This document shows positions 1 to 33,581 of a stretch of DNA of 33,581 nucleotides, one piece after another. Source of the DNA: Chloroflexota bacterium (GTDB lineage: Bacteria > Chloroflexota > Limnocylindria > Limnocylindrales > CSP1-4); contig JANXWH010000202.1 of the NCBI GenBank assembly GCA_025351245.1, positions 1 through 33,581 on the forward strand. Reading direction: 5' to 3'. The position numbers and the translations under genes were made by a program. Each line of letters opens with the position of its first letter. Position 1 is the first letter of the stretch. The notes under the pieces were generated by a model. The model worked only from the letters and a program-made list of their open reading frames with translations. It had not been told where the DNA came from and did not search any database.

Positions 1-12
1 TCACTCTTTCTG

Positions 13-702
13 CTAGTTGATGGCGGTTCCCTCCACGTTTCCGCCGGCCTCGTAGACGGCGAGGAACTTCATGCCGTTCGCGCCGCGCGCCAGGTCCGTG
101 TCGTGGAGCGTCAGCCAGCGCCACCATGTCTCGCTGCGCCCGACCATCCCCGGTGTCTCCACCCGGACCCGGTCGTAGAACGCCGGGAAGATGCCCATGG
201 CGGCGTCGCGGCCCAGGAGGCGGACGGTCCCCTCGGGTGGAACCGGGCGCGCGAAGATCGCTCGGTCGCGCGCGATATCGAAGCTGCCGTTGAGCGTGGC
301 GAGGCCGTACCCGAAGCGCTGGTAGATGGCGCCCTCGGAGGCCCACAGGATGGCAAGCGACTCGCCGCGCGCGCGTACGTCGTCGAGCTGGTTGCGCATC
401 ATCGAGCGCAAGATCCCGCGCCGCCGGTGGGCGGGGCTGACCCCGACCAGGGTCACGCCCGCTGCGGCCGCCTCCCCGCCGGGCACGCTCAGGCGGAACG
501 TCAGGGCGCCCGCCGTCGCGACCGGCTGATCGCCGTCGAACGCCGCGATGATCCGCTCCGGCTCCCAGACGCGGCGCTCCTCGTCGCCGGGGTCGGGTAA
601 CTCCGCGAACGCGAGGTTGAGCGGTGCCGCGAACGACTCCATCGTCTCGGCCGTCGCCGTCCGGATGGGATACCGGCCCGCGGTCCCTGGTGTGTCCGTC
701 AT
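13..702 (-). CDS. Eis-like GNAT N-acetyltransferase, C-terminally truncated
   Basis: Predicted GNAT acetyltransferase of 229 aa resembling the N-terminal part of the Eis family, which transfers acetyl from acetyl-CoA to amines. The core shows a beta strand followed by the acetyl-CoA loop around residues 89-97 (VSPAHRRRGI), then RSMM and an IYQRFGYG motif typical of the Eis group. Family members are usually near 400 aa, with a second GNAT-like domain and an SCP2-like domain; both are missing here. The frame stops at TAG (15-13), and the next codons read Q-K-E-stop. The start is ATG at 702, preceded by AGGAGG about 8 nt upstream. It overlaps the stop of the homocysteine methyltransferase gene by 4 nt (ATGA), so it is probably translated by coupling from that operon. 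The substrate is unknown. It may be a nonsense or frameshift remnant, or a shortened functional enzyme. Confidence 0.7.
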   Translation of the reverse strand: MTDTPGTAGRYPIRTATAETMESFAAPLNLAFAELPDPGDEERRVWEPERIIAAFDGDQPVATAGALTFRLSVPGGEAAAAGVTLVGVSPAHRRRGILRSMMRNQLDDVRARGESLAILWASEGAIYQRFGYGLATLNGSFDIARDRAIFARPVPPEGTVRLLGRDAAMGIFPAFYDRVRVETPGMVGRSETWWRWLTLHDTDLARGANGMKFLAVYEAGGNVEGTAIN

Positions 703-1745
703 GCTTCCATCCTCCTGCGCGGCCCGGCGCCGTCGACTGGGGCCCTCACGGTTCTGCGTGCCAGCTGCGTGACCACCCCCGCCACCGACTGGATCTGTCC
801 CGGCGAGACGCGACAGCAGCCGCCGACGAGCGTGGCGCCCGCCTCGATCCACCGGCGTGCGGCGGTCTGGTCGACGGTCGGGCCGCCGACCCCGATCCAG
901 CGCCTGGCGACCGCGTCCCAGCCCTCGCCGCTGTTCGGGTAGACGATCAGCGGCTTGGACGTTGCGCTCCGGGCGCGGGCGAGCAGCTCGTCGACGTGCT
1001 CCGGCGCGGTGCAGTTGACGCCGACGGCCAGCACGCGCGACGACCGCTCGGCCAGCGCAAACGCCTCCTCCACGGCTGCGCCACTCCGCAGGCGAGCGCC
1101 ATCGGCGCAGGAGAAGCTGAGCCAGCCCCGCGCGCCGGGCGTCGCCTCGAGCAGCTCGACCAGCGCGATCCCCTCCTCGATGTCCGGGATGGTCTCGCAG
1201 GCGAGCAGGTCGGCTTCCGTCGCGACGAGGATCTCGAGCCGCTCGCGGTGGAAGGCCCGGAGCTCGGCGACGCTCCGGCCGTAGCGGCCGGTGTACTCGG
1301 CGCCGTTGGCGAGGAAGGCGCCGTACGGTCCGATCGAGGCCGCCACGAGCAACGGGCCGGTGTCGTCGAGTGCGCGCTCGGCCCGCCAGGCCGCCCGCGC
1401 CTCCGCCGCGAGCGCGACGCTCCGCTGCAACAGGCTGATCGTGCCGGCGTGGTCGATCCCGCGAGCCGCGAAGCCCTCGAACGTGGCCTGGTAGCTTGCC
1501 GTCGTCGCGATCGCGGCGCCGGCCCGGTAGAAGGCGAGATGGGCGCGCACGATCTCGCCCGGGTTCTCCAGCAGCAGCCGAGCCGACCACAGCGGATCGG
1601 CCAGGCTATTCCCCTGGGCCTCGAGCTGCGTCGCGAGGCCGCCATCGAGCACGACGACGCCGTGGCGCGCGAAGAGCGGCGCGAGCGGGTCGTCGGCGGA
1701 CGTGCCGGTCTCCGCCGGGCCCTCGCCGGCCCGGGTGTGGTCCAT
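699..1745 (-). CDS. mmuM: Homocysteine S-methyltransferase
   Basis: Cytoplasmic zinc-dependent methyltransferase of 348 aa that moves a methyl group from S-methylmethionine (or S-adenosylmethionine) to homocysteine, giving methionine. It has the family's barrel fold features: VVLDGGLATQLE near residues 31-42, TTASYQ near 81-86, the first zinc cysteine in GVNC (Cys245), and the paired zinc cysteines in GGCCR (Cys310, Cys311). About 25 residues of polar leader precede the core. ATG at 1745 follows directly on the TGA of the upstream gene with no gap, and its own stop overlaps the next start by 4 nt, so it is the middle gene of a tight three-gene operon. The symbol rests on family membership; the true methyl donor cannot be read from sequence. 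Confidence 0.9.
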   Translation of the reverse strand: MDHTRAGEGPAETGTSADDPLAPLFARHGVVVLDGGLATQLEAQGNSLADPLWSARLLLENPGEIVRAHLAFYRAGAAIATTASYQATFEGFAARGIDHAGTISLLQRSVALAAEARAAWRAERALDDTGPLLVAASIGPYGAFLANGAEYTGRYGRSVAELRAFHRERLEILVATEADLLACETIPDIEEGIALVELLEATPGARGWLSFSCADGARLRSGAAVEEAFALAERSSRVLAVGVNCTAPEHVDELLARARSATSKPLIVYPNSGEGWDAVARRWIGVGGPTVDQTAARRWIEAGATLVGGCCRVSPGQIQSVAGVVTQLARRTVRAPVDGAGPRRRMEA

Positions 1746-2207
1746 TCAGCCGGCGCCGCCGATGTCCAGCTCGTAGGCTTCCCAGACGAGGTCCGCGCCG
1801 TGCGAGCGATGGCGGATGAGTCGGCCCATCAGCCGCTGCACGTCGTCGCGCAGCGCGTCGAGGTCGGTCCCCTCCGGGAACGGCCCGGCGAACAGCGTCG
1901 CCGCGTCCACGATGGCCTGCCTCAGCGGCGGGTGCTCTTCGCGGAGCCGGCGCGCCCTGCCCTGCACGTTGGGCGCGATCTCCTCCATCTCGTCGTAGAG
2001 ACCGCCGGCGCCCTCCGTCTCCGCCACGTGCTCGGCGAACGCGTCGCCCAGCGCGGCGAGTCGCGCCGCCACGCCCTCGCGCCATTGTCCGGCGTCCTGG
2101 CTGGGCGACGAGATCGCGTCTTCGAGCGCCACGAGGGCGTCCCGCAGCTCGCGTCGCCGTTGGGCCGCCGCTTCCAGCGCCTGGGTGGCCTGATGCTCCT
2201 GGTTCAC
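1746..2207 (-). CDS. Small helical protein, possibly hemerythrin-like
   Basis: A 153-aa soluble, almost entirely helical protein. Conserved-looking His/Glu positions occur as AEHVAETEG (about 59-67), LREEHPPLR (about 89-97) and LIRHRSHGADLVWEAYELDIGG near the C-terminus. The spacing of acidic and His residues recalls hemerythrin-like four-helix bundles that bind a diiron centre. I do not see a full classical hemerythrin signature, so function is unassigned. GTG start at 2207 has a clear GGAGGGG element upstream. It is the first gene of the operon with homocysteine methyltransferase and the acetyltransferase. A palindrome (2235-2253) lies just upstream. Confidence 0.6.
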   Translation of the reverse strand: MNQEHQATQALEAAAQRRRELRDALVALEDAISSPSQDAGQWREGVAARLAALGDAFAEHVAETEGAGGLYDEMEEIAPNVQGRARRLREEHPPLRQAIVDAATLFAGPFPEGTDLDALRDDVQRLMGRLIRHRSHGADLVWEAYELDIGGAG

Positions 2208-2234
2208 GGGGATCCCCTCCGGGTCGCGGGCTGT

Positions 2235-2253
2235 GGCCTATCCATGGTAGGCC
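2235..2253. promoter_or_regulatory. Imperfect palindrome, operator or terminator candidate
   Basis: GGCCTA - TCCATGG - TAGGCC: 6-bp arms around a 7-nt centre, in the 49-bp gap between the membrane-anchored gene (stop at 2257) and the start region of the next gene (GTG 2207). It could be a short terminator hairpin for the first gene or a dyad operator for the second. No T-run follows. Confidence 0.3.
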
Positions 2254-2256
2254 CGG

Positions 2257-2808
2257 TCAGGCTTCCCGGCGCGGTCGGACGGCGATCGGCCCGATCACCT
2301 CGCGCCACGCGCGCGTGAGGGCCCGGAACTCGTCGGCCGGGATCCGGTCGACGGCGACGACGGCCGCGGCGGTCTCGGCGGCGCACTCCGCGGCCTCGCG
2401 GCGGAGTGCCGGGTCCGGCAGCGTCGCGAGCGCGGCGAGGGCCGCACCCCGCGCCCCGGTGGCCGCTGCGAGGGCCACCACGTCACGCTCGTTCGCGAAC
2501 GCGCGGTCACGGGCGCGCCGCGCCGCGGCCGGAGCCTTCCGGCTCCGCGGGTCACGCTCAAGCGCGGCGCTCCTGGCGGCATCCAGCCGCGCCGCCTCGT
2601 CCGGTTCCAGCAACCCGGCCCGCGCCACGATCGCCCGGACGATCTCGGCGCGCGGCCCGTACGCGCCGGTGGCGCAGATCTCGACGACGCGCCGCCGCCG
2701 CCGGCGCCCATCGAGGAAGTGGATGGCGGCCAGGATCCCGAACGCGCCGAGCAGGGCGACCCAGACGATCAGCTCGGAGGCGAGGTTGCGCGCCTGGTCA
2801 GCGGTCAC
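2257..2808 (-). CDS. Hypothetical membrane-anchored helical protein
   Basis: Unrecognised protein of 183 aa. One transmembrane helix (around LIVWVALLGAFGILAAI) is followed by a basic patch (RRRRRR) and an Ala/Arg-rich helical cytoplasmic domain. The open frame runs further upstream, but that part lies in a 16-bp tandem repeat. I place the start at GTG 2808, where a CACAAT -10-like box sits 6 nt upstream with no Shine-Dalgarno sequence, the same leaderless layout as other genes here. It lies downstream of the aldo/keto reductase gene on the same strand with a 121-bp gap that holds the repeat, so it probably has its own promoter. Confidence 0.55.
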   Translation of the reverse strand: MTADQARNLASELIVWVALLGAFGILAAIHFLDGRRRRRRVVEICATGAYGPRAEIVRAIVARAGLLEPDEAARLDAARSAALERDPRSRKAPAAARRARDRAFANERDVVALAAATGARGAALAALATLPDPALRREAAECAAETAAAVVAVDRIPADEFRALTRAWREVIGPIAVRPRREA

Positions 2809-2814
2809 GCGCGG

Positions 2815-2820
2815 ATTGTG
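2815..2820 (-). promoter_or_regulatory. -10 box of leaderless promoter (CACAAT)
   Basis: CACAAT lies exactly 6 nt before the GTG start at 2808, placing the transcription start at or next to the start codon. No ribosome binding site is visible. Confidence 0.4.
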
Positions 2821-2850
2821 GCGGACGCGGCCCGTCCGGGCGCTGCGAGC

Positions 2851-2914
2851 GCCACGACGGCCGGACGCCACCACGGCCGGACGCCACGCCAGCCGGACAC
2901 CACGCCGGCCGGGC
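2851..2914. repeat. Four 16-bp imperfect tandem repeats
   Basis: Units start at 2851, 2867, 2883 and 2899; the first reads GCCACGACGGCCGGAC. The first two differ at one base; the third and fourth drift further. The array fills much of the gap between the aldo/keto reductase and the membrane-anchored gene. Confidence 0.75.
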
Positions 2915-2929
2915 CTGGAGGCGTGCCCG

Positions 2930-3865
2930 TCAGAGCCGCTGGGCCGCGTCGAATCGCTCGGCCTCGCCGGTCAGCCACACAAGCTCGTCGGGAGTGAGGA
3001 CCAGGTCCGCGGCCGCGGCATTCTGCTCCAGCTGCTCGAGCGTGCGCGCGCCCGGGATCGCGGCGGTGTTCGGATGGGCGATCACCCACGCGAGGGCAAC
3101 CTGCGCCGGCGTCGCGCCATGCGCCGCGGCGATCTCGCGCACAGCCGCCAGCAGCGGTCGGGCGCGGCGGAGGGCAGCGTCCCGGAAGAACGGGTTGATA
3201 CGACGGATTCCGCTGCGGCGCCCGGTCGGATCGTCGGCGGCGAAAAGGCCCTGGGCGAGCGGGCTGTAGGCGATGACCAGTCGGCCCCGCTCAGCGGCGT
3301 ACGGGACCAGGTCCCAGCGCGCCGAAGGGCTTGCCAGGCTGAAACGCACCTGGTTCGAGATGATCGGCCGCCGCAGCGCCATCTCGAGTGCTCGCCAGCG
3401 CCCGAGGCCATGGTTGCTCACCCCGACGTGGCGCGCGATCCCGGCGTCGAGCACGCGCCGAAGACCCGCGGCCTGGGTCCGGGCCGGCACGATCGGGTTC
3501 GGCCAATGCAGCTGGTAGAGGTCGATCGCCGCGACCTCGAGGCGATCCCGGCTGCCGGCGGCCCGCGACGCCACGATCGACGGCAACGGCAGGATCGGCA
3601 GCAGCTTGGTGGCGACGAACGCGCCGGCCGCGAGATCAGGGCCCGCCGTCGCGAGGCCGCGCGCGACGATCCGCTCCGACTCGCCGAAGGCATACATCTC
3701 TGCAGTGTCGATGAGCGTGACGCCGAGCTCCAGCGCACGCCGAACCAGGGCGGGTGCCTGGTGGGCCGCGTACGCGTCTCCGTAGCCCCACTCGCGCGAC
3801 CCGAACTGCCACGTACCCAGGCCGATCGCCGAGACCCGCACGCCGTCAATCTCGAGGTACTTCAT
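2930..3865 (-). CDS. Aldo/keto reductase
   Basis: NAD(P)H-dependent oxidoreductase with a TIM-barrel fold, 311 aa, the normal length for the family. The catalytic tetrad is visible: Asp53 and Tyr58 (LIDTAEMY), Lys87 (ATKLL) and His120 (YQLHWPN). The C-terminal cofactor region includes ISNQVRFS and IPGARTLEQLEQN. Such enzymes reduce aldehydes and ketones; the substrate is not predictable. The start at ATG 3865 is supported by TAGGGT placed 6 nt upstream, suggesting a leaderless message. It lies downstream of cydB on the same strand but with a repeat-containing gap of about 110 bp, so it is probably a separate unit. Confidence 0.88.
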   Translation of the reverse strand: MKYLEIDGVRVSAIGLGTWQFGSREWGYGDAYAAHQAPALVRRALELGVTLIDTAEMYAFGESERIVARGLATAGPDLAAGAFVATKLLPILPLPSIVASRAAGSRDRLEVAAIDLYQLHWPNPIVPARTQAAGLRRVLDAGIARHVGVSNHGLGRWRALEMALRRPIISNQVRFSLASPSARWDLVPYAAERGRLVIAYSPLAQGLFAADDPTGRRSGIRRINPFFRDAALRRARPLLAAVREIAAAHGATPAQVALAWVIAHPNTAAIPGARTLEQLEQNAAAADLVLTPDELVWLTGEAERFDAAQRL

Positions 3866-3871
3866 GCGGTC

Positions 3872-3877
3872 ACCCTA
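3872..3877 (-). promoter_or_regulatory. -10 box of leaderless promoter (TAGGGT)
   Basis: TAGGGT, then 6 nt, then the ATG of the aldo/keto reductase at 3865. No Shine-Dalgarno sequence is present. Confidence 0.4.
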
Positions 3878-3887
3878 CTCCGAACCA

Positions 3888-3954
3888 GTCGGCCGGGCCC
3901 GCGGCCCCGGACCGGCGAAGGAAGGGCCGGTCGGCCGGGCCCGCAGCCCCGGAC
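3888..3954. repeat. 25-bp direct repeat, two copies 42 bp apart
   Basis: Copies at 3888-3912 and 3930-3954 start GTCGGCCGGGCCCGC and differ at one base. They occupy the gap between cydB and the aldo/keto reductase gene. Confidence 0.8.
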
Positions 3955-3974
3955 GGGACGGCCGCCGTTCTCGC

Positions 3975-5000
3975 TCAGTACGAATGTTCGTCGAGACGCA
4001 CGGGACCCCGGAACGTCCGGTAGGCCCAGAACGTGTAGGCCAGCACGAACGGAAGGCCGAGCAGCGCGATGATCAGCATCACCGTCAGCGCCAGGTCGGA
4101 CGAGGCCGTCAGCGGGACCGTCAGGGAAGCACCCTGGTCGCGGGCCGGCAGCAGGTTCGGCCACAGGCCGATCCCGAGCGTCGCGATCATCGCGGCGATC
4201 GCCGCGGACGACGCCGCGAACGCGGAGGCGGCCCGGCCGCGGCGCACCAGGACCGGGAAGGCCACGAGAGCGAGCACGGCGATGACGGGCGCCATCCAGG
4301 CCGGGATGAGCCCGAATTGGTCCCAGAGCGCGGGCGCCTCGGCTCGGGACCAGATCGTCACGACTACCCACAGGACGAGCGTCGCGACCTGGCCGACAAG
4401 CGCGGTCCGCCGCGCCCGCACCTGCAGGGCGCCCTCCGTTTTGAGCAGCAGCCATGCGGCACCCTGCATGAGGAACATGGCCGCGGAAAGCAGCCCGACC
4501 GCGAGCGCGAACGGCGAGAGGAGCCCGACGAACGTCCCCGCGTAGTCGCCCTGGCCGTCGAGCGGGACCCCGCGCATGATGTTGCCGATCGCGACGCCGA
4601 ACAGGACCGCCGGCAGGACCGAGCCCACGAAGAAGGCGAGGTCCCAGGTAGCTCGCCAGCGGCCGCCGCGTTCCTTCGAGCGGAACTCCAGCGAGACTGC
4701 CCGCAGGATCAGGGCCGCCAGCACCAGCATCAGGGCCAGGTAGAAGCCAGAGAAGACGGTCGCGTAGACCTTCGGGAAGGCCGCGAAGAGCGCGCCGCCG
4801 GCCGTGATGAGCCAGACCTCGTTGCCGTCCCAGACGGGTCCGATGCTGTTCATCAGGATCCGGCGTTCCTCGTCGGTGCGGGCGGTGGTCAGGTGCTGCA
4901 TGCCGACGCCCAGGTCGAACCCGTCGAGGATCGCGTAGCCCACGAGAAGCACGCCGACAAGGAAGAACCAGGCGGCCTGGAGGAACCCGTTGTCGGCCAT
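3975..5000 (-). CDS. cydB: Cytochrome bd-type quinol oxidase subunit II
   Basis: Integral membrane subunit of the bd-family terminal oxidase, 341 aa (typical for CydB), with about eight to nine hydrophobic helices. The N-terminus has GYAILDGFDLGVG, and NSIGPVWDGNEVW follows, both characteristic of CydB. The subunit stabilises the haem-bearing CydA in the cytoplasmic membrane. ATG start at 5000 lies 12 nt after the cydA stop, so the two are co-transcribed and probably co-translated. No cydDC (assembly transporter) or small cydX-like gene is visible nearby. Confidence 0.95.
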   Translation of the reverse strand: MADNGFLQAAWFFLVGVLLVGYAILDGFDLGVGMQHLTTARTDEERRILMNSIGPVWDGNEVWLITAGGALFAAFPKVYATVFSGFYLALMLVLAALILRAVSLEFRSKERGGRWRATWDLAFFVGSVLPAVLFGVAIGNIMRGVPLDGQGDYAGTFVGLLSPFALAVGLLSAAMFLMQGAAWLLLKTEGALQVRARRTALVGQVATLVLWVVVTIWSRAEAPALWDQFGLIPAWMAPVIAVLALVAFPVLVRRGRAASAFAASSAAIAAMIATLGIGLWPNLLPARDQGASLTVPLTASSDLALTVMLIIALLGLPFVLAYTFWAYRTFRGPVRLDEHSY

Positions 5001-5012
5001 CGCGCGTCCCTC

Positions 5013-6419
5013 CTACGCCGCCGTCGTGCCCGGCCGGAGCGTGGGCTCACGCCTCGGCAGCTCGTCGAGTGCCGCCTCGTCGACCCCGTCAGGGGCCGGC
5101 GCCGGTCCGTGGCCCAGCTCCTTCCGCGCGAGGTAGAGCCAGAGCCCGCCGAGAAGGACGTACAGGCCCACCAGCAGCCCGAGCGAGATCGCGATCTGCT
5201 CCGGCGGGACGATCCGGCTGATGCCGGTCGACGTGCGCATCACGCCGTAGACGATCCACGGCTGGCGCCCGATCTCGGCCGTTGCCCAGCCCAGCTGGAT
5301 CGCGATGATCGGGAGCGGCGTCGCCAGCACCGCTGCGCGGAGCCAGAAGGGGCGCCGGAAGACGCTCCGCTGCCAGAGGTAGTAAGCCCCGAATGCCATC
5401 ACCAGGAGCATCAGCGTCCCGAGCAGGACCATGTTGTGGTACGCGAGGAAGCTCATCGTGATCGGCGGCCAGTCCTGCGTGGGGAACGCGTCGAGGCCCT
5501 GGATCGGCGCGTTCCAGTCACCGAACGTCATGAACGAGAGCAGGCGTGCCACCTGGAGCTCCGGACCCTTCGGCAGGTTGCTCGAGTCCTGCGTCGGCGG
5601 GAGCGACCAGATCGTCATGGGCACCCCGGCCGCCGTCGAGTAGATGGCCATGATCCCGGCGAACTTCGCCGGCTGGGTCGCCGCCACCTGCTTGGAGCTC
5701 ATGTCGCCCGTGGCGAACATGCCGGCGGACCCAACGAAGGCGATGATCAGGGCGACCGGCAGCACGGCCCTCGCCACCGAAAGGTGCTTCCGCTTCAGGA
5801 CGTACCAGGCGGAGACGCCCAGGGCGACGAACGCGCCCGCGGTCAGGGCCGAGGCGACGGTGTGGAGGTACCGCGGGACGAAAGAGGCGTTGAACGCCGC
5901 CGCGAAGACGTCGGTCAGGCGGGCGCGGCCGTCGACGATCTCGTAGCCGGCCGGCGTCTGCATCCAGCTGTTCGCGATCAGGATCCAGACCGCGGAGAGG
6001 AGCGTTCCGACGCAGACCATGAGCGCCGCGAACCAGCGGACACGGGAGCTGATGCGATCGCGCCCGAAGAGGAGCACGCCGAGGAACGTCGATTCCAGGA
6101 AGAAGGCGAGGATTCCCTCGGCCGCCAGCGGCGCCCCGAAGATGTCGCCAACGAACGTGGAGAACTGCGCCCAGTTGGTCCCGAACTGGAACTCCATCAC
6201 GAGCCCGGAGGCGACCCCGACGACGAAGGTCAGGGCGAAGAAGCGGGTCCAGAAGGCCGCGGCCCGGTCGTACGTCTCCGCCTTCCCATGGAGGTTCCGC
6301 AACCGGAACGTCTCCAGCGCCAGGACGATCGCCCCGATCCCGATCGAGATGCTGGGGAAGAAGAAGTGGAACCCGATCGTGATGGCAAACTGGATCCGGG
6401 CAAGCAGTTCGGCGTCCAC
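5013..6419 (-). CDS. cydA: Cytochrome bd-type quinol oxidase subunit I
   Basis: Haem-bearing catalytic subunit of the bd-family oxidase, 468 aa, oxidising quinol and reducing oxygen to water. Ligand positions can be read: His18 (GFHFFFP) for the high-spin haem, and His186 (RYLHTV) and Met330 (YHNMV) for haem b558. Acidic residues Glu101 and Glu109 occur in the AEGILAFFLES segment, as in the E. coli proton path. GRQPW at about 385-389 is diagnostic. The quinol-binding Q-loop (about residues 255-320) is short, as in the CIO/short-loop group rather than E. coli CydA. GTG start at 6419 is preceded by GGAGGT with 6-7 nt spacing. It is the first gene of cydAB. Confidence 0.95.
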   Translation of the reverse strand: MDAELLARIQFAITIGFHFFFPSISIGIGAIVLALETFRLRNLHGKAETYDRAAAFWTRFFALTFVVGVASGLVMEFQFGTNWAQFSTFVGDIFGAPLAAEGILAFFLESTFLGVLLFGRDRISSRVRWFAALMVCVGTLLSAVWILIANSWMQTPAGYEIVDGRARLTDVFAAAFNASFVPRYLHTVASALTAGAFVALGVSAWYVLKRKHLSVARAVLPVALIIAFVGSAGMFATGDMSSKQVAATQPAKFAGIMAIYSTAAGVPMTIWSLPPTQDSSNLPKGPELQVARLLSFMTFGDWNAPIQGLDAFPTQDWPPITMSFLAYHNMVLLGTLMLLVMAFGAYYLWQRSVFRRPFWLRAAVLATPLPIIAIQLGWATAEIGRQPWIVYGVMRTSTGISRIVPPEQIAISLGLLVGLYVLLGGLWLYLARKELGHGPAPAPDGVDEAALDELPRREPTLRPGTTAA

Positions 6420-6517
6420 GCGCTGACCTCCGGGAGAATGGCAGTTGCACTGTGGCCCGCCGGCAGTGGGATCCGGTAGCGCCGCGCGGCCCGGACGGCT
6501 GGGCCGAAGGGCACGTC

Positions 6518-6535
6518 GCCCGTGCCGACGGGCAC
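6518..6535. terminator. GC-rich hairpin between HD gene and cydA
   Basis: Alternative inverted repeats overlap here (GCCCGT-GCCG-ACGGGC and GTGCC-GACG-GGCAC), just beyond the stop of the HD phosphohydrolase (6549). A stem-loop without a T-run; it may terminate the upstream unit or lie in the cydA leader. Confidence 0.3.
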
Positions 6536-6548
6536 GCCGGCGTTCGCG

Positions 6549-7961
6549 TCAGTCGGCGTCGGTCCGCACGTAGCGTCTGCCGATCAGGGCGAACGCGGGA
6601 AGCCGGTCCAGCCAGGCGGAGAGCGGCTGCGACGGGCGTCCCTCCCGGCCGGCGATCGCGAGCCGGGCGTTGGCCTCATCGCCGCTCGGACGCGCGTCCA
6701 CGATGGCCAAGTCGATCGCGACCCGGCCGGGCACGCCCTCGCCCAGGGTGGCGATCGCCTCGGCCGGGGGCGGCCCGACCTCGTACTCGGCACGAACCTC
6801 CGCCTCGGCGCGCCAGCGCGGCCGGCGGAGCAGGATTCGCGCCCAGGTCGCGGCCACCTCCGGGGTCACGCGACCGTCGCCCGGCCGGGGTGCCGGCCCG
6901 ACCTCCAGCCCACGGGCCCAGCGGGCCGCGCGGTGGAGCAGCGCGTACTCGTCGAGGTCGGCGAAGCGGGCCAGGTCGTCGGCGGGTGAGCCGTCGCCGA
7001 AGAGCGCCGCGATCGACGTCGCGAAGACGCCGGCAAGGTCGAGATCGATGCCACGCACCGTTCGGTGGAAGTAGACCTGCTGGTACATGAAGAGGCGCGC
7101 CGTCAGGAACATCTCCAGGGCGCTCAGGCCCGACTCGTAGAGGGTCAGCCCGCGCTCCGAGACGAAGGCGTAGCGCCGGAGCCGCTCGGCGTCCACCGGT
7201 CCGGCGGGGACGCCGGTGAAGTAGGCGTCGCGCCGGACGTAGTCCAGGTTGTCGACCGTGAAGACCCCCGAGAGGAGGGGTTGGAGCCAGCGGATCCAGA
7301 GCGGCATCGCCGCGTCGTCCAAGGGCGGTTTCGAGATGAGGAACGCCACCCACGCGGGATCGATCGCCTCTCCCGGCGCGATGGCGTCCCGTGCGGGCAC
7401 GCCGCCGGGTGCGCGTCGGAGGCCCCGGATCAGCGGCGCCAGCTCGCGCGTGACGATGAGCTGCGACAGGTCTTCGTGGGTGAGCGCTTTTGCGCCGGTG
7501 CGCCGCGCGTCGTCGGGCGCCGGGAAGTCCGCCAGCACGTGCTCGTCGTAGAAGTGCGCGAACGGCCCGTGGCCCACGTCGTGGAGCAGGCCCGCCACGC
7601 GGAGCGTCTCCACCACCAGCCCTTCGGACGGCACGGGCCCGCCCGTCCCGGCGATCGCCAGCGACTCGGCGAGCGACGGGTAGAGCTGGCGCGCCCACAG
7701 CCCCGCCTCGTGCATGACGCCAAGGCCGTGGGTGAACCGCGAGTGCTCTGCCGAGGGGAAGACCCAGCGCGCGCTCTGGAGCTGGCTGATCCTGCGGAGG
7801 CGTTGCAGCCAGACCGTGTCGAGGAGGTCCTCCTCCGCGGTCTCCTCGTCCGGCAGCCCGGCGGCTCGCGCCGCGCCCGGGGAGAGCCGCTTGGTCAGCT
7901 CTATGTAGCCGTGGATCGGGTCGCTGATGAGGTTGACGGCGGCGAAGCGGGCCGGGCGCAT
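6549..7961 (-). CDS. HD-domain phosphohydrolase (COG1078/dGTPase-like)
   Basis: Cytoplasmic metal-dependent phosphohydrolase of 470 aa, in the HD superfamily branch that includes SAMHD1-like dNTP triphosphohydrolases. It opens with INDPIHG-like ISDPIHGYIEL (12-22) and LQRLRRISQL. The metal site is visible as RFTHGLGV (His78), LLHDVGHGPFAH (His127, Asp128) and the later VDNLDYVRRDAYFTG aspartate. Likely substrates are nucleotides or phosphorylated nucleotides; this is family knowledge, not proof. The frame is open far upstream, but homology begins at ATG 7961, where CACAAT lies 6 nt upstream. It follows the WYL regulator by 23 nt. Confidence 0.85.
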   Translation of the reverse strand: MRPARFAAVNLISDPIHGYIELTKRLSPGAARAAGLPDEETAEEDLLDTVWLQRLRRISQLQSARWVFPSAEHSRFTHGLGVMHEAGLWARQLYPSLAESLAIAGTGGPVPSEGLVVETLRVAGLLHDVGHGPFAHFYDEHVLADFPAPDDARRTGAKALTHEDLSQLIVTRELAPLIRGLRRAPGGVPARDAIAPGEAIDPAWVAFLISKPPLDDAAMPLWIRWLQPLLSGVFTVDNLDYVRRDAYFTGVPAGPVDAERLRRYAFVSERGLTLYESGLSALEMFLTARLFMYQQVYFHRTVRGIDLDLAGVFATSIAALFGDGSPADDLARFADLDEYALLHRAARWARGLEVGPAPRPGDGRVTPEVAATWARILLRRPRWRAEAEVRAEYEVGPPPAEAIATLGEGVPGRVAIDLAIVDARPSGDEANARLAIAGREGRPSQPLSAWLDRLPAFALIGRRYVRTDAD

Positions 7962-7967
7962 GGGGGG

Positions 7968-7973
7968 ATTGTG
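7968..7973 (-). promoter_or_regulatory. -10 box of leaderless promoter (CACAAT)
   Basis: CACAAT followed by six C residues and the ATG at 7961. It would be an internal promoter allowing the HD gene to be expressed apart from the WYL gene; the gap is otherwise too short to hold more. Confidence 0.35.
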
Positions 7974-7984
7974 GCCCTTCGCGG

Positions 7985-8992
7985 TCACCCGCGTGGGTAG
8001 CGTGCCGCCGCTCGGCGCACAATCCCGGCAACCTCTCCGCGGAGCGTCTCGGGCGCCAGGACCTCCACGTCGGCGCCCCAGCCCAGGATCCACGGCCGGA
8101 TCTCCAGCGTGCCGGAAACCCGGGCACGCCACGTGAGCGACCCATCGGCGTTCTTCGTCAGCGACTGGGTCGGGTGCCAGGTGGTCTCCGCCACGCGTGA
8201 GCCGACCGAGCCATCGAAGCGCAGGACGACCTCCACGACCCCCTGGTCCGCGACGATCCCCCAGGCGCGGTCCAGGGCCGCCTCGATCTCGCCGTCGGGC
8301 GGCGGCTGGAACTGGACGGTGGTCATCGCCAGGGTGCGGATCCGCTCCAGCTTGAAGGTGCGGAGCCCGCCCCTCGTCTCGTCGAAGCCGATGAGGTAGA
8401 GCGCGTGCGTCTCCGCGGACGGCTCGATGAGGTAGGGCCGGACGCGGGCCGCCCGTGGCGGGCGGGCCGGGTCATACGTGCTGGGGTCGTAGGTCAGCTC
8501 CACGATCCGCCGCTCCGCCCACGCCTGGGTGAGGAGCCGCAGGTTGCGGCTCCCGACGGGATCGAGCGGCCGGGCGGCCATCACGTCGAGGGTTCGCTGC
8601 ACGTGGTGGCCCAGGACCGGCGGCAGGGCTTCACCCAGCTTCTGGAACGCGGCCGCGAGGTCTGGATCGTGCGCGTCCGCGTAGCGCGCCATCAGGCGCG
8701 CTGCCAGGAAGACGGCCATCGCCTCCGCGCGGGTCAGCCGGAACGCCGGCAGGAAGGCCTTGTCGGAGATCCCCCAGCGACCGCCGTCGGCCCAGAGCGG
8801 GATGTCGAGCTCGTCCTGCAGTGCCCGCAAGTCCCGGTAGGCGTTGCGCCGGGACATCCCGACGAAGGCCGCGATCTGGTCCGGCGTGGCGCCTTCCGGA
8901 TGCGCCTCGAGATACGTGGTCACCCGGTAGAAGCGTGCCAGCCGGTCGCGCTTGCGGCCGACCGCGTCCGCGCCGGAGTCCCAGCGATCCAT
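7985..8992 (-). CDS. WYL-domain transcriptional regulator (HTH_11 type)
   Basis: DNA-binding regulator of 335 aa. An N-terminal winged-helix region (about residues 10-75: RLARFYRVTTYLE, MSRRNAYRDLRALQDEL) is followed by a helical linker, a WYL sensor domain (around RRIVELTYDPS, VRPYLIEPSAETHALYLIGFD, RTFKLERI) and a WCX C-terminal domain. WYL domains bind nucleic acids or nucleotides and control DNA-damage or defence genes in many bacteria. Start ATG 8992 is preceded by GGGAGA about 10 nt upstream. It sits between a membrane-protein gene (17-nt gap) and the HD phosphohydrolase (23-nt gap), which suggests a shared unit. Confidence 0.88.
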   Translation of the reverse strand: MDRWDSGADAVGRKRDRLARFYRVTTYLEAHPEGATPDQIAAFVGMSRRNAYRDLRALQDELDIPLWADGGRWGISDKAFLPAFRLTRAEAMAVFLAARLMARYADAHDPDLAAAFQKLGEALPPVLGHHVQRTLDVMAARPLDPVGSRNLRLLTQAWAERRIVELTYDPSTYDPARPPRAARVRPYLIEPSAETHALYLIGFDETRGGLRTFKLERIRTLAMTTVQFQPPPDGEIEAALDRAWGIVADQGVVEVVLRFDGSVGSRVAETTWHPTQSLTKNADGSLTWRARVSGTLEIRPWILGWGADVEVLAPETLRGEVAGIVRRAAARYPRG

Positions 8993-9009
8993 GGTCGTCG
9001 TCTCTCCCG

Positions 9010-10194
9010 TCAAGGTGCCGGAGCCGCGATGGTGATCGAGCTGCCCCGCTCCGTTGCCGTCAGGCTCGCCTCGAGGCGGCCCCGGATGGCGCCCGGTCGG
9101 AGCGTGAACCCCTCGCCCTCGATCCATGCGTCGGCCCGGCCGAGTTGGGCGTCCGTGAAGATCCAGTACTCGAGCTCGCCCCGCCAGCGGTGCAGGTCGG
9201 CGTCTCCCGCCAGCCAGCGGACCTGCGGGAACGCCCGCCGGAAGGTGTCCCCGTCGATCGCGACGCGGCAGTGGCGCGCTCGCGCCCCCTCCAGGTACGC
9301 GATCCCCAGCTCCTCCGCAGCCGCACGGGCCTTGGAATCGAGGGCCTCGCGCAGGACGGCGAGGTCGAGCGACTCGCCCTCGACGGCGGCGCCCGGCACC
9401 CGGCGCCACGAGCCGTTTGGTTCCCGAAGCCAACCCTGCGTCGCGAGAAGGGCCGCCCCGCCCAGCCCGAGCGCCTGGACGCTCGCGACCTCCGCCGTCC
9501 AGCTGAAGTCGAGGCCCGCACGCGCACCGCGGACGCGTGCGCCGCCGATCGAGCGCCGATCGATGGAGCCGCTGAGTGCCAGCCCGAGGCGGGCGCTGCC
9601 GCCGGCGGTGATCGATGCATCACAGGGGGGCGGGAGCTGCGTCGGGTCGGTCGGGCCAAACTGCGACGACCCGGCGGGCTTTCCGGCGAGCGCCAGGTCG
9701 TTCGCCACGGCGACGGACGCCAGGAGCGTGGCCGTGATCAGCCCGATTCCGAGCCCGGCGACGAGCGCCGCGGTCAATCGCGGGCCGCGCGGCGCACCTG
9801 GCCCCAGGACTCGCCGGGCCAGGCCGAGCGCGGAGAAGAGCGACGTCCCGAGGATCGCGAGGGCCCACGGGTAGCCCGCCTCGAGGGAGGGGAGCAGCGT
9901 CTGGAGGCCGCGATCCGCGATCTGGCGCCACAGGCTTGCCAGCGACGGAAGGAGGATGAGGCCGGTGCCCACCGCAAGCGCACTGATCAGGCGAAAGGCC
10001 TGCGGGCCGTGGGCCGCGGGCGGCCATGCCAGCGCCATCGCCGCGATCCCAACCGGCAGCAGCAGCGCGATCCCCACGAGAAGGTCGGCCGGGCCGCCTG
10101 GCCGGTAGGCCACCAGGACAAGGAGGCTCGTGGCGGCCCACAGGGCGGTGAGGCCCGCCGCGAGGAGCCGCATCTCGAAGACCCGGACGCGCAC
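9010..10194 (-). CDS. Hypothetical membrane protein with exported C-terminal domain
   Basis: Unrecognised protein of 394 aa. Five hydrophobic helices occupy about residues 8-165 (for example LLVGIALLLPVGIAAMALAW and LVAGLGIGLITATLLASVA). They are followed by about 225 residues of soluble domain that should lie outside the membrane. The domain ends in a beta-rich stretch (LEYWIFTDAQLGRADAWIEG) with a loose resemblance to LolA/LppX-like lipid-binding folds; I would not assign it. GTG start at 10194 is fixed by a TAGACT box 6 nt upstream (leaderless). It heads the unit with WYL and HD genes and is divergent from the ABC importer. Confidence 0.7.
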   Translation of the reverse strand: MRVRVFEMRLLAAGLTALWAATSLLVLVAYRPGGPADLLVGIALLLPVGIAAMALAWPPAAHGPQAFRLISALAVGTGLILLPSLASLWRQIADRGLQTLLPSLEAGYPWALAILGTSLFSALGLARRVLGPGAPRGPRLTAALVAGLGIGLITATLLASVAVANDLALAGKPAGSSQFGPTDPTQLPPPCDASITAGGSARLGLALSGSIDRRSIGGARVRGARAGLDFSWTAEVASVQALGLGGAALLATQGWLREPNGSWRRVPGAAVEGESLDLAVLREALDSKARAAAEELGIAYLEGARARHCRVAIDGDTFRRAFPQVRWLAGDADLHRWRGELEYWIFTDAQLGRADAWIEGEGFTLRPGAIRGRLEASLTATERGSSITIAAPAP

Positions 10195-10200
10195 GCCCGG

Positions 10201-10206
10201 AGTCTA
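10201..10206 (-). promoter_or_regulatory. -10 box of leaderless promoter (TAGACT)
   Basis: TAGACT, 6 nt, GTG (10194). The identical hexamer precedes the YbaK-like gene (19793-19798). Confidence 0.45.
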
Positions 10207-10255
10207 GCCGAGCACCCGTCCGGGCGATGCTCCCCGGCGGGGTCGGCCGCTCGGG

Positions 10256-10261
10256 TACACT
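10256..10261 (+). promoter_or_regulatory. -10 box for the amino-acid ABC importer (TACACT)
   Basis: TACACT lies 35 nt before the chosen ATG (10297), leaving a leader of about 30 nt that contains GGAGGAG (10278-10284). It is divergent from the TAGACT box on the other strand, 50 bp away. Confidence 0.4.
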
Positions 10262-10296
10262 CTCGCGGGTCCCACATGGAGGAGAGTCTGCGTACG

Positions 10297-11289
10297 ATGC
10301 GAACCCCATTCCGCTTCGCGGCGGCACTCGCGCTGACCGGCGCGATGGTGGCTGCCTGTTCCGGCGCGGCGTCCCCGACGCCCGCTCCCTCCGCGGCTCC
10401 CTCCGCGGCCCCATCGATCGCCGCCACGCCGGCGGCATCGCCGAGCACGGCGGTCGTGCCGAGTCCGTCGCCCGACCCGTGCGCCCCGGCCAACCTGAAG
10501 CTCCTGACGGCCGGCACGCTGACGATCGGCACCGACAACCCGGCGTATCCGCCGTACTTCGCGGTGCCGGCGAGCGGGAACGCGCCCAAGCCGTGGGGGC
10601 TCGGCGACCCCACCAACGGCCAGGGCTTCGAGAGCGCTGTCGCGTACGCGGTCGCCGCCAAGCTGGGATTCGCGAAGGATCAGGTCGCGTGGACTGTCGT
10701 CCCGTTCAACAACTCGTACGCGCCCGGGAAGAAGTCGTTCGACTTCTATCTCGCCCAGGTGTCGTACAAGCCGGAACGGGCCCAGACGGCCGACCTGTCG
10801 GACGGCTACTACTTCGTCGCCCAGTCGGTCGTCGCGCTGACCGCGAACCCGCTCGCCAAGATCACGACGATCTCGGGCCTCAAGAGCTTCAAGTTCGGGG
10901 CCCAGGTCGGAACGACCGCCTACGACACGATCAAGAACGTCATCCAGCCCACGACCAAGATCTCCGTCTACAACGACAACGACGCGGCCGTGAAAGCGCT
11001 CCAGGCCAGGCAGATCGACGGCCTCGTCGTGGATCTTCCCACCGCGTTCTACGTGACGGCGGCGCAGATCGTCGATGGCAAGGGCAACCCGCTCGCGAGC
11101 ATCGTCGGCCAGTTCCCGGTCCAGGCCGGCACAGGCGCGGAGCACTTCAGCCTGGTCCTGGCGAAGGGAAGCTCGCTCACGAGCTGCTTGAACCAGGCGA
11201 TCGGCGCCCTGAAGTCGGATGGGACGCTGGACCAGATCACGAAGACCTGGCTGTCCGACAAGGCGAACGCTCCGGCCCTCCAGCCCTGA
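10297..11289 (+). CDS. ABC importer substrate-binding lipoprotein, polar amino acid type
   Basis: Extracytoplasmic solute-binding protein of 330 aa in the HisJ/GlnH-like family (SBP_bac_3). A basic start (MRTPFRF) and hydrophobic helix end in the lipobox VAAC, so it should be lipid-anchored. A Ser/Ala/Pro linker (about 23-60) precedes the folded domain. That domain starts with GTLTIGTDNPAYPPYF and contains FESAVAYAVAAKLG, FDFYLAQVSYKPERAQTADLS, GAQVGTTAYD and AVKALQARQIDGLVVDLP, all typical. An in-frame ATG at 10276 is possible, but GGAGGAG lies between the two and favours 10297. It is first in a three-gene importer operon. The ligand is probably an amino acid; which one is not readable. Confidence 0.92.
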   Translation: MRTPFRFAAALALTGAMVAACSGAASPTPAPSAAPSAAPSIAATPAASPSTAVVPSPSPDPCAPANLKLLTAGTLTIGTDNPAYPPYFAVPASGNAPKPWGLGDPTNGQGFESAVAYAVAAKLGFAKDQVAWTVVPFNNSYAPGKKSFDFYLAQVSYKPERAQTADLSDGYYFVAQSVVALTANPLAKITTISGLKSFKFGAQVGTTAYDTIKNVIQPTTKISVYNDNDAAVKALQARQIDGLVVDLPTAFYVTAAQIVDGKGNPLASIVGQFPVQAGTGAEHFSLVLAKGSSLTSCLNQAIGALKSDGTLDQITKTWLSDKANAPALQP

Positions 11290-11308
11290 TACTCGCCGCC
11301 GCTGATCG

Positions 11309-12190
11309 ATGACCGCTCTCGGCGGTCTCGGACCGCACGATCAGGAAGTGCTCGCCCGCCTTCCTGGTCGGCGGCCCCGATCGAGGCGATCGAGCCCCGG
11401 CGCGCTCCGTTCGACGGCCGTCGCCTTTGCCAGCACGATCGCCTTCTTCGGCTTTCTGACCTGGATTGCCGTCAACTCCCCGGGCTGGCCGCTCGTCCAG
11501 CGGTCGTTCTTCAACGGGGACCTGCTGGTCGCGTCGCTGCCGGACATCGCAGCGGCCTTCTGGGTGAACGTCCAGCTCTTCTTCGTGGCCGAGACCCTGA
11601 TCCTCGCACTGGCGCTCGTGATCGCGGTTCTTCGGAGCACCCCCGGCCCCGTGCTGTTCCCCGTTCGCCTCCTCGCCACCGCCTACGTCGATGTCTTCCG
11701 GGCCCTGCCCGGCGTCCTGATCATCTACATCCTGGGTTTCGGCATTCCGGGCCTCAACATCGACGGGGTGCCGACCGACCCGTTCTTCTATGCCGTCATT
11801 GCCCTGACGCTGATCTACTCCGCGTACGTTTCCGAGGTCTACCGGGCGGGCATCGACTCGGTCCATCCGAGCCAATCGGCCGCTGCCCGATCGCTCGGCC
11901 TGAGCCAGTGGCAGGCCCTCCGGTACGTGGTCCTCCCCCAGGCGGTCCGACGCGTGATCCCGCCGCTCCTCAACGACTTCATCGGGCTCCAGAAGGACAC
12001 CGTCCTGGTCTCCTACATCGGCGTCGTCGAGATCTTCCGGCAGTCGCAGATCACCGAGGCGGCCCACTTCAACTTCACGCCCTACCTCGCGACGGCGGCG
12101 GTCTTCCTGGTCATGACGATCCCGCTGGCCCGGCTCACCGACTGGCTGGTTTCCCGCGACCGGCGTCGGGCCGCGGCGGGAGCCCGGTGA
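11309..12190 (+). CDS. ABC importer permease, polar amino acid type
   Basis: Integral membrane permease of 293 aa (HisM/GlnP family). An Arg-rich cytoplasmic N-terminus of about 35 residues is followed by about six helices. The EAA coupling loop that docks onto the ATPase is clear: RAGIDSVHPSQSAAARSLG followed by QALRYVVLPQAVRRVIPPLLN. It starts 19 nt after the binding protein, and its stop overlaps the ATPase start (GTGA), so expression is coupled. Only one permease gene is present, so the transporter probably uses a homodimer of it. Confidence 0.93.
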   Translation: MTALGGLGPHDQEVLARLPGRRPRSRRSSPGALRSTAVAFASTIAFFGFLTWIAVNSPGWPLVQRSFFNGDLLVASLPDIAAAFWVNVQLFFVAETLILALALVIAVLRSTPGPVLFPVRLLATAYVDVFRALPGVLIIYILGFGIPGLNIDGVPTDPFFYAVIALTLIYSAYVSEVYRAGIDSVHPSQSAAARSLGLSQWQALRYVVLPQAVRRVIPPLLNDFIGLQKDTVLVSYIGVVEIFRQSQITEAAHFNFTPYLATAAVFLVMTIPLARLTDWLVSRDRRRAAAGAR

Positions 12191-12945
12191 GCGGCGCGCC
12201 CGGTCCGGCTCTCCGGATCGAGGACGTCCACAAGTCGTTCGGGCGCACCCCGGTCCTGCTCGGGATCGACCTGACCGTCGCCCAGCACGAAGTCGTCTGC
12301 CTGATCGGGGCCTCCGGGAGCGGCAAGTCGACCCTCCTGCGCTGCGTCAACCTTCTGGAGCCGATCGACGCCGGCCGAATCTTCGTGGCCGGCGAGGAGA
12401 TCACCGCACCCGGGGTGGACGTCAACCGGATCCGGCGCCGGATCGGGATCGTCTTCCAGGCCTTCAACCTGTTCCCCCACATGAGCGTGCTCGACAACGT
12501 CACCCTGGCGCCCCGCAAGGTCCTGCGCCTTGCGCCGGCCGAGGCGGCGGACCGTGCGCTGGCGCTCCTGGAGCGCTTCGGCCTTGCCGACAAGCGGGCC
12601 GAGTTCCCGGACCGGCTCTCGGGTGGCCAGCAGCAACGGGTGGCGATCGTCCGGGCGCTCGCGATGGAGCCGGAGCTCCTGCTCCTCGACGAGGTGACGA
12701 GCGCGCTCGACCCCGAGCTCGTGGCGGAAGTCCTCGCGGTGATCCGGGAGCTGGCGCGGGGCGGGATGACGATGCTGATCGCCACCCACGAGATGGGCTT
12801 CGCGCGCGACATCGCCAACCGGGTCTGCTTCCTGGACGCTGGCCGGATCCTTGAGGAGGGACCGCCCGAGCAGATCTTCCGCACGCCGCGCGCCGAGCGC
12901 ACGCAGCGCTTCCTCCAGCGCGTCATGGAGGCGGGGCGGCTGTAG
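12187..12945 (+). CDS. ABC importer ATP-binding protein, polar amino acid type
   Basis: Cytoplasmic ATPase of 252 aa driving the importer (GlnQ/HisP family). Walker A is GASGSGKST (about 40-48), the Q-loop lies in IVFQAFNLFPHMSV, the signature is LSGGQQQR, Walker B is LLLLDEVTSALD, and the switch His is in ATHEMGF. The NLFPHMSVLDNVTLAP segment is typical of amino-acid transporters. The GTG start overlaps the permease stop by 4 nt, and there is no separate promoter. The longer open frame upstream overlaps the permease and is not coding. Convergent with the next gene. Confidence 0.94.
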   Translation: MSGAPGPALRIEDVHKSFGRTPVLLGIDLTVAQHEVVCLIGASGSGKSTLLRCVNLLEPIDAGRIFVAGEEITAPGVDVNRIRRRIGIVFQAFNLFPHMSVLDNVTLAPRKVLRLAPAEAADRALALLERFGLADKRAEFPDRLSGGQQQRVAIVRALAMEPELLLLDEVTSALDPELVAEVLAVIRELARGGMTMLIATHEMGFARDIANRVCFLDAGRILEEGPPEQIFRTPRAERTQRFLQRVMEAGRL

Positions 12946-12953
12946 GCCACCCG

Positions 12954-12985
12954 TCGCTGGCCGCCTGGAAGGGCGCCGGCAGCGA
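12954..12985. terminator. Bidirectional terminator-like hairpin between convergent genes
   Basis: TCGCTG (12954-12959) pairs with CAGCGA (12980-12985), extended by CCG/CGG after a bulged G. An outer pair GGCCAC (12945-12950)/GTGGCC (13001-13006) could enclose it. It lies in the 48-bp gap between the ABC ATPase and the LysM gene. There is no T-run. Confidence 0.4.
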
Positions 12986-12993
12986 GTCCTGAG

Positions 12994-14181
12994 TCAGGGA
13001 GTGGCCGCCCCCAGAAGCTCGCCGAGGGAGACGACGCGCAGGCCGTGCGCGGCGAGCCCGTCGAGAATCGCCGGCAGCGCCTCGAGCGTGTGGGTGCCAC
13101 CCAGGGCCAGGCGGACGATGGCCCCGCCGGTGGAGCGCGAGATCACCCGCGCCGCGATGTCGGCCGCGATCGGACCGCCGGCGTCGGGCACGATGCCGTC
13201 GCCCGGGTCCACGTCCGCGCCCACCAGCCACGTCCAGCCGGTCCCGCCGATCACCCCGAGCGCGGCCGTCTCCAGCGAGCCCGATACCCGCAGCCAGGGC
13301 GCCGTCGAGCGGCCGAGGAGCTGCGCCAGGCGCGCATCGGCCGCTCGCACGGCCGTGTCCCACGGGGTCCCCGGATCCGGGCGGGCCGGCAGCAGGCCCG
13401 GCGTCACCCGGGGCGGCGCTGCCGCGAGGCGAGCGAGGACAGCTCGCCCGGCCGCGTCCGCCGGATCTGCGGCCGCCGGCGCCACGAACACCGTGGCTGC
13501 CACGCCCCTGGCGACCAGCCACTGGAGCGTCGCCTCGGCGCCGGCAGCCGTCGACGCTCCTGCGCCCGGGCCGCCGCCATAGTCGAAGGTGAGCGCAACC
13601 GTGTTGGTCCCGCGGGGCCCATGGGTCACGAGGAGCGCGCGCCCGTCGGCCGGCAGGACGGGGAACGGCTCGGCGCTGCCAAGCGGCCCGAACGAAGCCG
13701 CCGCAGCGGGTGGGAGGCTCTCCGCGTCGACGACCTGGCCCGGCAGGTAGACGAGCGTCCAGCCAACGTCGATGCGGTCAGGCACGTACGCGGCGGCCTC
13801 GGGGTCGAGCGTCGGATAGCGCGCCCGGTTCCAGTAGGCGAGGCTCTCCGCGGTGGTCGCGAAGCGGGCGGCGAGCGCGCGGAGCGTGTCGCCCCGCCGC
13901 ACGACGTAGGAGGCAAATGTCGGCGACGGTGCGGGCGTCGGGCGAAACGGCCCGACCGGCGCGGACGCCGAAGGCTCGGCTGATTGCGCGACACTGGACG
14001 CGGGAGCGGACACCGGGCTTGCCGCGGAGTCGACGGACGTCGCGCAGCCGGTCACGACCATGGCGACAAGCAGCAGCGCCGTGGCCGACGGGGCGGCGAC
14101 GGGTGGTCGGCGACCCAGCACCCCCGGATGGTACGCCGACACCATCCGGATCCGTCGGCAGCCGACACGGAGCCACCGCAT
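12994..14181 (-). CDS. LysM lipoprotein with degenerate polysaccharide-deacetylase (NodB) domain
   Basis: Predicted cell-wall-associated lipoprotein of 395 aa (shorter if the start is ATG 14145). A hydrophobic helix ends in the lipobox VTGC. A Ser/Ala/Pro linker follows, then a LysM peptidoglycan-binding domain (YVVRRGDTLRALAARFATT near 91-110), then a NodB-fold domain starting at NTVALTFDYGG. The second metal-binding Asp of the usual TFDDG is Tyr, no H-x3-H metal motif is seen, and the late LLH motif reads VRLALGG. The enzyme is therefore probably inactive and may act as a wall-binding or sensing protein. It lies 18 nt downstream of the diguanylate cyclase gene and may be co-transcribed with it. 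Confidence 0.8.
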   Translation of the reverse strand: MRWLRVGCRRIRMVSAYHPGVLGRRPPVAAPSATALLLVAMVVTGCATSVDSAASPVSAPASSVAQSAEPSASAPVGPFRPTPAPSPTFASYVVRRGDTLRALAARFATTAESLAYWNRARYPTLDPEAAAYVPDRIDVGWTLVYLPGQVVDAESLPPAAAASFGPLGSAEPFPVLPADGRALLVTHGPRGTNTVALTFDYGGGPGAGASTAAGAEATLQWLVARGVAATVFVAPAAADPADAAGRAVLARLAAAPPRVTPGLLPARPDPGTPWDTAVRAADARLAQLLGRSTAPWLRVSGSLETAALGVIGGTGWTWLVGADVDPGDGIVPDAGGPIAADIAARVISRSTGGAIVRLALGGTHTLEALPAILDGLAAHGLRVVSLGELLGAATP

Positions 14182-14199
14182 CGTGGCGCCCCCCGCGCG

Positions 14200-17184
14200 C
14201 TACCGGCGCTCGTTGTGCTCGGGTGGCGCGCCCCCGGGCGCGATCGGGTCCATCGGGGTGGGCTCCGAGAGCGTGAAGTCCGCGGCGAGCGCCAGCCCCT
14301 CGGCCGCCGTGGCGATCAGGTCGCGCCCGCGTCGTTTCGCGACGAAGCAGGCTCGGTCCGCGGCCAGCAGGATCTCGGCGTTCGTCGCGCCGTCCGCGGG
14401 GTACGTTGCCACGCCGATCGACGCGCTCACCGGCGGCCAGCCGTCGTGCCCGGTCCAGTCGCCCGGGAGGGCCCGGAGCGCATCGCGGATCCGGCATGCC
14501 ACGGCCATCGCGCCGGCGGGATCTGGGGTGGCCACGATCACCGCGAACTCGTCCCCGCCGTATCGGAAGACGCGATCCGAGTTGCGGCTGGCATCCGTGA
14601 TCGTCCGGGCGACCCGGCGAAGGAGCTCGGTGCCCACCTCGTGGCCCATCGTCTCGTTGACGGCCTTGAAGTTGTCCAGGTCGAGCATCAGGAGCCCGAA
14701 GCAATCGTCCGGCCCGGCCGGCTGCCCCAGCCAGCCGCGGAACGTGCCCGCGTTGAGCAGGCCGGTGACCTGGTCGGTCTGGGCCTCGATCTCCTTGATC
14801 CGGAACGCGGCCGCATTGCGGAGCGCGATCGAGACCTGGCCGGCAAAGAGCTGGACCAGCTCGAAGTCGTCCTCGTCGAAGCGATCCTCCGCCCCAAGGC
14901 GTTCCATGGAGACCACGCCCAACGCGCTATCCGGGCCTCGGAGCGGGACGCAGATGAGGCTCCCTTCCAGCGGACCCGTCGTCGGGGACTGGCGCACCCG
15001 GGGATCACGCAGCTCGTCGCGGACCAGCTGCGGCTCCCCATGGGCGAGCACCCATGTCGCGAGCCCTTCCTCGCCGGGCTCCCACGGCACGAGGTAGGCG
15101 GCCGCGTGCACGCCCCGGGCGAGGATGGGCCGGAGCGTCCCGGTCTCCGGGTCCAGCAGCTCGATCGAGATCGTGTCCAGCCGGACGAGGGCGCTGAGCC
15201 GGTCGGACACCTGCTCCAGGATCGCCCGCGCGTCGAACGTTCCGAGGATCGACTCGGTGATCGCCAGCAGCGCCCGCTGGCTGGCCAGCCGCCGCTCCAG
15301 CTGCGTGGACTGGGCCCGCAGGCGCTCGGTGGTCTCAGCGTTCGCAATCGCCTGGGCGGCCAGGCTGGCGTAGATCACGAGGAGGCGCAGGTCGTCGTCC
15401 GAGAATTGCTGCAGGCCCAGCTTCGAGAGCACGATCACGCCGAGGACCTCGTCCTCGTACACCAGGGGTGCGAGCAGCATCGATTCATCCAGGTCGTCGT
15501 CCGTGCCGGCGATCGTCACGGACCGCGGGTCATGCGCTGCGTCCCCCAGGTTCTGGGGCAGCTTGTGCCGGGCGACCCAGCCAGTGATTCCTTCGCCGAT
15601 TCGAAGGCGGAGCCGGTCCGGCGTCTCATCCTTGAACTCGCCGACGAGGCCGCGCATGGCCACCGGGACGAGCCAGCCGCCCTCGCGCAGCCGGTAGACG
15701 CGGACGTTGTGGAACGCGATCAGCGTCTCGAGCTCGTGCGAGATCGCGTCCCCGATCTCCTGCTCCGTGGTGAGACGGGAGAGCTGCGCGCCGAGCTGCT
15801 GGATCGACTGCAGCTGCGCCGCCCAGGTGGCCATCCGGGTGAAGGTCTGGGCGTTCTTGATGGCCGTTGCCGCGTACGCCGCGAACGCCGCCAGGGTCTG
15901 GAGCTCCTCCGGGTCCCAGGGATGGGGTCGGTCGTGATAGATGGTCAGGAGGCCGAGCGGGCTGTCGCCGTCGAGGAGCGGCGCGGCGCAGAGGGTGTCG
16001 AAGCCCTCCTGGACCACCGCGGCCCGAACGGCCTGCGCCCGCGGGTCGTCGCGATAGCGCACCGAGAAGAGCGGACGCAGCTCCGTCGCCGCCTCGGCGG
16101 GCAGCGATGGCATTGGAAGGTCCCGCACCGCGGCGAGATAGCCAGCCGAGAGCCCGCGGCTCCCCTCTGCGGCGATCCGGCCGTCGGGCCCGCGAAGCGA
16201 GACCGCCGCGCGCTCCGCGCCGAAGAGGGCGCGCGCGTGCTCCAGGACGCCGCCAAGGATCTGGTCGATGTCCAGCTTGTCGCCGATGTCGGTCGCGATC
16301 CGGCGCAGTGCTTCGGCGCGGTGCAGCTGGATCGCCGACTCGCCGCGGAGCCGGTCGGCATGCACCGCAACGCCGAGTGCGCGGGCCACCGCGGCGACGA
16401 ACACGGCCCGCTCCCGGGGTGCCGGGCCGCCCTCGTCCGCTACCAGCAGGATCCCCCAGGCGCCGCCGGCGCCGCCGTGGATCGCTGCCGCCACGCGACC
16501 ACCGAGAAGACTCCCGGAGCCCCCGAGCCAGTCTGCGCCGGCGGGCGCCGTCTCGGCGACCGGGCCTTCGGCGCGGAGGGCTCGGCCAGGGAGGCCCTGC
16601 GATTCCGCGAGGGATCCCAGCCGGTCCGCCCCGACGCCACGGGCCGCTCGTGTGAGGAGCCGCCCGTCGCGACGCTCGAGGATCGCGACCAGGTCATGAC
16701 CGGCGCGGTCGTGCAAGAGCTCGATCGCGGCCCTCATCACCGCGTCCGGGGCGGCGTCCCCCGCGACCAGCTCCGCCAGTTGCGCGAGGATGACCACGTC
16801 GAGGCGGGTCCGCGCCGGCGCCTCGTGGACGGCTCGCGAGGCGGCGATAGGCCGCACGACCGTCGTCAGACCGGCCGGCACGCGCTCCGAGGGCCGCGTC
16901 CGAAGCTCCACCACGTCGGCGCCGATGGACGGGGCCACTGGACGGGCGGGGACGCCACCGAGATTGCGCCGCCCGCGGGCCGGTTCCGGCCTGCTCTCGG
17001 CCTCGGCGAGGAATTGCTGGAGGTCGCCCAGTCGGTAGCGGCGATCGCCGCGCTGGTTGATGCGGTAGAAACGGAGACGTCCCTGGTCGCTCCAGGCCCG
17101 GATCGTGTTGGCGTGCACGCCAAGAAGGCGCGCCGCCTTCGTGACCGAGAGCGTGGCATCCGTGGGCCGACGGGCGAGCGTCAT
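14200..17184 (-). CDS. HTH-GAF-GGDEF diguanylate cyclase
   Basis: Large soluble signalling protein of 994 aa. An N-terminal MerR/excisionase-like helix-turn-helix (about 10-60: LSVTKAARLLGVHANTIRAW, RRYRLGDLQQFL) is followed by a linker and about four GAF-like domains (roughly 115-270, 285-440, 450-615, 635-790), then a GGDEF domain. The active site reads RYGGDEFA (876-880). The inhibitory RxxD (RNSD, 867-870) lies exactly five residues upstream, so it should make cyclic di-GMP with product inhibition. The HTH suggests binding to DNA. I start at ATG 17184, just before the conserved HTH; ATG 17274 would add 30 residues. No membrane segment is seen. The GAF ligands are unknown. Confidence 0.88.
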   Translation of the reverse strand: MTLARRPTDATLSVTKAARLLGVHANTIRAWSDQGRLRFYRINQRGDRRYRLGDLQQFLAEAESRPEPARGRRNLGGVPARPVAPSIGADVVELRTRPSERVPAGLTTVVRPIAASRAVHEAPARTRLDVVILAQLAELVAGDAAPDAVMRAAIELLHDRAGHDLVAILERRDGRLLTRAARGVGADRLGSLAESQGLPGRALRAEGPVAETAPAGADWLGGSGSLLGGRVAAAIHGGAGGAWGILLVADEGGPAPRERAVFVAAVARALGVAVHADRLRGESAIQLHRAEALRRIATDIGDKLDIDQILGGVLEHARALFGAERAAVSLRGPDGRIAAEGSRGLSAGYLAAVRDLPMPSLPAEAATELRPLFSVRYRDDPRAQAVRAAVVQEGFDTLCAAPLLDGDSPLGLLTIYHDRPHPWDPEELQTLAAFAAYAATAIKNAQTFTRMATWAAQLQSIQQLGAQLSRLTTEQEIGDAISHELETLIAFHNVRVYRLREGGWLVPVAMRGLVGEFKDETPDRLRLRIGEGITGWVARHKLPQNLGDAAHDPRSVTIAGTDDDLDESMLLAPLVYEDEVLGVIVLSKLGLQQFSDDDLRLLVIYASLAAQAIANAETTERLRAQSTQLERRLASQRALLAITESILGTFDARAILEQVSDRLSALVRLDTISIELLDPETGTLRPILARGVHAAAYLVPWEPGEEGLATWVLAHGEPQLVRDELRDPRVRQSPTTGPLEGSLICVPLRGPDSALGVVSMERLGAEDRFDEDDFELVQLFAGQVSIALRNAAAFRIKEIEAQTDQVTGLLNAGTFRGWLGQPAGPDDCFGLLMLDLDNFKAVNETMGHEVGTELLRRVARTITDASRNSDRVFRYGGDEFAVIVATPDPAGAMAVACRIRDALRALPGDWTGHDGWPPVSASIGVATYPADGATNAEILLAADRACFVAKRRGRDLIATAAEGLALAADFTLSEPTPMDPIAPGGAPPEHNERR

Positions 17185-17224
17185 GGTAAGTCCGAGCCTG
17201 CTCCGATGGAGGATTCGTGAGGTT

Positions 17225-17276
17225 GGGCGGAGTCTCAGCGACCTGACATATCTTGCCAATAGGAGATACGTCATGG
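17225..17276 (-). promoter_or_regulatory. AT-richer promoter region of the diguanylate cyclase
   Basis: A locally AT-richer stretch on a GC-rich background. On the minus strand TTGGCA and GAGACT are 17 bp apart, and the arms TATCT and AGATA flank TTGGCA. The arms could be an operator, perhaps autoregulated by the HTH of this protein. Box assignment is by eye. Confidence 0.35.
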
Positions 17277-17310
17277 GCTCCCGGGTGGATCTTCGTACGA
17301 CCCGGCGGCG

Positions 17311-17328
17311 GCACCCGGGATCGGGTGC
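17311..17328 (-). terminator. Hairpin directly after the small membrane gene
   Basis: GCACCC-GGGATC-GGGTGC abuts the stop codon at 17329-17331, and CGACCC/GGGTCG could extend the stem outward. GC-rich, no T-run. Confidence 0.4.
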
Positions 17329-17583
17329 TCAGGGTCGGGCGGTCAGCCTGACGTAGAGCAGCGTCGCTCCCAGGGCCACGAGTCCGATCACGACGACCCC
17401 GATCACCGCGAAGAGGGGATCGCCGACGAGGCCGGGCGCCGTCGAGCTGGTCCGCACGTCGCCGCCCGCGGGGCTTGCCGTCGGGTCGGCCGCGAACGCG
17501 GGCGCGGCGGCCAGGACAAGCGACGCCAGGAGATACGCGCACGCCCCGAGGCAGCGACGAAGCCCGCAGCCGGGCCACCTCAC
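17329..17583 (-). CDS. Small exported single-pass membrane protein
   Basis: An 84-aa protein: signal peptide (LRRCLGACAYLLASLVLAAA, likely cleaved after AFA), a short Ser/Thr/Pro-rich exported stretch, and one transmembrane helix (AVIGVVVIGLVALGATLLYV) with a short basic tail. Function unknown. The start GTG 17583 overlaps the TGA of the GIDE-like gene by 4 nt (GTGA), the coupling pattern used across this window, which argues the gene is real. ATG 17610 also lies in frame but is deeper in the upstream gene. Confidence 0.6.
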   Translation of the reverse strand: MRWPGCGLRRCLGACAYLLASLVLAAAPAFAADPTASPAGGDVRTSSTAPGLVGDPLFAVIGVVVIGLVALGATLLYVRLTARP

Positions 17584-18299
17584 GCGGCCGCTCCCGCCAC
17601 GAGGGCCCACCCGATCCCGGCGACCAGCAGGGCCAGGCCACTGGCGAGGGCGACGGCGGCCGCGACCGGACGCGCCCGCTCCCCGTCTGCGAGGACCCGC
17701 ATCGCCTCCTCGCGCTCAAGCGTGCAGATGACGAGCGGCCGGCCGGTTCCGGCCGTCATCTGGACCGCGCCATCGGCGCTGATGACCGGCACGCCAAGGA
17801 CCGACGCATGCTCCACGGAGGAGAGTTGCTCGATCCGCAGCCGGACGGGCGTCTCCGGCGGCAGCCTCATCGCCAGCTGGTCAGCGACCTCGGCCGCGGT
17901 CCCGAGAGATTCCCGGACCAGCGTCACGAGGCCCTCGTCGAGCGCCTCGGCATCCACGCCTGCCTCGTCGAGGCCTTCGCGGAGGCGAAACGGGACCAGC
18001 TGGCGCTGCTCGTCGATGACGCGCCACCCGCCTCGAAGTCGGACCTCGACGCGCCGGCGCCGGAAGACCAGGGGGCGGTCGTGCTCGTCCGGGAACTCGT
18101 CGTCCGCATCCAGGCGCCCGTCGATCCGCACGTAGCGTCGGGTCCCGGTCGATGCCAGGTCTCGGGCGGCGGCGAGGGTCACGACCGGCGTGACGGCGAG
18201 GAGACGTCCCACCCGGACGCGCGGCCCGTACGAGCGGAGGAGAAGCGTACCAATCGCGATCGCGACGATCCCGGCGGCAGTCACGAACAGTGGGGTCAC
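17580..18299 (-). CDS. GIDE/MULAN-like two-helix membrane protein
   Basis: A 239-aa protein with a transmembrane helix at the N-terminus (FVTAAGIVAIAIGTLLL) and another at the C-terminus (VALASGLALLVAGIGWALVA). A central domain of about 170 residues lies between them. Its course (RYVRIDGRLDADDE, a PLVFRRRRVEV strand, GGWRVIDEQRQLVPFRL) resembles the GIDE domain of bacterial and archaeal relatives of MULAN; no RING finger is present. The assignment is by eye. The start is GTG 18299, with TACCAT 8 nt upstream; the open frame beyond it is GC-rich, low-complexity sequence unlikely to be coding. It is coupled to the small membrane gene downstream. Confidence 0.65.
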   Translation of the reverse strand: MTPLFVTAAGIVAIAIGTLLLRSYGPRVRVGRLLAVTPVVTLAAARDLASTGTRRYVRIDGRLDADDEFPDEHDRPLVFRRRRVEVRLRGGWRVIDEQRQLVPFRLREGLDEAGVDAEALDEGLVTLVRESLGTAAEVADQLAMRLPPETPVRLRIEQLSSVEHASVLGVPVISADGAVQMTAGTGRPLVICTLEREEAMRVLADGERARPVAAAVALASGLALLVAGIGWALVAGAAA

Positions 18300-18307
18300 G
18301 GGCGGGG

Positions 18308-18313
18308 ATGGTA
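18308..18313 (-). promoter_or_regulatory. -10 box of leaderless promoter (TACCAT)
   Basis: TACCAT followed by 8 nt and GTG 18299; no ribosome binding site. Confidence 0.3.
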
Positions 18314-18598
18314 GCAGCGCCCGGGCGAAGCCGCCGCCGCAGGGAGCCGCCGTCGCAGGGCGCCGCCGCCGCCGGGCCGGCCCAGGCGCTGGGAGCGGCG
18401 GGCACGAAACGACCCGGAGGAACCTCCGCATCGCGTGGACCTCGGCCGTGAAGCCTCCGCCGTTAGCGAGCTCATGACCCCTCCGAGTCAACGTCAACGC
18501 TACGCGTCGCAACCGGAACGGTCAACGTCCGCCGTCCACCAAAGTGCCGGCCCCGGTGCCGGTTGTCCACACGGTGTCCACCGCCGGGAGCTTTCGCA
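18314..18598. other. Intergenic stretch without a supported gene
   Basis: The first part is CGCC-rich low-complexity sequence. The second part carries three GTCAACG copies at 18487, 18493 (overlapping) and 18521. Open frames cross it on both strands, but none has a credible start or protein composition. Confidence 0.5.
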
Positions 18599-19171
18599 TC
18601 AGGCCGGCGAGCGTCCCGTGGCCGGATCGAGCGCCGAGATCAGGCCCGCGTAGCTCGTCAGGATCAGGCGTCCGCCGATCAGCTCGGCCTCGGCGACGAC
18701 GTCGGAGTGGCCGACGCGCCAGCGGACCTCGCCATCCGCCTCGAGCGCGAACGTCTCGATCTCGGCCTGGACCAGGACGTGCGGCAGCCGCGACGAGCCC
18801 AGGACGGCCAGGACCGGCGACCCGGACCGATGCGACCAGCGCAGCTCGCCGGTCCGGGCGGCCAGCCCGTACGTCACGAAGCCGTACTTCACGACCAGCA
18901 GGCCGGCGGTATCCCAGGCCACGCCGGCGGGCACGTCGAAGATCGGCGAGGCGAGACGCGCAGCCCATGCCCCGGCCGGGCCCTCGGCGCGGAGCTCGGC
19001 GCGGCAGAGCCGCTCGAACGCGGAACCGGCGCGGTCCCCGTACTCGAAGAGCTCGCCGCCGGCCTCGGAGAGGGCGAAGACGGCATCGCCGCCCCCGGTC
19101 CCGGCCCAGCGGTAGCGGACCCGGATGCCGCCCGGGTACCCGACGACGGCCTGCCGTGGCTCCGCGGTCAC
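18599..19171 (-). CDS. Hypothetical beta-rich (PQQ-repeat-like) protein
   Basis: Unrecognised protein of 190 aa. Repeated strands of the type LLVVKYGFVTYGLAARTGELRW, FALEADGEVRWRVG and LILTSYAGLISALDPATG look like PQQ/beta-propeller blades, although there are too few for a full propeller. No signal peptide or membrane helix is seen. The GTG start at 19171 overlaps the stop of the YbaK-like gene by 4 nt, so it is the second gene of that unit. Function unknown; the shortness could mean a truncated propeller or an unrelated beta fold. Confidence 0.6.
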   Translation of the reverse strand: MTAEPRQAVVGYPGGIRVRYRWAGTGGGDAVFALSEAGGELFEYGDRAGSAFERLCRAELRAEGPAGAWAARLASPIFDVPAGVAWDTAGLLVVKYGFVTYGLAARTGELRWSHRSGSPVLAVLGSSRLPHVLVQAEIETFALEADGEVRWRVGHSDVVAEAELIGGRLILTSYAGLISALDPATGRSPA

Positions 19172-19785
19172 GTACCGGGTGTCGCGAGCCTGCCGAGTGG
19201 CGGGCCCGGTGCGTCGGCATGCATGGCCGGCGCGCCCGCCCGTGCATCCGCTGGCGGGATCTCGGCGATCTCCGCGACGGTCGCGTTCGTAAGCGCCCGC
19301 AGCGCCGCCGGCGAGACGGGAAAGACCGAGCGATCGTGGCCCGCCGCCGCCCAGATCTCCGGGTAGCGGCCGAGGTCCGGATCCATCACCACCCGCACCG
19401 GCCGCGGATGGCCGAGGGGCGGGATTCCACCGATCGAGAATCCGGTCAGGTCACGGGCCTCGCGCGCCGTGGCGCGCCGAATGCGCGCCTCACCGGTCAC
19501 GGCAGCCAGGAGCGCGACGTTCACGCGGTTCGTCCCGGCCGCCAGGCAGAGGATGGGTTCGAGCCCACCGTCGCCGCGGGGCGCCACGAACACGAGCGAC
19601 TTCACGATCTGCGCCTGCTCCACGCCCAGCGCGCGCGCGGCGTCCGCTGCCGTGTGCGTCGTGTCGGCCAGCTGGTGAATCTCGAGGTGCACGCCCCTCC
19701 GGGCGGCCGCGTCCAGGACGCGACGAACAGCCGGATCGAGATCGATCGGGTCTGCAGGCGCTCGCGGATCGACGGGGTCGGGCAC
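19168..19785 (-). CDS. YbaK/ProX-type aminoacyl-tRNA deacylase
   Basis: Editing-domain protein of 205 aa of the YbaK/EbsC/ProX superfamily, which hydrolyses mischarged aminoacyl-tRNAs in the cytoplasm. It has the conserved lysine segment IVKSLVFV (Lys62), the AAGTNRVN stretch, and the loop GFSIGGIPPLGHP characteristic of the family. The substrate (Cys-tRNA(Pro), Ala-tRNA(Pro) or other) cannot be decided. GTG 19785 is taken as the start because homology begins shortly after and TAGACT lies 7 nt upstream. Further upstream the frame runs into a 19-bp tandem repeat. A C-terminal tail of about 25 Ala/Pro-rich residues is unusual. Confidence 0.85.
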   Translation of the reverse strand: MPDPVDPRAPADPIDLDPAVRRVLDAAARRGVHLEIHQLADTTHTAADAARALGVEQAQIVKSLVFVAPRGDGGLEPILCLAAGTNRVNVALLAAVTGEARIRRATAREARDLTGFSIGGIPPLGHPRPVRVVMDPDLGRYPEIWAAAGHDRSVFPVSPAALRALTNATVAEIAEIPPADARAGAPAMHADAPGPPLGRLATPGT

Positions 19786-19792
19786 GCTCGCG

Positions 19793-19798
19793 AGTCTA
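19793..19798 (-). promoter_or_regulatory. -10 box of leaderless promoter (TAGACT)
   Basis: TAGACT, 7 nt, GTG 19785; same hexamer as at 10201-10206. Confidence 0.45.
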
Positions 19799-19800
19799 GC

Positions 19801-19895
19801 ATCGGGCGAGCCGGCCTCCATCGGGCGAGCCGGCCTCGATCGGGCGAGCCGGCCTCCATCGGGCGCACGTGCTTCGATCGGGCGCGCGGGCCCCG
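19801..19895. repeat. Five 19-bp tandem repeats
   Basis: Units start at 19801, 19820, 19839, 19858 and 19877. The first three are nearly identical (ATCGGGCGAGCCGGCCTCC and one-base variants); the last two keep ATCGGGCG and drift after it. The array fills the space between two divergent promoters. Confidence 0.85.
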
Positions 19896-19901
19896 ACCCG
19901 C

Positions 19902-19907
19902 TACGAT
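19902..19907 (+). promoter_or_regulatory. -10 box for the HAD gene (TACGAT)
   Basis: TACGAT lies 8 nt before GTG 19916 and only 2 nt before GTG 19910. The transcript could not include the first GTG, so this box decides the start if it is real. Confidence 0.35.
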
Positions 19908-19915
19908 TCGTGGCT

Positions 19916-20551
19916 GTGCGCGCAGTCCTCTTCGACTGGGATGGAACCCTCGTCGACACGCTCCCGTTCATGTACGCCGCGACGGAGCTCGTCATGGCGG
20001 AGTCCGGCATGGCGATCACCTGGGACGAGTATCGGCGCCACTTCACGCCCGACTGGCGCCTGCTCTACCGCCGGTTCCACATGCCGGAGGAGGCCATCGA
20101 GGCGGTCGGCGACCGCTGGTGGTCGCTCTACCGGGGTCGCGACGAGGCCGCCCTCCTGCCGGGCGCCGCGGATGCGCTCCGACGTCTCGCCGGCGCAGGC
20201 CTTGCGCTGGGGATCGTCACCGCCGGCCGTCGCGAGAGCGTGGAACCCCAGCTCGAGCGGCACGGACTTGCCGGGCTCCTCCCGGCTCGCGTCTACGGCG
20301 ACGACCCATTCGAGCAGAAGCCAGGTCCCGGCGGCCTCCGCCACGCGCTGGACGTGCTGGGCCTTGCCGACCGAGCCTCGGAGACCGCGTACGTCGGCGA
20401 TGCGCTCGACGACATGCGGATGGCGGTGGCCGCCGGCGCGCGCGGCATCGGGATTCGGAGCGACCTCGCGACGGAGGTCGAGCTACGCGACGCCGGCGCG
20501 AGCGAGGTCGTAGGTTCCGTGGCCGACTGGGTCGCGGGCGTCCTGGGCTGA
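19916..20551 (+). CDS. HAD-superfamily hydrolase, phosphoglycolate-phosphatase-like
   Basis: Soluble phosphatase of 211 aa with a Rossmann core and an alpha-helical cap (subfamily IA). Motif I is LFDWDGTLVDT with nucleophile Asp8 and acid/base Asp10, motif II the Thr in GIVTAGRRES, motif III the Lys in FEQKPGP, and motif IV VGDALDDMRMAVAAG. Substrates of this group are small phosphorylated metabolites (phosphoglycolate, sugar phosphates, nucleotides). GTG 19916 is chosen because a TACGAT box lies 8 nt upstream; GTG 19910 would add two residues. It precedes the thiamine operon on the same strand but has its own promoter and lies upstream of the riboswitch, so a thiamine role is not implied. 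Confidence 0.85.
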   Translation: MRAVLFDWDGTLVDTLPFMYAATELVMAESGMAITWDEYRRHFTPDWRLLYRRFHMPEEAIEAVGDRWWSLYRGRDEAALLPGAADALRRLAGAGLALGIVTAGRRESVEPQLERHGLAGLLPARVYGDDPFEQKPGPGGLRHALDVLGLADRASETAYVGDALDDMRMAVAAGARGIGIRSDLATEVELRDAGASEVVGSVADWVAGVLG

Positions 20552-20573
20552 GCGGATCGGGCTGGGCTGAGCG
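20543..20573. repeat. 12-bp direct repeat with 19-bp period
   Basis: CTGGGCTGAGCG at 20543-20554, covering the HAD stop codon, and again at 20562-20573. Confidence 0.6.
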
Positions 20574-20591
20574 CAACGAGGCGCTCGGGTG

Positions 20592-20597
20592 TAGATT
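20592..20597 (+). promoter_or_regulatory. -10 box for the thiamine operon (TAGATT)
   Basis: TAGATT within GTGTAGATT, about 37 nt before the TPP aptamer, so the aptamer falls in the 5' leader. The same GTGTAGATT precedes the b6f-like operon (27728-27733). Confidence 0.4.
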
Positions 20598-20633
20598 CGC
20601 CGCGCCGGCAGGAGCCCGGCGCAATCGAAGATT

Positions 20634-20721
20634 GGGACAGGGGAGCGCCTCGCGGCGCTGAGAGTGCGGTCAACCGCAGACCCTCGGGACCTGATCCGGG
20701 TCATGCCGGCGAAGGGAGTCC
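20634..20721 (+). promoter_or_regulatory. TPP riboswitch (THI element)
   Basis: Thiamine pyrophosphate aptamer in the leader of thiN-ykoE-ykoD-ykoC. Conserved blocks are in order: CTGAGA (20658-20663) after the P3 hairpin AGCGCC/GGCGCT, the variable hairpin GCGGT/ACCGC, ACCTGATC (20689-20696), then GGGTCATGCCGGCGAAGGGA. The closing stem P1 is GGAC (20635-20638) with GTCC (20718-20721). Binding of TPP should lower expression of uptake and pyrophosphorylation genes. Downstream open sequence could then act as the expression platform. Confidence 0.95.
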
Positions 20722-20728
20722 AGTGGAG

Positions 20729-20757
20729 CGCCTCCGTCCCCCCACCCGACGGAGGCG
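20729..20757 (+). terminator. Expression-platform hairpin of the TPP riboswitch
   Basis: A perfect 10-bp stem CGCCTCCGTC/GACGGAGGCG with a 9-nt loop begins 7 nt after the aptamer and ends 29 nt before the chosen start codon. It is followed only by GTTCC, so it is a weak intrinsic terminator by the classical rule. GGAGCGCCTC at 20725-20734 duplicates 20642-20651 of the aptamer, which offers a competing fold. Confidence 0.55.
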
Positions 20758-20786
20758 TTCCGATTCCTGATCCCGGTCCCGGCCGC

Positions 20787-21491
20787 GTGCGGCACGCGAT
20801 CCTCGTCGGCGACGGCGACGTGCCCACGCGCGCGATGCTCGATGCCGCCTGGCCCGGTTGGGCTGCGGACGTGGACCTCGTCATCGCGGCGGACGGTGGC
20901 GCGCGGAAGGCTGACCGGGCGGGCCTCGTGCCCCAGCTCGTGGTTGGCGACGGCGATTCGCTCGGCGAGTCCGGACTGGCCGAGATCCACGCGGCAGGGA
21001 TCCCGCTGGAGCGTGCCGCCGCGGCCAAGGACGAATCGGACCTGGAGCTGGCGGTCCTCGCGGCCGTGGCGCGCGGCGCCGGGCACCTGACGATCCTGGG
21101 CGCCATGGGAGGCCCCCGTTTCGACCACGCCCTCGCGAATGCGTGGCTGCTGGCGCATCCCGCGCTGGACGGGCGAACGGCGGTGCTCCTCGACGCGCGG
21201 ACGCGGGTCCGGCTGCTCTCCTCGCGGGCCGCAGGTGGCGCCGCGACCGCGGGGCGGGCGGAGGCCATCCTCGCCGGCGCCCCCGGCGACCTCGTCTCGC
21301 TCTTCCCGTTCGGGGCGGACGCCGTGGGCGTCACGACCGACGGGCTCGCCTATCCGCTCCGGGACGAGCCGCTGCGCGCAGGGCCGGCCCGAGGGCTCTC
21401 CAACGTCCGCACGGGCACGGAGGCGCGCGTCTCCCTCCGGTCCGGCTGCCTGCTCATCGTCGAGACGCGCGACACGGAAGGGAACACGTAA
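20787..21491 (+). CDS. thiN: Thiamine pyrophosphokinase
   Basis: Cytoplasmic kinase of 234 aa converting thiamine and ATP to thiamine pyrophosphate and AMP. The family signatures are visible: LVIAADGGARKADRAG (about 31-46), LVVGDGDSLGESGL (51-64), the KDESDLELAV segment (81-90, matching the usual K-D-x-T-D), and GGPRFDHALAN. The C-terminal domain contains the DLVSLFPFG and GLSN segments. The open frame extends back through the riboswitch, but homology starts at GTG 20787, after the platform hairpin; no strong Shine-Dalgarno sequence is seen. It heads the riboswitch-controlled operon, and its stop overlaps ykoE's start (TAATG). Confidence 0.92.
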   Translation: MRHAILVGDGDVPTRAMLDAAWPGWAADVDLVIAADGGARKADRAGLVPQLVVGDGDSLGESGLAEIHAAGIPLERAAAAKDESDLELAVLAAVARGAGHLTILGAMGGPRFDHALANAWLLAHPALDGRTAVLLDARTRVRLLSSRAAGGAATAGRAEAILAGAPGDLVSLFPFGADAVGVTTDGLAYPLRDEPLRAGPARGLSNVRTGTEARVSLRSGCLLIVETRDTEGNT

Positions 21492-22072
21492 TGGCCATCA
21501 CCGCGCACGCTCCCGCCGTCGCGCTGCCGGATCCTCGCTGGCGCACGCGCGACATCCTCGTCACCGCCGTCCTCGGCGTGGCCTTCGGCGTCGTCTTCTG
21601 GTTCTGGAACAACCTCGCCTGGAGCTTCCTGGCGCCGCTCGGTCCGTTCCAGAATCTCTTCTATGCCGTTTGGCTCATCCCGGCGGTCCTCGCCCCGCTG
21701 ATCGTGCGGAAGCCGGGCGCCGCGCTCTTCGCCGAGCTGCTCGCCGCCGGCGTGTCGGTGATCGCCGGCTCCCCGTGGAGCCTCGATGTGCTGCTCTCTG
21801 GCTTCGTACAGGGCGCGGCGGCCGAGCTGGTCTTCGCATTCACCCTCTACCGGGTGTGGGGGTTGCCCGTCCTCGCGATCGCCGCGCTGGCCTCGGCGGC
21901 GGCCGCATGGATCCACGACTGGGTCATCTACTACCCGACGGTGGCGGTCGAGACCCAGCTGCTGGTGGGTGCCGCGATGGGCGTTTCCGCCGTGGTCATC
22001 GTCGGGTTCGGCTCGCTCATGCTTGCCCGAGCGCTCCGCCGGGCCGGGGTCCTGGAGGGCTTCCCACGCTGA
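21491..22072 (+). CDS. ykoE: ECF-type thiamine/HMP transporter, substrate-specific component
   Basis: Integral membrane S-component of 193 aa (YkoE family). It has about five to six helices (for example ILVTAVLGVAFGVVFWFW, LFYAVWLIPAVLAPLIVRK) and the family-like GFVQGAAAELVFAFTLYR. It binds thiamine or its hydroxymethylpyrimidine precursor, judged from family knowledge and from the TPP riboswitch and thiN upstream. ATG 21491 shares one base with the thiN stop. The protein works with the ykoD ATPase and ykoC transmembrane protein encoded next. Its last codons carry GGAGGG (22054-22059), which may serve ykoD. Confidence 0.93.
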   Translation: MAITAHAPAVALPDPRWRTRDILVTAVLGVAFGVVFWFWNNLAWSFLAPLGPFQNLFYAVWLIPAVLAPLIVRKPGAALFAELLAAGVSVIAGSPWSLDVLLSGFVQGAAAELVFAFTLYRVWGLPVLAIAALASAAAAWIHDWVIYYPTVAVETQLLVGAAMGVSAVVIVGFGSLMLARALRRAGVLEGFPR

Positions 22073-23571
22073 GGAGAGGACCCGGCGCAACAACCGGCAC
22101 AAGCGGCCCAGGCGCGATCCGCGCCCGCGACGTCGGGGTCACCTACGAGGGCGCCGCGGCCGCGGCGGTCGCCGACGTCACGTTCGACCTTCCCGCGGGC
22201 AGCTGTCTCCTGATCGTCGGGCCGTCCGGCTCGGGGAAGAGCACGCTGGCGCGGGCGATCGCAGGGCTGGTGCCGGGTGCGATCCCGGGGCGCCTCGATG
22301 GCGAGCTTGTGGTGGGTGGGCGCATTGCTGGACGCGACCCACAGGCGCTGGTCGCACGGCAGGTCGGGATCGTCTTCCAGGACCCGGAGAGCCAGCTGGT
22401 CATGGAGCGCGTGGATGACGAGGTCGCGTTCGGCCTCGAGAGCCTCGGGTGGCCGGCCGGGGAGATGCGGGCGCGTGTCCCGGAGGCGCTCGCCGAGCTC
22501 GGCCTCGCCGGCTTCGGGCGACGACGCACTGCACGACTCTCGGGCGGCGAGCAGCAGCGCCTCGCCATCGCCGGGGCCCTCGCGCCGGTCCCGGGGATCC
22601 TGGTCCTCGACGAGCCGACCGCAAACCTGGACCCCGACGGGACCCGCGAGCTGGCGGCCCGACTCGCGGCAATGCGCGCGGCCCGCTCGACGACGATCGT
22701 CCTCGTCGAGCACCATGCCGACCTCGTGTGGCCGCTCGCCGACCTTGTTCTCGCCCTTGGCCCAGACGGCCGGCCGATCGCCCTTGGCCCTCCCGGGGCC
22801 CTGCTCGAGCGCCATGCGGCCGGGCTGGCGGCCGCCGGCATCTGGCTTCCGGATCCATTCGGGCCGGGGACCGCGGCCGCTGCGCCGCGTGATGCGCCAC
22901 GCCCCGAGCCGGCCGCCGGCCGGCTGCTCGTCGAGGTCCGCGGGGTCGGCTTTGCCTGGGACCAGGCGCGGCCGATTCTCCGCACGATGGACCTCCATCT
23001 CTCCGCCGGCGACCGAGTGGCCATGCTCGGCCCGAACGGCATTGGCAAGTCCACGCTGGGGCGGATCGTGAGCGGGCTCCTGCGCCCGACGACGGGGAGC
23101 GTGCGGCTTGCCGGCAGCGACCCTGCCCGGCTTCCGGCCCGGGAGCTGGCCCGCCTCGTCGGCTACGTTTTCCAGGACCCGGAGCGGCAGTTCGTCGCCG
23201 CGACCGTCCGGGCAGAAATGGAAGCCGGCCTCGATGTTTCCGACCGGGCCGGCGTCGCCGAGGTCGCCGCCACGCTCGGTCTCCCGCTCGAGGTGTTCGG
23301 GGACCGCAGCCCGTACACCCTCTCCGGGGGCGAGCAGCGACGCCTGTCCCTCGCCCCGGCCCTCGCTCGGCGGCCACGCCTCCTCGTGCTCGACGAGCCG
23401 ACGTATGGGCAGGACCGCCACGGGTACGATCGGCTCATCGACTTCTTCCGGGCGCGCCTCGGAAATGGGACGGCCATCCTCGTCGCGACCCACGACCTGC
23501 GCCTCGTGGCCGATCTCGGCGCACGACCGTTCGTGCTCGGCGCGACCTCGACCGGCGCGGTCGCCGCGTGA
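22069..23571 (+). CDS. ykoD: ECF transporter ATP-binding protein with two fused ATPase domains; probable CTG start
   Basis: Energy-coupling ATPase of about 500 aa with two nucleotide-binding domains in one chain. Domain 1 has GPSGSGKST, LSGGEQQR, LVLDEPTANLD and the switch VEHHAD. Domain 2 (from about residue 285) has GPNGIGKST, LSGGEQRR, LVLDEPTYGQD and ATHDLR. Both look fully competent. No in-frame ATG, GTG or TTG lies between the ykoE end and the first conserved segment. The best start is CTG 22069, which overlaps the ykoE stop (CTGA) with GGAGGG 9 nt upstream; ATC 22117 is the alternative. A second purine-rich element (22071-22080) follows. Third gene of the riboswitch operon. Confidence 0.9.
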   Translation: MRRGPGATTGTSGPGAIRARDVGVTYEGAAAAAVADVTFDLPAGSCLLIVGPSGSGKSTLARAIAGLVPGAIPGRLDGELVVGGRIAGRDPQALVARQVGIVFQDPESQLVMERVDDEVAFGLESLGWPAGEMRARVPEALAELGLAGFGRRRTARLSGGEQQRLAIAGALAPVPGILVLDEPTANLDPDGTRELAARLAAMRAARSTTIVLVEHHADLVWPLADLVLALGPDGRPIALGPPGALLERHAAGLAAAGIWLPDPFGPGTAAAAPRDAPRPEPAAGRLLVEVRGVGFAWDQARPILRTMDLHLSAGDRVAMLGPNGIGKSTLGRIVSGLLRPTTGSVRLAGSDPARLPARELARLVGYVFQDPERQFVAATVRAEMEAGLDVSDRAGVAEVAATLGLPLEVFGDRSPYTLSGGEQRRLSLAPALARRPRLLVLDEPTYGQDRHGYDRLIDFFRARLGNGTAILVATHDLRLVADLGARPFVLGATSTGAVAA

Positions 23572-24329
23572 TCGCGGTCCGAGCGCCCGAAGATCGCTCG
23601 CTGGCGAGCCCGCTGGGACGGATCAGCCCGGTCGCGAAGCTCGTGCTGGTCGCGGCCTGGGTGGCCGGGCTCGCACTGACCACGGACGCGCGCCCGCCGC
23701 TCGTGCTCGGCTCCATTGGCCTGGCCGCCGCGGTCGTGCTCGGTCGAGTCCGCCCGGCCAGCCTCGCCGTTGCTCTCGCGCCGCTCGCGTTCGCCACACT
23801 GACAGTTGGGTTCTTCAATGCGGTGCTCAACCCTGCCAACGGCAACCCTGCCCTGGCGGTCGTCGCCAGCCTCGGACCCATCCGGCTCACCGCGCCCGCC
23901 GTGGTGGCCGGCGTGGCCCTCGCCTGCCGCGTGGGCGCCGTTGCGGCGCTGGGGATCGCGTTTGCCCTGACGACTGACACGACGCGATTGGTCGATGCGC
24001 TCGTGCAGCAGGCCAGGGTTCCCGAGCGGTTCGCCTACGGCGCGCTGGCGGCGTTCCAGGCAGTCCCCCGGCTGGCCGAGGATCTCGTCGCGCTGCGCGA
24101 AGCCCGCCGGATCCGTGGGCTCCGGGCCAGCTGGCATCCCCGGATCCTTGTCGGGCTCCTGGTCCTCGCCATCCGTCGCGCCGATCGGCTCGCTGTGGCG
24201 ATGGATGCCCGCGGCTTCGGGTCCGGTCCCCGGACGCGCTACCGGGTTGAGCGCTGGTCGCTGCCGGATGCGGCGCTGCTGGGCGCGGGTTCCGTGGTCC
24301 TCGTGGCCGCCATGGTCTTCGGCAGGTGA
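23568..24329 (+). CDS. ykoC: ECF transporter transmembrane (T) component
   Basis: Integral membrane T-component of 253 aa linking the S-component to the ATPase. It has about five hydrophobic helices and the two Ala-Arg-Gly-type coupling motifs of the EcfT family, EARRIRGL and MDARGFGSG. GTG 23568 overlaps the ykoD stop by 4 nt (GTGA), so it is translated with it. It completes the riboswitch-controlled thiamine operon. A GC-rich hairpin 21 bp downstream probably ends transcription. Confidence 0.93.
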   Translation: MIAVRAPEDRSLASPLGRISPVAKLVLVAAWVAGLALTTDARPPLVLGSIGLAAAVVLGRVRPASLAVALAPLAFATLTVGFFNAVLNPANGNPALAVVASLGPIRLTAPAVVAGVALACRVGAVAALGIAFALTTDTTRLVDALVQQARVPERFAYGALAAFQAVPRLAEDLVALREARRIRGLRASWHPRILVGLLVLAIRRADRLAVAMDARGFGSGPRTRYRVERWSLPDAALLGAGSVVLVAAMVFGR

Positions 24330-24350
24330 CAGGGGCCCCCGCGGACGATT

Positions 24351-24369
24351 CCCGCGGCCCTCCCGCGGG
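24351..24369 (+). terminator. Terminator-like hairpin after ykoC
   Basis: CCCGCGG (24351-24357) and CCGCGGG (24363-24369) with the 5-nt loop CCCTC. No T-run; placed between the ykoC stop and the bcp promoter. Confidence 0.45.
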
Positions 24370-24389
24370 CACTGTGGCGGCGTCCGGGC

Positions 24390-24395
24390 TATCCT
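24390..24395 (+). promoter_or_regulatory. -10 box of leaderless promoter (TATCCT)
   Basis: TATCCT, exactly 6 nt, ATG 24402. No Shine-Dalgarno sequence. Confidence 0.5.
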
Positions 24396-24401
24396 CCGGC
24401 C

Positions 24402-24890
24402 ATGCCCCAGATGCCTGCCGCCGGCGATCCGGCCCCCGCGATCGCACTTCCCGACGAATCGGGCATGCTCCACCGCCTCGCCGACCGGGGCGGCGAGTGG
24501 ACGGTCGTCTACTTCTATCCCGAGGACGACACCCCGGGCTGCACGACCGAGGCCTGCGAGTTCCGCGACAGCTTCGCGAGCATCCGCGCCGCAGGCGCCG
24601 AGGTCTGGGGGATCAGCCCGGATGACCCCCGCAGCCACGCCGCATTCCGAGCGAAGCTCGAGCTGCCCTTCACGCTCCTGTCCGACGCCGGCGCGGCGGT
24701 GGCCATCGCGTACGGCGCCTGGGTCGAACGGACGAAGGCGGGACGGACGGACATGCGCACGCAGCGCTCCACGTTTCTCGTGGGCCCGGACGGCCGCATC
24801 GCGCATGCCTGGCCCGCAGTGAAGCCGGAAGGCCACGCCGCCGAGGTTCGCTCGGTCCTGGTGGCGGCGAAAGCGCAGGCCGCGAGCTGA
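24402..24890 (+). CDS. bcp: Thioredoxin-dependent peroxiredoxin, Bcp/PrxQ type
   Basis: Cytoplasmic thiol peroxidase of 162 aa that reduces hydrogen and organic peroxides. The peroxidatic cysteine is Cys47 in DDTPGCTTEACEFRD. The resolving Cys52, five residues later, marks the atypical 2-Cys BCP/PrxQ class. VVYFYPEDDTPGC and the GISPDDPRSHAAF and FLVGPDGRIAHAW segments are typical, and length is normal. The ATG start is backed by a leaderless-type TATCCT box 6 nt upstream. It stands alone between the thiamine operon and the PIG-L gene. Confidence 0.95.
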   Translation: MPQMPAAGDPAPAIALPDESGMLHRLADRGGEWTVVYFYPEDDTPGCTTEACEFRDSFASIRAAGAEVWGISPDDPRSHAAFRAKLELPFTLLSDAGAAVAIAYGAWVERTKAGRTDMRTQRSTFLVGPDGRIAHAWPAVKPEGHAAEVRSVLVAAKAQAAS

Positions 24891-25006
24891 CCTCGCGTGG
24901 ACGAGACACGGCTTCGCCCGCGGGCAACGATGAGCGTGGCGTCGCGCCCCCCGATCGCGTGCGGGATCTCGTGCGTGGCCGCGTGCGCGGTCGCCTGCGC
25001 CGTTCG

Positions 25007-25783
25007 ATGACGCCGGATCCGCCTGCCGATGGGGCGGTCGTCGCGCCGCACGCCTGGCGTGCTGAGCGGTTCATGGTCATCGTGGCGCACCCGGACGATG
25101 CCGACTTCGGCCCTGCCGCCACGGCCTCGAGATGGATCGACAGTGGTTCCGTGGGTCGGCTCGTCTGCTGCACGAGCGGCGACCAGGGCGGCGAGGATGC
25201 CGCGCTCGACCCGCTGGAGCTCGCGGCCACGCGCGAGGCCGAGCAGCGCCGGGCGGCGGCCGTCGTCGGCTACGACGATGTCCGGTTCCTCCACCAGCCG
25301 GATGGGGCGCTCGCCAACGAGCTGCCGCTCCGTGAGCTCCTCGTCCGCGAGATCCGCGAGTTCCGGCCGGACGCGGTCCTGACCCACGATCCCGAGGTCC
25401 TCTTCTACCGCGGCGGCGGCATCAACCACGCGGACCACCGGGCGGCCGGGATCGCCGCCGTCGACGCCGTCTACCCGGCGGCCCGCAACGCGATGGCATT
25501 CCCGAACCTCGCGCGGGCAGGGTTCGCCCCGCATCGGGTCCGCCGGCTCTACCTGTTCTGGCCCGGCCAGCCCACCGCGTGGGTCGAGGTCGGTGCCACG
25601 GTGGACCGGAAGATCGAGGCGCTGCGCTGTCACCCGAGCCAGTTCACGGTCGACGCGGCCTTCGAACAGCGGATGCGCGACTGGGCTGCCGAAGAGGGCG
25701 TGGCGATCGACGCCCCGGCGGCGGAGGCCTTCCGCCTGATCGTCATCGACGACGAGGACGACCAGGGGCAGCTCCCCGAATAG
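25007..25783 (+). CDS. PIG-L/LmbE-family deacetylase
   Basis: Zinc-dependent de-N-acetylase family protein of 258 aa. The metal and catalytic motif AHPDDADFG (His28, Asp30, Asp31) follows MVIVAHPDD. LVCCTSGDQGGED is the next conserved segment, and the third zinc ligand lies in INHADHRAAG. Family members remove acetyl groups from N-acetylglucosaminyl compounds (MshB in mycothiol, BshB in bacillithiol, glycan enzymes); the substrate here is unknown. I start at ATG 25007; a GTG at 24959 is in frame but adds an Arg-rich stretch with no homology. Its stop is 4 nt from the stop of the convergent next gene. Confidence 0.88.
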   Translation: MTPDPPADGAVVAPHAWRAERFMVIVAHPDDADFGPAATASRWIDSGSVGRLVCCTSGDQGGEDAALDPLELAATREAEQRRAAAVVGYDDVRFLHQPDGALANELPLRELLVREIREFRPDAVLTHDPEVLFYRGGGINHADHRAAGIAAVDAVYPAARNAMAFPNLARAGFAPHRVRRLYLFWPGQPTAWVEVGATVDRKIEALRCHPSQFTVDAAFEQRMRDWAAEEGVAIDAPAAEAFRLIVIDDEDDQGQLPE

Positions 25784-25787
25784 GTCC

Positions 25788-27272
25788 TCAGGGAGCGTCG
25801 ACGAGCAGCGGTCGCACGCGGCCCCACGCGTTCCAGAGTTCGGCGAGCGGCTCCGCGCGGCGCCCCAGCAGGTCCACCATCTCGCCCATGGTCAGGCCGC
25901 CGGCGGTATCGGCGAGATAGCGTCCGGCGTCAACCCGCACGTCGCGGAAGAGTGCCGGCATGTCGGCCTCGGTCGGCCACCGCCGGATCCGCATCGGGTC
26001 CTCGCCCGCGTACCCGAGCGCCAGCGACAGATCGCGCTGGCTGGGCACGCGTCCATCGGCGAAGCCACCCAGGCCGTCGAAGCGGTATCCGAGGGCGGCC
26101 ATCGCCGAGGCGATCTCGCGGCACTCGGACTGTGTGTACGGTCCCCAGAACACGTGGTCCTCCGGGAACGAGAGCGCCGACGCGTCGATCGCCCGGGCCA
26201 CGATGGCGTCGACGAGGTCCGAGACGAGGAGCTGCCAGCGGCGCTGCCCATCGGAATCGCTGCCCGCGAGCCGCTCCACGATCGAGCGCATGGTCGCCCG
26301 GTCGCCCCGGAGGAGGCGCAGGATCGCGACGTCCTCGCCGGCGGCTGCCGGCGGCTTCGGGGCCGCCTCGTCCCCCGGCGCCAACTGTGGCGGCGTCCCC
26401 GGGGTGACGAGCTCGCGAGCGGCCGACCCAAGGCGCTCGGCCTCCTCGCAGCCGGCCAGCGCGATCCGCGCGTCCCGGCACGCTTCGGCCGCGTGCTCGC
26501 TGTGGATCCGCGCGACATCGACGTCCAGGCCCGCCTTCTCGACTGCCCGGAGGAGCTCGACCTCGACGCGGGCTTCGCGCGACATCACGAGCGCTGCCTC
26601 GCGGCTGCGGGCGTTGATCCGGTTGATCTCCCGCAGCCAGGCGGCGGCAGCAGCCTCGACGGCCGCCCGGTCCTGCCCGGCGAGCCGGCCGCGGCGGAAC
26701 TGCGCCTGGGCCTCGTCCTTCGCTGCGCGGATGGCGCGTGGATCGACCGCCGCGGCCGCCCGGTCGCGGCGCCCCGCGTGCTCGTCGTAGGCACGCCGTG
26801 CATCGCGCGCCCGTTCCTGGGCCGCGCCCGCCACCGCGGCCATTCGATCCGCGTGGGCGCATGCTTCGTCCGTGCCCGCGCGTTCTGCTGCGCACGGGTC
26901 GACCGGCTCGGCGTGGGCTGTGCCAGGCCCGCTCCCGAAGGCGGGGGCGAAAGCGGGGGCGAGGGCGGGGGCGAGCGTTGGGCCGAGCCGCCGCGCCGGC
27001 TCCCGCGCCGGCTCCCGCGCAGCGCGACCGAACGGCCGTTCGGTCGCCCCCGCCTCCGGCGCGAAGACGTCGTCGCGCCCATGCACGAGCTCCGATACAA
27101 GGAGCGGCGTGGCAAGGGTCGCGGCGCGACCCCCGACAGGACCGGCGGAGACCGTGACGCGGACCTCGCGTTGTGCGGCCGGACGTGCCCGGAAGACTTC
27201 GATGAGCGCACCGCCGGCGAACAGGCCGAGCGTCAGGCCACATGCCAGGAAGACGAACTCGCTGGGACTCAC
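25788..27272 (-). CDS. Unrecognised membrane-anchored protein with helical domain
   Basis: A 494-aa protein I do not recognise. One N-terminal transmembrane helix (FVFLACGLTLGLFAGGALIEV) is followed by an Ala/Pro/Arg-rich linker with short sequence repeats (PALAPAFAPAF; REPAREPARR). A long charged helical region follows (about 165-290, probably coiled coil). A C-terminal domain of about 180 residues has LLRGDRATMRSIVERLAG, FWGPYTQSECREI and ALGYRFDGLGG. Cysteines are few. GTG 27272 is preceded by GAGGAAGG at good distance, unlike the leaderless genes here. It is divergent from the b6f-like operon, with a repeat-rich 558-bp gap between. A 24-bp palindrome lies within the gene. Confidence 0.65.
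   Translation of the reverse strand: MSPSEFVFLACGLTLGLFAGGALIEVFRARPAAQREVRVTVSAGPVGGRAATLATPLLVSELVHGRDDVFAPEAGATERPFGRAAREPAREPARRLGPTLAPALAPAFAPAFGSGPGTAHAEPVDPCAAERAGTDEACAHADRMAAVAGAAQERARDARRAYDEHAGRRDRAAAAVDPRAIRAAKDEAQAQFRRGRLAGQDRAAVEAAAAAWLREINRINARSREAALVMSREARVEVELLRAVEKAGLDVDVARIHSEHAAEACRDARIALAGCEEAERLGSAARELVTPGTPPQLAPGDEAAPKPPAAAGEDVAILRLLRGDRATMRSIVERLAGSDSDGQRRWQLLVSDLVDAIVARAIDASALSFPEDHVFWGPYTQSECREIASAMAALGYRFDGLGGFADGRVPSQRDLSLALGYAGEDPMRIRRWPTEADMPALFRDVRVDAGRYLADTAGGLTMGEMVDLLGRRAEPLAELWNAWGRVRPLLVDAP
26939..27018. repeat. 12-bp short tandem repeats within a coding linker
   Basis: About three units of the GCGGGGGCGA(A/G)(A/G) type (26940-26975) and two of CGCCGGCTCCCG (around 26993-27017). 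They encode the PAF/PAL and Arg-Glu-Pro-Ala repeats of the linker in the unrecognised membrane-anchored protein. Confidence 0.6.
27024..27047. repeat. Perfect 24-bp palindrome inside a gene
   Basis: GCGACCGAACGG followed directly by its reverse complement CCGTTCGGTCGC, with no spacer. It encodes part of ATERPFGRA in the membrane-anchored protein. Confidence 0.8.
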
Positions 27273-27370
27273 TGGACCTTCCTCGGACGGATCCAATTGG
27301 TCGGCGTGACGATCGACGAAGGACGCGGCCGCCGGACGAGCGTAGCTGCGCCGTCGCGGCGCGTCAATCA

Positions 27371-27410
27371 GCCTCGCGGCGCGCCATGCGGCCTCGCGGC
27401 GCGCCATGCG
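27371..27410. repeat. Exact 20-bp tandem duplication
   Basis: GCCTCGCGGCGCGCCATGCG at 27371-27390 and again at 27391-27410, without a mismatch. Confidence 0.9.
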
Positions 27411-27424
27411 GCCCACCGTCTGGG

Positions 27425-27474
27425 CCGGCCCGCCCGCTTCGCACCCGGGAACCCGGCCCGCCCGCCTCGCGCCC
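27425..27474. repeat. 22-bp imperfect direct repeat, 28-bp period
   Basis: Copies at 27425-27446 and 27453-27474, sharing CCGGCCCGCCCGC with two mismatches afterward. Confidence 0.6.
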
Positions 27475-27540
27475 TTGACGCGAGGGCCTGCAGCGTCTGG
27501 GTTATCGGCTGAGCCGATCGTCCGGAGGCGTGGCGTGCTC

Positions 27541-27576
27541 GGAAACGCGGCCAACCTCGCGATTGGCCGCGTTTCC
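27541..27576. repeat. 36-bp inverted repeat with perfect 14-bp arms
   Basis: GGAAACGCGGCCAA (27541-27554), an 8-nt loop CCTCGCGA, then TTGGCCGCGTTTCC (27563-27576). In RNA either strand would form a very stable hairpin. It lies between two divergently transcribed units, where a terminator is not expected. Confidence 0.85.
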
Positions 27577-27727
27577 ACGCTCCGCGAGAGCGATCCCGAT
27601 CGTGCCATCCGATCACGGGGCCGCCGCTCGGGGCCGTCGCTCCGGCGCCGCCCAGCGGCCAGGTGTCCGCGCGCGTCCGGCCGCCCCGCCCCGCGGTCCC
27701 GTGCGTGCACTTATGCGCATCGTCGTG

Positions 27728-27733
27728 TAGATT
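27728..27733 (+). promoter_or_regulatory. -10 box for the b6f-like operon (TAGATT)
   Basis: TAGATT within GTGTAGATT, the same 9-mer as before the TPP riboswitch. The leader to GTG 27831 would be about 90 nt. A matching -35 is not clear. Confidence 0.4.
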
Positions 27734-27830
27734 TTGGCGCGTCGATCCCCGGGCGTCGGCCGGCGCGTTCGCCCACCGCTCCCGCGCCCCCGAGCTCCGA
27801 AGCCGCAGGTACGAACGAGGCGACCGCATC

Positions 27831-29666
27831 GTGGCCATCGACCCCAACCAGGAATTCCTCGTCCAGCCGGTCGACGCGTCGTGGTTGCAGTGCAACATCG
27901 AGTGCCAGGAAGCCTGCCCGGTTGGCACGAACTGCCGCGGCTACCTCAACCTGGCCGCCGAGGGCCGGTTCGAGGAGGGCTACCTCCTCTCGCGTGAGCC
28001 CAACCCGGTTGCCGCCATGTGCGCGTACGTCTGCTCGGCGCCCTGCGAGCGCGCCTGCCGGCGCGGTGACATCGACCGGCCACTCGCGATCCGGGCGATG
28101 AAGCGGTTCCTCGTCGAATGGCACGAGGCCTCGGGGATCCCGGACGTCATCCCGCAGATCACGTTGCGCGACGAGCGCGTCGCCGTCGTCGGAGCCGGGC
28201 CGGCCGGCATCGCGGTCGCCCATGAGCTCGCGGTCAAGGGGTACCGCGTGACCGTCTTCGACAGTCTCCCGTTCGCGGGGGGCACGATGCTGATCGGCGT
28301 CCCGGCCTTCCGACTGCCGCGCGAGGCGATCGAGATGGACGTCCGGCTCGTGGAGCGGCTGGGGGTCACGTTCAGGTACAACACGAAGATCGGGCCGGAC
28401 ATCAGCTTCGAGACGCTCCTGCGCGACTTCGACGGGATCGCGATCTGCGCCGGAGCGATGGACGCCGTCGGGCTGGACATCCCCGGCGCCGAGCTGGCCG
28501 GCGTGCAGTACGGCGTCGACTTCATGAAGAAGGCCAACCTGGGCGAGCCGCTCGAGGTCGGCCGCAACGTCGTCGTGGTCGGCGGTGGCTACACCGCGAT
28601 GGACTGCTCGCGGACCAGCCTCCGGCATGGTGCCGAGAACGTCACCATCGCCTACCGCCGCACCCGCTCGGAGCTCGTCGTCGACGAGGAGGAGCTGGGC
28701 GAGACGGAGCGCGAGGGCGTCCAGATGGAGTTCCTCGTCAGCCCGATCGAGCTGCTGGGCGAGGACGGGAAGCTGACCGGCGTCCGCTTCATCCGCAACA
28801 AGCTTGGCGAGCCCGACGCTTCCGGCCGCCGTTCGCCGGTCCCGATCCCCGGCTCCGAGTTCGTGGTCCCCGCCGATTCCGTCATCCCGGCCGTGTCGCA
28901 GGCCGCGGACCTCAGCTTCCTGCCCGTGGAGGCGACCTTCGAGGTCGCCCGCGGCCGCCTCAAGGTGGACCCCGCGACGTACGCCACGAACGTGCGCGGC
29001 GTCTTCGCCGCCGGCGACTTCGTGACCGGCCCGGCGACGCTCATCGAGGCCGCCGGCCACGGCAAGAAGTGCGCCTACGCGATCGACCGGTACCTGGGCG
29101 GGCGAGCCGACGTGACCGTGGCCGCCAACGTGAAGATCACCTCGTCGTGGCGCCACGACATGCCGGAGTACTACGACGTGCTGCCGCGCCAGCACATCCC
29201 GATGCTGCCGGTCGAGGCGCGGATGGCGTCCCGCGAGCCGGAGGTCAACTTCACGACCGGCGTGGAGCTGGGCTACAGCGCGACCCAGGCCGTCGCCGAA
29301 TCCACGCGCTGCCTGATGTGCAACTACAACATCTGGTTCGATCCATTCCGGTGCGTCCTGTGCGGCGCCTGCGCCGACGTCTGCCCGGAGGGCGTCATCC
29401 ATATGATCGATGTCAACCAGATGAAGTCCGAGGGGTTCCTGCCGGAGCTCGAAGAGGCGTACGGCTGGGAACAGGGTGCCGCCATGATCCTTGACGAGGA
29501 GCGCTGCATCCGCTGCGCCCTCTGCGTCAAGCGGTGCCCGTTTGACGCCATTACGATGGAGCGGTTCGAGCTCCAGGAGATCTCGACCGACGGTCGCCTC
29601 TACAAGGAGTCGTACCGGGACGCGCAGCTTGCCGGCACGCCCGGCGTCGCAGGAGGAGCCAGGTGA
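27831..29666 (+). CDS. GltD-like FAD/NAD(P) oxidoreductase with N- and C-terminal iron-sulfur modules
   Basis: Flavoprotein of 611 aa. The N-terminal Fer4_20-like module has cysteines 21, 25, 29, 35 and 64, 68, 72, 76 (CNIECQEACPVGTNC; CAYVCSAPCERAC). The FAD site is VVGAGPAGIAVAHE (GxGxxG near 121). A second Rossmann motif, VVVVGGGYTAMDC, should bind NAD(P)H. GVFAAGDFVTGPATLIEAAGHGKKCA is the FAD-closing motif. The C-terminus carries two [4Fe-4S] ferredoxin motifs (Cys508, 511, 514, 518 and 559, 562, 565, 569). The fold is that of glutamate synthase small subunits, but no large subunit is near. It overlaps cytochrome b by 4 nt, so an electron-input role for that complex is inferred. GTG 27831 is chosen where homology begins. 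Confidence 0.88.
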   Translation: MAIDPNQEFLVQPVDASWLQCNIECQEACPVGTNCRGYLNLAAEGRFEEGYLLSREPNPVAAMCAYVCSAPCERACRRGDIDRPLAIRAMKRFLVEWHEASGIPDVIPQITLRDERVAVVGAGPAGIAVAHELAVKGYRVTVFDSLPFAGGTMLIGVPAFRLPREAIEMDVRLVERLGVTFRYNTKIGPDISFETLLRDFDGIAICAGAMDAVGLDIPGAELAGVQYGVDFMKKANLGEPLEVGRNVVVVGGGYTAMDCSRTSLRHGAENVTIAYRRTRSELVVDEEELGETEREGVQMEFLVSPIELLGEDGKLTGVRFIRNKLGEPDASGRRSPVPIPGSEFVVPADSVIPAVSQAADLSFLPVEATFEVARGRLKVDPATYATNVRGVFAAGDFVTGPATLIEAAGHGKKCAYAIDRYLGGRADVTVAANVKITSSWRHDMPEYYDVLPRQHIPMLPVEARMASREPEVNFTTGVELGYSATQAVAESTRCLMCNYNIWFDPFRCVLCGACADVCPEGVIHMIDVNQMKSEGFLPELEEAYGWEQGAAMILDEERCIRCALCVKRCPFDAITMERFELQEISTDGRLYKESYRDAQLAGTPGVAGGAR

Positions 29667-30391
29667 GTTTCCTGGAGCGGGTGGATCAGACGATCCGGCG
29701 GAGCCCCGTCTTCCGGTCCATCTTCCGCAACCCGTACCCCAACGACGAGCGGTCGCGGGCGTACGCGGTCATGAACAACGTCTTCCTGCACCTGCACCCG
29801 GTCCGCGTGCGCCAGCACGCTGTCAAGTTCGCCTACACGTTCTGCCTGGGCGGGCTGAGCTTCTTCCTCTTCCTCGTGCTGACCGTGACCGGCGTCTACC
29901 TGATGTTCTTCTACGCCCCGTCGGCGACCCAGGCGTACTCGGACATCCTGCGGATCCAGGCCGAAGTGCCGTTCGGGCTCCTGACCCGGAACATCCACCG
30001 GTGGGCGGCCCACCTCATGGTCTTCTTCGTCTTCCTCCACATGATGCGGGTCTTCTATCACGGCGCGTACAAACCACCCCGCGAGTTCAACTGGGTGGTC
30101 GGCGTGGTCCTGCTCTTCCTGACCCTGTTCCTCAGCTTCACCGGCTACCTGCTGCCGTGGGACCAGATCGCCTACTGGGCCATCACGATCGGCTCCAACA
30201 TGGCCGGCTACGCGCCGCTCTTCAACACGCCGTCCAAGATCCTGCTCCTGGCCGGGCTGGAGGTCAGCGGCAACACGCTCCTGCGCTTCTACGTCCTCCA
30301 CATCATGGTTTTCCCGCTGGTCGCTGCGGTCTTCCTGGCGGTGCACTTCTGGCGCATCCGCAAAGATGGCGGGATCAGCGGGCCGCTATGA
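29663..30391 (+). CDS. Cytochrome b6-like subunit of a Rieske/cytochrome b complex
   Basis: Integral membrane haem protein of 242 aa with four helices, matching cytochrome b6 rather than full-length cytochrome b. Haem b ligands are His112/His126 and His213/His228. The 14-residue spacing in the second pair is the b6f-type pattern. FCLGG places Cys61 where b6 binds the extra haem c(i) covalently. PWDQIAYWA (165-173) and the final RKDGGISGPL are b6 signatures. It oxidises quinol, sending one electron to the Rieske protein and one across the membrane. GTG 29663 overlaps the upstream stop (GTGA), with AGGAGGAG a few bases upstream. Confidence 0.95.
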   Translation: MSFLERVDQTIRRSPVFRSIFRNPYPNDERSRAYAVMNNVFLHLHPVRVRQHAVKFAYTFCLGGLSFFLFLVLTVTGVYLMFFYAPSATQAYSDILRIQAEVPFGLLTRNIHRWAAHLMVFFVFLHMMRVFYHGAYKPPREFNWVVGVVLLFLTLFLSFTGYLLPWDQIAYWAITIGSNMAGYAPLFNTPSKILLLAGLEVSGNTLLRFYVLHIMVFPLVAAVFLAVHFWRIRKDGGISGPL

Positions 30392-30984
30392 CGGACCAGA
30401 AGGCGCCGCCCGAGCGCCGCGTCGTCCTGCCGGTGGATCCTACCCGCCGGACGGAGATCGACAAGCAGCGGGTGCCGATGTCGGCGCGCCCGTACCGCCT
30501 GCTCGCGCTCGTCAAGCAGGACGCCGTGGTCCGGGTCCAGAAGGAACCCGACGACACGGTCATGACCTGGCCGCACCTGCTCTCGATCGAGTTCCTGGCT
30601 GCCGTCTTCATGAGCATCTTCATCCTGTTCATGGGCCTCTTCGTGAACGCCCCGCTTGAGGAGCTGGCCAACCCGAACGTCACGCCGGAGGTCGCGAAGG
30701 CCCCGTGGTACTTCCTGGGGCTCCAGGAGCTGCTGGCCTACTTCCACCCGACCGTCGCAGGCGCGCTCGTGCCCCTCTTCGTGCTGATCGGCGCGGCGCT
30801 CATCCCGTTCGTCGATCGCGAGAACATCCGGGCCAATCGCCCGTCGGATCGCAAGACCGCGGTCGTGCTCTTCACGCTCTTCTGCTCGCTCGGGCTGGTG
30901 CTGACGTTCCTGGGCATCTTCTTCCGTGGTCCCGGGTATGCGTTCACGCTGCCCTGGATCAACGGCTTCCACTTCAGCCTGTGA
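30388..30984 (+). CDS. Subunit-IV-like C-terminal cytochrome b protein
   Basis: Integral membrane protein of 198 aa corresponding to the C-terminal half of cytochrome b (b6f subunit IV), with a hydrophilic N-terminus of about 65 residues and three helices. The quinol-site motif reads APWYFLGLQELLAYFHP in place of PEWY, a variant I associate with menaquinol-oxidising complexes. ATG 30388 overlaps the cytochrome b6 stop by 4 nt (ATGA). Together the two chains form the split cytochrome b. The long N-terminal extension is larger than in subunit IV of cyanobacteria. Confidence 0.9.
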   Translation: MTDQKAPPERRVVLPVDPTRRTEIDKQRVPMSARPYRLLALVKQDAVVRVQKEPDDTVMTWPHLLSIEFLAAVFMSIFILFMGLFVNAPLEELANPNVTPEVAKAPWYFLGLQELLAYFHPTVAGALVPLFVLIGAALIPFVDRENIRANRPSDRKTAVVLFTLFCSLGLVLTFLGIFFRGPGYAFTLPWINGFHFSL

Positions 30985-30991
30985 GCGTCCC

Positions 30992-31660
30992 ATGAGCAAC
31001 TACCACGTGGAGCCCGCCAGCACGCCCCAGGCCCTCACGAGCGAGGCGCTCAAGTCGATGCGCACGGAGGCCCCGAAGGGCCTCTCGCGACGGCAGCTCC
31101 TCCGAACGTCGCTCGGCGCCGGCGTGGGCCTCTGGCTCCTGGAGGTGTCCGCGGGCACCCTGGGGTTCCTCTGGCCAAACCTCTCCGGCGGCTTCGGCGG
31201 CAAGGTGGAGATCGGCAAGCTCCAGGACATCAAGAACACGAACTCCGCGCTGCCGATCGGGGACGGCTTCCCGGCCTACTACCAGGAGGCTCGCGCCTTC
31301 ATCATGCTCATCGATCCCGCCCGCCAGGCGTTCATCCCCGGCGAAGACCGTTCCGGCGACGGCACGGCGCTCAACGTCCGCGCGCTCTACCAGCGCTGCC
31401 CCCACCTGGGCTGCAAGCCGAACCCGTGCCAGAAGAGCTTCTGGCTCGAATGCCCGTGCCACGGCTCGCGCTACGATCGCCTGGGGACGAAGGTCAAGGA
31501 GCTTGGGCCCGCGCCGCGCTCCATGGACCGGTTCGGCGTGATCGTCCAGGCCGACGGGAAGCTGTTCCTCGACACCAGCAAGATCACGCTTGGGCCCCTG
31601 CCCGTGGCACTCGGCCAGCCCGGCCTCATCCCGTCAAAGAGCCCGACCGGCTGCATCTGA
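30992..31660 (+). CDS. Rieske iron-sulfur protein
   Basis: Membrane-tethered [2Fe-2S] protein of 222 aa that takes an electron from quinol at the b subunit and hands it to cytochrome c or cupredoxin. The cluster motifs are CPHLGC (136-141: Cys136, His138, disulfide Cys141) and CPCHGS (Cys154, disulfide Cys156, His157). An extra Cys146 is present. SRRQLLRTS followed by GAGVGLWLLEVSAG gives a twin-arginine-type signal anchor that is probably uncleaved. ATG 30992 lies 7 nt after the subunit IV stop; the open frame upstream overlaps that gene and is not used. Confidence 0.95.
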   Translation: MSNYHVEPASTPQALTSEALKSMRTEAPKGLSRRQLLRTSLGAGVGLWLLEVSAGTLGFLWPNLSGGFGGKVEIGKLQDIKNTNSALPIGDGFPAYYQEARAFIMLIDPARQAFIPGEDRSGDGTALNVRALYQRCPHLGCKPNPCQKSFWLECPCHGSRYDRLGTKVKELGPAPRSMDRFGVIVQADGKLFLDTSKITLGPLPVALGQPGLIPSKSPTGCI

Positions 31661-31690
31661 GCCACGGATGACCACGACCCGAGGACCCCG

Positions 31691-32641
31691 ATGACCAACC
31701 AGCCCGGCCAGCGCCCGGAAGAGCGCCTGCCCGTCCCACGCGCGCCGTCCGAAGTCGTCCCGTCTACCGGGGTCGCCCCGTCGACCGAGCGGTTCACCGC
31801 GCACCCGAGCGCGCACAAGTCCGGGCTGTCGCCGGAACGCGCCGCGAAGATCGTCACCCAGAGCGCCAGCGCCCGCTGGGTCGCCTTCCTCGCCGTCTCG
31901 ATCGTGGCGCTGTTCGTGATCGTCTACTACTTCTACGACCTGGGCGTGCCGGGTGTGGCTAATTCCAGCCGCCTCCAGAAGGAGGTCGCGGTCCAGCAGG
32001 TCACCGACGTGGCTCGCGGCTACAAGCTCTTCGAGGCGAACTGCGCGCGCTGCCACGGTGCCCAGGGGCAGGGCGGGATCGGGCCGGTCCTGAACGACCA
32101 GGCGAAGCTCCTCACCCACCTGACGCCCAAGTACCTGACCACGGTCCTCACGGTTGGCGGCCGCTACGTCTGCGGTGACGCCGCCTCCCTGATGCCCGCC
32201 TGGCTGGAGCCAAACGGTCCGCTCAACTACCGCGAGCTGGAGGAGCTCGTCGCATTCATCCGGGCGCCCTCGACGCTGGCGTACGACGGCATCGACCCCG
32301 CGACCGGCCTCACGACGACGCTGAAAGGCTGGCGCGACCCGACGTTCGCGCCGGCCCCGAGCTCGAAGCCCGTTCCGAACTGTTGGAAGGACGCCTTCGC
32401 GTCTCCGTCGGCCGCCCCGAGCGCAGGGGCGAGCGGCGCCCCGGGCGCGGCGGCGAGCGGCGTGCCGAGCGCGGCGCCCTCGGGCAGCCCGGCCGCCTCG
32501 CCCGCCGCGTGGCGGCGCCGCCGGCACGGTCCTCGAGCTCACGGCCTCCGGCATCGCATTCGACAAGGCCGACCTGACCGCCCCGGCCGGCGTCCCGTTC
32601 CAGATCAAGTTCACGAACAACGATGCGGGGATCCCGCATAA
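31691..32641 (+). CDS. Membrane-anchored cytochrome c, apparently cut off from its cupredoxin domain
   Basis: Monohaem cytochrome c, last subunit of the operon. A polar N-terminus of about 60 residues is followed by one transmembrane helix (WVAFLAVSIVALFVIVYYF), then a class I cytochrome c domain with CARCH (Cys118, Cys121, His122) and Met168 in SLMPAW as likely sixth ligand. After PNCWKDAF comes a Ser/Ala/Pro/Gly linker (about 235-275). Near 32508-32511 the frame changes from sensible linker to Arg-rich nonsense ending at 32641. A cupredoxin continues in another frame. The intended product is probably a cytochrome c-cupredoxin fusion of about 370 aa spanning 31691-32807. Confidence 0.85.
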   Translation: MTNQPGQRPEERLPVPRAPSEVVPSTGVAPSTERFTAHPSAHKSGLSPERAAKIVTQSASARWVAFLAVSIVALFVIVYYFYDLGVPGVANSSRLQKEVAVQQVTDVARGYKLFEANCARCHGAQGQGGIGPVLNDQAKLLTHLTPKYLTTVLTVGGRYVCGDAASLMPAWLEPNGPLNYRELEELVAFIRAPSTLAYDGIDPATGLTTTLKGWRDPTFAPAPSSKPVPNCWKDAFASPSAAPSAGASGAPGAAASGVPSAAPSGSPAASPAAWRRRRHGPRAHGLRHRIRQGRPDRPGRRPVPDQVHEQRCGDPA

Positions 32642-32807
32642 CGTCGCGATCCACAAGGACTCGCCGAGCGGCGAGGTGGTCTGGCAGGGCGAGATCTTCA
32701 ACGGGACCGACACCCGGACGTACGACGTCCCGGCGCTCCCCGCCGGCACGTACGGCTTCAGCTGCACGGTCCACCCGAACATGACGGGGACGCTCACGGT
32801 CAAGTAG
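32511..32807 (+). CDS. Cupredoxin domain, out of frame with the upstream cytochrome c
   Basis: About 98 residues (from GGAAGTVLELTASG to TGTLTVK-stop) of a type 1 copper domain. Copper ligands are visible as PHNVAIH, then the C-terminal cluster YGFSCTVHPNMTG giving Cys, His and Met. There is no in-frame ATG, GTG or TTG and no ribosome binding site upstream. The preceding linker in the cytochrome frame runs straight into it if one base is dropped at 32508-32511. The domain is therefore best read as the C-terminus of the cytochrome c gene, separated by a real frameshift, a slippage site or a sequencing error. It would accept electrons from the haem and pass them to a terminal oxidase or other partner. 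Confidence 0.75.
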   Translation, partial: GGAAGTVLELTASGIAFDKADLTAPAGVPFQIKFTNNDAGIPHNVAIHKDSPSGEVVWQGEIFNGTDTRTYDVPALPAGTYGFSCTVHPNMTGTLTVK

Positions 32808-32852
32808 CAGGGGCGGCGCGGCCGGCGGGCGGGGGCGTGGTCGCGGTCGCGG

Positions 32853-32858
32853 TACTGT
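32853..32858 (+). promoter_or_regulatory. -10 box of leaderless promoter (TACTGT)
   Basis: TACTGT, 6 nt, ATG 32865. No Shine-Dalgarno sequence. Confidence 0.5.
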
Positions 32859-32864
32859 TCGCCG

Positions 32865-33581
32865 ATGAGCGAGAACGTCTGCTACGTCGACGCGTACGCC
32901 CGGAGCATCGAGGCGCGACTCCGTGCCGTGGAGCCGCCCGCCGCCGAGGGCAGAGGAGCCATGGTGCTCCTGGACCGGACTGTCTTCTACCCTGGCGGCG
33001 GGGGGCAGCCGGCGGATCGCGGCGTGCTGCGGACAGCGGACGGCAGGGCCTGGCAGGTGGTCGCCGCGCGCAGGCAGGGTGAGGAGATCTGGCACGAGCT
33101 GGAGCCCAGCACAGAGCCCCCGGTGCAGGGCGAACTCGGCGGGTCGGGCCCGTCGGTCATCTTCACCGCCGACCTGGACTGGGAGCGCAGGTTCCGCCTG
33201 ATGCGGACCCACACCGCGCTCCATGCGCTCTGCGGAGTGGTGTGGCGCGACTACAACGCGCTGGTGACGGGCGGGAACATGGAGCCCGGCGGCGGCCGGA
33301 TGGACTTCGAGTTCGCGCGGATGTCCGGTGAGCTCGTCGGCGCGATCGAGTCCGCGGTGAACGAGGAGCTCCTCCGCAGCCGCGACGTCCGCGTCAACGT
33401 GCTCCCGCGCGAGGAGGCCGTCGCGATCCCGGACCTGATCCGGACGAAGGTGAACCTCCTGCCGGACGGCATCGAGCAGATCCGGACGATCGAGATCGTC
33501 GGGCTCGACCTCCAGGCCGACGGCGGCACCCACGTCGCGAACACCCGGGAGGTGGGCACGATCCGCATGACCGGCTACGAG
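32865..33581 (+). CDS. Alanyl-tRNA editing protein AlaX, partial at window edge
   Basis: Free-standing relative of the AlaRS editing domain that hydrolyses mischarged Ser- or Gly-tRNA(Ala). The first 239 codons are present; the frame is open to the window end. The N-terminal beta-barrel has LLDRTVFYPGGGGQPADRG. The zinc site includes RTHTALHALCG (HTALH) and LQADGGTHVANTREVG, where many relatives have a Cys in place of the Asp before GGTH. ATG 32865 is fixed by a TACTGT box 6 nt upstream. Only the last residues are missing judging from usual AlaX-S/M lengths (about 215-245 aa). Independent of the respiratory operon. Confidence 0.9.
   Translation, partial: MSENVCYVDAYARSIEARLRAVEPPAAEGRGAMVLLDRTVFYPGGGGQPADRGVLRTADGRAWQVVAARRQGEEIWHELEPSTEPPVQGELGGSGPSVIFTADLDWERRFRLMRTHTALHALCGVVWRDYNALVTGGNMEPGGGRMDFEFARMSGELVGAIESAVNEELLRSRDVRVNVLPREEAVAIPDLIRTKVNLLPDGIEQIRTIEIVGLDLQADGGTHVANTREVGTIRMTGYE

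Follow-up and report, generated by a model that had tools for sequence, protein, structure and literature searches.

The stretch of DNA analyzed here (the window; 33,581 nucleotides) is a contig of an apparently metagenome-derived Chloroflexota genome and carries, on its forward strand, genes of a bc-type cytochrome complex. The N-terminal part of cytochrome b (positions 29663 to 30391; Pfam Cytochrome_B, 7.8e-44) lies upstream in the same cluster as the gene for a Rieske iron-sulfur protein (30992 to 31660; Pfam Rieske, 3.3e-08), and behind the latter the ATG at 31691 opens a cytochrome c frame. This in-frame part (31691 to 32509; Pfam cytochrome c) encodes a transmembrane helix, a CARCH heme site, and the start of a Ser/Ala/Pro/Gly linker (32403 to 32509), part of which recurs in a lipoprotein gene on contig C239 of the same assembly. 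A cupredoxin domain with its stop codon follows at 32535 to 32807 in a different frame (Pfam Cupredoxin_1, 7.7e-12, and Copper-bind, 1.3e-07); it contains the His, Cys, His, and Met of the expected copper site, residues that we take to be the copper ligands. The last gene, cut by the contig end, encodes an alanyl-tRNA-editing (AlaX-like) protein (32865 to 33581; Pfam tRNA-synt_2c, 5.4e-08, and tRNA_SAD, 3.5e-06).

The reading frame is broken at 32510 to 32511. Translation bore out the preliminary description, according to which the cytochrome linker is good to about 32507 and Arg-rich thereafter, with the cupredoxin in the frame reached by skipping one base: the cytochrome frame is sensible up to the codon at 32507 to 32509, continues with TGG and an Arg-rich run, and stops at 32639 to 32641, and the cupredoxin frame (ELTASGIAFDK...CTVHPNMTGTLTVK), one base further on, is open up to the stop codon at 32805 to 32807. 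The motifs reported at the junction are also where they had been placed, with CCGCC at 32502 to 32506, GCGT at 32507 to 32510, GGCGG at 32511 to 32515, and the 12-bp palindrome GGCGGCGCCGCC at 32511 to 32522. Alignment with C239 revealed that two bases are missing between 32510 and 32511, and the window has two bases fewer than the orthologue in genome G001 at the same site. A CxxCH cytochrome and a cupredoxin in one open frame behind the Rieske gene are not found on the window contig. Read literally, the break would suggest that a respiratory chain has lost a copper domain or relies on recoding, but neither is needed to account for it.

The window was compared with 29 cytochrome loci of other genomes (L009 to L037), the named relatives being metagenome-assembled Chloroflexi, some of them labelled "Candidatus Limnocylindrales." The Rieske gene precedes the cytochrome c gene at all 29 loci. 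By alignment, cytochrome and cupredoxin share one open frame at 28 of them, and at the other (L009) the contig stops before the cupredoxin; the fusion is therefore the usual form of the gene, and a frameshift is required in none of the relatives. The order Rieske protein, cytochrome c, cupredoxin, and kelch protein was found at 26 of the 29 loci, the remaining 3 ending at the cupredoxin or earlier. A wider survey, in which 107 of 140 genomes of the family were searched, gave 66 cytochrome matches, 59 of them with a kelch gene no more than 2.5 kb downstream. The kelch-repeat membrane protein (Pfam) encoded at positions 319 to 1824 of contig C87 in the window's own assembly, G000 (L052), is with its homologues the standing neighbor of the bc-complex cytochrome. 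An AlaX gene lies downstream of the cytochrome in 1 of the 66 matches, that of the window alone. Six matches have neither neighbor: three are on contigs that end at the linker-cupredoxin cassette, two have a contig end at a distance of 4 bases (G014:C29) and 112 bases (G021:C124), and the one in G013 is partial, with its remainder on another contig ahead of a kelch gene.

In other genera the AlaX-like gene belongs to the locus of a cupredoxin lipoprotein. In G019, G016, and G009 a LuxR-type regulator gene and the gene of a stand-alone cupredoxin lipoprotein stand ahead of it, and in G020 a stand-alone cupredoxin gene does. At six loci (L061, L064, L065, L067, L069, and L072) AlaX follows LuxR and no cupredoxin was detected, at three more (L062, L070, and L071) neither LuxR nor cupredoxin was found ahead of it, and the contigs of G005 and G003 start or stop within the cupredoxin. 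The two halves of the window contig, in other words, have different conserved neighbors in relatives. An independent start for the cupredoxin had been named beforehand, together with reads uniformly supporting the base count, as a refutation; this was half right, in that the other locus (C239 and G019) does carry a stand-alone cupredoxin lipoprotein.

The missing halves of both loci are present in the same assembly, broken in the repeat that they share. Contig C87 (10.5 kb) has its start within a cupredoxin, where it is 97% identical to window positions 32546 to 32807 (9 mismatches in 262 bases), and reads on into the kelch gene. Contig C239 (27 kb) carries LuxR and the lipoprotein gene, in which this linker and cupredoxin recur, and breaks off within the cupredoxin; over its final 99 bases it agrees fully with window positions 32547 to 32645 (0 conflicts in 99), like a k-mer overlap. 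At its two ends the window overlaps other contigs imperfectly, C175 with positions 1 to 324 (309 bases, 97%) and C22 with positions 33511 to 33581 (71 bases, 98.6%), which points to strain mixture in the bin.

We consider it likely that the window joins two loci through their shared linker-cupredoxin cassette, that this is a mis-join of the assembly, and that the frame break arose as a defect in the region of the seam. Sequence to the left of about 32546 would be the bc-complex operon, with cytochrome b, the Rieske protein, and cytochrome c with its linker, and sequence to the right would be the end of the cupredoxin lipoprotein gene and its usual neighbor, the AlaX-like gene, the lipoprotein locus likely entering with the 99 bases shared with the broken end of C239. 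Near-identical cassettes allow a short-read assembly graph to pass from locus to locus, and with nearly identical copies at both loci of this genome the graph would have crossed between them. In the simplest pairing, the cytochrome would be joined to C87 and C239 to AlaX, and the window contig would cross from one to the other. In the cell, the cytochrome gene most likely forms a single open frame extending into C87, with the cupredoxin and then the kelch gene, and what lies to the right of the break is probably part of the lipoprotein-cupredoxin/AlaX locus. As a biological feature, then, the confirmed frame break is most likely an assembly seam, and since it likely lies at a mis-join, it says little about the gene of the living cell.

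It has been reported that k-mer graphs may hold paths present in no genome (PMC8172020). Mis-joined k-mer contigs at repeats are like the window in that the join falls within a repeat that exceeds the k-mer in length and the partner contigs are broken in the same repeat, with strain mixture; the repeat of the window differs in being a protein domain shared by respiratory genes and not an rRNA operon or mobile element. The case illustrates how a homogenized protein domain can interrupt metagenome contigs and perhaps mis-join them; adjacent gene order at such domains is therefore not trustworthy without reads.

The exact position of the seam cannot be set, as the linker is shared too: from 32403 to 32472 the window and the lipoprotein linker of C239 are identical at 70 of 70 bases, and beyond 32472 the two copies differ in length by 39, 12, and 2 bases. 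Placing the seam by the linker failed because in G002 as well the linkers are common to both genes. The gap at 32510/32511 is 36 bases to the left of the point where C239 merges with the window. Base 32546 agrees with C87 and G001 and not with C239, so the two-base gap may sit in true cytochrome sequence. Seam and gap appear to share one cause.

Exchanged joints are also found in two sister species, both in an open frame. Contig C293 of G002 (L152) has LuxR, lipoprotein, cupredoxin, and kelch in one open frame, a joint of the deletion type, and contig C37 of G005 (L156), which begins with cytochrome-like sequence, stays in frame across a cupredoxin and leads to AlaX, a joint of the circle type. 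The exchanged joints in the window, G002, and G005 could be the same error made three times or a real rearrangement. Real recombination between the two near-identical cassettes is a rather unlikely origin of the window joint. A crossover between direct repeats would leave the deleted chromosome with a lipoprotein-cupredoxin-kelch joint, and a circle or tandem duplication with a cytochrome-cupredoxin-AlaX joint; on this view the window would be of the circle or duplication type, with the frameshift in a spare copy. Apart from the window, all six contigs that carry both genes have AlaX and the cytochrome on one strand, with AlaX 49 to 98 kb upstream, which makes the cassettes direct repeats whose recombination would give both exchanged joints. 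After a duplication the two ordinary joints would persist as well, in line with C239 and C87. These six contigs come from other genera, however, and it is from those and not from the window's genus that the direct-repeat arrangement is known. The window, G002, and G005 are all fragmented assemblies with contigs breaking in the same repeat, whereas all 58 family contigs outside the genus that carry the cytochrome and kelch genes together have ordinary joints, including those of G019, whose copies are 98 to 99% identical; in the window's genus, G001 is the sole case of an ordinary joint. A mis-join is preferred for two reasons: exchanged joints are confined to fragmented assemblies whose contigs break at that repeat, and in G019, where such similar copies lie on contigs of more than 100 kb, both ordinary orders are kept. 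We infer that the join is an assembly error and not a real recombination joint. A simple real exchange, in which C239 would continue into C87, is weakened by 3 conflicts in their 100 overlapping bases, although strain variation could give these.

The joints in the window, C37 of G005, and C293 of G002 would also be real if the cassette were a portable, continually homogenized domain that doubles as a recombination site, which we hold to be unlikely. Its copies, lying about the bc-complex region as nearly identical direct repeats, would in that case recombine to give real deletions, circles, or tandem duplications of that region.

It is very doubtful that the contig is right and that a real two-base deletion has cost this strain's cytochrome gene its copper domain. 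The agreement of base 32546 with C87 and G001, by which the gap may sit in true cytochrome sequence, would fit such a deletion, as would a cupredoxin part still well preserved, as after a recent mutation; the changed downstream gene, C87, and C239 are left unexplained by it, however, and none of the 29 relative loci has such a break. The lost copper domain that the preliminary description had offered as one outcome finds no support beyond the window contig.

A local base-call or consensus error in a G+C-rich hairpin, on a contig otherwise correct, is highly improbable. The palindrome and its G+C-rich flanks are in its favor, but the wrong downstream neighbor would need a separate cause, and C239, a copy from the same genome, carries the identical palindrome in frame, so the palindrome does not explain the frame break. 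It occurs once in the window against 0.20 occurrences expected by chance and is not very unlikely there, as 20 of 100 shuffles had at least one copy. The hairpin is rejected as the sole cause; an intact gene with a wrong sequence was the better half of the initial alternatives, but hairpin compression is probably not what produced it. The sole point in favor of ribosomal frameshifting is the overlap of the two open frames. It can practically be dismissed, together with the recoding envisaged at the outset, since a single frame encodes the fusion in 28 of the 29 relatives and none needs a frameshift, so that nothing conserves a frameshift site; no conserved slippery site could be defined.

The linker-cupredoxin cassette occurs at four kinds of locus, namely, cytochrome c, CoxB, an oxidase-adjacent membrane protein, and the lipoprotein. 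Paralogues within a genome were found to be more alike than orthologues between genomes in G000, G005, and G019. The three copies of G019 (L043, L108, and L110) reach their 98 to 99% identity in genes that are otherwise unrelated, and in this one genome the limits of the tract are sharp, with about 330 bases from the linker to the stop codon between unrelated flanks. The copies of G000 (window 32403 to 32807, L052, and L053) are 96.5% identical to each other versus 86 to 88% to those of G001 and G002. Identities within G005 and G024 are 97.6% over 123 and 165 bases, respectively, and three contig ends of G003 (L153 to L155) share 118 to 127 exact bases; in most other genomes the copies are only 56 to 81% identical. 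Short contig-end fragments, which gave misaligned values near 30%, were excluded from these within-genome identities.

Trees were built from 44 copies, after short fragments, copies of unclear locus, and C293 of G002 had been dropped; the window contig (C21 of G000) was labelled lipoprotein and C87 of G000 cytochrome, in keeping with a mis-join. On the 44-copy tree, whose support values are rough, the locus label changes 20 times (least possible, 3; shuffled mean, 22.6; 19 of 200 shuffles as low), and all 8 lipoprotein copies stand apart. The genome label changes 24 times (shuffled mean, 29.8; 0 of 300 shuffles as low) and, with G000 and G019 removed, 21 times (shuffled mean, 24.5; 4 of 300 shuffles as low). 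The copies on the tree thus group by genome more than by locus. Identities and tree together look like domain-limited concerted evolution by gene conversion, and through such homogenization the bc-complex, oxidase, and lipoprotein copper carriers may stay alike.

Domain-limited gene conversion has been described for the methanogen genes mtrA-1 and mtrA-2 (PMC4632066). As with mtrA, one domain is homogenized in paralogues that fusion has made different elsewhere; in contrast to mtrA, the homogenized unit is a linker-cupredoxin cassette that sits at as many as four kinds of locus (bc complex, oxidase, membrane protein, and lipoprotein), and conversion is read here from identities and the tree. 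A literature search on cupredoxins with cytochrome bc, on Limnocylindria, and on gene conversion or fusion in Chloroflexi, at the level of titles and abstract openings, found no paper on this cytochrome-cupredoxin fusion or its homogenization. Among solved structures, the window cupredoxin matches plastocyanin (1pla; 8.5e-08), auracyanin A (2aan; 2.7e-07), and amicyanin (1id2; 2.3e-05); unlike these, the domain is here fused behind cytochrome c or CoxB or forms a lipoprotein with a Ser/Ala/Pro linker.
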